Assembly (NCBI GenBank): GCA_010279815.1
Contig: QEOQ01000508.1
Coordinates: 1,883,129 to 1,947,128, forward strand
Reading direction: 5' to 3'
Length of the DNA: 64,000 nt
Source: Brachionus plicatilis
Taxonomy: Eukaryota > Rotifera > Eurotatoria > Ploima > Brachionidae
Part shown: piece after piece, positions 1-64,000 of the stretch
Numbering within the stretch: the first letter of the stretch is position 1
Layout: each line of letters starts with the position of its first letter
Translations under genes and position numbers: made by a program
The notes under the pieces: model-generated
What the model was told of the DNA's origin: nothing
Seen by the model: only the letters and a program-made list of their open reading frames with translations
Database searches by the model: none

Positions 1-493
1 GTTGCCAAATATTTTTGAAATTTGAACAAGACTTTTGAGAAAAGTTTGCAGAAACTTTTAGTTCCAGTCTTGAAAAGACAAAAAATAATTCTAACTTAGT
101 CCGCCTTTCATTTTCCTGATTATAAAAAAAATTAAAACACTTTGCAAAATTTTTGATGTATGCAAAATTAAGTTTAAGATTTGCAGCAAATAAACTACGA
201 TTTATTGAAATTTTGAATGTATTATCTAATGTTAAAGGTTTTGCTGGCTTGAAACTAATAGTGTGGATAGGTTTTAAAAAATTTTGGTAACAAAAATATT
301 TTAACTGTTCAAATGATCTAAAATTTTGGAAACTAACTAGTAAATATATTGTTAGATCTTTTATTTTTATAAATTTCCAAGAATCTTGACAATCTCTAGT
401 TAATTGATTATTTTGACCTGTTTTGTTTATAAAATTTCCATTTGTTTCTATAAAAACTACAGTCAAGTAAAAAAGCAAAAATAAATAAAGCAT
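1..493 (-). CDS. N-terminal fragment of an unidentified secreted or membrane protein (runs off the left edge)
   Basis: An ATG on the minus strand at 493 opens a frame with no stop down to base 1, giving at least 164 residues. In DNA this AT-rich a stop-free run of that length is strong coding evidence. The first 19 or so residues (MLYLFLLFYLTVVFIETNG) are a clear signal peptide or signal anchor. The mature part has scattered cysteines and short repeats of Phe/Leu with Asn and Lys, faintly like leucine-rich or cysteine-capped ectodomains. I do not recognise the family. The C-terminus, and any introns beyond the edge, are not visible. Upstream of the ATG is AT-rich sequence with no other open frame. 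Confidence 0.6.
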   Translation of the reverse strand, partial: MLYLFLLFYLTVVFIETNGNFINKTGQNNQLTRDCQDSWKFIKIKDLTIYLLVSFQNFRSFEQLKYFCYQNFLKPIHTISFKPAKPLTLDNTFKISINRSLFAANLKLNFAYIKNFAKCFNFFYNQENERRTKLELFFVFSRLELKVSANFSQKSCSNFKNIWQ

Positions 494-1230
494 TTTAGTA
501 AATTTAAATTAATTTGAACCAGATTTTATAGCCGAATTCGAAAAAACAAATTGATATAATAATTGGCTGTTAATAGCTTTTTAAGTCACGATATACGAGC
601 TTTATAAGAAATACTAGCCGTAAATTGTTTATTCTAAATTTTATTTTTTACCTGAATTCAAAATGCATTGAAATAATTTTTAATTGAATCTCTCAAATTT
701 GCACTTAAAATAAAAATCTTTTAATTTAGAGTAACATTAAAGATCAGATGAAATTCAAAAATGAAACAAATAAAAAGGCATAAAAAATTCTTTTTTTGAA
801 TTCACTTATTGCTTTTTTATTTATATTTATTAATATTACTTATTTCACTTTAGTCTTGATCCAAAATCAAAATCAAAACCAGAATCTAAATGAAAATCTA
901 AATTATAAAAAATTTATTACACTGATGATTTGATACAAAGATTTTACGATAATTTACAAAAATTTCCGTGAAATCCTAAATGAAAAAATTCATGAATTTA
1001 CGAGAATTTGTCAAATTATGAAAATTAACGTAAAAAAAGTGCCAAAATTTCTATAAAGTTTTATAACTTAAATTTAAAAATTTTTTTAGACTAGATCTAA
1101 AAGTTCTTTTAATTCTCGTCGCTTTTAAAAATAAAACTCATCTGAAAAATTGCTTATGAACTTAAAATTGAACAAATATTATACTGATAGTTGATCTAAT
1201 GATGTAAAAACAACCATCCTTTAATCCTTT
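494..1230. other. Gene-free AT-rich spacer
   Basis: Nothing codes here on either strand. It probably contains the promoter of the left-edge minus-strand gene, but no specific element can be identified. Confidence 0.5.
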
Positions 1231-1242
1231 AATTCCCACTCG

Positions 1243-1990
1243 GAACTGTCTAAGAAGCTATTCAGGTTCGTCGGCACGCTCTCCAAAATTGTTAAGGATC
1301 TGTCTGCCAAAATTGAACAGCTTGAAACGTAGCTAGCTGGTCTGGAAGCAGGGCGCAAGAAGTTGTCTCACGAAACTGATCTCTTGTAGAGCAATGTAGT
1401 CAAGGACAAGAAGCAAAGTGAACAAACGTAACTTCCTGTAGCAAGTGTAAACAAGGAACTGAGTGAGAAACCGAGATTAAAAAGCAACATGATCGCCAGC
1501 GGTATCGGTGCAAGTGGTGGAGATGAGCATGACACGAAAATGGTGAATCAGGTTCAACAGGTTCTGAATTTAGTAAGAGACAGGGATGTTAAAAGTCAAA
1601 GGCGAATCACTACTGGTCGTAAGAGGAGAGATGGTAGTGATATCGATATAATTGAGGTCGAGTTTAAATGTGAAGGTGGCAAGCAGGCCGCCCTTTGAGG
1701 GACCAAAAGGCTTAAAGATTGCTAAGAAACGTTTATATTTTAAAGCTGAAAAGACACCAAGCGAGAGAAATCTAAATGCTAATCTTGGAAATGAACAAGA
1801 CAAGTGAAAAAATGACCAAGACTAAAGAGGGAACTGAAAGGAGGTATCTTTACGGCATCTAATTTTCTGATAAAAAATTAGATCCCACTCAAAAATATCG
1901 AATAGTGCAATAACTGAATCGGATCAGCATGAACCAACATTGCCTACGATTATTGAAGAAATAGCTGCAAACTTGAATGAAAGGGACTAA
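1243..1990 (+). pseudogene. Decayed LINE ORF1-like coding remnant
   Basis: From 1243 one reading frame gives a coiled-coil-like Leu/Lys/Glu-rich stretch broken by stops (TAG near 1330, TAG near 1387, TAA near 1428). It then continues into the open piece at 1489-1698, ending in GDEHDTKMV...QVLNLV...RRITTGRKRR...IEVEF. After a one-base shift near 1697 similarity continues (AKKRLYFKAEKTPSERNLN...), followed by more stops. The order of a coiled coil, a basic strand-rich segment and a KTPSERNLN-type motif resembles the first ORF of many invertebrate non-LTR retrotransposons. The local base composition (more G and C) contrasts with the flanks. It is clearly non-functional. The family assignment is inference. 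Confidence 0.6.
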
Positions 1991-2509
1991 ATAACTATTT
2001 TCTTAATTTAATGTTTAAAAATAAATTTTTTCTCAAAAACAGCTGTTAGTAAAAGGCAAATATCTTGGCAAGTAGGGATCATATAAAAAAAAGCTCTTCA
2101 TTAGTTTGTGCGTATTGAGTAGATCTATCTACTGATATACAATATTAGATATATTCACCTGCCAACGAAGCTCGGCTCTCTTTTTTGTGAAAAAAAAGGT
2201 ATAAAAGTAAAAAAAAAACAGGTAAATTAAGAATATTTTTTATTTTTAAATCAAGAAAAATAAAATTTAAAGCATTTAAAATCAGAAAATGAAAAAAAAA
2301 ATATACAAATTGGAGTATTTTTGGGAGAAAAAAGGGTTTTTAATGTTGCTATGCATCAAAAAACGCCTTTTTTCAAAGTTAAATAACTTTTTACCTGAAA
2401 TAGGTAGAAACATAAAAAAAACACCAAACATGGGTTATCATACATGGGGAACACGAATATGTAAAAAAAATTAGAATCCCAGAGTAGTGACGTAGTTTTG
2501 CCTTAAATG

Positions 2510-3325
2510 CACCTTATTAACTAAGAAAAAGTCCATGCTAAATACTTGGTGCATTCTATGACAAATACAAAGTGATAGAGTTCACAATATCTGGTAAAGG
2601 TCTATACAACAGAACTGAGCTGATTATGGACGAACCAACTGACTGAAGCCGCCTGAGCCTCAAAGATGAAGAGAAGGATCTGGGAGTTATGCTTTCACGT
2701 AAGTCTTCGACTTATAAAAAAATCCAAACTAACAAAGCAACTGCTATTCTTTATTGATTGAAGAACATTCAGGTACTGGACCATCTAGAATTTCAAGACA
2801 CTCTATTGCGCATAGGTAAGACCTTATCTTGAATATGCATCATCTGTCTGGGTTACCTCTAGCAAGAAAAACTGGACCCGGCCAGGGAACCAGATGGCAC
2901 ATGAGAAGAATCTCCGGTAAATATTCAATAAACTGCTTACAAATAACCAAACTCTTCACCATAAGAGTCGTAAACGAATAATTTACTATTGGAAGTTATT
3001 GAAGTTTCAACAATCAATCAATTCAAAAATAGATACGATACTATTAAATCTAGTCTAAAGAGATCCACATTGTCCAATACTAAGTCAAAGCAACTTGTTT
3101 TCCTTGATCTTCTCTTTTTTGCATTATCTTACATCTTTCTTAACTTAGTTAAGTGTTTCATTTACTTATTAAAATTTATACATAGTACTTATTATGAATA
3201 GATAACTATTAATGTCTTTGTATATGTAACTGGATTTCAATGCATCTAGCTACCATAGATATCTTCCTAGAAAGATATCTGCACATGCCTGCTCGCAGTA
3301 GCTTATTATTATTATTTTTATAATT
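2510..3325 (+). pseudogene. Decayed 3' part of a LINE reverse transcriptase with its 3' tail
   Basis: Conceptual translation gives the usual C-terminal landmarks of CR1/L2-type LINE RTs despite stops and shifts: LKDEEKDLGVMLSRKSSTYK (about 2660-2720), a KATAILY...LKN segment, then the equivalent of 'RPYLEYASSVWVTS' (about 2815-2870). It ends with INQFKNRYD near 3020, like the INxFKNRLD terminus of such proteins. The 3' flank has a GC-richer hairpin (GATATCTTCCTAGAAAGATATC-like, about 3256-3280) and ends in a TTATTATTATT tail (3300-3318). A second copy of this tail lies at 28709-28806 on the minus strand. It may belong to the same insertion as the ORF1 remnant at 1243-1990. Confidence 0.72.
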
Positions 3326-3695
3326 TTACGGTAATTTAAATGAATCATACTAAAAAATTACATGAAAAAATATTGGATATTCTTATGTAAAATTTGATAA
3401 ATTTTCGTAAAAAAGTTATTTTTTTGGAAAAATGTAAAAATTGGTTAAATTGAGCTAGATATTTTTAAATTAAAAACAAACATATAAAATACCAAAAAAA
3501 ATCGAATTTTAAAAATCAAATTAATGAATCCAATTAAGTGTCTTATTCTGTTTTTTTTGTTTTATTTACTAAATTTTATGTGTTATTTATTTTGGTGTTT
3601 ATTTATTTCCTTTGTGTTTACCAGAGTATGATCTTTACTTTAAGATATTGACATATCAGAAGCTTGTTGCGAGGAACGAGCTAGCCGTGACGAGC
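3325..3695. other. AT-rich spacer left of the piggyBac element
   Basis: No open frame or recognisable repeat. It ends at the TTAA target (3696-3699) of the neighbouring element. Confidence 0.4.
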
Positions 3696-4101
3696 TTAAC
3701 CCTAGAAAGTCTGATTTTATTCATTCCTAAAAAGCCCGTCGGATCTTTCTGACCCGTTTATTAAAAGTCAAAGATTAAATGTTTAAATTCTTGTTATTTT
3801 ATTCAAAAACATTAAAAAAACTATTTAGATTTTGAATCATGACGTCTCTTACACATTGCACTTACAGCCATCTCATGTAAACATGTCCCACAAGTCGTTT
3901 TTCCGCAATCAATACAAGTAAATTTGGACTTGTTCTCATTGCACAATCTAATCTGTCATTTTTTTCTATCACTGTTTATGGATTTTTTTGACGATGGTGG
4001 CGTTGTCGTAGTGGCTGAATTGGCGACACGTTTTCTGAAAGAAGATGGAGTACTCGGAGTATTTGGTGTTTTAGGTGCACTTGTTTTGGCCGATGAATTT
4101 T

Positions 4102-4302
4102 CTACATTTTGTATCTTTCAACCTCATCATCATCAACATCATAATCACCATCAGAACAAACTTCAAATTCATAAACTGAATCATCTTCGGAATCGTCAAC
4201 ATCAGCGAAATCATCATCATTCTGGTCTGAAGTCACTGACTGGGTATCATCAGCGTTCCTTAGAAATTCAAGGGCTTTTTGAGCAGATATCCTAATCGGC
4301 AT
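4102..4302 (-). pseudogene. N-terminal remnant of piggyBac transposase
   Basis: Sixty-six codons starting MPIRISAQKALEFL and then very rich in Asp and Glu, as in the N-termini of piggyBac/PGBD transposases. The frame ends at a TAG. One base away the reading continues as a Thr/Pro/Ser-rich linker and then the Cys-rich C-terminus (stop near 3831-3833, one TGA in frame near 3955). The catalytic core is deleted. Confidence 0.7.
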
Positions 4303-4420
4303 CTTTGAATAATTAAATCTTATGTTTACAAACTTATTTTAGTGTAATTAGAACATATATAAGTGAAAGTTAAATCTAGTAATAATTAATTTAATTTTAC
4401 TTTTTATTTTTATTTTTGTA

Positions 4421-4508
4421 AAACGCTAAAAAGGGATGGATGTCCATGATGATTATCCAAACCCCTAATCGCCTTAGTTGCGGCTTTTTTTATATAAATA
4501 AATAAATA
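4421..4508 (+). repeat. LINE/SINE 3' tail ending in AAATAAAT repeats, nested in the piggyBac element
   Basis: A GC-richer block (ACCCCTAATCGCCTTAGTTGCGGC and preceding bases) followed by ATATAAATAAATAAATA. The same block, with a few differences, occurs on the minus strand at about 48320-48400 (ACCAATCGCCTTTGATGCGG) followed by a similar A/T tail. This identifies it as the 3' end of a dispersed retroelement. Confidence 0.6.
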
Positions 4509-4681
4509 TAAGTGAAAGAAATTTTTTTTTAAATTTTTTACAAAACAATCTATTTATTCATTTTTATGTAGTATTTGGGTCTAGAAAGAATTAAGTCAAA
4601 TAAAAAAATTAAAAAAAAATGTTATAGTCTTTAGAATGGACAAATAGGGTCAGAAAGACCCGACGGACTTTCTAGTGTTAA

Positions 4682-5295
4682 TAAGTAGATGTAGGCGTGT
4701 CTAAAAATATCACTTAGCGCATTGAAAATTGAACTTCTACGAAATGAATTAAAGATAATTGTATTCTTGTATAATTTATTTTATTTATTTATTTCATTTT
4801 AATAATTTATTATTATTAACATTTTCTAAAATTTTTCTTAATTATTGTCCAGGTAAAAATTGAATTATCAAGATAAATTTTACAGGTAGAAAATAAAAAA
4901 AAAAAACAAATAAATGACACCATAACGGGGAACGGACACTATCGAAAATTAAAAATATCGAAAGTAAAAATTTCGACATAAATTAATGTCGAAAAAAAAG
5001 TATAATATATATTAGTAATGTCTCAGTTTTTAGCACAATAAAATTGTTAAAAAATTTTATGTAAACGTGAAAATTTCATTAGAAATTGGGTTGATTGAAA
5101 ATTTACAGTTTAAAAATAAGATTCAAAAAAAATTCAAGCATAGTTTTCTTATAAGTAACAGAAACATTTTTGAAATCTATTCTCAATTTCATTTTATTTT
5201 TTAGTCTTTTAGATTATTTTTAAGTTACCAAGGAAACTTGCTTAATTTAAATAAAATCGGGGATCTGAAAAATAATTTTAATTTAAAAATTATAA
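4682..5295. other. AT-rich spacer upstream of the large Roco-type gene
   Basis: No open frame. It probably contains the promoter and 5' UTR of the gene whose ATG is at 5296. No TATA or other element stands out in such AT-rich sequence. Confidence 0.4.
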
Positions 5296-5970
5296 ATGGA
5301 AAATAATTATGACATAATTCCCAATAGTGGTGTTGGTAGTTTATGGCAAAATGATAACCATGAAATAATTTCAAGAGAAAATGATTGTGATTCATCAAAA
5401 ATTGAAAATAAGATAGAAAATCTTGTAGATATTGACGTATTAAATAATTCCAATTATTATAAACAAGGAACACTTGATTTATCTGGCACAAAAAATGTGA
5501 CTGATTTGTTTTTTTGGAAATTGCATCAAAATTTTGCTGGAGATGAAAGCCACAAAGTAAAAATACCGAATAATTTTATTTTAAATGGATGTTCAAACAT
5601 ATCAATATGGTCCTTACATTATTTAAATAAAATTCATAATAAAAATTTATTAAGTTTACCATCGGAAAAAGTAATTTCTAATTCAAATGAAAGCTCAAAC
5701 TTTTAATGAATTTTTAGTTAAATAATTTTTTATCATGTTGTCCGAAAATATCAGAAAGTTTGATGGTATCGTTAAACTACAATTCAGAAACATTGTATAT
5801 CAATGGTAAGATATTTAGTAAACATTAAAATTAACCATTAAATTTTAAAACATAGAGCATCTTTTTGATCATGCTAAGTGTGTTATCATTAATTCGGATA
5901 ATTTTAGTCCAAATTTAATTGAAAAAATTGACAAATCATTAGCTAATCTTCCATCACAGATTTTTTTCAG
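5296..5970 (+). CDS. Roco-type gene, exons 1-3: N-terminal segment
   Basis: The start is the ATG at 5296, after A/T-only leader sequence with stops in frame. About 192 residues. Short LRR-like strings appear (LDLSGTKNVTDLFFWKL, FILNGCSNISIWSLHYL), but too few for a firm call. Donors and acceptors: 5671 GTAATT..TTTTTAG 5717, and 5806 GTAAGA..ACATAG 5855. Exon 3 ends at CAG|GTACTC (5970/5971). The next open frame (from about 6060 or 6093) does not match its phase. Either a microexon, a sequencing slip in a T-run, or a real frameshift sits here. Confidence 0.6.
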
Positions 5971-8900
5971 GTACTCTAAATTAAAGAGCTCAAAAAACAA
6001 ATTTTTAAATATTTTCGAATGCAATCAAGTAAAAAAGCTTAATTTTTAATATTCTCTAGAAATTAAAAAAAAATTGTTTAAGTCCCTTGCAGATTTCTTT
6101 ACTTCTGAAAGAAATTTGGCTGTGTTAACCTATGATACCCGTGAGAATGAAGAAAAAGTACTTGATTCAATTTTATCGCGTTTGCTTATGATGATGGCAA
6201 AAAATATTCTTCCTTGTGGAATTCTTGTACTTGGTGTTGGGCAAGGTGACCAAAATTTGATAGAAAAATTGCAAAAAAATCTGCATAAAAGTCTGGATAA
6301 AATTAAAAAAAAATTAAAAAAAACTATCGACACTTATTTGAAGTATTTTTAAAGACAAAATTAAATCAGAAATTTTTAAAAAATTAATTTTTTTAGTAAT
6401 CTTTCGGAGATAAATATTCATTCTCAAATTGAGTTAAGCAATCAGTTAAATTTAAACGAACACATAGATCTTGTGCTAAATATTTTAAATTTTGGAATAA
6501 TAGACCCAGAAAAAAATCATGATGTACCAGATCGATTTACATGTACAAAAATTAGACCAAAGAATGAGAAAGTTTTAAATTTTTTAAAAGAAAATTTGGC
6601 CAAAATGGAAGAGACAATAAACAAATTAAATCGAAAAAACTTGGCTAGCATGAAAGGATTTACAGCACCACCATCTGCAGTCCAATCAGTTGGAGAAGCA
6701 ATTTGCTATTTATTCGCCAGACCACCAAATTATCAAAATTTTGCCAAAATAATCAACTCAAACGATTTCATAATTCAACTCAAAAATTTTGATTTGAATA
6801 CAGTCAATGATTACAAGCTGAAGCATCTTAAGGATTATGTGCAAATGCAAAATTTCAATCCTACGTATATTGGCGAAATATCTATACCAGCTTCTATGTT
6901 ATGCGAATGGGTACTTAGCGTTTACAATTATTGTAATAATGTGAAATTGGTAACAGATCTTTTTTTGAATTAAATAAAATTTTTATTTTAATTTTTAAGC
7001 TTCAAATTTTTTCGTCAGAAAATTATGATTTTCATTCAATATCAAAATCATCTTATGCAACTTTGAGCTCGTATTTGTACGATAATTCTTTTTATATGTT
7101 CAAATGGAATCTTTATTATGAAGATAAATATGAAAATTCTGAAAAAGAGATAGATGAATTGATTAAAAAATCAATTGATTTAAAAAATGAACCTATTTTG
7201 ACAATTGACGAGCTTAATCAGCTATTTTTGGCAAATGAAAAACTAAAAGAATACCAATCGAACCAATTCAAGCAGCTTTCATTGAGATACGCTAGAGCTC
7301 AAAGTGCTAGGGGTCGATTTTTCTTCAACGAAAAAACTAAATTTATAATAACTGATTTGATTTGGTTGAAAAGTATTTTTGATATTTTGGCAAACAAAGA
7401 GACAAATGAATCAGATTTGAATGATATTTTGGGAACTGGCACACCAGTTTGGAATATAAATGAATTCAAAAAAGAATTACAAAAATTGTGTCCAACTAAT
7501 CAAATATTTGATTATTTAATCTCTTTTTTAAAAGAAAATAGTCTAATCATTGTCACTGATAAAGAGGAAATAATTCCAATATTTTGCTTGAGTAAAAATC
7601 AAAATTCAGCTTTTGTAAGAAATAAAAGACCATATTTAGAATATTTAATTATCTAACATGATTATTGTTTAAGGATAAATGGAGTGATAAATGGTCAGAC
7701 TTGGAATATAAAGTTTCATGGGAGCTATTTTCTCCATTGCCATTCAATGTATTTTCAGAATTTGTATCAATGTTTTTTGATAGCAGAACATGTATAAAAT
7801 TGCGCAAAAATGGATTTTTGTATCAAGACACTCATTTTGATGCTTTGATTAGATATTCGAAAAGAGAAGGTTTTTTTATACCAATTTTAACATCATTTAG
7901 GATAATTTTTTTTTAAGTACAATTATCTGTTAGAATGCTCGACCCAGAGAGATATTTTAATTTAGCTGATAGATCTTTTTTGGATCACTTCAAGACAGCT
8001 TATATGAAATTTTATATTTACCTAAAATATTTAATTTTCAAATCTTCCTCAGTTTATTTAGTAAATTTTCATTTATTAATCAAATTGTTTGATACATTTT
8101 TTTTAGCTTAAACTAGATAGCCAATGTTTTAAGCATCTAATTTTTAATGGTGTAGAAGATAGAGAAAGTAAAAATATTTATGAGAAAGGTACCATACTTT
8201 TTTACAATTGAAATTAAAAATTTAAAATTTAAAATTGAAACTAACTTTTTTTTCAGTCTGGTCTATTGAATTATCTTCTTCCCAGAATTTGCTCGAAATC
8301 AGTCAACATAATTTTGAGAAAAATGATAAAGATGAATCAAAATGTAGCGTTTGTGATATGAAATTTTACAACTTTAAGAAACTAAAAAAAGCATATTTTG
8401 AATTATACATGAACTTCTTTGAAGTACCCTTAGGAAGAGTACCAAAAAAAATGCCAGATCATTTATTTAAAGGAAACAATAGAAAAATTTGGGAGCTTAA
8501 TAGTTATCTACCAAAAATTTATGATGTAAATGAAAACTACTGTGTCTTTATTCTCGATTTTACAAGCGAAAAAATGGTACAAGATTTTTTTATTTGTTTA
8601 TCTGAGTAAGTTTGATATCGAAAATATTTTGTATTCTAACTTTTTGTGTATTAAGAGATACCGTTGAAAGTTCAGAAATATGGATTTATTTGCAAAAAAT
8701 GGAAATAAAATCTGTCAAAACTAAAAATATAAATGTTAGTTATAGCTTACTATCTGAAGAGTCTGATTTAAACAATCAACTTAGTATGGGTGATGTCGTC
8801 AAAATCGAATTTCTAAAAGAGGTTTAAAAGAATTAAAATTTTAAGAAATAAAATATGATTTTTTTGAAGACAAAAAGTGCCACTAAAATTAAATTGCGTC

Positions 8901-11900
8901 TAAATGGTTTAATTTTGCTAGAAGTAGAATGTATCGATTGCAATTTGATACCTCACTTTGGAGTGCTGAGTGACACGCTTGGCATCGAATTTAGAAAAAA
9001 TTTAAAAAAAAATAGTCAATTAAAAATTCATTATTTCAAAGATCGATTAAATTGTTTAATTGATCATTACCTCGAAGTTAGAAACCGTAAAAAGAGCAAT
9101 TATTTTACAACTGCCAAAATAAGTATAAGAAGTTTATTAATTAAATGAAATTTTTTAAATTCTAAACACATATTTTTTCGCAGTCGATGTGAAGGATAAT
9201 TCAGTGTTGGTTCATCTTACGAGGGAAAATTGTGACTATTGGGCGGAAATTAGTGATCTAGACTTGAGACCAGCTGGCTGGTATAATTATACAAGGAAAA
9301 AAAGGGAGAAAAATGAATTTTTTAGCCAAATTGAAAATAAAAACATTAAATTTTATTCTTTAATAAGTAAAATTATTTATTTTGAAAATTTAAAAAAAAA
9401 AAAAAAAATTGTTTTTTAGATTCAAACAAATTAAACCATGAGTTTGATTGGAATGAATTTCTTGAAAAAAATAGCTTTAAGGCAGTTCCATTTGATTTAT
9501 TTACAATTGTAGCCTTTTATATAACACTGTTTATTTAACTTTACTTTTACTTGATGTTTAGGAACAAAAAAGTGGAATGGATCTCTCAGAATTCAAAGGG
9601 AACAATGATTACATTACTCAAAGACCATGCTTATGGAATTCAGAAAAATATATACAATACATACATGATTATATGAAACAGAAATCGATTTGCATGATAG
9701 ATAAACAAGTCAAAATGAAATATGATCAGATAACTGCACCTTTGAGAGGACTTTTACTGTTACCTCAAAACTCTAAAGATCTAGTTAATCCAAATAAGTA
9801 TTCTCTTTTGGACGACTTAAAAATACATATGTGCTGTATGACCCGGCTAAACGATGATCAAACTTTATATGCACACTTACTAAATGCAAAAGGTATTTCT
9901 ATTAAAAAAGAAATGATAAACATGAATGATTTGGTTGTTATATTAATAAGCAGCTATTTAGTCTTCAATTCAAAGGTATTTGATTTTATATTTATTAGTT
10001 TTTGATCTATTTTTCGAATTTCTTCAAAAATTTCATATTAATAGCAGTTTCATATTAATTCTGATTTTTTGATCCAAAATTTTTGATTAAAATTTTTTAG
10101 GAATTTTTCTGTTTTTATTTAATCTTTTAAAATTTACAAATCATTTATTAAGAGACTTTTCTTTAATTTTTTGAATGTGAATTCATTTGAATACCAAAAT
10201 TATTAAATATATGAATAGAATTTTTAATGGAGTAAAAAATATCATTATGACGAAGTTAGTAACTACAAAAAAGTTAAATAAAAAGTTTTCTCTGTTCCTT
10301 TGAGCTATCAATTTCCAGTAACCGAAATTTTTAAATGTTTCACTTATTTAGAAAAATTTATTTTATTTGATTTTTTATTTCATTTGATGAATATTTCAAA
10401 GATAACTGTGTGAATAAATTATTTATCTCATTAAGAATTTAGTTTGAATGACTTTGAGTAATAAAACTTGAAGAAGTTGTAAATAAGAAAAAAAAGCAGA
10501 AATTAAAAAATCGTCCGCATAAGAATTTCGTTAGGCAAAAGTACAATTTTTGATTTTTCTAACAAGGAGATTTTTAGAATTGTCCTTTTTAAATGTTTTT
10601 AAATTTTATTAAAACAAAGAAAACTAGAAAAATTTTCAGGGTATATGTCACTGGAAGTACAAATTTAAAATAAATTCAAAATATATCAAAATAAAATCTG
10701 TTCTTTCAAAATAAATTTAATTTAAGCATTTTTATATTATAGGAATTCCAAATTATTATCAAATTAGTAAAATTAAAAGTTCAGTGAACTTTTAATTTTA
10801 CTAATTTGATAATACTACATGATGTATTGACCATATGTATTAAAATTTTTTAATGCTCATTATTTGAAATGGTTTATCTATGACATCTGAAAAAAGGAAA
10901 GTAAAAAATTTAAATTAATCGAAAGATAAAAATGAATTTAGTTTTTACTAATACTTTTTTAAAGAATAAAATATAATTTTTGTTTTCTCTTAACAAAAAT
11001 AAAGTTCAAATAATTATAGAATAAACTCGCTTTACTTAAATAAAAATGCAAAGATAGTATTACTTCGGTTTAATAAATTTTTGTTTTTAGTGAAATCTCT
11101 TAATAAAAATTCGGTTCATATGAAAATTAGAGCCATGAAAAAAAAAAATTAAATTAATAAATTAATAGACTAGTATTTTAATTTTTTAGTTTGAGTCGAT
11201 TGTGCCTGATAATTGCCAAATTTTCGATGACCAAGATTCGAACTTTGATGAACACGCATTAACTAAGCATATCCGAGACTATTTGAAGTATTTATTTGAG
11301 GAATTGAGTATTTTTTTAAATCTTTGCCAAATGGAATCCAAAATATTTACTGTTAATTTGAAAAAATACCACCCAATTGCAACCAGTAAACAAGAATCAA
11401 TTATTTATAAGTTTGAAAAAAGCCCAACTCCACTGGGTCGATGCTATTATTGCTTTTTAGCTGATTACAAATACAGTCATTCAAGCAGAAAAGAATATTC
11501 TCTAAACGAAAAAATAAATGAATATTCTAAATTTTGTCTCCACTTTGGCATAATAGCTTCCAACCGGATTCTAAATCTTGAAGCTAAATTTGCTAAAAAT
11601 TTCCCTAATTTAATCGAGTTAATTTTAGTCAGTGTGCCATTGGAAATCACTGATCAGAATTTTTTTCAGCATTTTGAAAATTTGATCCATCTAAAATTGT
11701 GGAACAACAATTTAGATTCAATTCCAAAATCAATATTCAAGCTTGAAAAGTTGAAAAGTTTTTCTTTTTTCAATAGAATAGATGCTGATTGTTTAAAATT
11801 TGGTCAAATGAAGAGTCTTGAAACTTTGGAATTGGAAAATTTGGAAATAAAAGACCCAAATCAAAAAGTACGCCTTCCGGGTGAGATGAAAAATCTTAAG

Positions 11901-14900
11901 ATAGCTCGATCTTCGTTTTCTCATTTCATTTTTAAACTAAGGCCAGCAATAGTTATCAATTTAAAATTAATTGGCGTACCAATTTTTGACCTTAAAAAGT
12001 GTCTAAAAAACAGTTCAATAATTGGCAAGGAAAGCTTTACCAGAGAGATTTCTAAAACAAAGCTTTTAAATTCTGATCAATCAAAAAAACTATTTGAATA
12101 CTTTGATTCAAATTCGAATGGGTATTTAGAACCAGAAGAAATTTTAAAACTGAACGCTTTTCTTTTCAAAAAATTTTTGCGTTTAGGTCCAGACTTACCA
12201 AGTATCATTTTTCAAATGACATATTTGGAAACTCTTGATCTAAGCTTTCAATCTATTGAACAAATACCGGATGAAATAGAAAATTTGAAAAATTTATATA
12301 GCCTTATTTTAAATAACTGCATTTTATTGCAAAGCATCAGTCCTAAATTAGCTAATTTGTCATTAATAAAGCTAAGTTTATCTAATTGTCTTTCGCTTGT
12401 GACTCCACCACCTGAAATAGTAGATCGAGGAATGGACTCAGTCATGACTTACCTTAAGAGATTAATATCAGGTTCGGTTGAGTTGAAGAGGACAAAATTG
12501 ATGTTAGTTGGTTTAGGACAGGCAGGGAAAACTTCACTTGCCCAAGCTCTTAAGGGTTTTAAAAAAGAAAAATGCGATGTTACTGATGGCATTAGTATTG
12601 ATGACTGGCATGTGGATTTAGACGATGGGTCTCAACTCTCGTTTTCAATGTGGGATTTTGCAGGCCAAAGTGTCTATTATAACACGCATCAATTTTTTTT
12701 GAGTTCAAGAAGCATCTATTTGTTAGTCTGGAATGTAAGATTGGGAAGTGAATATGCTGGTTTAGAATTTTGGCTTAGTAGCATTAGTTGCCATTCTCCA
12801 AGCGCACCTGTTGTAATAGTTGGAACCCATATTGATCAGGTAATTGATAATTTTACCCAACTTCTATCAAAAAATCATTTATTTTTATAGGTTCCAAAAT
12901 TTACGCTAAATCAGAAAAGTCTAAAATCAAGATTTAAAAATATTGTCGGGTTTTACTTTGTATCATGCATTACAAGTGATGGAATTGGCCAACTAAGAAA
13001 AGATATTATTGACATAACTGTTAAAGAAAATTATATTGGAGAAAAAATTCCTGTAATTAAATTTTTTTTTAATTTTATTTAATCCATCCAAAAAATTTAT
13101 CACGGATGTTTGCACAAAATTTAAAGTTTTTGTTGTAAAGGAAAAAAATTCAATCTCTTCTATTTTCATAAAGAATTTATTTTAAGATATGAAATTGTTT
13201 GAAAAATTAATTTTAGATTTGATATACTTAGAGACTCAAATTAAAATAGCTGAAATGGGCACAGTACTGATTTTTAAATTGTATGTTAACCCTCGGATAA
13301 GGTAAAGTTAATAAAACTCAGTTTATTTGTTTTTTAAATTTTATTTTATTAAATGATAAAATTACACTTATAACAAATACGACAATAGGCCTAGGTAAAC
13401 GTTTTTGTGGAAATATTCGAATATGACGAATAAATTGAAATATTTAATTTTCACTAATTTATTAAGAAAAAACCCGTGTATCAAAAAATAAAATTTATTA
13501 TGTTTTGATACATGGATTTTTCCAGATTAACATTTAAGATTAACCATGATCCGGATTTACCAAGTTAGACTGTAAATTATTATTTGGAAAATAGTCTCTT
13601 TTTCTATTTGAGCTGGTTTACAAGATATTTTTAGCTTATTTTTGTTCTTTTTTAACTTTGCCAAAATTTTCGCAAATTTTGATAAATTTGCATAAAACTT
13701 GGTAAATAACCCGTTTTTCACTTTTGGAATTTTGCAAAATATTACCGAAATTCAAGGAAACTTAAAAACTTATATTGAAAAAAGAATTAGATTTTGATTG
13801 ATTTTAAATTTAATTGGAAGAATTTATTAAACTAGATATTCAAGTTAAATTATTTAAATATCTCCATAAAATCCGTAAAAATTATCGGAAATTGGTGGCT
13901 TAACTGTTGAAAATTTCAAAATTCTAATTATCTAATAGGTATTATAAATCCTAAACTCTATTTCAAATATCATTAAATTCATCATTCAGCTTTATTTTTC
14001 GCAAGAAGGTTCAGGAATCTAACTTCTAAGTCAAGTGCTTAATTACTTCTGAGTTGTTTCTTAGCACAATTAAAAATTTATTTGATGACGAACGAAGAAT
14101 AAAAAAGATTATTTTTTTCAAGAAAGATAAAAGCAAACGAGCTTAAATAATTTGGCCATGAAACTTAGAGATTTTTTCAACAATTAAACCATACTCTTTT
14201 TTTTAATCAAAATAAAATAAATTTGTCATTTATCTAATAAAAATTAAAGAAAGCATGGATAGACTTTGAAAACAGTATAAAAGTGAATGCACCAAAAAAG
14301 CCTTTGATTATGTATGATGAAATTAAATTGATAGCTGAAAAAAATGGTATTTATGATGATCGTGAATTGGAACAGTCGATCCGATTTCTACATGATCTAG
14401 GTTCCTTGCAGTACTTTGAGAATCAGGTTTTGAGAGATAGATTAGTTATCAATCCTCAATGGATAGTTGACGCTTTTGCCAAGATAGTTTCAGTCCAAGA
14501 AACAAGTATTCAAGATGGAAAATTTACAATTGACGAGTTAAAAGAAGTATGGAGTGATTATGAAGAAAATTTGCATGAATGGATGCTTAAATTGACAGAA
14601 GAATTTGATCTTACTTTTTCTTTACAAGACAACAAAACAAGTATAATTCCATGTCTTTTGTCAGATACCGAACCTGAATTCGAGTGGCCAGAAATAGATC
14701 ACAAATCTTCCATTAAAATTAAACACTTTAAAGTGATATACACTTTTGACTATCTTCCTATCGGTTTATTCAACCGAATTCAAGTCAGACTCTATCAATA
14801 TGGAGACAATTCAATAATTTGGAAAAAAGGGTCATTGTTGAAAAAAAATTCACATTTGGCCATGATCACCCAACTGGATAATCTTCCTATCATTCAAGTG

Positions 14901-17900
14901 AAAGTACAAGGTACAAAACCAGAAAATATTGTCTTGGTAATACATGAAGCAATTGAGACACTAATCAATGATTCATTTAATGGACTTAAATATGACTTTA
15001 GTTTTCCTTGTCCCGATTGTGTTGACTCCCAATCGATTGATCCCCATCTGTTTAGCTCTGTTCTGCTCAAAAGAGCAAGTGAGTTGAAAGCGCCCTTTTT
15101 ACAGTGTGCCAAAAACTTTCATGCAGTGTCAATAGAGGAAATGATGGCCATAATGCCTATTGATGAATCGAACAACTTTGACTTGAATCTCGAGTATTCG
15201 ATCAGGGACTTAAAAAATCTAAGGGATAACTTTAAATTTGACATTATGTTTTGGTATTGTGAGCAAGACAGAGTTCTTGACCAGCAAAAATCTATTGACC
15301 CTTTAAATGTCATTAGAGCCATTGAGACCCAAGGATACAAAATATGGTACAGTAGTACTCCATCTAGTGAAAAATTTGATAAAATAACCAGCATTATAAA
15401 GCAGTCCAAATTAGTTATATTCGGCGTGTCAGACAATTTTTCCATGGATCCAAAAAGTATTCAAATATTTGAATTGACCAAAAATCTTATCAGAAAAAAC
15501 TATTTTCTAATTGAGTTTGGATTATTGGGAGCCCGAAAATGGCTTTTGAATCCAATTTTTGCCTCGTCATGTGCTGACTTTCGGATCATAATGCAGGATC
15601 CTAAGCGATATGCAACAAAAATAGCCGATACATTGGAATCAATAGAAAAAATTGTTCAAGTTGATCCGAAAAAAGAAAGCGGTACAAAGCAGCCTGATGT
15701 GTTTATAAGTTATTGTTGGGCAAATTCCCATGAAGCTATAAAAAAAGGGTCCAAGGCAACAAATAAAAGTCTCGGTTGGCTGGATCCGAGAAGTTTGGTG
15801 AAATTTTTTGCCGATAGTGGAATTCATGCATGGCTAGATGTTGACAATTTGGACTCGACAACTCAAATGTTTGGCGAGATAACCAGAGGAATGAATTTGG
15901 CCAAAGTTATTGTGGCTTGTGTTTCAGACGAATATGTCGGGTCACAAAATTGTAAATTAGAATTTAGATTCGCCCATATATCACTCAAATTGCCGATCAT
16001 AAAAGCTGTTGTTGGCCTTGGTAATGAATGGCGCAAAAATGAGATTGCTTTTTTGGGAAGCAATTATCCAGAAGTTAATTTTCAATATGAAACTCAAGGT
16101 AAATAAAAATTCACTTAACATTTCTTAATTATTATCTCTAAAAACTAATATAATTTAAAAGCATTAAAATTTGAATAATTTTCTTTAACATTCAATTAAA
16201 GTTTGATTGATTTTAGATTTAATTGAAAAAATTAAACAACAACATATTCAAATTAAATTTTTTAAATTTCCATATAAAATCATTAAGAAATTAGACTAAC
16301 CGAAAATTGACCACTTATAAGTTAAAATTTAATGATTGATATATTGATCACTGAATAGTTAATGCTGCCTAGTTAATGTTAATGCTGCCTAGTGAATAGT
16401 TAATTTTAACAAGTAGAGCGTCTGAAATCATCTCTACTTCGTGGCAATCTTTATTCGAGGAAATTTATATGAATCCAATAAACAGCATCCCACAAGATGG
16501 GTCAGACAGCTGAGTCCAAAAAAATGCAACATGAATATTTTGTACATTCTGGACAAAAACAGTTCTGATCTAATGCTAAATAGTGCTTTCCATCCCATAA
16601 AAACAGATTTATAGTGGGTATTTTCAACTTAATCCGTGTCACAGCAAGACTTTGTTCTACTGAAAGCATTCAGCATTAAAAGGACCAAATGGATTTTTTT
16701 TTCTTCATTATCAATCCATTAATGAAGACAAAATAAATATTAAATAACACAAAAGAAAAAATGGAATCTTTAAAAATATTTAAAAAAAAATCTTTTACTT
16801 TTATATAATATTTAATCATTGATTTTTTTCCAGCAAATAAATACCTTAAAAACCGGTTTTGGTAAGAAACCTTCTCATCGATTAGTTATAAAATGTTTCC
16901 AAGAGTTATTTAAGCATGCGAAAAGAACTTTAAAATAATTAATTAAATTTTGGAATAGCTTTGTATCCAATGCTGTGAATTTTTATATTTAAAATTAAAG
17001 GGTGAATTTTTTTGAGTCTATTATTTTATGAGAAATCGTTCTTTAAAAAAAATAGTTAAAAATCATGTATCGATTTCTTAACTTTTAAAAAATACCGTAA
17101 TACTCTTGATTGCACCGTCCATCACCAAAGATCCAAATTTTACCATTTCATAATTTAAAATTAACAATTTTAGAAGCGTTTCCAATTCTTTTAAATTATG
17201 TGAAGCAAGAATTGAATAAAATCGAGGAAAAATGCACCAAAAATGATTCAGAGGATCAAATCTTTGCCGAAGATTCTAATATTAGTGCTTACAAGGAGCT
17301 GTACGAATTGACACAGCGCAAATTTTTGCGTCAAATTATTCAATTTTCAGATGAAGCTTCGACAATTCGTTCATATCCTCGACTTTTCTTTTTAGATTTA
17401 GTAGACGAAGACAAAATTCAAAATTTAATATACAAAAAGCAAATTGATATATCCGAGCCAGAAAAAGAAGAATATGAGGGAAAATTATCAATGGATCTAG
17501 AAGAAATGTCAGACTCAAAGAAATTTGCTGTTTGTATTCGACCAATGTGTGAACATGATGAATGTTGGCATTTTTCAGATATTTTTGTTTTTTATCCTAA
17601 TGTCTTGGCTTCAAATTGTGTTTATTTACTTAGAATCATGACCATACTAAGGAATTGCAGTTTTTCTAGCGAATTCGGAGTATTAATTTCAGAGAAAAGC
17701 GAAAATTTGCTTCAAGAAATAAAAGAAAAAGAAGCTGAAAATTCAACTAATATAAGGGATTCGTATAATAGTTTTAGGAGCTATTTTATAGAAAAATATG
17801 AAAACGATGAGTTTTATTTTTCTAAAGAATTTTTAAGAAATCAAAATGAATTTTTGTTTGGCCTAAACAAATATGAATTAAAGAATGGAAAGGTTTTATG

Positions 17901-18033
17901 GCTCTGTGCTGAGCATGCCCATGCTGCTGGTGGGAAAATGATAAGTGATCAGAAAAAATCTGGTTACAATCGAAATCGAGAAAAAGATAGATTTTTTGAA
18001 GAAATCAGTAAAGTTAACCAAAATATCATTTAA
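5296..18033 (+). CDS. Giant multi-domain Roco-family protein (Roc-like/dynein-stalk/COR/MBT/LRR-EF/Roc/COR/TIR-TIR), about 20 exons
   Basis: Exons read from the sequence: 5296-5670, 5718-5805, 5856-5970, about 6093-6342, 6397-6949, 7000-7614, 7674-7869, 7918-8060, 8107-8188, 8257-8605, 8656-8821, 8870-9122, 9184-9366, 9420-9508, 9562-9975, 11190-12839, 12891-13052, 14250-16098, 16834-16861, about 17174-18033. Except for two junctions (5970 to 6093 is one base out; 16861 to 17174 is out of phase) every intron is GT..AG and every join keeps frame. The estimated product is about 2,800 residues and intracellular (no signal peptide or TM). The P-loop, DxxG and THxD motifs and a TIR domain point to a GTP-switched signalling or NAD-cleaving effector. 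The 9975/11190 join rests only on phase and on the absence of a start codon in the 11190 exon, so two neighbouring genes remain possible. Confidence 0.75.
6074..6949 (+). CDS. Roco-type gene, exons 4-5: degenerate Roc-like segment and dynein-stalk/MTBD homology
   Basis: The exon around 6093-6342 encodes RNLAVLTYDTRENEEKVLDS...GILVLGVGQGDQ. This matches the later part of Roc domains (where active copies have LLVWD..., a WL helix and VGTHxD), but P-loop and THxD are gone. After a 54-bp intron, 6397-6949 encodes a coiled-coil-like stretch and then NLASMKGFTAPPSAVQSVGE, AICYLFARPPNYQNF, FIIQLKNFDLNTVND, LKDYVQMQNFNPTYIG and MLCEWVLSVYNYCN. These follow the known order of the dynein heavy chain stalk tip: pre-MTBD motif 'xxPPxxVxxVxEAxCxLxxxxP', then 'FLxxLxxFDxxxI', then 'NPxFxPExVxxxSxAxxxLCxWVxA'. 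I regard this homology as strong. Whether it binds microtubules is unknown. Confidence 0.72.
7000..8188 (+). CDS. Roco-type gene, exons 6-9: second dynein-like piece and COR-like domain
   Basis: The acceptor TTTTTAAG at 6999 continues the frame. The first 60 or so residues (SKSSYATLSSYLYDNSFYMF...) resemble the dynein segment between AAA5 and AAA6 (S...YFxxxxLxxxxxLYQYSLxxF). This suggests a dynein piece with its middle removed. From about 7190 a COR-like domain follows: PILTIDELNQLF, FIITDLIWLKSIFDIL, a winged-helix end (ENSLIIVTDKEEIIPIFCL), then ELFSPLPFNVFSEFVSMFF and CIKLRKNGFLYQDTHFDALI. These correspond to the 'FDFxPxGFFxRLxVRL' and 'LWxxGxxL...ALxE' signatures of COR, as in the second COR of this gene. 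Introns of 59 bp (7615-7673), 48 bp (7870-7917) and 46 bp (8061-8106) keep phase. Confidence 0.65.
8257..9975 (+). CDS. Roco-type gene, exons 10-15: Cys-pair segment and MBT repeat region
   Basis: Exon 10 begins after TTTCAG at 8256 and includes KCSVCDMKFYNFKKL, a C-x2-C pair of unknown role. Exons 12-13 (8870-9122 and 9184-9366) join in frame to give FTTAKIIDVKDNSVLVHL and DYWAEISDLDLRPAGWY. These are the core of an MBT repeat (AxVxDVxDxxLLVHFDGW.DxYDYWxDxxSPDIxPVGW). Exon 14 then gives FDWNEFLEKNSFKAVPFDLF, the usual start of the next MBT repeat (FxWxxYLxETxxxAAPxxLF), joined to exon 15. After its first 15 or so residues exon 15 diverges and is unrecognised. MBT repeats normally read methyl-lysine on histones or other proteins, so this is an unexpected neighbour for Roc-COR. 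Ligand-pocket residues were not checked. Confidence 0.68.
9976..11189 (+). other. Long intron (1.2 kb) carrying a near-perfect hairpin
   Basis: Donor AAG|GTATTT, acceptor ATTTTTTTAG. Both ends are in phase 0. No open frame inside. It holds a 30-bp perfect inverted repeat (10754-10814). If the region is really two genes, this interval would contain the end of one and the promoter of the other. Confidence 0.5.
10754..10814. repeat. Perfect 30-bp inverted repeat with a 1-nt loop
   Basis: 10754-10783 is exactly complementary to 10785-10814 with a single G between. The sequence is AT-rich and not part of a recognised element. It could be a miniature foldback transposon or a transcribed hairpin. 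Confidence 0.9.
11190..13052 (+). CDS. Roco-type gene, exons 16-17: LRRs with embedded EF-hand, and Roc GTPase
   Basis: The 1650-bp exon has no ATG near its start and is open from the acceptor, so it is internal. LRR-like strings include LIHLKLWNNNLDSIPKSIF, LETLELENLEI and YLETLDLSFQSIEQIPDEI. Between LRRs lies DSNSNGYLEPEE, a 12-residue EF-hand loop with acidic or amide ligands at 1, 3, 5, 9 and 12 and Gly at 6, suggesting calcium binding. The Roc domain follows with P-loop GLGQAGKTS, switch II DFAGQSVYYNTHQFF and G4 VGTHID, split by a 51-bp intron (12840-12890). Exon 17 (54 codons) has the G5-region FYFVSCITSDGIGQLR typical of Roco proteins (S-x-x-xGIxxLRxxI). All GTP-binding signatures look intact. 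Confidence 0.85.
13053..14249 (+). other. Intron (1.2 kb) between Roc and COR coding exons
   Basis: Donor CCT|GTAATT, acceptor ATTAAAG, phase 0. The join restores IPKAWIDFENSI, the conserved start of COR. Nothing else is recognisable inside. Confidence 0.6.
14250..16098 (+). CDS. Roco-type gene, exon 18: COR domain, TIR-like domain and TIR domain
   Basis: 616 codons. The COR domain opens with AWIDFENSI, IRFLHDLGSLQYF and INPQWIVDAF. Its second half has IYTFDYLPIGLFNRIQVRLY and IIWKKGSLLK, the standard COR signatures. A first TIR-like domain (FDIMFWYCEQD...GYKIWYSS...KLVIFGVSDNF) has lost the usual S/R-rich box. The second (DVFISYCWANS...GIHAWLDVDNL...FGEITRGMNLAKVIVACVSD...YVGSQNCKLEFRFA) is a good TIR. 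The Glu in NCKLEF sits where NAD-cleaving TIRs (SARM1 type) have their catalytic Glu (WCxxE). LRR-Roc-COR-TIR order suggests an innate-immune or cell-death sensor. That function is inference. The exon ends CAAG|GTAAAT in phase 1. Confidence 0.85.
16099..16833 (+). other. Intron (735 bp) with a short tandem duplication
   Basis: Around 16350-16405 the string TTAATGCTGCCTAGT is repeated with small variants. On the minus strand near 16490-16615 a short open stretch has a C-x2-C...CC pattern with one TGA; it could be a transposon scrap. No clear gene. Confidence 0.4.
16834..18033 (+). CDS. Roco-type gene, C-terminal tail exons
   Basis: A 28-bp exon is framed by TTTTTTCCAG and GTAAGA (16834-16861). 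It reads ANKYLKNRF in the right phase, but its end does not match the next open frame, so one more small exon probably lies in 16870-17170. The last exon is open from at least 17110. The most likely acceptor is AACAATTTTAG at 17173, and the stop is at 18031-18033. It encodes a Lys/Glu-rich segment, then FAVCIRPMCEHDECWHF (a dense Cys/His cluster), CVYLLRIMTILRNC and a terminal LWLCAEHAHAAGGKM. Similar Cys/His-containing tails follow COR in other animal LRR-Roc-COR proteins as I recall them. The function is unknown. Confidence 0.6.
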
Positions 18034-18605
18034 AATAATTTATTTAAAGAATTTAAACCGTTTTTTATTTTAATTTTTTATTATTAATCTAAAAAGCTGA
18101 ATTCTATTAAGATTAAAACTAATCAATTTTTAAAATAAAGCTTTTTTTGAAAAAAAAATTTCTTATTATTTTAGCCTTTGGGCCATTAAAAACTTAAATA
18201 TAGATTAGTTAATCTTTTTAAAATTATGAATAAAAAAAAAAAACACTGATTTAGAAATACTATTTTTACGTATTTTTTCGTAATATTACGTATGATTTGA
18301 TAAGATCAAATCTTTAATCTCAAATCGATAAGATATTCACTGAGTAATAACTCAACTGGCAATGAATTAACTGATTAAGCAGATAATGATCATAATGTAA
18401 TTGATTATCTAGATTTTCACTAGAAAGGGTTTTTTCCAAAAACACTCGATTGCTAAGCCACCTAGTCCCCATCGATATTTCTCACCATTATTTTTTGATA
18501 TTATTGTATTAGCTATTTACTAGTGCGGGAATAACTTGTTCGAATTATAGACACTTGTTGTTTACAAAAAATCAGTATTCGAAAATAATATTTTGTTATA
18601 CCAAT
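18034..18605. other. AT-rich spacer after the Roco-type gene
   Basis: Contains likely polyadenylation signals (AATAAA near 18134) and no open frame. Confidence 0.4.
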
Positions 18606-18832
18606 CAGACTTGTTTATAAGTCACAGCTTTAAGTCTAAGTCTAAAAAATTGCAAATCAAAGTTATGACTTGGACTTTGACTGGGCCCCCACAATAACTT
18701 CCTGGAACGGCAAAAAATTCATGTTGTTCCGACTTTTTTTAAAAGAAATTTAAAATTCGGGACTTGACTTTGAAAAAAAAATTTTAAGTCATTGACTTGA
18801 CTTAACTTAAGACTTGTGACTTCTTCTTTTAC
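18606..18832. repeat. hAT-like MITE rich in AAGTC/GACTT motifs (old copy)
   Basis: Starts CAGACTTGTTTATAAGTCAC and ends in the reverse complement of CAGTAAAAGAAGAAGTCAC. It contains about ten AAGTC or GACTT words. Same family as the copies at 57564-57653 and 60057-60249, which have 8-bp target duplications. No clear duplication survives here. Confidence 0.5.
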
Positions 18833-19245
18833 TGTCTATAAAGTTTTAAAACTTAAAAAAGAATCATTTTAGATCCTGAAGAAGGCCATTTCAACGCGTG
18901 GATTAATAAAATCATTTCGTTTTTGTAATTTTGTTATAAAAAATTTTTTATAATATTTTTGTTTAATATATGTATTTTGAATAAAAATTATTTTTTATTT
19001 AAAATAACAAGTATTTATTATTTTTATTATGAATTACTTGGATTTTTTCATCTTTCTCTTTTTTGTTTTTACAACGCCAGAATTGGCGTAAATTGAATTT
19101 AACAAATAATTACTAGAATGAAATTAAAAAAAGGATATTTACCTTAATTTTCCACTAAAAAATCCCTGAATACAAATCAAAAAATAAATAACATTTTGAT
19201 TTTTTTGTAACAAATTGATTAGGAATGAAATTCATTTTATTTTAT

Positions 19246-19269
19246 TTTGAAGGAGCTTTAGTTTGGTAC
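19246..19269 (-). repeat. Retroelement 3'-tail motif (divergent copy)
   Basis: Reverse complement reads GTACCAAACTAAAGCTCC and continues TTCAAAATAAAA. It matches the motif at 22084-22110 and 59905-59931. Confidence 0.45.
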
Positions 19270-19507
19270 TAAAACAACTGAAAACATTTATATTTTCTTT
19301 TTGTTTATTTTTTTTGTTGATTTTTAATTTTATGTTGTTTAACTTTATTTTAATTTTTTACTATTTACTATTTTGTAGGAGCATTATAGCTAGGTTCAAT
19401 TGTTTAATTCAAAAATCTAAATATCTCAAAAAGACTTCTAAACTCCAAAATACTATTAAGCATCCAGATAATATAACAATTAAAAAAACGAAATTTGTTG
19501 ATAAAAA

Positions 19508-19618
19508 ATGGAGTCTCAGGCTAAATCCATAGAAAGCTTTCTTGAGAATCCGTGCGAATATACACTTGTAAACGCCGAACAAATTCTTTATTGTCCAAGT
19601 TTTTGCACAAAAAAATGA
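19508..19618 (+). CDS. Small ORF of 36 codons, doubtful
   Basis: Starts MESQAKSIESFLENPCEYTL and ends YCPSFCTKK, with a balanced, cysteine-containing composition unlike the surrounding Lys/Phe/Asn-rich random frames. A TAA one codon before the AUG closes the frame upstream. It could be a microprotein, the last exon of an unseen gene or a transposon scrap. No homolog recognised. Confidence 0.25.
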   Translation: MESQAKSIESFLENPCEYTLVNAEQILYCPSFCTKK

Positions 19619-19994
19619 AATAAAATAAAATTGTTTAGTTTGTAATAAGAAAATTATTTTCTATTATATTAGAGATCAATTGATTCATTTTGTATTAATT
19701 CTATCTATTATGTCAATTTTTTTATTTAATAGTTTACAATTCAATTGAAATAAATATTGTCATAATAAATTTGTTATTTTTTAATTGAATTTGTGGTAAC
19801 TTCTATTAAATTTGTTATTGAATGAAAAATATTAAGAGTCTTAAAAGATTCTTTCAATAATAAAAAATTGAAAAAATAAACAAATTTTCATATGACGATT
19901 ATTAGATGATTTTTTAGTGAATCCGATAAAGGCTTTAATGAAATCTTCATGAAATTGAGTCCAATATCTTTAAAGAATCATTAAATTTGGATTA

Positions 19995-20415
19995 ACTGGG
20001 TAATAACACGCAGAGACTTTCAGTCGAGTCCCACAGAGGTCTATTCTTGATCCTATTTTATAGATTCCACACATATTCTCCTGAATCAAAAATCCAAGTT
20101 TACCAGGTTTATGAAGAAAAGAAGTTTAAATTAAAGTTGAATTTCAAAATTGAAAAATATATATTGTATGAGTTTATATGCTTATAAATGAAAGGTACAC
20201 ACTTTGAAAGATTATATGAGAGACGTAAATATTAAGAAGAGTGAAAATGTAACACAAGAGGTAACTAGCAGTTAAGATTTGTGACTGTATCATTGGATCT
20301 GAAGTGGACTGTTTAAGTTATAAGTATGCATCTAAAAGCAAACAAGACACTTGGAATTTTTGATCGAAATTTTGTCAGTAAAGAGAAAAAAATTATAACA
20401 CATAAATAGAAATGA
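19995..20415 (+). pseudogene. Decayed LINE reverse transcriptase fragment
   Basis: Frame-shifted but recognisable landmarks: SQSSPTEVYS..., corresponding to 'SGVPQGSVLGPxLF' (about 20015-20060), and VTVSLDLKWTV...ANKTLGIFDRNFVSKEK, corresponding to 'LGVxxSxDLKW...KANKxLGxLxRxF' (about 20283-20395). Several stops. Same broad class as the remnant at 2510-3325. Confidence 0.6.
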
Positions 20416-20565
20416 ATAATTTGTATGATATTAGTTGGATAATATTTTATTATTTTTGTCGATCAAGAGACTTCTGATTTTATTTTAAATAGATCAAAAG
20501 TAATTAAATTGGTTCTTTTTCCATCTTTTTTGCAATTTTGCATTTTTTCTTTGTTATCATTATTC

Positions 20566-21060
20566 TTAGGACTTGTTCCTTTCACGAGAGCAGCTTCTCT
20601 TTCTATCTTTGCTTCGCTTTCTTTCTCTACTGTGGGACTTTTTCCTTTCCCGTGAGCAGCTTCTCTTTCTATCTTTGCTTCGCTTTCTTTCTCTGCTGTG
20701 GGACTTTTTCCTTTCCCGTGAGCAGCTTCTCTTTCTATCTTTGCTTCGCTTTCTTTCTCTGCTGTGGGACTTTCTCCTTTCACGGGAACAGCTTCTCTTA
20801 TCTTTGCGTTTCTTACGTTCTTTACGTCTTTTTCGTGACTTTTTATCTTCATCATTTTCATCGGAATATGTCGAGTCGTTTTTTTCGCTCGATTTATCGT
20901 TTTTTTTCTCATCTTCTTCATTTGCTAGGCTTTTATTTTTGTCATCGTTTTCTTCATCGCTACTTGAAGAACTTGAGCTATCTTCTTTTTTATTAAAAAG
21001 CTCGCCAAACTTATCAAGAATTGATGACGGATTTTCAATACTTAATTTTTCTTCATTCAT
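20566..21060 (-). CDS. RS-repeat (SR-like) protein, single exon
   Basis: 164 codons from ATG 21060. The N-terminus (IENPSSILDKFGELFNKKED) is followed by a serine run and an acidic stretch. Then comes a highly basic region with a 22-residue unit, KRSCSRERKKSHSRERKRSK plus DR, three times, encoded by near-identical 66-bp DNA repeats. RS/RE-rich tails of this kind mediate contacts among nuclear splicing and mRNA-processing factors. No RRM or other fold is visible, so it is not a classical SR protein. The lack of introns in an intron-rich region suggests a retrocopy or a truncated gene. A second open frame on the same strand (20463-20921), and open frames on the opposite strand, arise from the repeat and are shadows. 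Confidence 0.55.
   Translation of the reverse strand: MNEEKLSIENPSSILDKFGELFNKKEDSSSSSSSDEENDDKNKSLANEEDEKKNDKSSEKNDSTYSDENDEDKKSRKRRKERKKRKDKRSCSRERRKSHSRERKRSKDRKRSCSRERKKSHSRERKRSKDRKRSCSRERKKSHSRERKRSKDRKRSCSRERNKS
20600..20800. repeat. Tandem repeat, 66-bp unit, about three copies
   Basis: The unit begins CAGCTTCTCTTTCTATCTTT and recurs every 66 bp with one or two differences. It encodes the RS repeats of the gene above. Near identity implies recent expansion or gene conversion. Confidence 0.85.
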
Positions 21061-22083
21061 TTTGAAATATTATACAAAATTAAACGGATTTATACTAATA
21101 AAGTTAATCATTAATAAAATAGAGCAATATATGTTAAGAATCTTGATCTCTTAATTTAATATTTATCTTAGAAGTAAGAATCTTTCAAATCTAAAGGATT
21201 TATTTGCTTTTAGATATAGAATTTATGACATGTATTAAAATCAATCTTTTACTTTATTAGTAACCCATAATAAATACTTTCATAAGGTAAGCATAATTTT
21301 TGATAACCTGTGATTATTTTAAAATTTTTATTTTAATTTAAGTTTTTTTAGATTTATTTAGAAATCTTTATTCCAAAAATAAATTTTCAAATATCAGCAA
21401 CATTCAATTGGAATCGATCTACAGCAAATAAAATAAAATTTTTTATTTCATTGATTAATTTCTAAATCTTCTAGTAAAAGAAAAAAAATGAATTTTTATT
21501 AAAAATTTATAATCAATAAAATTAATTTGACCCATAAAAAACTTTCAATTCTGATTTGCGTAATCATTCATAATGGAATCTTTGATGGTATTTTAACTTG
21601 TTTTCTTTTTTTTTGATTTCTCTATATCACTATGGATTTTTGGAAAATAGAATTTTTTCCACCATAATTTATTTCAGCTCATGACTGATGATACTAGATT
21701 AGATATAATGCTAATAGTTATAGTTGAACTGACATCAAGTTAACATTTGCACATTCAGCTGTAGATTTTGTTGAGACTTCTCTGTTTAACTTTATGGAGA
21801 TATATATATTTTTTAAGAACTGTGGCATATTGTAAAATAAATTTGTCAATATTTAATTTTTTCTAACAACCTAATTGCTCATGATTATAAAAATTCATAA
21901 TTTTAAATATTAAAAATCTTATTTTTATTTTATTAATAAAACAAGTCAACTAAAGTTACATCTGGTTAAAGAATACAGTTAAAGAGCATTAAAAAATTCT
22001 TAAAATTGTTTTAAATATAAAAAGCTTTTCTTTTTTCTATCTCTTTCAGTTTATTATTATTTAGTGTTTTATTTATTTGTTTT
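21061..22083. other. AT-rich spacer
   Basis: No coding frame. It includes the upstream region of the RS-repeat gene. Confidence 0.4.
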
Positions 22084-22125
22084 CTGTACCGAGCTAAAGC
22101 TCCTTCAGATTAAAAAAAAAAAAAA
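22084..22125 (+). repeat. Retroelement 3' tail with poly(A)
   Basis: GTACCGAGCTAAAGCTCCTT plus CAGATT, followed by a run of about 15 A. Core GAGCTAAAGCTC is palindromic. Copies occur on the minus strand at 59905-59931 and 19246-19269, marking the 3' end of a LINE or SINE family. Confidence 0.6.
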
Positions 22126-22540
22126 ATGAATAAGATGTTTATTTACTGTTTATGATATTATATTGTTATTTTTATTAGTGTTGGTAAAGGAAGAACCATT
22201 GGAGATGTTATCTTCAAAGTTCTGCCGTAGTCACTCTGATTACCAAAACTAATTTCAACATTTTGTAAAAATAATATTGATTGTTTGGTCAAAAATGCTC
22301 AAATGGACTTAATTTTTTTAAAATCTTTTAAGCCAAATCTTTAAATTTAAAAAATGAGTAAATTATTTCTAGTTCTTTTTCAATTTGATGAAAAAATTTA
22401 CAATTATCTAATCTCAAATATTTATTTATTTATTTAAAGGTTTTAATTGCAAGAGCGGCCAAAGAAGCACTACGTTTTAGCATTTGAATAATAATTTTTT
22501 TAATACCTTTTTAAATACAATTCATAATGAAGTTTAAAAC

Positions 22541-22577
22541 CTAAAGTCGGGTCAATTCGACCCGCCGAACTTAGTAA
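22541..22577. repeat. piggyBac-like terminal palindrome (solo remnant)
   Basis: CCTAAAGTCGGGTCAATTCG followed by ACCCGCCGAACTTAG. It resembles the GACCCGACGGACTTTCTAG end of the element at 3700-4677, folded back on itself. TTAA lies a few bases upstream but no second TTAA frames it exactly. Confidence 0.35.
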
Positions 22578-23119
22578 TAAAAAATAAGTGATTAAATTAA
22601 TCAGTTATAATATTTTACCAATTTGAACTCATTTTTTAACTTAAAATTAATTTCTTTTCTAATTTTTAATATTTTCTCCACAATTTTCCTTATTAAACCT
22701 TATGTTTTTTTATTTTATCAATTTTAAATGATATTGATTAACCGCCTAATAAAAGCTTTAATTTTTCAAATTCAAGAAAACTTGTAAAGTTTATTATTTG
22801 TTTTAAATTTAAAAAAAAAATGGAGGAAGAGTGCAAAAATCCTTTAACATAGCGATTCGTAATTATCTTTTTAACATGGAAAAAAAAAAGAAATTGTATT
22901 TATATTATGTGAATAAAATAAATGAAGTGTTAACAAGTCTACTATGACAAGGGCATTAACTTGATTAAACTCAAAATTTAAATTCATGTTATTGAAATAA
23001 TAATTTTTGTTTTTTCAATTTATTAAACGCATTCATTTAGTTGTGTTTTTATTTTTAATTCATTCATTTATTTAATTTTATAAATTAATAAAAAATTTCA
23101 ACTATTGAAGTTTAAATTT
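22578..23119. other. AT-rich spacer, 3' flank of the PAN-domain gene
   Basis: No coding frame. AATAAA-type signals on the minus strand lie just past the stop codon at 23120. Confidence 0.4.
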
Positions 23120-26100
23120 TCAAACTGAATTTTTTTTTGTTAAGAAAAAAATTGTTCCCAAAATTCCACCAGCAACGCTGACAATCGAAAAAGCAATAGA
23201 TAAACCTATTAAAACACCTTTGCTCTTATCCGACTTTGTTTTAAAGTTGTAATATTCATTTGTTTCATAAAAATACTCTCCTTTTGTAAATAATTTAAAA
23301 TTTTCGAAAAAAAATTAAAACAATTAATACTTCTATAATGTCCACACTTATCTGTAGGAACATTTGGGCTTACAATAACATTTGACGATCCTGAATTCAA
23401 TATGCAAGTCTTGCTCGATTCACAGTATTCAAACGATTTGCATCGGATTCCTTCAGCAGTAACACAATAAGCACTACAAGCTTCCAGATTAGCATCGTTG
23501 AAAACAACTTCGCCAATTAATTTTATCTCACTGGTGGCTACATAAGTAAAATCTGAGAGGAACTTTCTTGAAAAATGATCACAAGTTGAATTTTTGTCAA
23601 GATTAGAGGATGCATCTGTCAAATGGGATTCGCTAAGGTAGCAAGCATATGTCACAGGACAATAATTGAATGATTTACAATTGATTTTTGTTTCTTTATC
23701 ACATTTTCTGGCACATTCACTTGGATTGTTTACTGGAACGTATTTTAAATCTTTTTCATTTACACTCACGTGACTTCTAAACTGGTTATAGTGGCTCAAA
23801 GCATCCTCTTTTATTTAATTTTTGAAATTATTCAAAAAAAGAGAAAACTAAAATACTTTCATAAATATCACAATTGAGATCTGTGGTAAAGTTTGTTGGC
23901 TTTTCATTTTCAGTGTATCTTCTCAATCTGCAATCACCTGTTTGATAGCAAAATTCGAACATATTACAGTCAAAGCCAACTTGTTCATTGCATTTTTTGG
24001 CGCAGTCATCAATACTAAGTTGGCTGAATTCAACTTCTTGAAAAGTAATAAACTTGGAATTTGGATGAATCAGATTGTATCGTGACAAAAGTAATGCTTT
24101 TTTAGGGTGATTTTTTTTAATTTTTAGATAAGAATTTTAATGTTTTTACTTGTTCCAAATCTGTCGAATCTATCAGGTGCTTCAACTAGTTCTTTAGCTT
24201 TTATGGTTTTGAGTTTAGCTTGATTATTTTCATCTTTTGTTGAAATAAAAAGTGTGAATTTGCCATCCACTACCAGATTCTTTAAAGTATTGAACAATTC
24301 AATATTATTACTGTAAACTGTTTGTTCAGGAACATTTCCTTGATTAAGAAAAAATAAATAAAAATCTAATTCAAAAATTATTTTTCTTTTGGTTAAAATA
24401 TGAATTCAATAATTGTTGTTTTTTGATATGAAAAAAATAGATCTGAATCCAAGAACTATGAAAACAGCATTAATTCTAAAAGACTCCTTCCATTCAAATC
24501 AAATAAGATAATTTTGTGCATAAACAAATGCACAAACAAAATAAATTTTTAATTTCTATTGGCAGTATATAATGTAAATTAAAAGATAAATTTAAGTTCC
24601 AGAAATTCAAAACTTAAGCGCAATCTGAATTTGTGATTTTTGACTTGAAATTCGTAAACTAAGTCCTTTGAAGCCTTTTTTGGGGGCTCAAAAAAATTTT
24701 TAGTTTCCATTTATTCATCAGTTTCCATCCCAATAATATTTTTTTGACAAAATACCCCCAAGTTATTAGTGCAAAAATGGATAAATCTAGACTTTGTTGT
24801 CATTATGATAATTTTTAATGAGATTAATTTTAAAATTAAGTTAAAATATTCAAAAAATTAACAGCATTTTGAAGTTGATGATCAATTCAAAAAGTTTATC
24901 CTTAGATATTAAAATAAATCTTTGATTTAACTTAAATAATTGTAATGTTTTTTCAATTTTTTCTTATTTTATAAATCTACATTGCATGAAAAGCATGTTA
25001 CATTACAATTATTTAGATTGAATCAAAGATTTATTTTAATATCTAACGATAAACTTTTTGAATTGATCATCAATTTCAAGATGCCAAATTAACATTATTA
25101 TTAATATATTCAAAATTTAAATGATATTATATGTTTTTGAGACTTAATTTATATAAAATAGAGTTAAAATTCAAAAAATAAAAACAACAGATTTGTTCAG
25201 AATTTTGTCTAGTTTATTTAGAAAAAAAAATTGGATCTTATTTGATGCCTTGAACTGCATACAATTCAAGTGAAAAAAGCGTTTTTTTTGGCTTTTTTTA
25301 AATAAAAAAAATTTTGACAAGCTTTTTTTTCAAATAAAAATATGCACCAGAGTGTATAAAATTTTATGCTCTTTCAGAATAGGCAAATTGAAGTTCATGA
25401 TCAAATGTAGATTTCAAATCAAAATTTTTGGTTTTAGATTGAAAAAAAAGGTATTTTTTATTCAATTTTTTAATAATAAATGACTAAACATTATTAAACA
25501 TAATTTGTTTAATCTTTAATAAGATACAAAATTATATGAATTTTTAATCTGAATTAAAAAAAAAATCTCAATCAATATTTCGAAATTTTGCAATCCGAAA
25601 TTTAACTTTGTTTCGCTTTAATTTGTTTTAATTAATATTAAAATATCATTTAAAGTCATAATTTTGATAACATAATGTCGATTTTAAATTTGTCTTTAAA
25701 GTTTTCAAATTAAAATTTTAGAACAATCAATTAGAGATCGAATAGAAAAAAAAGATTTGTTTTTTTTTCAATTAAAATAATAAACATCTTATGTTTAATT
25801 TTAGAACAAATTAAAAAAAGCTAATTTCATCATTTTTATTAAGATTTTAATCAATTAAGATTTTGATCATGAACTTCACGTTGCCTTCAGAATACTTATA
25901 ATTTTAAAAATTATTTAAATTATATCATCGAATGCATGGGTATACAACGAACTACAACTTTTTAAAGATTTAGTTATTTTTAGAACTCTAGGTAAAAAAA
26001 TTTTTCTTGTTGTGCCTCAATAAAACAAATTAAATTTAGAGTTTCAAAGGACGAATGTTACGAATATTAAGTCAAAAATTAGAATTGAGATAGCACTTAA

Positions 26101-28394
26101 GTTTTGAATTTCTGCTACTCAAATTAAAGTTAATAGAAACCAATTTTTCTAGATAAAAAAATTACTTGTGTAGTGGTCAAAATAGGATGAAGATGAAGAA
26201 GAACCATCGGTAACAGTTCTGTTGTAAAGATAGCATGATTTACCAGAGCTAAAATCAAAACTTAAACATTTCTCATTGTTAAAACATTTTTCGGCACATT
26301 CTTCTACATCTCGAAGATTAAAAAAATACGCAAGTGACGAACCATATATCAGTGTTCGTTCAATAAAGGTAAAAAAGGCTAAAAAAATAAAATAGATAAA
26401 ATAAAAAAATAATTAAATAAAATTTATAAAAATAAAATTATTTTTACTTATTGGATGTGGAAGAGGGAAAATTCCGCTTCTAACATATAAATTACCATCA
26501 CTACTTACTGAAATCTATTCAAAAATAAAAAATTTTTCTAAACTTTTATAAAATAATAAAATTACTATCGGTGATTTGAATCTTATTGTAGATTCTCTAG
26601 TCAAATCATTTAGTAAACCATACATCACAATATCTAATTGCTTTTCATTGAGAATGTCCTCGGGTAAAACAATGCCCCTATACGGGAAAACAATATCAAA
26701 ATCAATAGTCTCATTTTGATAAAAACAAGAGCTTATATCAAATAAGCGGAGAATGTTGGAAGGCGGAAGAGTTTCAAAGTTAAAAAAACTAGACTGAGAA
26801 CTCAATTTACTCTTTAATGAAAAATAGAAAACATTAAATTATTATTTTTTATGAATTACTTGTTTGTTTTCAATGTAAAGGCTTAAAGGTACTCTAGTTT
26901 CCGATTCGTAGTTATTGAAAACAACGTAATCTTCATCAGAGAATGTGTATTCATATATTCCTGATGTCTTGTTTGTGATGAAACGATCTGAAGAAATTCC
27001 ATTAGAAATTTTTTGTCCCGTGTAAATTAATTCAGAATCGAAAGACAAAAATGATTGAGTAGACTGAATCTGAGCCAAAAAGTCCAATAGTGAATTAAAA
27101 GTCTGATTTAACTTGGGTATATAAATTGTATCACTTTTGATACCTCTAACTGAACAATTTCCATGCCGTTGATTTATTCCATACTGAATTCCAGCACTTA
27201 ATTCTGAAATGTAGACGACTGGATCTTGGGTGTAAAAAGTGGCCTCTTCTTTTCTAGGATTTCGAATTTCGTAGCGCGAAAAATTATCAAATGTATAAAA
27301 ATCTTTGACATATTGAATTTGAGAATTTGATGTTATCTCTTGACTAAAACCAAATGCAATTTGAATACTAGGTACTTGCTTTGTTGCCTTTCGATTTGAA
27401 CAATAAACACTTGATGGGGTCTAGATAGAATTTATGAAAAAAAAAATATCAAAAAATAATTAATCAAATAATAATCATTAAATTGTACATCAAAAGTATG
27501 AGGCCATTCTATAAACGACTTAAAATCATGAAAATCATAATATGATTTTACAAGTTTCTCTGGAGCATCTTCAACATCAACCTTTTGTTCATAAACTGCT
27601 CTTATAGGTAATCGATTGAAAGTTTGATCACCGCCAGCTAAAGTAAAGCTTTTATCTGAAAAATAAAATTAAAAAAAATAATTAAAATTTTATTATCAAA
27701 AATACCTGAGAAATAATGAGTGATGACAAAATCTGCGTTGGTAGATGGATCTTTTGCACAACTTTTATAAACATCACAAGGAATACCTCTGATATTTTCT
27801 TTACCGGCATAAGTCTTTGAGGAAAATTTAAAAAGAAATTTATTTAAAAATAAAATAAAAATATATCTTTAAAACTTTACTATGGGAAAAAAGTTGAAAA
27901 TTTGTGCCGGAACTGCTGGTAAAATTGATCCACCAGATGAAGTAAATCCAAAATAATAATTAAGTCTTGAAGTATTCGAAAGTTTGTATGTCGTACAAGT
28001 GGTAGGGAATTCAGGCCGACCATCCGGAGGCCAGTGCAATGGATCACTTACGAAATCTATTTTATCTTAAAAAAATTCAAATAAATTTTGATCACTATTT
28101 AATTCTAATAAATTTTTTAATACTGTTTAACTCGTAAATTTCATCGGTATCATAGTTAAATATTAGTTTTTGATAGTTGTTGGATTTTCGAGTTTCAATT
28201 GCTGCACGGCGTTGGTCATAGTTGTAAAAGTATCTGAATTCCGTCATTTGACCTTCAGTGTTGACTTCGACCCGAGTCTGGAATTTGCTAGGAATTGAAG
28301 GAATTGGATCAGAACCCTGAGATGGAACTAAGGGACACTGACCAAAAACATTTTGAATTATTAATAAAGATAAAAAAAGCTTGACTTCTATCAT
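23120..28394 (-). CDS. Type I membrane protein with LolA-like region and about four PAN/apple modules, 12 exons, 961 aa
   Basis: Exons (minus, high to low): 28394-28124, 28065-27881, 27814-27706, 27655-27489, 27420-26860, 26811-26566, 26514-26448, 26378-26166, 24338-24150, 24096-23857, 23807-23331, 23280-23120. All introns are GT..AG and phases agree throughout. Residues 1-18 are a signal peptide. To about residue 530 the protein has the pattern of invertebrate LolA-like secreted proteins: CPLVPSQ...VEVNTEGQMTEFRYFYNYD, then YAGKENIRGIPCDVYKSC and YYD/SSCF landmarks. PAN/apple modules lie at about 550-605 (DVEECAEKCFNNEKCLSFDF), 672-749 (DDCAKKCNEQVGFDCNMFEF) and two in 752-908 (ECARKCDKETKINCKSFNYC; ACSAYCVTAEGIRCKSFEYC). 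One TM helix (about 927-948, GVLIGLSIAFSIVSVAGGIL) precedes a short Lys-rich tail. PAN modules bind proteins or glycans. The ligand is unknown. Confidence 0.85.
24865..25086. mobile_element. Foldback MITE with about 75-80-bp inverted repeats
   Basis: The left arm from GCATTTTGAAGTTGATGATC to about 24950 pairs with the right arm ending at about 25086, with few mismatches. Shared strings include AAAAAGTTTATC and AAATAATTGTAATGT. The spacer of about 60 bp contains a smaller hairpin (CATGAAAAGCATG). Termini resemble those of 25382-25886 and the motif at 60017. Confidence 0.75.
25382..25886. mobile_element. Inverted-repeat element (about 505 bp) related to the neighbouring foldback MITE
   Basis: The left end GGCAAATTGAAGTTCATGAT is mirrored by the right end (reverse complement GGCAACGTGAAGTTCATGAT). 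Arms beyond about 25 bp are diverged. The interior is AT-rich and non-coding. Confidence 0.55.
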
Positions 28395-28708
28395 TTTTAA
28401 GTATCTAAATTTTTAATTGCTTAAATTTCTTTTCTATTAAATATTTTCATCAAAATCAATGTTATTCATGTGATTTAGAAAACTTGATAAAATTAAAAGA
28501 GATTAGATATTCAAAAAAAAATTAAATAATTCAATGGTGTAAGATAAAGATAAGTAACTGATTATCTAATTGAATATATTAAAAAAGTCTACTCGCTTTT
28601 GACCATGTGGTCGTATTGGAATTTTCGTGAATTGGTGAAAAAAAAATTTAAAAGTATAATTTTTTAATTTTTAAGAATTAAATTCAATATTTATTTTTGA
28701 AAACAATA

Positions 28709-28806
28709 TAATAATAATAATAGAAATATATATAAACTACAGCAAGACTAGCTTGCGGAGGTGGCCTACTAGGAGGTCACCTATGATAGCTCCTTGCGCA
28801 TAACAC
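28709..28806 (-). repeat. LINE 3' tail, second copy of the family at 3245-3320
   Basis: Reverse complement contains AGCTATCATAGGTGACCTCC, then a hairpin, GCTGTAGTTTAT and an (ATT)n tail. It aligns with AGCTACCATAGATATCTTCC...CGCAGTAGCTTATTATT downstream of the RT remnant at 2510-3325. Confidence 0.6.
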
Positions 28807-28809
28807 ATA

Positions 28810-31097
28810 GAAAAATACTGACAGAAGAAATACAGTTTTAATTTTATAAATATTTAATTATTTATTTTTTAATCAGGTCTTTCAATATTAATTTCGAATT
28901 TTGTTAAATTATATTTATTGTTTATCTTTCTTAAAAAATTTGCCAAAACACCTTTATCAATTTTTCACAAAACAATTGATTCCATTAAAATAATTTTCAA
29001 AGAATTTTAACAGAATGATTATATTTTTAGAACAGTAATAATTAGAAAAATATTAAGAGAAAATGAAATTGCTGAAGCTGTGTGGTTGTCAGAAAACCTT
29101 TTTAATTTTTCGGAAGAGTTTTAAATCATTCATTATCACAGGATTATTTTATTCTTAAGTATTGAATAAGCGGTAATTTCTCATTAACGCTTAAACAATC
29201 AAATTTTTTTAATGGTAGATATCGTGTTGTGTCAAAAATTACAATTTTAAAGTTTAAAAAAATTCTTTCATTTTCAACAAGAAAATTAATTTGAGTTTGA
29301 ATTTAAAAAATTTTTTTTTTCAAATAATCACTAAAACAAGAAAAATCTCTTTTTGTATTCAAAATCAGAAGATTTTAGTCCAAAATACAAAATGAACCGA
29401 TTGTCGGTACAAAAAATTACCGAATGATCTCATCTTATATCATTAAAATGTAAACTACTAGAAAAGTGAACAACTAACGTTATTATTCGAATTGTGTGAC
29501 ACGCTGTTATAACATGTAAAAGATTTTATTGTGACATACCACTAACAAATTTAATGACTTGTCACTAAATTTTGACAATTACGTTAGATACTAAACCAAT
29601 GTTACGAAATTGGCTTAAAATGGCAAAATGTGAGATATGGACTCCCGAAAGTTTCAGTAATAGGTACCTTATTATCTAATATATTCAAAAAAAAGATTAA
29701 GCAATTATATACTTTAACCACAGCTCTTATTTTATATCTAATTTGAATAGCATTTGGCAAGTTTTAGTGTTGTGCCTTTTATGACACAAGTAAAATAAGA
29801 TTTTTTTTAGTTAAAAAAATACTTTTTTTCCACCAAGTTCACATAAGCTCAAAAGACAGAATTTTTATTTATTTATATGCCCAATTGTAACAATTATAGT
29901 TCTTTTAGAATATAATTAAAATATCTAAAAAAAAAAAACAAATTGAATTAAATAATTGGAATAGCATTTTTTTTTTTAAATAAAAATATCAAATACTCAT
30001 ACTTTATTCAAAAATCAATTTTGATCAAAATTTTAATTTGAATTGCTCAATTTGATTGCATGACAGTTTATTATTTTTTCTCTGTAGTGTAAAAATAAAT
30101 TTTCAAAAGCTTTTCAGATTTTAAAATATGGAATACAATTTAATTTCTTATTCAATTATGTTAATTATTATTAGATTTTGAATTAAAAAAAATTCAATAT
30201 TCTGAGAAAGAGGAAATGGCTTACAATTTTTCAGTGTTTTTAATCAAATTAAATTATTATTATTTAATTGTTATTTAAGAAAGTAGAAATTTTTTTCCTC
30301 AAACTTTTTTGGTTAAAAGCTTTTAAAGAAAAACTGTTTGTTTTAAATTTTTATTTATATCCATCGATATTACTAGATGATGAAAAAAGCTAATTTTTTT
30401 TACTAGAAAAAATTCAGTCTTGATATTTTTACTCGAGTGGAACCAGATTTTGAAATATGCTGGTTTTTTTCTTTTTATTTTACCCAATATTTGTTGTCTG
30501 GTACTTTTCGACTTTTCATCTAGATTTAGTTGAATTAGTGGAATATTAAAATGCTTTAAAAATCTTTTTTTATGAAAACTTAAATTTTTTCTGACGCCTG
30601 TTCACATTTATTTTGGGAATATAACGAGTCATTTAAAATTTGCATGACATAGTTGGCTTTACACACTGCGCCATGGGATGAATATTTAATTTAGAACTAA
30701 AAATTCTTTAAAAATGTAAATAGAATATATTTGAAAGTTGATCTTGAATAATCTAAAAAAATTGGTTATTAATGATTAAAATTTAAAGCTTAGATTTGAT
30801 AGAAAATTTATTTTGATTCGTTTTAAATATTGAGCTTATTTAATTTGAATCAGCAGAAGACTGTCACTCTTAAATAAATGGATCTTTTAAAATTATCAAA
30901 TTACGTTGTTTTTGATGGACAAATATTTTAATTAAAAGACCAACAATTAAATTTATTTATACATGGTTTATTTAAAACTAACACGAGTGCGAACGAGAAT
31001 AAATTAAAATTTAAAAAATAAATTTTATAAATGAAAACATTAATTCAAATAAATATTTATTTACACGATTGAACATTCTTTTTATTTTAATTTTTAA
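28810..31097. other. Gene-free AT-rich interval (2.3 kb)
   Basis: No supported coding frame. Around 29470-29620 the sequence has GTGACA/TGTCAC words suggestive of a worn MITE, without clean ends. Confidence 0.4.
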
Positions 31098-32404
31098 TTA
31101 CTGTTTGAAATTTATTATAAAGCAAATAGTTAGACCAATTAATAGACAAATTAAATTTGAATAAATGTGCGACGAAACGGATAGAAAATTATCTTCTTTG
31201 TTAAAAATCCTATTTAAATACTCTTCATCAGAGAGTTTGATGTCTTTGATTAATTTAGACGAATTGGAATTTTTTCGATGCAATTTAACATGTGTAGACT
31301 CACTTAAAGTAAATTTGTCTTGATAGACCATTATCCTAGAGACTATAGGCCTTGGTGATGTAAAATGTCGCAAGACTAATTCATCCAAAAAAATTTCGGA
31401 CTTGGAGGCAGTTTTTCCATTAATAGCAAAGCATTCATATTTGCCATAGTCATTCGAAGTTAAATTTTTAATAACCAAAATACTGATTGTCACATAGTCA
31501 CTGTGACTAAAAATAGCAAAATCATATTTTTCTTTTCTATCAATTCCATTTACAATAACATGATCTCCTCTCATCCAGTAGTGGTTGATTAAAGGATTTG
31601 ATTTTATCTTGCACTCAAGTCGAGCATCCATTCCACGGAATTGTTCAATTTTTGATTCTGTCTGCACTTCCGGTCCGAATTCAACAGACACCTTGATTTT
31701 TCTTGAAGCCGCTGGCAAAACAGAATTGTTAGCAATGCACTCATATACTCCAGTGTGGTGCCGTGAAATATTTCGAATGACCAATGTGTCGCCTTCATGA
31801 ATTACATGGTCATAAGTCTTTGGATTTTGAATGAAAACTCTTTCATTTCTGATGCGTATTTTGCGGAAAAACCATGACACCTGAGGAGCAGGTATGCCTT
31901 CTGCATGACAATAAAGCCTCAGATCTTCACCTTCTTTTATCGGAGATGGATTAATGGTCGACCTTTCTTCTATTATTTTTGGCGGAACTATAACAAAAAA
32001 TTAATTCTTTAATTTTTATCTGATTTTTAACCCTTACGTTGAACATTAAGGTGTATTTTTGATATAATTTGAGGTTCGGTGTTTACTTGGCAAATGTATT
32101 CGCCAGCATCGTCTTCATTAATTGAACTGATTGATAGTGACCAGTCTGAAACATATCCCTGAGGTAGTCTGATCCGATCGTCATTGGTGACTTTGTAATC
32201 GCCAATGGTCAAAATGTCCATATTTGACACTTTAATCCATGCCACTTTGTGGTCGCCTAGATTTGTGATGAAACATGGCAAAGTGGCCGAATTTCCTATA
32301 ATTACTGTGAGATTTTCGAATGCGCGATCGAACGTAGGCATGAGATATGTGGCTGTACACAAAAAAATATTATACAAATTTAAAATTAAAATTTTCAAAT
32401 TCAT
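31098..32404 (-). CDS. Three-Ig-domain cell-surface protein, lachesin/IgLON-like, 418 aa
   Basis: Two coding exons: 32404-32038 and 31987-31098, joined across a 50-bp GTAAGG..GTTATAG intron in phase 1. The N-terminal 20 residues are a signal peptide. Ig1 (about 30-120) has LPCFITN...VAWIK...DDAGEYICQVNTEP. Ig2 begins after PPKIIEE (about 124-223) with LRLYCHAEGIPAPQVSWFFR and GVYECIANN. Ig3 (about 225-320) has ARLECKIKSNP...YWMRG and DYGKYECFAING. Each has the Cys-Trp-Tyr-x-Cys pattern. After a Lys/Ser-rich linker the C-terminus is hydrophobic (SNLICLLIGLTICFIINFKQ), suiting a GPI signal or a membrane anchor. 'VPPKI'-type Ig1-Ig2 linkers and three Ig domains typify lachesin/neurotrimin adhesion proteins of neurons and epithelia. 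An acceptor (CTTTCAG, about 32430) upstream of the ATG suggests a 5' UTR intron, with the promoter farther right. Confidence 0.85.
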
Positions 32405-32439
32405 TGTGCAAATAATTTAGATCATCTGAAAGAAAAAAT

Positions 32440-35400
32440 AAATAAAGTATCAATTAAATTTAACTTCAGCCTTGTTAGGAAATATTAATGGCAATCGATT
32501 CCAACTAGATTTATTGGTAATTATTGAGATATTAAATAAAAACAAAACATATGGTCAGCAAATAACTAGCATAAATTCTAATTTAGAAGAAATAGCCTTA
32601 AATAACCATAAAATTATTGCTTTAATATTACTTCAATTAAGCGATAAATAGTAACCATCTAATTTACCCTAAGATAAACTTTTTACTTGGTTTTCTCATT
32701 AAAAATTAAGCAACCGAATCGATTTTTTTTCTAAACTGAAATTAATTTGGTTTGAAAGCTTGAAAAAATTAAATTAAACTAAGTTGAATTTTAAAATAGC
32801 TAACTTAAAATTTAAGTCAATGATAAAATATTATGAATTTAGAGAAATTGTCATTTTATTTTCAAATCAAATTTCTAAAAAATTAAAACAAGAAAGACAT
32901 TTTCTATTTTAAAAATTAAAATGACAAAATGGATAAATAAATATTTAATAGATTTATATTTTTTTTTTCAATAGTGATTAATAGTTAAAAATTTTTCAAT
33001 CAAAAATAAAATAACTATTTTACACTACTTGGTCATAAAAGCATAAATGTTATCGATTCGTTAGCTATTTTTTTTAAATAAAATTAATCCATTTTTTAAA
33101 AATTTAATTTAAACTTTAATGGAGTATATTTAATATCATAAATTACCTAAAACATTTTTTTATTTTACATAAAATGATTTAAAACTAACATAGACCAATT
33201 GAATTTTTTAAAATTCAAATAAACTATGAATTAAATAAATTATTTTATAGTTCAAATAAATAAAGAGCATCGTACGCACAAAAAACCGGTTTCAACCTTA
33301 AAAAGAATTTGTCAAGACTTAGTCAAGTTAATCTGGGTCGAGATTGTTTAAAATCAAACAAAAGCAGACATTTAAAATTTAAAAGATAAGTAAAAATACT
33401 CACAGCAAAAAGAAGAAATATTCTTTGTGAAACTATTTTCAATTAAATTTTAGAAAAAAAAAATTTAATTAATAAATTTCATTTTTCTCAAGCCCTAGAA
33501 ATTTTCAAGTACTAAAAAATTCATTTTTTTATTACATTTTAAGTACACAATTCTCAAAGACAATGTCGACAGAGGTCTAAAAAGCCTATTTTATAAGATA
33601 AAAACTGGATACCAGCGATAAATTCAGGAAAATAAAAAATACTTTTAACATAGATAAAATAATGTTTTTTTTTTTACTTAATTTTTTTGTTCAAATATTA
33701 AACTTTTCTACAAATTAAAAATATGTCAATAAATTTGCTAGCCAAAATTTATTTCTTTTTAAATACTCTAAATAAAAATCAAACTCATTTGAATCTAACT
33801 TTGATTAATTTAAAATAAATTTTAGCTCAAATTAGCCATTAAAGCTTCCTAAGTGTTCAAAAAAAATTGTTAATTTTTATTTTAGAAGCCAATATTTGAA
33901 AAAAAAATAATTCCTTTACGCTACCATAGCAAATCTAAATCGTTGTTTCAATCAATCATTTTAGTCAAATGGTCCAAATGTGGTCAATGGCTTCCAAAGA
34001 GCCCACTGGTCATGGAATAATAAATTCTTGAAAAAGTTAATCCATTTTTAATCTAAAATCGCCAACTATTGAGGACACAAAGATGAATAGGAACCCAAAT
34101 TTGAGCTAGCACGGACCGACAGGCCGAATGCTCCGATGAGAATAAATAATAAATATGATTTTGTAAATAAAGCTGTTTGATTTAGTTCTGAAAATAGTGA
34201 ACCCTCTAAATAATCTCGTGTAAATAAATAATTAAAATATCTTAACGAAACAAAATTTGTATATTTCGTGATCGATCGGAGTCTTTTTTGAGCTCGGCCA
34301 AATGAAGTCGAGCTAAGTTTGATTTATATACTGAAGAAATATTGTCATTTAATTTAATCATCAAATATCCGCATCGGATCGAGAATACATTTGAAGAAAT
34401 TTTCAAATTTCCTTCTCTTAATATGTCATCCGTTTTGGGGCCGCGTTTCTATCGCGACTCTCCAACACCACATACGTCCTTTGGCTAATGAGCTTTTCTG
34501 AGCCATGTGCGTTTTGATTTTAGGACAATTTTCTTTAGAATGTGTTTTTTATTTGTGGAAAAAAATAAAAAACATATTTTAGAATCGCTCTAGTTCAAAC
34601 GAATTGTCAAAGAACATTTTCTTGAATATTTTTAGTTTTTTGGCCTTCGAGCCAATTTGTGCGCCTAAATTTAGTAAAATAGTTGAAAACCAGCACTAAT
34701 TCGGTTTTGTTTTGACAAGTGTTTGGACTTGAGGCAAATCGCAAATAGAAAAGCGAGAAGCTTGGACAAACATTGAGTCCGTTTAAGTTCTCTATCGCCT
34801 TAAAATATCTAGTTCTGTTGACTTATGATAGCTATTTTAAATTTTCCTTGTTCGGCATTAAATCAAATCTAATTCATTGAGAACATGTGGTATTTGGCCC
34901 GCATATATCGCTTCCAAGATATTTATCTAATTTTCAATAATTGTTTGTGTTTTATCAAGATCAAGCTTACACTATATAATTTATATTTCATTGAGAAAAA
35001 TAAAATATGTTTTCAATTTGGGCTTTTTTTCCTCGGGTTTATCGATTCGATTTTCAATTTCCTCTGTAATTACTCTTTAACTTAATATCTTGATCAATAA
35101 TAAAAAAAATTTTAAATACTTAACTAAATTTCTATTCGTAATCAACAACAAAAATATGTTTTTTTTTTAAATTCCAAAAAAGCTCAATTTAATTTAATTG
35201 TCAACTTCCTGCGACTCTATTATTTGGATTATTTAGTAAACAAATAAGAATATTATTCTATTTATTTTTGGCAAAACTTAATTTTATAAAAAAAAATATT
35301 CTAAAGAACTGGACAAAGTAGACTGGCACAATTAATTGATGATCCAGATGAATACTTGAAAAGTTATAATCACTGACTTACCATCAGGTGTGAATTTAAA

Positions 35401-38400
35401 ATAAATGAAAAATTAAATTTACAAAAAACTCTTTATTACATAATGAACTTTTTGGGCGCTGATAACTTGAAAAGCAAGTTCTAAGGGGGTTTTTTTCTAT
35501 AGGTATTCTAAAAGCCAAGGTTGTAAAAGTATAAAAACAATTTCAAATTTTTACCATAAAAAATTCGAATAAACAAAAAATTGTTTAGTAAAAATTTAAA
35601 ATAATATTTGAAATCTTTTTATTTGGATTTAAATTTCTAGCATGAAAAATGATTTTTAACAATAGTTTCAAAATTATTTCAAATTTAAAATCTATAAACT
35701 TAAAAATGAGAATAATTTCTTTTGTCGGACTTGATTAAAATTCTCCCTCCAAGCAATGTTAAACCTTAAAGTTTTTTCGACTAATTTCAAAAAATTCATT
35801 TTTAAATTCTAAAATTAAAAAATATTAATGCAACAAATAATACTGACAAGTTGATTAATAAATATGTTGAAAAATGATGATTAGATTTTCTAGATTCATC
35901 TTAATTATACGGTTAAATTTGAAAAATAATAAAAATACAATGAGATAAGATCTTTAGATGATTAAACTGAAAAACCTTCGGAAAATTTCTTTGTTTCAAT
36001 TAAAAAATCAGATGTAATTGATTTAAATAACGATTTTAGCTTCTCGAATAATTTTGATTAATCTAAACAATCTCTCAAAATTCAAACTAAATTTTTCAAT
36101 AAAATAATTAATAAATTAATGAACTTTTTCAACAAATATTTTATTCAGTAGTATTTTTTTTCTTTCGAATTGATATTACTGAATTATCTGAGTAAATTGT
36201 AAAAAATTAAAATTTTATTAAATAAAAAATGTAGCTTGTCTACAATTTATATCCTAAAAACAAATGTACCGACATTTTCGGTTTAGTTTTAATTCTTAAG
36301 TTTTATTTGTTTATGTCACTTGAAAATTTAGTCTTCAATTCGAAATTTAGAACATAATAAAACAAAGTCTAATCCAATTTTTGAATTAAAAAAAATTATT
36401 CTTATACAGATATCGTATATATTTTTGTTTGAAATTAAAAATTCAAAAGGCTAGCATTCTAAAGGCTTGCTAATTTACCTGATAACTTATAATTTTTAAA
36501 ATTAAACAACTTTTCGGTCTAATTTCTCTTGATCAAAAATTGAAGTTTATAGTTAAATGATGATTGAGTCTTGGCTCATTAACTAGAATCTCAAAATCAT
36601 TTATGATTATGTATAAAATAATTTTTTGCTCCAATTGAATATTTCTAGTAATTTTATTAAATTACAATTTTTTTCTTTTAATTGAATCTATCTTTAAAAA
36701 TACCCTAATTTTGTGGAAATTCATTGTCTAAGTCTCAAGTATTACCCAAAATTTCTAAGTTATATCTTGATTTATTTAAAGAGAAAAAAATAATCAATTT
36801 TAATTAGTTATTTTTTATTTGAAAAAGTATTAAAATGTCTGCATAAATCAGTTTGGCAAAAATATTATTATCAAATCTAGTTAGGCTTCCTGAATTCCGT
36901 ATATTAATGTGACAATGAAGAACCTTTCAATTTAAAAATATAAAAAAAAATATTGAGAACAATTTTTTTTCAGACTTCGACCTTAAAGTGTGATCCTTAC
37001 CATAAACTATAAAAAAGCCTAAGCTTTGAAATATTAATTTTTTATAAATACAGTCTTTAATTCAAGAGATTTAAAAAAAAATGAACAGCTTTTTTATTCA
37101 AAAATCTAAACCTAAAATTCAACAATTTAAATAATTGCAATATTTCATAAAGCTTGATTTAACCTCATACATTAAATAAAATATTTTCATATCATACTGT
37201 GTCTTGAATAATTTTATATTCTTTTTTTTAATTTTCCTATGAGGCATAGATTTAAAAAATAATAATATTAGAAACCCCAAGGTTGGACCCTTAAATTTAC
37301 ATAATTTGATAAAATAAAGTCGTACTTCTTTTGAAATTAGAAAATTTCGACAAGATTATTACTTCTCCTTGATGAACATGAAGTAAACAATTAAAATCTA
37401 TATTAAACTCTTTAAAATAAAGAAATTAATAAGTAGGCTAAATAAAATAATTTTTTAAGAAATTTTTGAAGATTTTTTAATAATAATAAAAATTAAGTTA
37501 ATATAAAAAGTTGTGGAATTTAAATGAGTATTAATCATTCTTAAACGGAATGCAAGGATTAGTTGTTCCTTGAAAAAAAAGTATCTAAATTAAAGATATC
37601 TGTTTAAAGATGTTTGTATGACCACTTTTCTTGGAACTTTTTTCACTTTTTTTCTCCTGGATTTTTGAAAATTTTACTCTATATGACAGTCAATATCAAA
37701 ATTTATTCAAATCAAACTCATCTTGCTCTACATCAGTAGTTAAAATGTGAAAAAAAATTTTAAAAAGATTGAAAAATCGTGACATATAATTTAAAAAAAA
37801 ACCTATACCAAAATGAAATATTTGATGATATTTGCATTAAATACATAAAATTTTTAATTTAATATTTGACAAAAAAATTTAACGGAAATGATTCTGTCTG
37901 GCAATAGTTCAACCCATGGCTGATTTGCATAAATTTAAACTCAACCTGCATCTTAAAGATAAGCAACATTTGAATTATCTTTTTGATAAGAGGAAGCGAT
38001 ATGGCTGCTCATCAAAATAAATGACCAAGATAAGCATTATTCGTTTATACTAGTGTTATTTTTTGTATGCAGCCGGTTGATGAACATTAGCCAAAACGAT
38101 AAGCTTTTTTTTAAGAAAATAAACAAGAACAACTCGAGCATATGCTCACTTAATTTTCTAAATTAAAATTGTAATTAATACAGTATCGATAGCCGTAGCA
38201 TGGATTTAATAGATTCATCATTTTTGGGCTATTGTTGATTGAAGTAAAGATAATCCAGGATTCGAGCAGGATTTTTTAGTATTGACAAAATATATTGATT
38301 TATTGATTGATCGGATCTTAATTTCCGAATTGAAATTACTGTCATTAGAAAGCAACAGCAACCTTTTCGAAAGTTTTTTCTATTTTTTCCCCCGGGTTCC

Positions 38401-40640
38401 CGATCTCACTGGTCTTAAATTGATTTTTAATTCGTGTTTTTATTCTCTACCGAGTTTTTAATCGTGTTACATCTCAATCAAATTCGAGTTTTGTTTCTAT
38501 TCTACTTATTTTTTTTGCAAAAATCCAACTTTTGTTTCTTATCTTTTGAATAAAAACATTTTAAAGAAATAGAGATCTTTCTAAATTTTATTTTAAACAC
38601 ATTGTTTGATTTTTGCCTTTCAATCAAAATGTTCTTAACTATGCACTAATTTTAATACATATTCCATTAGCCTTCAAGAAATTGATTGTCTAAGTTCCAT
38701 ATCTGAACTAAATAGAAAATTTCTTAATAAATTTATCTAATCTATCAAAAAATACAGAATGCTTTCAAGGATATTTAGTTTGCATTTCATTTATTAATAA
38801 ATGATAAAAAATTATTCACCTAAAGAAATATACTATTAAATTCCAATTAGAAAATTTCGATTTTGATGAAGTGGAAAATTTTGCAAAACAATTAGATGAG
38901 AAAATGAAGGCGCTAACAGAATGGATATTTAAACAAACCATGTATTTAAGAGCTATCTGATTCTTGTATCAATTGCTTTCTGGATGAAATTTTTTAGCTA
39001 AAAAAAGTAAAAATTTGAAATAAAATAAAAAATTTTAAATATTTTTTTGTTTGTGAATTTTGATAAAAATAGCGATGTAATATAAATGATTCTTGTATTA
39101 TTGTTATGAGAAAAATTTCATAATTACTAGACAAAAGTTTTATAGCCCAGAAAAGTAGAAATTCGAAAAAAAAAATTTAAATTTTAGATTAAATATCTTT
39201 TGTTAATTTTTATATATAGACCAGCGTCAATGGTATTTTCCATTTAAGCCTTAGTTCGTTCAACATATTGTGTTATGTTTTAAAAAATTATCTAAAAATT
39301 TTAAAATATCTCAAAAAATTTACACAGCAGTTAAAATTTATCGACCTAAATTTTGTTACAAAATCTAGTGATAAAATTTCGACATATTCAAGTAGTTCTT
39401 ATTTATAAAAAAAAAGTTTATTTTAAATATAGAAATAAAATTTTTATTGAAAAATTAAAAAATGAACTGATCTCTCTAAAAAAGTAAACAATTTCTTCGG
39501 AACACTTTAAAAAAAAAATCATAGAACAAATCCATAATCCGTGATTTACTTATTATTTTTAAAAGTTCATTAATTTTATAGTCAATGATGCATAAAGTGG
39601 AAAATCAGTAAACAGTCTTTTAATAAAAAGATATATGTTTGACTAAAAATCGATTTGTTAATTAGAGGTAAATTAAGATATGGAAGGCTAAAAATGCCTA
39701 ATCAGATGCATTGAACTTAAAATAAATTATTACAAATACCCCTAAAAATACATCAATCCAAAGTACCTAAAGGTGAGGATTAACACGGGTAGACAAAAAT
39801 AATCTTTTATATCGTTTGATTGATGTAAATAGTCCGATTTGATACAAATTGTTTGAAAAAGCTCGGATAATTCTACCAGACTAGAAAAAAAGAAAACGTA
39901 AATTGTTATATTTACTGTCATTTTCTCTACAGAAATGTGGGATGCTCCCGAAAATGACTTTAAAAAATTTCGGAAAAAATTAATCTATCAAAAGACCTAA
40001 ATATATATATAATGGATTATCATACTATGTTTAATTTCCTTAATATTTAAACTAAATATTGGAGTTAACGTAGAAACTTTTTCCCTTCGATATTGCGAAC
40101 GAAATTCAATATTTTCTGAGATTGTTGAGGTAGATGAATTGAAAAAGATCTAATCATCATAATCCGATTGGAAATCAAAATCAAACGCTCAGTAAACTGA
40201 CCACAATAGCTTGGACAAACAAGAAAATTTCGAGATTTTCAATTTTTTTTATTAAAACTTATCTTGGTTTTATTACTCTTAGTTTGTTTGCTGTATTGAA
40301 TAAATAAAATTTAATAAAAAATCTCAAATTTCTCGAGCTTGTTTACCCTATAAATTTTTATTACTTAACTTAATTGTAATTGAAAAGAAAGAGTGCAGAA
40401 AATTGAAATTGTAAAATTTGTTAATCAAATATTCACGAGATTTCGCACTTTTAGTTTTGTTTCTATTATTTTGTAAATTATCAAAGGAAACTTTCACTGC
40501 CACAACTTGACCCGAAATGATCACAGTATTAATTACTACTATTAATTTTTTTTCTAATAATTAATTCAAGGTCTATTGGCCAAACGGGTGCACAAATAAT
40601 TAAAATTTAAGAATTTAAAAAAGCTTTTAATAAATACAAT
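32440..40640. other. Gene desert (8.2 kb), possible distal 5' region of the Ig gene
   Basis: No exon could be supported on either strand. Two places are less AT-rich: 34075-34145 (ends GAATAAATAATAAATA, like a retroelement 3' tail) and 34260-34830 (TTTTGGGGCCGCGTTTCTAT and neighbours). The second is a candidate promoter or 5' UTR exon for the minus-strand Ig gene. A third (38345-38480, TTCCCCCGGGTTCCCGATCT) has no assigned role. Confidence 0.4.
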
Positions 40641-40642
40641 TA

Positions 40643-41357
40643 CCGTATTCCCTCGTTCGATATTGCAGCCTCAGAAACCGAAACACAACTTTGACAAAGG
40701 CAATAAACACCATCTCGCCCATGTTAAAACATTCTTAACTTACACCGCATGCCTCTAAGTTGTGTTTCGAGTCTTGGCCCACGTTTAAAGTAAAAATTTT
40801 TAATTTAATTTAAGACAGGAAGAAACAAGCCAAGTAAACTTAAACAATGCAGGGGTTGTAAAAAGACGAGGTAGACCTAAAGGTTCAAAAATAAAAAGAC
40901 AAAAACTTCAAGCGATTAACTCTTGTTTTTTTAATTCTCATAGTTATTTCGACTCGATATTTAATTTTTATTAATTTTTAAAGTATTTACCATATTTTTT
41001 CTAGTCAATTTTAAATTTTTCTAAATATTAATGCCGCGTCAAAAATCGAATTTTGGTATTTTTTTTAATCGAATAATAAAAAAATTCATTTCTAATTTTT
41101 TTTTCTGTTTAATTTGTGATGCTGCATCAAATGCATGATTCAAAAAAATAATTTTTATATTTTTGACAGAAACTCTACTGTTAATGCTGCATTAAATTAA
41201 AAATCTTTACTTTCAACGTGGGCCAAGACTCGAAACACAACTTTGACGCATGCGGTATAAGTTAAGAATGTTTTAACATGGGCGAGATGGTGTTTATTGC
41301 CTTTGTCAAAGTTGTGTTTCGGTTTCTGAGGCTGCAATATCGAACGAGGGAATACGG
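40643..41357. mobile_element. pogo/Tigger-like DNA element with 170-bp near-identical inverted repeats and TA target duplication
   Basis: Bounded by TA (40641-40642 and 41358-41359). Both ends read CCGTATTCCCTCGTTCGATA inward. The arms (about 40643-40812 and 41187-41357) differ at only a handful of positions. Each arm also contains its own inverted pair (CGAAACACAACTTTGA and TCAAAGTTGTGTTTCG). The 375-bp core is AT-rich and includes a short frame with an AT-hook-like VKRRGRPKGSKIKR (about 40855-40900). Terminal CCCTCGTT and TA duplication recall pogo/Tigger elements. There is no transposase. The open frame on the minus strand (41197-41400) is an arm artefact. Confidence 0.82.
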
Positions 41358-41359
41358 TA

Positions 41360-44300
41360 ATCAAATTTGAATAATTTTGCAGAAACAGAAAGAAGTCCAC
41401 TTTTAGAAAATAATTAAAAATTTTAATTAAATAAAAATAATTTTAACTTGGTAGTATTTAAATCTTGATCAGTGTTAACACATATTCTAGTGCATTTCGT
41501 ACACTTAAATGCCATAAATCAATACTGCTATACCTGATCAAGTAGCGGTTCCAATTTACGGATCCGCTCTTTTTTAAGGTGAACTTTTCGGTTTCAAATT
41601 CCATTCAAATTCGAGCAATTTGGGTCTTTGAATCAGCGCTACAATTAATTCAAATTATTTGCTCACAAGCCGTAGAAATTCTCTTTTGTTTACGTTCTTT
41701 AAATAAATGAGCATTTAAGAAAATTGTTTTTATAATCTGAACGTAATTAGCTTCTTTAAAGATTAAACAAAATTTAAGGCTTGAAATTTTTCGTCAATCG
41801 ACAATGTTAAACAAACACGTTCGGATCCGTCAGGTATGTTGTCGTGGCACACAAAAAATTAATTAAAACAAAAGTTGGAATCCGATTTTTGTCGATCACG
41901 AATCTGTGTCATTGTCTCGTAAACAGGACCGGAACATTTTTTTCTGCTTCAGAATTTTACGTGAGCTATGGCCACTTTTCTTGCATTGAGACCTAATCAA
42001 CAGGCATCAAATCAAGCATGCTAATTTAAACATACTAAAAACACATATTTGACATTATTAACAGAGTTCCAAACACAATATTGCTTGACTTGAAGCATTT
42101 TCTTCATTTAGTCTGTAAAAAAATCAATTCTTGTAAATTTTTGGAGCTGAAAATTTGAAAAAAAATTACTCTGTAAATCCCTTGAAAACATTATTTGACA
42201 CAAAAATTGTTAGCTTTTAAATTATGAAATTTTTTGAAAAATTTTATCATTATCATCATGAGTCATGACGCTTAGTAAATAAAGATTAGATAAAGATTAA
42301 CTCAAACAAAATTTTTTTACGCTCGTGCCAAAAATAAAGAATTATTTTTTTTTCAATGTATTTAAATTTTTTCAAGCGCGTATCTACATTTTGCATTCAG
42401 GTAAAAAGGAAGACCATTCTAAGCAAAAATTTACTCTACCGCGCACAAACGCTTTTAATTTAATATCCTATTTATTTATTTTACTCCATGTTAAGGGTCC
42501 TTTTAAGAATTTTATACTCATTTTCAAATTTGATTCCAAAATTTTAAGACTTAGATTAATTTGGATTTTTGTTAAAGAAATTGTTTGAAGAAAAATTTAA
42601 AGTATATAACCTAAGTAATTATTGTAAATTATTTTAACAGAAAACACAGTCAAAATTTTGAGACTTAACGTTTTTACTATTTTCCCCTAAAATTGATAAT
42701 TCTCTTAAAAATTTAAGTTTAAATTGTTTCAAAGCTTATATTTTTTAAAATTAATTAAAAAATTTTGATTAAAAAAGATTAAATTTAGCTTATAAAAATT
42801 TTCTAGATTAAATTTCTAGATTTTTCAATTTTTTTTTTATTGAAAAATAAAATAGCCAAAATTAGTTCCAGATAGTCTAACGAAGAAAATCCTTAAATTA
42901 TTTAATTTTCTATTTAAAAAAATATAAATTTGTTAATTAGTCTGTTAAACAGTTAAAGTATTGGTTAACCTCGAAAAAAAGAAAAGAAAAAAAGTTTCTT
43001 CATTTAATTAACAAAAAAGATTAATTATTTTAAATTAAAAAAAGTCAATTAATAAAACTATTTTAAACAGTGACACTAAACATTTTTTTCTATTATTTGA
43101 TTATGTACCTTTTTTAAATAGTTCATGTTAAAAGATCAATTAATTTAATTAATATTAGGTTATGTTTAAAAAAATTCTAAAAATAATAAAAATATTTTTA
43201 AAAACATGTTAAAACAAGACTAGCATACTAAAAAACATTAAAATACGAGTCTAATTTAAAACCTGCCGAGAAAAATAAATTAATTTATTTCTATTTATTA
43301 TATTTATTTAATAGGTTTAGATCGTTATTCCATGATTCAAAAGAATACTTTTAGAAAGAGCCCGAAGATACTTTTTATACACAAAAATTAAATTAACACT
43401 GAGACAAAGGCTAGCGGCAAAATATATTTTTTGAGTTGAATAAAAAAAAATTTTACTAGACATAACCAAAATCTCAATCGATACTTAAAATGTTCATTTG
43501 GCTTAAAAAATTACTCAAATACCAAGACGTTAGTTAGATACCTATGTTTTATCTTAAATTTTGATACAGATGAATAACTAAACAATTATCTACTATCCAA
43601 CAAGACATGATATTTAAGTTAAATTTAATTGATATTTGAATTAATATTTAGGGTTAATTCTAAATTATTAATTTTTCAAGCAAAGACTAAATTAAAATCA
43701 AAAACAAATAAAATTTTGCATGAACCTAAAAATTGAATGGGTTACTAAAATTTCTTTATAATTATTCAATCACAATTCGAGTAATTCTTTAAAAATAAAA
43801 AAAATATAATAAATTGGTTGAAAAAATTCTCTATTAATTCATCCTTATTTTACAATTTTGGTTTTAAAATTTTAAATTAAAAAAAAAACAAAATTTAGAT
43901 TTTCTAAACTAAATAACAGAGTCTTCAAGATCAAATATTTGTAATGCTAAACAAACAAGATTTTCGGAATATTAATCAATTTGAGAAGAATTAAATGATT
44001 TATTTGATATGAATGCAAATGAGCTGTTTGCGCGATACTTCATTAATGACTGATGATTTCCATAAAAAATTTTAATTTTTAGACATGTATTGAAGAATGA
44101 TCTTAATTAATACTTTTATAACCGATACTATTAAATAATCTCGTAAATTTATAATCAAGTCCCATAATTTAATTCTATTCAAAATTTTCAACGTTATTTT
44201 AACAAGGACCTTATCACGTTCCTTGGTGAGTCTTTTAATTTATTGACACGTTTAGTATCGAGTTTAATGGGAAATTACAAAAAAAATCTTATATTTTCGA

Positions 44301-46605
44301 ATTTTTTCTTTATGTTGAAAAAATAAAAAAAACAACAAATCATTAAAATTAAGTTTTTAAAACACTAAGATTTTTTATGGTTTTTTTCGTCATCATCTTC
44401 TTAATTCCAAGGCTGAAATTTAGAAATATTTCCTCTGTCCTTTTTAAACAAATACTAACCGACTGAAATTTGAAGAAGTAAGCGTAAAGAAAGTTAATGA
44501 ATTAAAACCAAGTTTTATTTAAGAATATTTTTTTTTTATCAATTCATAGTTTTATACCCGAAACCTAGGAATATTAGAGTTAAGTATTAGTAATTTTTGA
44601 TTCAAAAATGCTATAACCACTGAATGAAAAAGATAATTTTTTTAACGATTTTTAGCTTGTTTAAACTTAATTTTACCTTTTTAGAAAAGTTAAAATTTCC
44701 ATATTTTTTCACTCATTCGTGAATAGTAATCAAATAATTAACAATGAATTAATTTCGACTTCAATGATAAAAGGAAAAATATTCCAATAAAATAATGACA
44801 TTTGTTTAATGATAGCTCCACGTACGAGCTATTCCACAGACAATTGTGTGCCTAGCAAAAAAAAATTAATTTATTCCTATTGAAATATCCAACAAACTGA
44901 CAAGTAAATTCTTCTCATTAATTTGCCTAAAATAAACATCCGCCTGTTCATTACCAAAAGCCTGAAATTCCAATTAGAATTAAAAGTGTTCAATTTTCAC
45001 GAGCCAAATTATATTCCAAGTATCCAATTTCTTATTTTTTAATTGATACTTGGCTTTAATTCCGCGATAAAACTTTTTAAGATAAAGTTAAAAATTTTGA
45101 ATTTTCCAAGACAAACAAATGACAATCTTAAAGTTTCGCTTTACGGATAAACTCCAAGTCCTAATTTTTTGAAATTTGAAATTATTGACCGATTTTCGAG
45201 ATTAAGTTCCTAATTACTGTAGAAATTTTAGATATGAGTCTGTGCCAAATGAACATATCAAAGCTCAGCATGTTATGTGCACACAAATTTTTGATTAGCC
45301 TTATTTAGGTCCATGTGCTAGCAAAAATTACTCTATTTACAAGACTAATTGCTGCTCAGATTAAACGACCTGATACATGAAATTCATTCCGATCCACGGG
45401 AGATTTCATGCTTTTTCGCAAGCCATTCAAAACGAACATTCGGCTCTTAACTGGAAAATACCGCTGTTAATAATTGACCCATCTTAAAAGAACTATGTAC
45501 ATTTTTAGTACAAATTTTATGAAATTTGCTAGAGTAGGAACAATTTATGCCGAACCATAATTTAGTTACTTGTTTAAATTGTTAAAATATTTCATGGTTG
45601 TAAAGAAAATTTTTAAATAAAAATAATTTCTTTGGAATCGATTAAATTTTACAAAATGAAAATTAGAATTTAAAGATTTGAATAAATTTTATTTTGAATT
45701 TATTTTCATATTCTTCTGTTGGATTATCAGTTGCTATTCCATTAAATAATATTTACCAATCTTCATCTTATTTTTTCCCTGATTTGGTTTTTCAATTCTG
45801 TATTTCCTTTCCATTAATAATTTGCCTGAAAAAAATTTTACTCATCAAAAGCTTTGAAAAAGTATTAAAAAAATAGAGCAAGAACAATTATTACCATTGT
45901 ATGTTTAAATATAGAAAATATTGTTTAGACCTTTTAGTAGAATGTAAAATTTGGGGAAATTTTACTCGTGAAGTTCCTTTTAATCTGATCATTTAAATTC
46001 AGATTAATTTAAATATTTAAAAAAATAAAAAAGTCTGTAAAAATATGAAAATTTGTAGCATCAATTTTTAAATTAATGTTAAATTTTTATCTTTATAGAT
46101 TATTTTATCATATTTGATATTTCTAAATAAAAAAACAGCTTGTGTAAAAAAATCTGAAAATTTTTAGCCTCGTAAAACTTTATTTTTAGTTATTCTTCGA
46201 AAAATTTTTGCTGTAAGAACAGTTCTAAGAAGTCCAGTTCAAAAACTGAAAAGCGATTCTACAATAGTATTGTTATTTAAAAAAATTTATCTTCTATCAG
46301 CTGACCATTTGATAAAATATAATAAATTAAAGAATTATGTATTTGATTTATAAATTGATGTAAAATGATTAAAAAAAGCTCAAAAGCTTCGAAAGTTAAG
46401 TCATCACTTTCTCCAATTCCAAACGATTATTTCAATTTGCAATATTTAAGGCATAAATTTAAAAATACATTTTTTTAATTTATAACTAATTTAATATTTA
46501 AATTTTTTTAAAAAAAGTTATAAATCATTTTTTTTATTTTGTAATTAAACCTTTAAAATTTAATAAATCTCTTTTTAATTAAAAAAAAATAAAAAATTTT
46601 AATCT
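41360..46605. other. Gene desert continued (5.2 kb)
   Basis: No exon supported. 41460-42010 and 45230-45490 are less AT-rich and could hold regulatory sequence or an unseen first exon. A 13-bp-arm hairpin (CCAAGTATC...GATACTTGG) lies near 45020-45055. Confidence 0.35.
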
Positions 46606-46619
46606 ATTTAAAACATAAT

Positions 46620-46925
46620 ACGACAAATTCTGAGCCATTAAGTCAATGCATTAAGAACAAAAGGCTGCGATGGCTCGGGCATGTACTTAGAATGAAAGAT
46701 ACACGGATACCAAAAAGGGCCCTTCAATGGACACCTCAAGGGAGACGTAAGGTAGGACCACCAGAAGTAACATGGAAGTCAACAATCACGAAAGAGCTCA
46801 TCGAAATGGGAATGACATGGGGGGAAGCAAGGGTAAAGGCAAAATATCGACTTGAGTGGAAATCAAAAGTAATGACCCTATGCTCCACAAGAAATGAATA
46901 AGGAAAAAAAAAAAAAAACATAATT
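46620..46925 (+). mobile_element. 5'-truncated LINE insertion (RT C-terminus) with poly(A) and 10-bp target duplication
   Basis: One intact frame from the first base of the insert (46620) to the stop at 46899-46901. It reads NKRLRWLGHVLRM, RIPKRALQWTPQGRRKVGPP, TWKSTITKELIEMGMTWGEA and ends LCSTRNE. This is the C-terminal domain of a widespread LINE type (RLxWLGHxLRM...GRRxxGRPxxTW...MGxTWxEA). A run of about 15 A follows. AAAACATAAT occurs immediately before (46610-46619) and after (46916-46925) the insert, a clean target-site duplication. No frameshift or stop in 94 codons, so the insertion is young. Confidence 0.88.
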
Positions 46926-47179
46926 TTAATATTTAATCAAAATGAAATAAAAAATGCTTTGATTGAAAAAAATCAAAAGAAAATTCAGATAATACAAAAA
47001 AAAATTGAGTGTTATTGATGACGAATAGTCAAAAATATAAAATGCTGCAAATGATTTTAATTGACTTCCAGAGCACTTTTGGTCCAAACATTCTTTATTT
47101 TTTCAAATTTAAGATTTTTTTAGAATGGACACAATGGTGTCGGCTACCTTAATTTACCAAAACTCGCGGCATTTTTACT

Positions 47180-47338
47180 TTAGTAAAAAACTTGATAATC
47201 TTTTTTTTCAAAGAGACTAAAATTCATCCTGTAAATTGTGTCAGCTGATATATTCAATGTATCATCTAATTCACCTTCTGCAGATACTCCGTAAAGTAAT
47301 TTTTTTAGTTTAATGAGTGTGCTTTTTAAGGAATTTTT
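47180..47338 (-). CDS. C-terminal exon of a probable small gene (52 codons plus stop)
   Basis: After an acceptor TTTTTTGTTAG the frame reads NSLKSTLIKLKKLLYGVSAE, GELDDTLNISADTIYRMNF, SLFEKKDYQVFY and stop. The balanced, hydrophilic composition is unlike random frames here. A good donor (CAAT|GTGAGT, about 47388) lies just upstream but its exon could not be framed. It may be the last exon of the gene whose signal-peptide exon is at 48784-48883. No family recognised. Confidence 0.45.
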   Translation of the reverse strand, partial: KNSLKSTLIKLKKLLYGVSAEGELDDTLNISADTIYRMNFSLFEKKDYQVFY

Positions 47339-47961
47339 CTAACAAAAAATTATTGAGTTTTTTTTAATTTTTGTTCTTAAACTCACATTGCCAAAATTCT
47401 CCTAGGATTCTTTTCTAAGTTATTTTAAAATCTCTAGCTACTTACTAGTTTAAATTTAAAAAAAAAAATTATTGTCTAACGTTGGAAATAAATAAGTCAA
47501 TATCGAATTGTGAAATAAGGTACAAGAAAATACCAACAAAGAGAAATAAAAAATCAAAATTTGTAATCATTTTATAATAATTATACGCAAAAAGAATTGT
47601 TTCATCAATCTATATCCTCTTATAAATCATGCAACCATCTGCTAAATACGCTTAACTTAGTAAGAAATTAAATTTCAGTTTAAATTGCAGAGTTTTTTCT
47701 TAAATTACCCTTTATTGTTGATTATCAGTAAAAATTATCTATTTTTGTCTAAAAAAACAATTGATTTAATGAAAAATATTTGATTTTATACATTAAAAAA
47801 AATTTTATAAAAATAAAAATTCTATTAAAATATTTAAGAAAATTATAAATATTCAGCTTTATTAAGATTTTGGGTTTAGTTTCTAAGAGCCTGTGTAATA
47901 GAATTTTTTAGAAAAATCTTCTTTCGACATTCTGAAAAGGAAAATTAAATATAAAAATAAT

Positions 47962-48240
47962 TTGAGAGGTTAAGTGGGAAAGGCACGCCCGTAGCCTTAT
48001 GGTCGAAGGTTCGAATCCTGCTAAGGGAAAAAAAATCAAAAAAATATACCTACAGTACGGGACACATGTTTAGACCCCTTTTCACTAAAAAAAGGTTTCG
48101 ACTTGGTAATAATTGCGATGGAGATCAACTAGATGCAGTAACCTCTGTGTCAGATTGGAGCCGTCGCAAAAAGGAATTGGAAAAAGAGATGGGCGTCCCT
48201 ATAATCCACTAGGATAGAAAAGTGACAAATTAAATGGGAA
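47962..48240 (+). mobile_element. tRNA-derived SINE (putative)
   Basis: The head has an A-box-like GGTTAAGTGGGAAAGGC and a perfect B box GGTTCGAATCC (48008-48018), about 40 bp apart as in tRNA genes. Acceptor and anticodon stems do not fold well, so it is not a functional tRNA. A GC-richer unique body (about 48054-48225) ends in A/T-rich sequence. Confidence 0.55.
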
Positions 48241-48319
48241 ACAAGTTCAAAAAAATGGAAAAGTCTTATAAAACAAATTATCAATTCAAAGAAGAGCTTG
48301 TTAGGAATATTGAGAAAAT

Positions 48320-48400
48320 TTTATTATTTATCTATTTTTATTGTTTGGCCGCATCAAAGGCGATTGGTGGCCTGGAGCGTCTATTTCGAACCTCCATTAC
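48320..48400 (-). repeat. Retroelement 3' tail, second copy of the family at 4421-4508
   Basis: Reverse complement: CCACCAATCGCCTTTGATGC then GGCC, followed by AATAAAAATAGATAAATAATAAAA. Matches CCCCTAATCGCCTTAGTTGC at 4460-4480. Confidence 0.6.
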
Positions 48401-48783
48401 TTAATACAAAAATAAATACAAGTCCAAAAAAAATAAAAATTAAATAAGTTGTCTAGTTTTTTTGATTACGATTTTTATATTCATAGAAGATGATTTTCTA
48501 AAAAAAAATAATAAAAAATATTGAAAAATTTTCCGAAAAAAAGCATGTTTTATGGCGATACAAAAGAATTAATATCAATTAGAAAAAATTTAAGAATCTT
48601 ATAGGAAAAAAAAACTCAATTAGATTTTTATAGTTTTTTCTCTTCTATTTTAATGAACTAGTTATTAATAGATTAGCTTCCGAATTCTTTTCCTCTTTAA
48701 AATTGATAGAAATTATAGATTTTTGTTTTGAAAAATATTTAAGTAATTTAAAAATTATTTGCCAATGATTTTAAAAATATTAC

Positions 48784-48883
48784 CTGTTTTTTTTGATCCA
48801 GCTTTTTTATCCTTTGGGCCGCTTTTTTTGGGACTTATCGATACAATCAAGCTGACAAGAATTAGGAACGATAAAATTTTCAT
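48784..48883 (-). CDS. Signal-peptide first exon of a small secreted protein
   Basis: ATG at 48883 gives MKILSFLILVSLIVSISPKK, SGPKDKKAGSKKT and then a consensus donor ACAG|GTAATA. A strong signal peptide is followed by a Lys/Gly/Ser-rich stretch. The exon ends in phase 1. No second exon could be connected with certainty. The nearest downstream coding exon is 47180-47338, and the intervening 1.4 kb holds a SINE and a LINE tail. Other possibilities are a short toxin-like or matrix peptide gene, but nothing specific can be claimed. Confidence 0.5.
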
Positions 48884-50125
48884 TTTAAATCTAGACTGAA
48901 GAATATATTTTAAAATAGTTTAAAGTTAGAATCTTTCAAAATTTTCAATGTTATTCAAATGTCAAAAAAAGTCCAGTTGCATCAAGGAGACAATAGTCAA
49001 AACTCAAATACAACTCAGATCAAAAATTGAAGTGTTCTTGACAAATCGATTTTTGTCTTTTTAATTCAACAAGACCCTTAATTGATTTAATAGAACCAAA
49101 ATTAGTTTAATATTTTTGTGAATATTTGATTCAGCGATTTCTGTTTGTAATTAATGATCACTCAAGAAGTCCAATTGAACATAAATGGCAATATTTTCTC
49201 TTTATCTAATCTTATCTTTGATTTTGATTGAGTTTATTTTATGAGTAAGACGAAAAGGCTCTCAGACGCACTCAATCGTCTTTAGGACTATTTAAAAGTC
49301 ATTTGCACTAATTATTGGCCGCAATGGCGGTTTTGATACCTTAACTGGAATTAATCAGACCTGAATTAATCAAGTGTTATTTCACATCTCTTTTTTCTAT
49401 TCAAAATTCCTATTAACCTTTTAGTCTGTAAATCTTTTTTTATTAATATTGAAATTATTAGGAAATTTTGTTGTGTTGTTTTTGTTGAGTCGAAGCACAG
49501 TAACAATTGGGTTCATTAATTAAGTAATTAATTACTGGAAGAAGTTTTTATATTTATTATCGATTATATAATTCGATGTGTTTGTATGCTCTTTTCATGC
49601 CATCTATTTGAGTTTTTCTATTATCCCTGAGCTGCTCGTTTTCTCAAAGCTTTTTATTATCTATTTTCGATTTATTTTTCTTAGATAAACAACTATTTTT
49701 ATTGATTTATTTAAATTAGATTTATCGTCAGCTATTACCCATGAGGACTGGCTAATAAAATTTGTAGTCTCAATAATCAGATCAATTATTAAATTCCTAA
49801 ACGATTAATAAAAGCAGGGTTATGTTAAATATTATTTTGTCAAGTCTATTTTATTTAGGAATAAAATCTTAAACCAATATTAACGGTATCGGTGGATTAA
49901 GCAACATTTTTTTCGCTTTACTATTATTTTTGCTAAACAATTTTACTTAATTAATTAAATGCACATATTTGTTTAAATAAAAATTTTCAAATTAAATCAT
50001 TAAGAGAAAGATTAAATCTTTATTAATTATTCAACTGATTTAAGGTCTTCTAAAATTTATTGTTTGAAATTTTCTCAATTTTTGAAAACATTTTAAAATT
50101 GCAATCGATATATCCAAATTGTATA
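48884..50125. other. AT-rich spacer
   Basis: Nothing supported. Probably holds the promoter of the minus-strand signal-peptide gene. Confidence 0.35.
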
Positions 50126-50127
50126 TA

Positions 50128-50850
50128 CAGTAAAAGCCGTCTATTTTAAACTCGTTTATAGACAATTTACGGTTATAATAAAGAAATCTTAAAAAGACAA
50201 AATCTTTTTCTATTCTCCTAATATAAATTTTGTTGTTTATTATAAATTCCTTTATAGTAAATTTTTGCTTATAGTAAACTATTTAGAAAAAACAAATGAG
50301 ACTTTACAATAGAAAATTTGATTTTTATAGTAAATTTTTTTTTGAAATAAAATGTCGACTTGTATTAGAGGAAAGCAATAAATATTAAAAATAATAATAA
50401 GCGAGCAGCTTTAAGTTTACAAAAAATAAATTGATATTCTCAATTCATTAACAAATGGGTATGATAGCAAAACATTCGCAGAGAGTTTTTCTATTCATCC
50501 TTAAACAATTTGTGTAATAGAAAAAATGAAAAAAAAATATCCTGATCTCCATGCAAAAGACATTATTGAAAACATTGAAAATTAAAGAGTCAGGAAAGCA
50601 CCATTAATTGAGGAAGCTTTATATAACTGGTTTGTAAATGCTTCTTCAAGAAAGATACCTTTATCATATGCTGTTCTAAAAGCAATATATAGATATATAG
50701 ATGTTTACCTGACAGAAATATTGCATAAAAGACCGACCAAGTGTATGGATAAAAATAATAAAAAATAGGGTCATTTTTTTAAAATAAATTTCCGCTTATA
50801 ATAAATTTTTTATTGTGCAAATAGAAATTTACTATAACCGGCTTTTACTG
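50128..50850 (+). mobile_element. pogo/Tigger-type transposon remnant with a fragment of its DNA-binding domain
   Basis: The ends CAGTAAAAGCCGTCTATTTT and (reverse complement of the right end) CAGTAAAAGCCGGTTATAGT are inverted and of the Tigger/pogo type. TA precedes the left end; the right-flanking TA has changed to TT. Inside, around 50560-50690, IEEALYNWFVNASSRKIPLS and AVLKAIY match the CENP-B/Tc5-type helix-turn-helix of pogo transposases. Upstream codons (LHAKDIIENIEN) fit too, but a TAA interrupts. The DDE catalytic domain is absent. Confidence 0.78.
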
Positions 50851-51612
50851 TTTATTTAAAAAATATGTTTTTTGGTCCGATTTCGCTGCTGAACCAACAC
50901 TTTCGGCTCGAATAAATAAGCAATTTGCAAATTTCCAACTTTCTCGAGCCAAAATTAATTGGTTTTAGAAAAAAATTCTTAAAATATTTTAAAATTTTTA
51001 ATTGTAAGATGGTTTTTTTTTTTATTTCATTTAAATAGAATTAAATTGAATCAATTTTAAGAGAAAAGTTTATGGATTAAAAATTATATCTTATCACGAA
51101 GAAATCATTTTATAATTTAAATTTTTTAAATTTTTCTTGATTTTGATGATTTTTAAATAAATAAATGAATAAATATTTTTTTGCTTTTTATAAATTTTTT
51201 AAATTAAATTAGAAAAGTGTGAACAATGTAAAACAAAAGAATTTTGAGCAATTTCTTGTGTAATACATAAAGGCAAATTGAATTTTCATCCTTTTTCAAA
51301 ATTGAATGAAAATTTTCATTAAAATAAGAAAAAATACACCATATATAAACACAACTTTTTAAAATTTCTTTTCTTTTTAATTCTTCCAATCATTGATAAA
51401 TAATTAAGTTTTTATTTTTATAACTAAAAAATATTCATTTATTTTATTAAGAAAAAAAAACAAAATAATTATTATTTTAATATTTTTATTAAAATGAAGC
51501 AAAGAATACAAATAAAGTAAAATCTTTTTAATAGTTAAAAAATTTTGTCGTAAAAATTTAAATTTTTGGAGCATTAAAAGTAATTATTATATTTGAATTT
51601 TTTGTGGCTGCT

Positions 51613-51720
51613 ATTTAAATGGTCAGTTTTTTGTTTAAATGAAATGATCAGTTTTTTATTGAAACATCAGTATTTTATTTAAACAACCAATATTTTATTT
51701 TAATTATCTGTATTTTAGTT
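51613..51720. repeat. Degenerate tandem repeat, about 25-bp unit, four to five copies
   Basis: Units of the form ATCAGTTTTTTATTTAAA: GGTCAG.., GATCAG.., ACATCAG.., ACAACCAA.., TTATCTG.. each followed by a T-rich tract. Function unknown. Confidence 0.55.
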
Positions 51721-51778
51721 ATAGTTTTTCAGCATATACGTTGTTTATTGAGTGCTTGATTAAACAAAATTTACAATA

Positions 51779-52013
51779 TTGGTTAACCAAAAATTTGGTT
51801 ATACTAACTTTTCAGATCTCTTTAATTTTAGTTAAAATTATAAACAACTTTTATACCAAAAACGTCTTAGAGAAAAATGGCCAGATGTCTTCGACTTAAA
51901 TTAAATTGAATAAAATTAAATAGAAAAATTAAATCTATAACCCGAATTTATGGCCAACCGGATTTTTTGTTTATCAATTTTTGGCTTACCAAAATTAACT
52001 AACCACAAAACCA
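51779..52013. repeat. Possible MITE with imperfect ends
   Basis: TTGGTTAACCAAAAATTTGG at the left and a rough inverse (GGTTAGTTAATTTTGGTAAG, reverse complement) at the right. Ends are too diverged for a firm call. Confidence 0.3.
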
Positions 52014-52559
52014 AGAAAAACCAACATCACTTTTTATTAAAAATAATTTTTGTTAATTGAATAATTTTAATTTTATTTTTGTTAATAATCAAACAAATGC
52101 TATGATGGTTTTATTTTTTAAATCATTAAAATAGAGACCAAAGTTTTAATCTTGTGTAAATGATTTTTTCATGCTTTTTTAATTTTGTTTGAAAAAATAA
52201 ACATAAAACATATGATTTAATTGTTTGGGTTTGAATATAAAAATTTATCTACTACATTGAAAAAGTCCAATGCTTCAACTATTTTTTTTAGTTTAAAATA
52301 AAAAAATAATTTCAAGTTAATAATGCAAGCACTTTCATATTTGAAATTTAACTTTTAAATGAAATGGAATGTGTTTAAAATATTTGAACTGGGATCATTA
52401 ACATTCAATCGTTAAAAAAATTGATCTAGTGAACCATAGTTCGCCTATTATACAAGCAATTTTTGTTTTTGGATTTGTAAATTATAAGTTCAACAAATTT
52501 TTTTGTTCACGTAAAGCTGAACCAAAATAGAATTAGGTTTTATTTTATTTAGTAAAAAA

Positions 52560-53505
52560 AAATAACTAGTGAAAGTCAGCTGCTTGAAGGTGGAACGCCC
52601 TTCTTTCAGCATATAGAAAACGCTAGTTTATGTTTTATAGAGTTAATTATCAAAAAGAATAAAAAATTAATAAATAATAAAAAGATTTCTAAAGTATTTG
52701 AGTAATTACAATTGTTTAACTATTTACATTCATTAAGTGCATTTGATATAAAATTGATTGTTTTGTAATGCTTAGAACACTGTATTTGTGAATTAATTCT
52801 TTGATGTGTGTATTGTGGTTGTAGTCTTTTGTAAGAAATGAGCTATATAACTTTAGGATTCTTTGATCGATCGGTGATAAATTAGAAATTGCGTTCATGA
52901 TCTTTTGGCTTGTGAATTTTGAAACTTTGAATATCGACCTGATTGCCCGATTTTGAATTATTTGAATATCGTTTTTTATTTTTTTTAGATGCGATCATAT
53001 ACGGAAACATGCTGTATTGGAAGAGGGATTGAATTAGCGCTTTGTATATCGTTAAGAGGTTATTTGATTGAATGCTATAAGCTTTCGAGCTTAAAATTTT
53101 TATTAGGTTGAGTTTAGACTCACATCTGGACTTAACATCGCGAAAATGTTCCGCAAAAGTGAGTCCAGGATCTAGTTTTATACCTAATAGAGTTGGGTTT
53201 AACTTTTTTTGAATTGGTTGATGATTAATTTGTATGTTTAGTGTTGAACTAAAATAGTATGATGGGCGATTATAGTTACGAGCTAGTACTAAATAGTTCG
53301 ATTTGTCAACGTTCAATTTTAAGCCTCTTCCAACTTTAAATTTGTAAATTACTGTTGTTGCTTTTTGAAGTATTTTGTTGATTGATTTGAGTCTTGAGCT
53401 TGTATACCAAACTGATACGTCATCAGCAAAGAGTGCAAAATTTAAATTTGGATGGACTTTTTTAAGCTTTTTTCCCAGATCATTTAATTTGAAGGAGCCT
53501 CAGAA
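52560..53505 (-). pseudogene. 5'-truncated LINE reverse transcriptase fragment with one frameshift
   Basis: From about 53490 down, the frame gives LNFALFADDVSVWYTSS, the RT catalytic motif (Y/FxDD), then GLKLNVDKSNYLVLARNY (motif D), LGIKLDPGLTFAEHF and CESKLNLIKILSSKAY. A base missing or added in an A-run near 52980 shifts the frame. Downstream the reading resumes as AIRSIFKVSKF, then MNAISNLSPIDQRILKLYSS to a stop near 52716. A GC-richer 3' UTR follows (about 52575-52640). Jockey/CR1-like organisation. No endonuclease part is present. Confidence 0.82.
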
Positions 53506-54575
53506 ATTTCATTTTCTCTGGTGAAGTTGACCAGGTATTACCCTTTCAACAATCCAAAATACCCAAATGCCCTCCCTACTTTGCCTTTAAACATAAATAA
53601 TAAAATTCAATAAAATTAAAATTAATTTGTCACCGTTCAAGTGTTTGATTTTGGGAAACATTGATTCATCTATTTCGAAAATTTTACCTACTCTGCCCAA
53701 CTTTAAATTTATTATTTAATAATTATTTTCTATCTTAATTTTTAATTTCTATTTATCAATTGAATTTTTATTTTTTTAATATCACATTTAGTAAATCGGA
53801 CGCAGTCTCCTCCGTACCTCCCTTGCTTTATTTGTTTATCTTGATTTAAGATAAGCGTTGGTTTTTTTTTCAATAACTTTTTTATTTAACAGCTAGTACA
53901 GAGAGTACAAAAGGATATAAGTATTATTCTTTCCTTTGTATGTTTTTTTGCTATCGTAAAATCAATATATAAAATTTGTCGTTTCTGTTCCCGTAATGGG
54001 TCTATAGACTAAGTGTTAGTCAAATTTCAAATTTAGATGCCGGGTTAAAAATTGAAAAAAAATTAATTCATAAATGATTAAAAATTGTTATCTAAATTTG
54101 AATTTCAAAAATAAGTTAATGACTAACATGTATTATTGATGCCGCATATAAATTCGATTTTCAGGAATTAACGCGGCGTTTTCAACCGAGTTTTGGTTTT
54201 AACGCGGCTTTGAGCACCAAAAATCTGCATTTTAATGCACGCATCAAAAGGGGGGAAAGTTTAATATTGGTGTGATGTAACGTGATGCTTGGGCTAAAAC
54301 CTGAGTTTTGGTTTTTGGTGCATGCATCTCTTTGCAAGGGTATACGATATTTATGAGTTTTATACTTTTAATACCAAAATGTACCATAAAAAATTCAAAA
54401 CTCCCCTATATCTACAGTTAAGTAGTTAATCAAAAAAAACTTACCACGAAGGACACGAACTTAAAGTTTGCCTTAGCAAAACAAAAACATTTTTGATATC
54501 TTTAAAGCATTATTCCTCATTTGGCATTGTGATTAAATGAAAAAGATTTAAGTAAATTTTTTCTCAAAAATTCCA
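53506..54575. other. Spacer with GC-richer patches
   Basis: 54000-54360 contains several GCCGCRT/AYGCGGC words in both orientations (ATGCCGCATATAAATTCG, TTAACGCGGCTTTGAGCACC), hinting at a worn palindromic repeat. Similar words occur at 41030-41200. No coding frame. Confidence 0.35.
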
Positions 54576-54650
54576 TACATCCTTGTCTTGCAGATCAGTC
54601 CAATTATTGGCACTGAATTCGAATTCAATATTTTATTCAATTCATCGGGA
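54576..54650 (-). pseudogene. Duplicated fragment of RhoGEF exon 2
   Basis: 54576-54622 matches 61169-61216 almost base for base (CTTGTCTTGCAGATCAGYCC, AATTATTGGCACTGAATTCG), including the splice donor. Similarity then fades. Same orientation as the gene, 0.9 kb beyond its stop codon. It has no open continuation. Confidence 0.8.
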
Positions 54651-55523
54651 TAAATATGCTTTTTTAGCACGATGTTTGTTACGATAACAAATTTTCAATA
54701 ATCTATGGAAAGTTTATCCGGTCAAGAGATAAACTTGGCCAAAAATTATACGTTTGCTTCTAATAGATAGGAAAAGGACATTAGTTAAATGAAATTTTAA
54801 ATTATGTTTATAATGTATAATTTTTTTGTATTTATTTAAGCCAACATGATTTTTTTAAATCAAAGTGTTTTTTGCAATTTTTTTTGTTTAATAATGACAA
54901 TTTAATTAATCTAATAAAATTTTTCCTTAAAGAACAAATAATTTTTTTTTAATTAAAATTATGGCACCTAATCTTTAAATTAATAAATTCATAAGAAGAG
55001 TTCACTTAAATATATTTTTTGATCGAATTCCTTTTGGCAAATTGTATTCCTTAAATTAATTAATTGTGAATTTTTATTTTAATTCTATCTTTGAATGTGT
55101 TTTTGCACTCTTTGTGTTCAGTATTTTTTTTTGTATCTCAAAATATATTAATTTAATGATAATTGTTTTTACGTTTTAATATTTTAATGTTTATAAAAAA
55201 AGAACATTTTTTTTTTAATCTTTTTATTATTTTTACTTTAATAAATTCAAAAGGAAAATAAAAACTCTGCATAATTTAAATAATTTTCACAATAAATAAT
55301 GGAACAAAAAATAATAGGTCTATCTATTCTGGTAATAAAATCTTGTTAATATTGTATATTCATGCCTTTTTTTTAAATATATATTTAAAGGCCTTGCAAA
55401 ATAAATTATATGAATGACAAAAAAGGTTACAAAAAATATTACAAAAAAATAGAAAACAAAAATAATTTTTATTTTTCAAAAAAAAAAGAGCAAAAATAAA
55501 GAAATATTTACGGACGAGAATAT

Positions 55524-58500
55524 TTATAAAAATAAAATTGAAGAATCGGATCCGTTTTTGTCATCTTCTTTTTTTACCTGAGCATTAGACGAAAGTAGCG
55601 AACGTTCACATTTTACCATTATGGACACTTTGTTTGACATGGATTGACTATTGGCGCTGCTGTTTTGGTTTGAGTCCGCCAAAAGACTACTTTGATTGCT
55701 TTGAGTAGTAGAATTAATTTGGTTATTTATTTGAATATTATTGCTAGATTGACTAATATTATGGGAAAGCCGTGTTATATTAGCAGTGCCACTAGTAGCA
55801 TCTAAGTTCTTTGAATAGAAATTCATTTAAAAAGCGAATAGTGCTGTGTTTGTGGGTGTTAGTTTAGGCTAGATAAGCCTGTTTGATAGTAGGATTTAAA
55901 TAAAACTTCTCGTTACCTCTTTTTTTTCAAGATCAATGAACTTTTTTTCCAAGTCTTGTTTCTCGCTGTCCAGTTGAACCTTTGCAACAAAAAAAAAATC
56001 TAAATTAAAAAATTAAAAAATTAAAAAATTAACTAATTCTACCTTGTATTCATCTAGTGCTTTTTTGAGCAGATCAATTGACTTGTCTTTGTTTTCAATT
56101 GATTTTTTTAGCTCGAAATTTTCTTTCTTTGTTTTGGTGTAATCGTTCAATATGGTTCTGAGCATTTGTTCAAAGCTGTTCCTTGGCATCGACTGAAGTG
56201 TATTCTCGTCAAAAAATGCATTCTTTACATCTGCTTTGTCACTGCAAACACATGCTGAAATCGATTGATCGAGATCAGCGTATATACAGCACGATTTAGA
56301 TTGGTATCCAGAATCGGCTGATTTGTTCGTAGTGGTCGAATAGTCCGATTCAGTGTTTGTCGTAGTGGACAAAGTGTCGCAGTTTTTTGGACTATATGTT
56401 TGAAAAACTTTTGACTTTTGGAACAATTCTGAATTGATGTTAATTATGGACATTTGAGATTCTTTGGACGACGAGGCACCATTGAAAGTCTCGGCCCGCT
56501 TTGGTATGCTTATTTGATTATCCTGGCTTGTTTTGGTTATGGTCTCTCCGGCACTGCTTGCACTTCTCATCAAATTAACTGTCATATGATTTGAGAGCAA
56601 ATTGTTAAATGTACAAATTAGACCAGCTATGTCCGAGCTGATGGTGAGCTCGTCTTGCCGAGGCTCGCTAGTGGTCACTTTATCTTCCACATTTTCCTTG
56701 TTCACTTCTATAAATGGCGTAATATGTGTGTGGACCAAAATTAGCCATTGATTTCTGGATATTTCGTCCGGAAATTTAACTTCGAATATTTCGTTGGTAA
56801 TTGTATGGGCAATGTATGTGATCAGAGATTCGTGAGTATACGATTTGGTGGATGCACTTTGGCCAGAATTTGCATTTGTTTGATTCAGCTTCATCGAATT
56901 GGATTGACTTACTGTCCTCTGATGATGTATTTGGCTCGATTGGCTCTGAAGATGATTTATATCAGTTTCTTTCGGTCTGATAAGTATACCATAATTGCAA
57001 ATAATTACACTTTTCTTTAAAGATTAAGAATTTTATTATTTTTTTTTATTAAAATTTAAAAAATTAAAAAAATTTACTGTATCATTCATAAATGTGTATT
57101 TGGATGATTTTTCATTGTATTGAAGGAAAACAATCATGTCATTCATAGTGACACAAGTCACATTTTTGTATTCTTTGCCTTTCATTGACATCACTTTTAC
57201 TGTTACCTGATTAAGGCTGATTATTTTTCGATTTGGTTTACTCGTCAAATCTGATTTCTAATCAAAAAGAAATTAAAAAATATATATCGCTAAAATTCTG
57301 AAATAAACGAGTGAATATTTTTAAAATAGACTTTGACACGAAAGAAATTATTCAAAAATTTGAATTTTTTTTAATTTAATAAAATATTGAAAATCTTCAC
57401 GGAATAAATTAATAAAAAAAAATGGTGTTTTCTTGGACTCACATTTATTAAATTTTGAATGTTATTAATTATTTTTATAGTGAGATTTTTTTTTAAATAC
57501 AAACATTTTTTTATATTATTGATTATTTTTTTATTATTTAAAATAAAATTTCATAGCAATTAGCAGGATTGTCTAAAAGTACCAAATTAAAGTCCAAGTC
57601 ATTAAAATAAAAGCCCGACTTGACTTGAGACTTGGGACTTTTAAACAACTCTGACAATTAGTTATATTATTTATACAAATATTGTCTTTATTAATTAAGT
57701 TATAAAATCTTTGTTTTTTATTTCAAGTCAAACTATTTTAAAATTTTTCAATATTATTTACAAAAACTTTAGTAATATGTTTTTGCTGTAAAACAATTCA
57801 AAATTCAAAATTTCTTATATACCTTATTAAAGTTCTACATAAAAACTTAAATATGAAATTCTTATTTTTAAATCCAAAACGTGCTCGAAAAGAAATAATC
57901 TTGATTTTTTTAATTGAGAATATTAAAAATTAAAATTAAAAAAAAAAGTTAAAATATATGAAACTTTTAATTTAACTAAAAATTTTTGAAAATTTTCTCA
58001 ACTTGATACCTTTTTGTACGTGTTATAAATCCTCACCCAAAAAATATTAATAATTTAAAAATTTCAAATTTTACCAAATATTCTTTAAATTTTTTATAAT
58101 TGATACATATAATTGTTTTAAAACCTAACCCGAATAAAATTTTGAATTCATTTGAAATGTTTTAAGCTATTTTTTAATTGTTTATTAAAAAGTAAAAAAA
58201 TTACAGTAAAGGCTCGCTCCTCGATATTTTTCTCATATTTGACAAAAGATTTTGTCTGCGATTTTTGATCAAAATTGTCCAGGTATTTTTTGAATTCATT
58301 ATAATTTTGATAGAATGCAACTGCATCATTGACTCGGCTTAGAATAGATCTCAAATTTTCCAATGATTTATTCAACAGATCGATCTCGATCTTGTCGTCT
58401 TGGCTATTTGTAAGTATGTTTTCAATCAATGTCAAATATTTGGTCAAACGTTGAGTAATAATAGTCAGGCAATCCGGGATATGGTATCTTTTCAACCAAG

Positions 58501-61500
58501 AATGCTTGGATATTTCGATCGAAAATGATGCAACGGCTTTATTAGATGTGCTCAATTGTTTGAAAGTCTGTTTTGCTGTTACATGTGAACAACAAACTTT
58601 ACTGTACAACGAAACCCACATTTCATTTTTTTCACTTAACTTTTAAAAAAAATTAAATAAATCTCAAAAAAAATTAATTTTGTCAATAAATAATTACAAT
58701 ATTTGAGAGAATGTCACCAATGTAGTCGATGTATTTATTCTTGCTGGATCTGTACCGGTCAATTAATTGATCCAACAAAACCTTATGCAAATCCATGAGT
58801 CTTTCAAGATCTGGAAATATTTGCTCTAAAGTCTTGGACTCTATTCGACAGTCATTTATTAAAATATTCTTGAACATCTTAAAAAAAAATCAATTAGAAT
58901 TTTTTTAAAGTGTTTTTCATTTTTCTTTAACACATGATGTGTCAGACATTTTTTGGGAAAAATAGTTTTAAAAGATTTATTTAATTCTAATCTTTAAATT
59001 TCTCTGAGTACGGATAATTGAATCATTTTTAAAATATATATTTTTTAAGTGTTTTTTTTTCCTTTTTTAATTTATTATGCATTTTGATATATTTTATTTG
59101 ATTTTATAATTGTTATTTTTTATTCAAGATTTTTTTTACCAAAATGTATCAAAAAGAATTCAAAATTAACCTATTTCTACAGTTAAGCAGTTTATCAAAA
59201 CAAAAAAAATTAAAATTTTGTCTTAAGTCTAAAACTCGTTGCAAGATGTTTCATCTCAGCGGCGCAGTCAGATAGGGGCTGAGGGTTGCTCAAGGCCCCT
59301 TATAAAAATTAAAAGAGACTAAGCTTTAAAAAGTAATATTTATCAAAAATAATCATAATTTTTCAGTTAAATTACATATTTCCAAAAAAATAGAGAATTA
59401 AAAAGTATTCGTTGTAAAGGGTTGAGTTGAGTATATCTACTTGCAGGATTTTTACAGAAACTTAATTTCGGTGATAAAGAGTTTGCATCGGCTGATTCAT
59501 TTTTCAGAACGAGTTTTACAAACTAAGCAAAAAGATTAAAAGAATGCAATTTATATTTTTTATTCTTTGTTTCAAAATTCACAATATCAAATAAAAAATT
59601 CAAAACACTTCACTAAACTTTGACATGAATTTTAAATTAATTTTCTAGTTCAATGCATATTTTAGCATTATTTTTCACTTTTTACAAAACTCTTCAATTA
59701 AATCAGGAATAAAATTTGTATTTTAGCATTGTGAAATTTCATTTAGATTTTCAATGCCAAAATAAAAATTTTAAATATTTTTTAATTTTTACCTTACTTT
59801 TTCTTCTTTTTTCCTGAAACGTTCAATTACCATTTCATTTTATCTATTCTATATTTTTTTTAGCTCATTTCATTTTTACTTTTTTGATTTTTAAGTACTT
59901 TTTTATCTGAAGGAGCTTTAGCTCGGTTCAGAAAAACACTTAAAAAAATAAAATAACAATTTTTGCAGCAATTGTCTAAAATTTATTCTTTAAATGAAAA
60001 AAATGTGAAATAACTTGGCAATTTGAAGTGCGTCATCAATTTTTGATGATCAAATCCAGAGTTGGTTAAAAGTCACAAGTCCCAAGTCAAGTCCAATTCA
60101 GAGCTTTTTTTTTTCTTCAAAAGTCCGAGTCAAAGACTTTAATTTTTTTTTAAGGAAAAGTCCGGGCTTTTAAATTTTGAAAATTGAAGAAGAATTGTGA
60201 AGACTTTTAATGACTTGGACTTTTTGTTTGGGACTTGTAAATAACTCTGATCAAATCATACTAAAACTATTAAATAAATTTTTATTTCTTAATAGAAATA
60301 ATGCAGAGGTACATTTTAGGATTTAACATTGTATGTTAAATAAAAAGATAAACTCTGAAATATAATTACTGTACAACGAAACCCATATTTCATTTTTTGG
60401 GTACTGGGTACATTGTAGAATGCACACCATCTGAATCACATTTCAGAAGATGCTTTTTTAAGTGGATAATTTTTTATGGACTTTTGCAGATTATACCTTT
60501 AGATTTGACAAAGTATGTCAAAACCTAATTTGCCTCTGCACTAATTTTATTCAAAAATTAAAATATATTTTATAGTTTTAGTTTGATTTGAACATTTTGA
60601 GCATCATAAATAGATCGTAAACTTCAAATAAATTTTGTTCAACCTAATATTATATTCTGAAAAACTGTGATTTGACAGGCTTCATTCAGTTTCATCGCGT
60701 TTTATTTTCATAACTTTAAGTCTCATTAGATATCATTTTTTCTTCATTGTTGAAAATTTGTATTAAATTAAAAAATATATCTAGTTAAATTTTGTTTTAT
60801 TGAAACGGTTTTATTAAAAATTATAATTTAAATTCTAGACAACACATCTTTTAACAAGGCTTGAACGCCTAACTTGGACAAACAATCTTAAACTAATTTC
60901 AAATAATTTTCAACAATTATTAATTTTATCAGTAAAATTAGTAAAAAAATTTTCAAATTCAACCTAATCCACTTTTAAAAAAATAATATTTGCCAAAAGT
61001 CTACTTACTCTTTGACACATGCACAAAATTTTGTAATAATTAACCTCTGTCTTGATAAACTCAAATATGTTCTCTTGTTTATTGCGCAATTGTCTACTCA
61101 GCGATTGCAAATACTTAAAAAAAAAATAAATAAATAAAATTTTATTATTAATAAAAAAACTATTGTTATACATCCTTGTCTTGCAGATCAGCCCAATTAT
61201 TGGCACTGAATTCGAGTTCAAAATTGTAAAATTCCGCATTCAATTCGTTCATATAAAAATTAAAATTTGAATTTAGACCGGTGCCAGAGAAGATGGACGC
61301 GCTTGAAGACGAAGATCCATTGCTAGATACTGTGTTCTGGTTGAGCACCGAATTGATCATGGAACTCGACGAGTTTGTCGGATTCAAATTGGCCTCACTC
61401 TCTAGTTTATAGTTCAATGAATCAGTTGACTCCCTGAGCGACTTGATCGCCTCGTAATCAGCGCACTCTTCATTTATTGACTTGCTAAAATTAGGAAAAA

Positions 61501-61973
61501 AAATAGTGAAAAAATTTTATTCAAAAAAAAAAAAATTTAAAAATTTAAATGGTCATTATTGGGTACCTATTGCGGTAAAAAAATCTCCTAGTGGATGAAC
61601 CAGTGCTGCTGGAACTTTTGAGAAACAAGTTTAAAGACGAATTTGACGATGTGTTTAAATTTTTAAGATATTTCTTATTTGTACAAATGGAATATGAGTT
61701 GGAATCGAGGCGGTTTGCCAGCGAGAATAGCTCGTTTAGACTAGTTTTAGAGTCAGCTTTGGTCAAGTATCTCAGCAAGTTCATGTTGCTTGGTTGGATG
61801 GAATGAGTCGAGCTGGTCGACTTGGTGCCATTTACGGAGTTGTTAAGCGACTCGTTTAGGGACGCGTTCAACGAGTCGCTTGATTGCAACAATGGACCGA
61901 ACGCGGACTTGGGACGCTTGGTCTTGTGCGTCCGCATTTTTTTGTTCTTCTCGAATGCGGCACTTTCTTGCAT
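55524..61973 (-). CDS. Lbc-family RhoGEF (DH-PH), 9 exons, 979 aa
   Basis: Exons (minus): 61973-61567, 61484-61172, 61113-61009, 58877-58698, 58639-58205, 57257-57078, 57014-56043, 55979-55917, 55808-55524. All joins keep phase with GT..AG introns. Residues 1-240 are Ser/Asn-rich and probably disordered (KTKRPKSAFGPLLQSSDSLN). The DH domain spans about 241-455: LRNKQENIFEFIKTEVNYY, KTLEQIFPDLERLMDLHKVL, IGDIL, then RYHIPDCLTIITQRLTKYLT and LIENIL. The TQRxTKYxxLIE signature is that of the AKAP13/ARHGEF2/ARHGEF28 group. A PH domain follows (about 485-620: RKIISLNQVTVKVMSMKGKE, MNDMIVFLQYNEKSSKYTFM, ending ISRNQWLILVHTHI). C-terminal parts are a Ser/Thr-rich linker and a coiled coil (about 840-885). 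It should activate a Rho GTPase by GDP release at the cell cortex or microtubules. The C1 domain found in some relatives is absent. Confidence 0.87.
57564..57653. mobile_element. hAT-like MITE (90 bp) in RhoGEF intron 5
   Basis: The left end CAGGATTGTCTAAAAGTACC mirrors the right end (reverse complement CAGAGTTGTTTAAAAGTCCC). Flanks GCAATTAG (57556-57563) and ACAATTAG (57654-57661) form a 7/8 match, the 8-bp duplication expected of hAT insertions. Rich in AAGTC words. Confidence 0.72.
59905..59931 (-). repeat. Retroelement 3'-tail motif
   Basis: Reverse complement GAACCGAGCTAAAGCTCCTT plus CAGAT, matching 22084-22110. Confidence 0.6.
60057..60249. mobile_element. hAT-like MITE (193 bp) with perfect 8-bp target duplication
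   Basis: Ends CAGAGTTGGTTAAAAGTCAC and (reverse complement) CAGAGTTATTTACAAGTCCC. ATCAAATC is duplicated exactly at 60049-60056 and 60250-60257. Palindromic interior with many AAGTC/GACTT words. No coding capacity. Confidence 0.85.
60365..60398 (-). pseudogene. Short copy of the 5' edge of RhoGEF exon 5
   Basis: ACTGTACAACGAAACCCATA and TTTCATTTTTT match 58600-58632 with one substitution, in the same orientation, 1.8 kb upstream inside intron 3. The copy lacks the rest of the exon. Confidence 0.65.
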
Positions 61974-62094
61974 TGTTCTACAAGATCATACTTAAATTCC
62001 TTATTATCTAGCTGGAAAAAAATTTGAGCTTGGGCGACCAGTTTAGCGATGGAAATACTTTAATGCGTTGTAAGTGGGACGCAAATAAAGTTGT

Positions 62095-62230
62095 AATTTG
62101 AGATTTAAAATTTTTGGAATTTTGTCAACAAAAATTGAGAAAAATTTCAGCGATAAAAGAGCGCGATAAAAAGAGAGAAAGAGTGTGTGAGTGAGTTGTG
62201 ACCTGGATTTAATCGAATAGTAGAATTAGT
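62095..62230 (-). promoter_or_regulatory. Probable 5' UTR/promoter region of the RhoGEF gene
   Basis: On the minus strand a CT/CA-rich tract (ACTCACTCACACACTCTTTC, then TCTCTTTTTATCGCGCTCTT) lies 150-250 bp upstream of the ATG. It is distinctly less AT-rich than the surroundings. A 5' leader intron is possible (acceptor CTTGTAG at about 61978). Confidence 0.35.
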
Positions 62231-62285
62231 TCTAAGAGTTTGTTTTGTGGGTTTTTGTTCGAAGTAGCCGAAAAGAAACGATTAC

Positions 62286-62410
62286 CTAACTGATATCGAT
62301 ATGAGCTGGAGACCGAGAATTGTTCCAAATTATTAACCTGATTATTTTCAATGGCCTCTTCAAAAACTCTAAATAAACTATCAAGGTTTCTAAAAGAGTT
62401 GCAACCGCTC
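62286..62410 (-). other. Possible upstream exon of the RhoGEF gene
   Basis: On the minus strand one frame reads NSFRNLDSLFRVFEEAIENN, QVNNLEQFSVSSSYRYQL up to a donor TTAG|GTAATC. An acceptor-like GATTAG lies at its start. The composition looks coding. The phase does not connect to the ATG exon at 61973, so it may be an alternative or untranslated first exon. Confidence 0.3.
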
Positions 62411-64000
62411 GGCTAATCGATTTGTTTTATTTTAATCTAAACCTAATAATCACTTAGCAAGCTTCTAAGAGTTCCATTATGACCAAATCAAGCAATTTAA
62501 AACTTTTATCCCATGCTAATCGGCATCATTTTTCGCAATTTTCCTACTGCTACAAATTCTCTTCAGACTTTGAGAACAAATTGGAAATTTTCGAATCAAA
62601 AAGTAAAAACCTAAACAAGTCGGCTCACCTGGAAATTATGATTTTACTGAAAATTTTTTTTGACTAGGAATAAATTTTAGTAGTTTTTAATTTTTTTGAA
62701 TTTCGTATTTTATCATTTTGAATTTTAACTTTTTGTTTTTGTTGCACTCAAGAACTTAATCAAATAAAATTAAATTGTTTAATTTTTGAATTTTTTTTTT
62801 CTTCACAAATTCACTTAAAAAATAAATATTTTAATCTAGAAAATATTCAAATAGATTATTACATTTTTTTTCTAAAATTTAAAGAAATACTTATTCAAAA
62901 ACAAAGACCATTAGAAAAATAGTTTTTTTTGTTCTATTTAGATTTTTGATTAATTGACTTTTTATTTAATTCTCTACTATTTTAATTTTTATGAAGGAAA
63001 AAAATTCGCCTAATTTAATAGAAACTTGATTTTAAAATTGGTTGACCATAGTTGAACATATTTTTATTAATCATATTCATGAGCTAATAATAATTTTGAA
63101 AAAAATAAAATAGCTTAAATTTATTCTTGAATTAAATATAAAAAATATTAACACGAATTTTTTATAATTCAAATTAATAAATTTTGTGAAATTTTAATTT
63201 ATTCCACCTTTTTTTCATATTTGAAAATTTAACCAAGAATCTTGCCGACTAAGATGCTTCTATTTAATTGAAATATTTTTCTTGATCAAGAAAAAATAAT
63301 TGCAGATCAAGATGGTGTTGTTTGATCATAAAATTTACCTTTGAAATTAAAATAGCCAACTAATATGACCAGTGGGTCCCAAAGCCGACTAGCCCTGGAA
63401 AGTAATTTTTATTTTTATAAGCTCAATGGGAATTTATTATCCTGGAATTCTAACAATTTTGCATTTAAAATCCTAAATATTAAAGAAAAAATCGTTTTTT
63501 ATAAAAACTTAAAATTTCTTTTTGGATAAAAGACAAGTAAAAAGCGAACATTTTGGTAATTGTCCCTTTGCAAAGTGACGGGTTTGAAAAAAAAAAGCCT
63601 CAAAAATGTAAAATCTATGTCTCCATTGAGCGGAAATTGAACAATTTCTTTTGTTTTTTTTTGTTAATGAATAAGCATTTTGAAAAGGGTAAACTTGAGA
63701 GACTTGTTGTAAAAAATAATTTTAATTTTTTCATAATAAAGATAAAAATCACGGATTAAGAAAGTCCTAAACTCCCTCGACGACAAAACTAGTACAATAG
63801 TTCAGAGAGGACATAGAATAGAGCGAAAACAACCAAACGAGATTAGATATTTTCTATTTCTTGTTATTTCCTCATCTTACATAATTGAAAAAAATAGAAA
63901 AAAAATTATTTGAATAAAAAAGATTACTTTAGGGCTCTTAATGAGGATTCAAAAAGAAAAAAAAAAGCTTAAAGCCGCTTATTGTCACGACTTAGCAAAA
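62411..64000. other. AT-rich right-hand flank
   Basis: No convincing gene. A 62-codon plus-strand frame (62479-62667, MTKSSNLKLLSHANRHHFSQ) has a moderately coding look but no splice context. A minus-strand consensus donor (CCAG|GTGAG) lies near 62632. ATGACCAGTGGG at 63364 recurs inverted near 34000. Confidence 0.3.

Follow-up and report, generated by a model that had tools for sequence, protein, structure and literature searches.

A Brachionus gene for a Roco-TIR protein that carries a dynein microtubule-binding domain

The closest described relatives of the protein considered here are the long Roco-TIR proteins of spiralians, represented by those of Plakobranchus (P0018), Owenia (P0019) and Adineta (P0005), in all three of which MBT, Roc, COR-A, COR-B and TIR_2 score above the Pfam cut-offs, with LRRs above cut-off in P0018 and P0019 and below it in P0005. 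Their domain order (MBT, LRR, Roc, COR-A, COR-B, TIR) is that of the focal protein, and several of them share its degenerate first COR. The first-pass annotation of this DNA knew of no described protein with this combination of domains, a statement which has to be divided: a survey of Aplysia (PMC9334734) lists TIR proteins in which ROC and COR are accompanied by MBT or EF-hand, while the dynein microtubule-binding domain (MTBD), whose segment the annotation named without giving it special weight, is new. The spiralian proteins, unlike the focal protein, show no match to the dynein MTBD, and this domain is the only element that is added to the spiralian double-Roco-MBT-TIR plan. A search of the open-access literature found no Roco protein, and no protein of any other kind apart from dyneins, with an MTBD, and we know of no natural protein other than the dynein heavy chains for which one has been described.

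The focal gene lies on the plus strand at positions 5296-18033 of the window, by which is meant the whole 64,000-nucleotide stretch of Brachionus plicatilis DNA that was analysed (about 26% GC), part of a 102.9-Mb genome in 173 contigs. The model runs from the ATG at 5296 to the TAA at 18033 and encodes 2,819 amino acids in 19 exons, of which exons 1-10 are at 5296-5670, 5718-5805, 5856-6028, 6083-6342, 6397-6949, 7000-7614, 7674-7869, 7918-8060, 8107-8188 and 8257-8605, and exons 11-19 at 8656-8821, 8870-9122, 9184-9366, 9420-9508, 9562-9975, 11190-12839, 12891-13052, 14250-16098 and 17174-18033. It is phase-consistent, with GT-AG at every intron and no internal stop. Three paralogues align with it along its length: P1, a tandem copy on the same strand (C1) that begins about 24 kb upstream and leaves a gap of about 9 kb to the focal gene, P2 (C1:2.48-2.50 Mb) and P3 (C65). 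P1 also has 19 exons, with a phase identical to that of the focal gene at each boundary, an identity which is partly by design, since the paralogue models were fitted with a bonus for mutual similarity, although an open frame was required of each one. The best public match among roughly 8,000 best-scoring protein candidates is a B. plicatilis record named "serine threonine-kinase pats1" (P0001), which is 96-97% identical to the focal protein and agrees in its exon joins as far as exon 16, small pieces of exons 1, 6, 10, 12 and 13 being different; it ends by reading on into the intron that follows the Roc exon.

The region 5296-18033 is one intact gene, as had been proposed, and its joined product contains Roco-TIR domains together with a dynein MTBD. 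The place at which a boundary was suspected is intron 15 (9976-11189, 1,214 bp), an AT-rich gap of 1.2 kb which might separate an N-terminal dynein/COR/MBT gene from a neighbouring LRR-Roc-COR-TIR gene; the B. calyciflorus copy is also split in the public annotation, though at a different place. The equivalent intron of P1 is only 53 bp long, so that there is no space for a gene boundary between exons 15 and 16, the predicted junction 9975/11190 is the one spliced in P0001, and spiralian relatives of about 3,000 amino acids combine the N-half with Roc-COR-TIR in one annotated protein, all of which makes two neighbouring genes extremely improbable. Even less credible is an artefact of assembly or gene prediction, for which the analysis found no supporting point and against which stands the presence of the MTBD at the same position in the public proteins P0001 and P0050 (B. 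plicatilis) and P0051 (B. calyciflorus), as well as in five loci of the focal genome. Two other junctions in the first-pass annotation had to be replaced: 5970/6093 is out of phase and was corrected to 6028/6083 according to the paralogues and P0001, and 16861/17174 became 16098/17174 in the joined model. This last intron has no short counterpart, because it is about 1 kb long in P1 as well; P0002 and P0003, two public proteins of B. calyciflorus, continue across its position, from the TIR part into the C-terminal exon.

Two tracts of unusual similarity between the focal gene and P1 were observed at 7072-8020 (94.6% identical over 956 bp, including an intron at 98%) and at 15538-16156 (88.8% over 623 bp), compared with about 59-67% in most other exons, 77% in exon 8 and, for the whole of exon 18 with the second tract included, 74%; from their pattern of identity both are read as gene conversion between the tandem copies. 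Other features were noted in their own right. Positions 10754-10814, inside intron 15, hold a perfect 30-bp inverted repeat with one base between its arms, possibly a candidate small foldback element. On the minus strand, an open frame at 31098-32000 resembles, by eye, a lachesin-type Ig-domain cell-adhesion protein, and a 336-aa open frame at 56013-57023 has, also by eye, a PH-like start and a coiled-coil end. Elsewhere in the genome, small-GTPase matches are clustered on the two strands of G000:C19:226271-250590; several of them score equally, and they are possibly recent local copies.

A Pfam scan of the joined 2,819-aa product, which lists 16 families with E values of 5 or less, places MT, MBT, Roc, COR-A, COR-B and TIR_2 above their cut-offs. 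The complete Roc-COR GTPase that had been predicted is present in the second half of the protein, where Roc is followed by COR in the order that defines Roco proteins: Roc at 12495-13052 (Pfam aa 1749-1862, 77.4 bits) has intact G1 (GLGQAGKTS), G3 (DFAGQ, within WDFAGQ) and G4 (GTHID) motifs, and COR-A and COR-B at 14250-15143 (aa 1917-2054 and 2076-2215) score 109.2 and 96.3 bits. The EF-hand that had been placed within LRRs is located there, although both families are below cut-off in the joined protein. The LRR block at 11604-12320 (aa ~1452-1690) reaches 29.6 bits for LRR_8 against a cut-off of 27 in a single frame, and 34.1 of 40 (LRR_14) and 20.3 of 27 (LRR_8) in the joined product; the single EF-hand loop, DSNSNGYLEPEE, at 12084-12149 (aa 1612-1633) scores 17.8 bits for EF-hand_1 against a cut-off of 25.4. 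By pattern search the loop is also present in P1, P2, P3 and P0002 and, slightly altered, in P0005; the same pattern did not find it in P0017 or in the gene on C4 described below. As to the predicted tandem TIRs, the second (15690-16097, aa 2433-2494) is clear, with 37.7 bits for TIR_2, and the first (15237-15660, best stretch aa 2274-2322) is degenerate and weaker, exceeding the Pfam TIR cut-off of 21.3 in a single frame (23.9 bits) and falling short of it in the joined product (19.4). The closest solved relative of the second TIR by profile is that of the NADase-type Cat1 (E 1.2e-4), followed by MyD88 (E 0.02), and CxxE is invariant in all four aligned second TIRs; TLRs have CxxE too. The TIRs might signal by adaptor recruitment or NAD+ cleavage. 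The C-terminal exon (17174-18033), which is 42% identical in P1, contains a PRLF...CEHxxxWH motif visible also in the mollusc relatives P0017 and P0018. Among the 16 families listed for the joined product there is no kinase, no NACHT or NB-ARC of the kind found in NLR immune receptors, and no AAA+ motor family; two single-frame AAA matches, of 13.4 and 14 bits, are below cut-off.

The first half of the protein is a degenerate Roco unit. A remnant of a first LRR block (5467-5805, aa ~58-154) aligns with the LRRs of mollusc relatives, and is followed by a Roc-like segment without a recognisable P-loop (5856-6396, aa ~155-299) and by a degenerate COR, COR1 (7000-8060, aa 484-801, exons 6-8). The first-pass annotation had Roc and COR occurring twice, the first copy having decayed, and the evidence for the two modules differs. 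COR1 aligns with a canonical Roc-COR profile at 95.6% by hhalign (E 1.3e-8, 214 columns), compared with at most 0.3% for 20 column shuffles and the reversed profile and 0.3% for a TIR control; an LRR control scored 96.6%, which is caused by a fragment of P0021's own COR1 inside that control. The Roc-like segment is not detected as Roc (0.3% against canonical Roc by hhalign, and no Pfam match) and is therefore named by position, its support being its collinear place and strand pattern. The N-half is collinear with nine chosen spiralian relatives in its LRR remnant, Roc-like segment and COR, which together with the COR1 profile match argues that the two-unit plan predates rotifers, and these comparisons support COR1 as the second COR of a double Roco. 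The double unit is common to molluscs and, more weakly, annelids, so that it is old, and the local fusion that had been suggested falls away. Downstream of COR1, the segments of P1 and P3 equivalent to 8107-9070 (aa ~802-1067) match no Pfam family, and this region is left without an assigned family. At 9071-9287 (aa 1068-1119, exons 12-13) there is one MBT repeat (24.4 bits against a cut-off of 22), its usual motif incomplete in the focal copy, in place of the repeats that had been annotated, and the conserved segment after it extends to 9975.

The dynein-derived segment that had been recognised in this unit proves to be the microtubule-binding tip with short stumps of coiled coil, and not a whole stalk. 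It lies at 6563-6946 (aa ~355-482), within exon 5, and scores 47.2 bits for Pfam MT at aa 365-477; both its sequence and its predicted fold match the MTBD of dynein heavy chains, those of axonemal dyneins most closely, and about 20 residues remain of each stalk helix (CC1 and CC2). The insertion point is the first Roc-COR joint. Identity in the MTBD core among the four paralogues is 50-54%, and exon 5 differs from P0001 in 2 of 184 residues. At the column that we take to be mouse R3382, the focal gene has E, P1 has N, P0051 has Q, and P2 and P3 both have K, and at the column taken in the same way to be K3298 the Roco MTBDs have Q or N. These changes are not decisive, because the focal genome's own dyneins also vary at both positions. 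The roles of R3382 and K3298 in the dynein MTBD are treated in PMC4987762 and PMC4230729.

Pfam MT matches occur at 27 places in the genome, 4 of them within Roco genes. A fifth MTBD-Roco gene (G000:C4:1653000-1668800, loci L039 and L040), missed by that search, scores 112 bits against the family's own MTBD profile. Not every copy keeps every domain, since neither the C4 gene nor P0003 gave an MBT match. The same genome also provides a natural control in a gene that has the double Roco and MBT and shows no MTBD: the minus-strand gene at G000:C54:236000-250000 (loci L016 and L017) matches the first LRR, COR1 and MBT and has no match to the MTBD profile or the Roc-like piece, and by eye a single exon joins its Roc1-like segment to COR1 with no MTBD between them. 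Only two of the 49 proteins from the full-length search match the MTBD profile, namely P0001 and a true dynein (P0049); P0002 and P0003, both from B. calyciflorus, begin after the MTBD position, and of the 45 relatives from outside Brachionus, 13 have the first-LRR piece and many have an N-terminus too short or diverged to display the insertion site. A further search in which the 7,993 best candidates were scored yielded P0050, a B. plicatilis "dynein heavy chain axonemal" that is 94% identical to P1, and P0051, a 708-aa B. calyciflorus protein; other carriers may exist beyond these roughly 8,000. The B. calyciflorus gene has probably been split by annotation, because the alignment of P0051 ends at focal residue 661 and that of P0003 begins at residue 664, and both records are assigned to a single contig of 26,942 bases. 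The public names of P0001, P0050 and P0051 are misleading, these records being fragments of MTBD-Roco-TIR genes; "pats1" is so because no kinase domain was found in the product, and the MTBD-Roco-TIR architecture explains both this name and "dynein heavy chain axonemal".

In a tree of MTBDs, five from Roco genes (four from the focal genome and P0051, with that of C4 left out) form one clade (98/95) apart from the 13 dyneins of the focal genome and P0049 that made up the comparison set. A COR-TIR tree, built from 21 of 53 rows, unites the MTBD genes with P0002 at 100/100, and this clade splits into C4 with P0003 and the focal gene with P1, P2, P3 and P0002. Bdelloid proteins come next (96/92), and C54 is outside these (rotifer fork 94/92), in a place that is unsure because of its long branch. 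An ancestral-state count for the MTBD gives two changes, because P0002, whose N-terminus is absent from the record, is unlabelled. Most simply, these trees would reflect one MTBD capture in the Brachionus lineage, after its split from bdelloids and before the gene duplications, with an axonemal dynein heavy chain as the probable donor.

The reading that we favour, at a probability of about 0.5, is that the focal gene is a single real gene for a spiralian double-Roco TIR protein with a captured dynein MTBD which tethers the sensor to microtubules. The degenerate first Roco unit would have received the microtubule-binding tip of a dynein heavy chain at its Roc-COR joint; an MTBD can be plugged into a loop because its two ends emerge next to each other, as an antiparallel coiled coil of CC1 and CC2. 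The MTBD would hold the protein at microtubules or cilia, sensing of a ligand, Ca2+ or damage may fall to the LRR/MBT/EF-hand part, and the intact second Roc would switch on GTP via COR dimerisation and so bring the TIRs together to signal. The TIR, LRR and Roco modules suggest a possible innate-immune role. A speculative and rather improbable extension is that Brachionus has a natural family of immune GTPase sensors which are anchored to microtubules, and in which attachment to microtubules or cilia, or the loss of these structures, gates the GTPase and TIRs as a cytoskeleton guard.

It is possible, though doubtful, that the MTBD has kept its fold and serves another partner, or is a mere spacer of the first Roc-COR, without microtubule binding. 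The replacement of the basic contact by E in the focal gene, N in P1 and Q in P0051, the short stalk helices and the degenerate state of the host unit would fit such a role, but the copies are conserved, both in the MTBD core and in exon 5, and P2 and P3 keep the basic contact. An alternative in which the Roco signals in a ciliary or cytoskeletal context and plays no part in immunity is unlikely: it would agree with the resemblance to axonemal dyneins, and TIRs by themselves are no proof of immunity, but the family is expanded and has gene-conversion tracts between tandem copies, and mollusc TIR/Roc/COR proteins are among the immune candidates in the Aplysia survey (PMC9334734). Under the favoured reading of a tethered sensor, a switch of the cell-defence type may sit directly on microtubules. 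Defence genes in general are often expanded, with gene conversion between tandem copies.

Compared with known systems, the focal domain is alike in sequence and predicted fold to the MTBDs of dynein heavy chains (DNAH2, DNAH9/17 and cytoplasmic; PDB 3err, 6l4p and 8i3j), which have an AAA+ motor, whereas in the focal product no AAA+ family was found, the stalk is reduced to stumps and the host is a Roco protein. The engineered fusions of the MTBD with seryl-tRNA synthetase (PDB 3err and 3j1t) likewise attach the domain to an unrelated protein through the two ends of its stalk; these are laboratory constructs, whereas the focal gene holds a natural graft. That five paralogues and two Brachionus lineages have kept this graft suggests a domain as portable in evolution as in the laboratory. 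With LRRK1/LRRK2, DAPK and pats1 the focal protein has Roc-COR in common, and it differs from them in that no kinase domain was found in its product. LRRK2 binds microtubules via a different surface, and the Brachionus genes would connect microtubules, Roco GTPases of the LRRK2 kin and TIR signalling in a way that can be tested.
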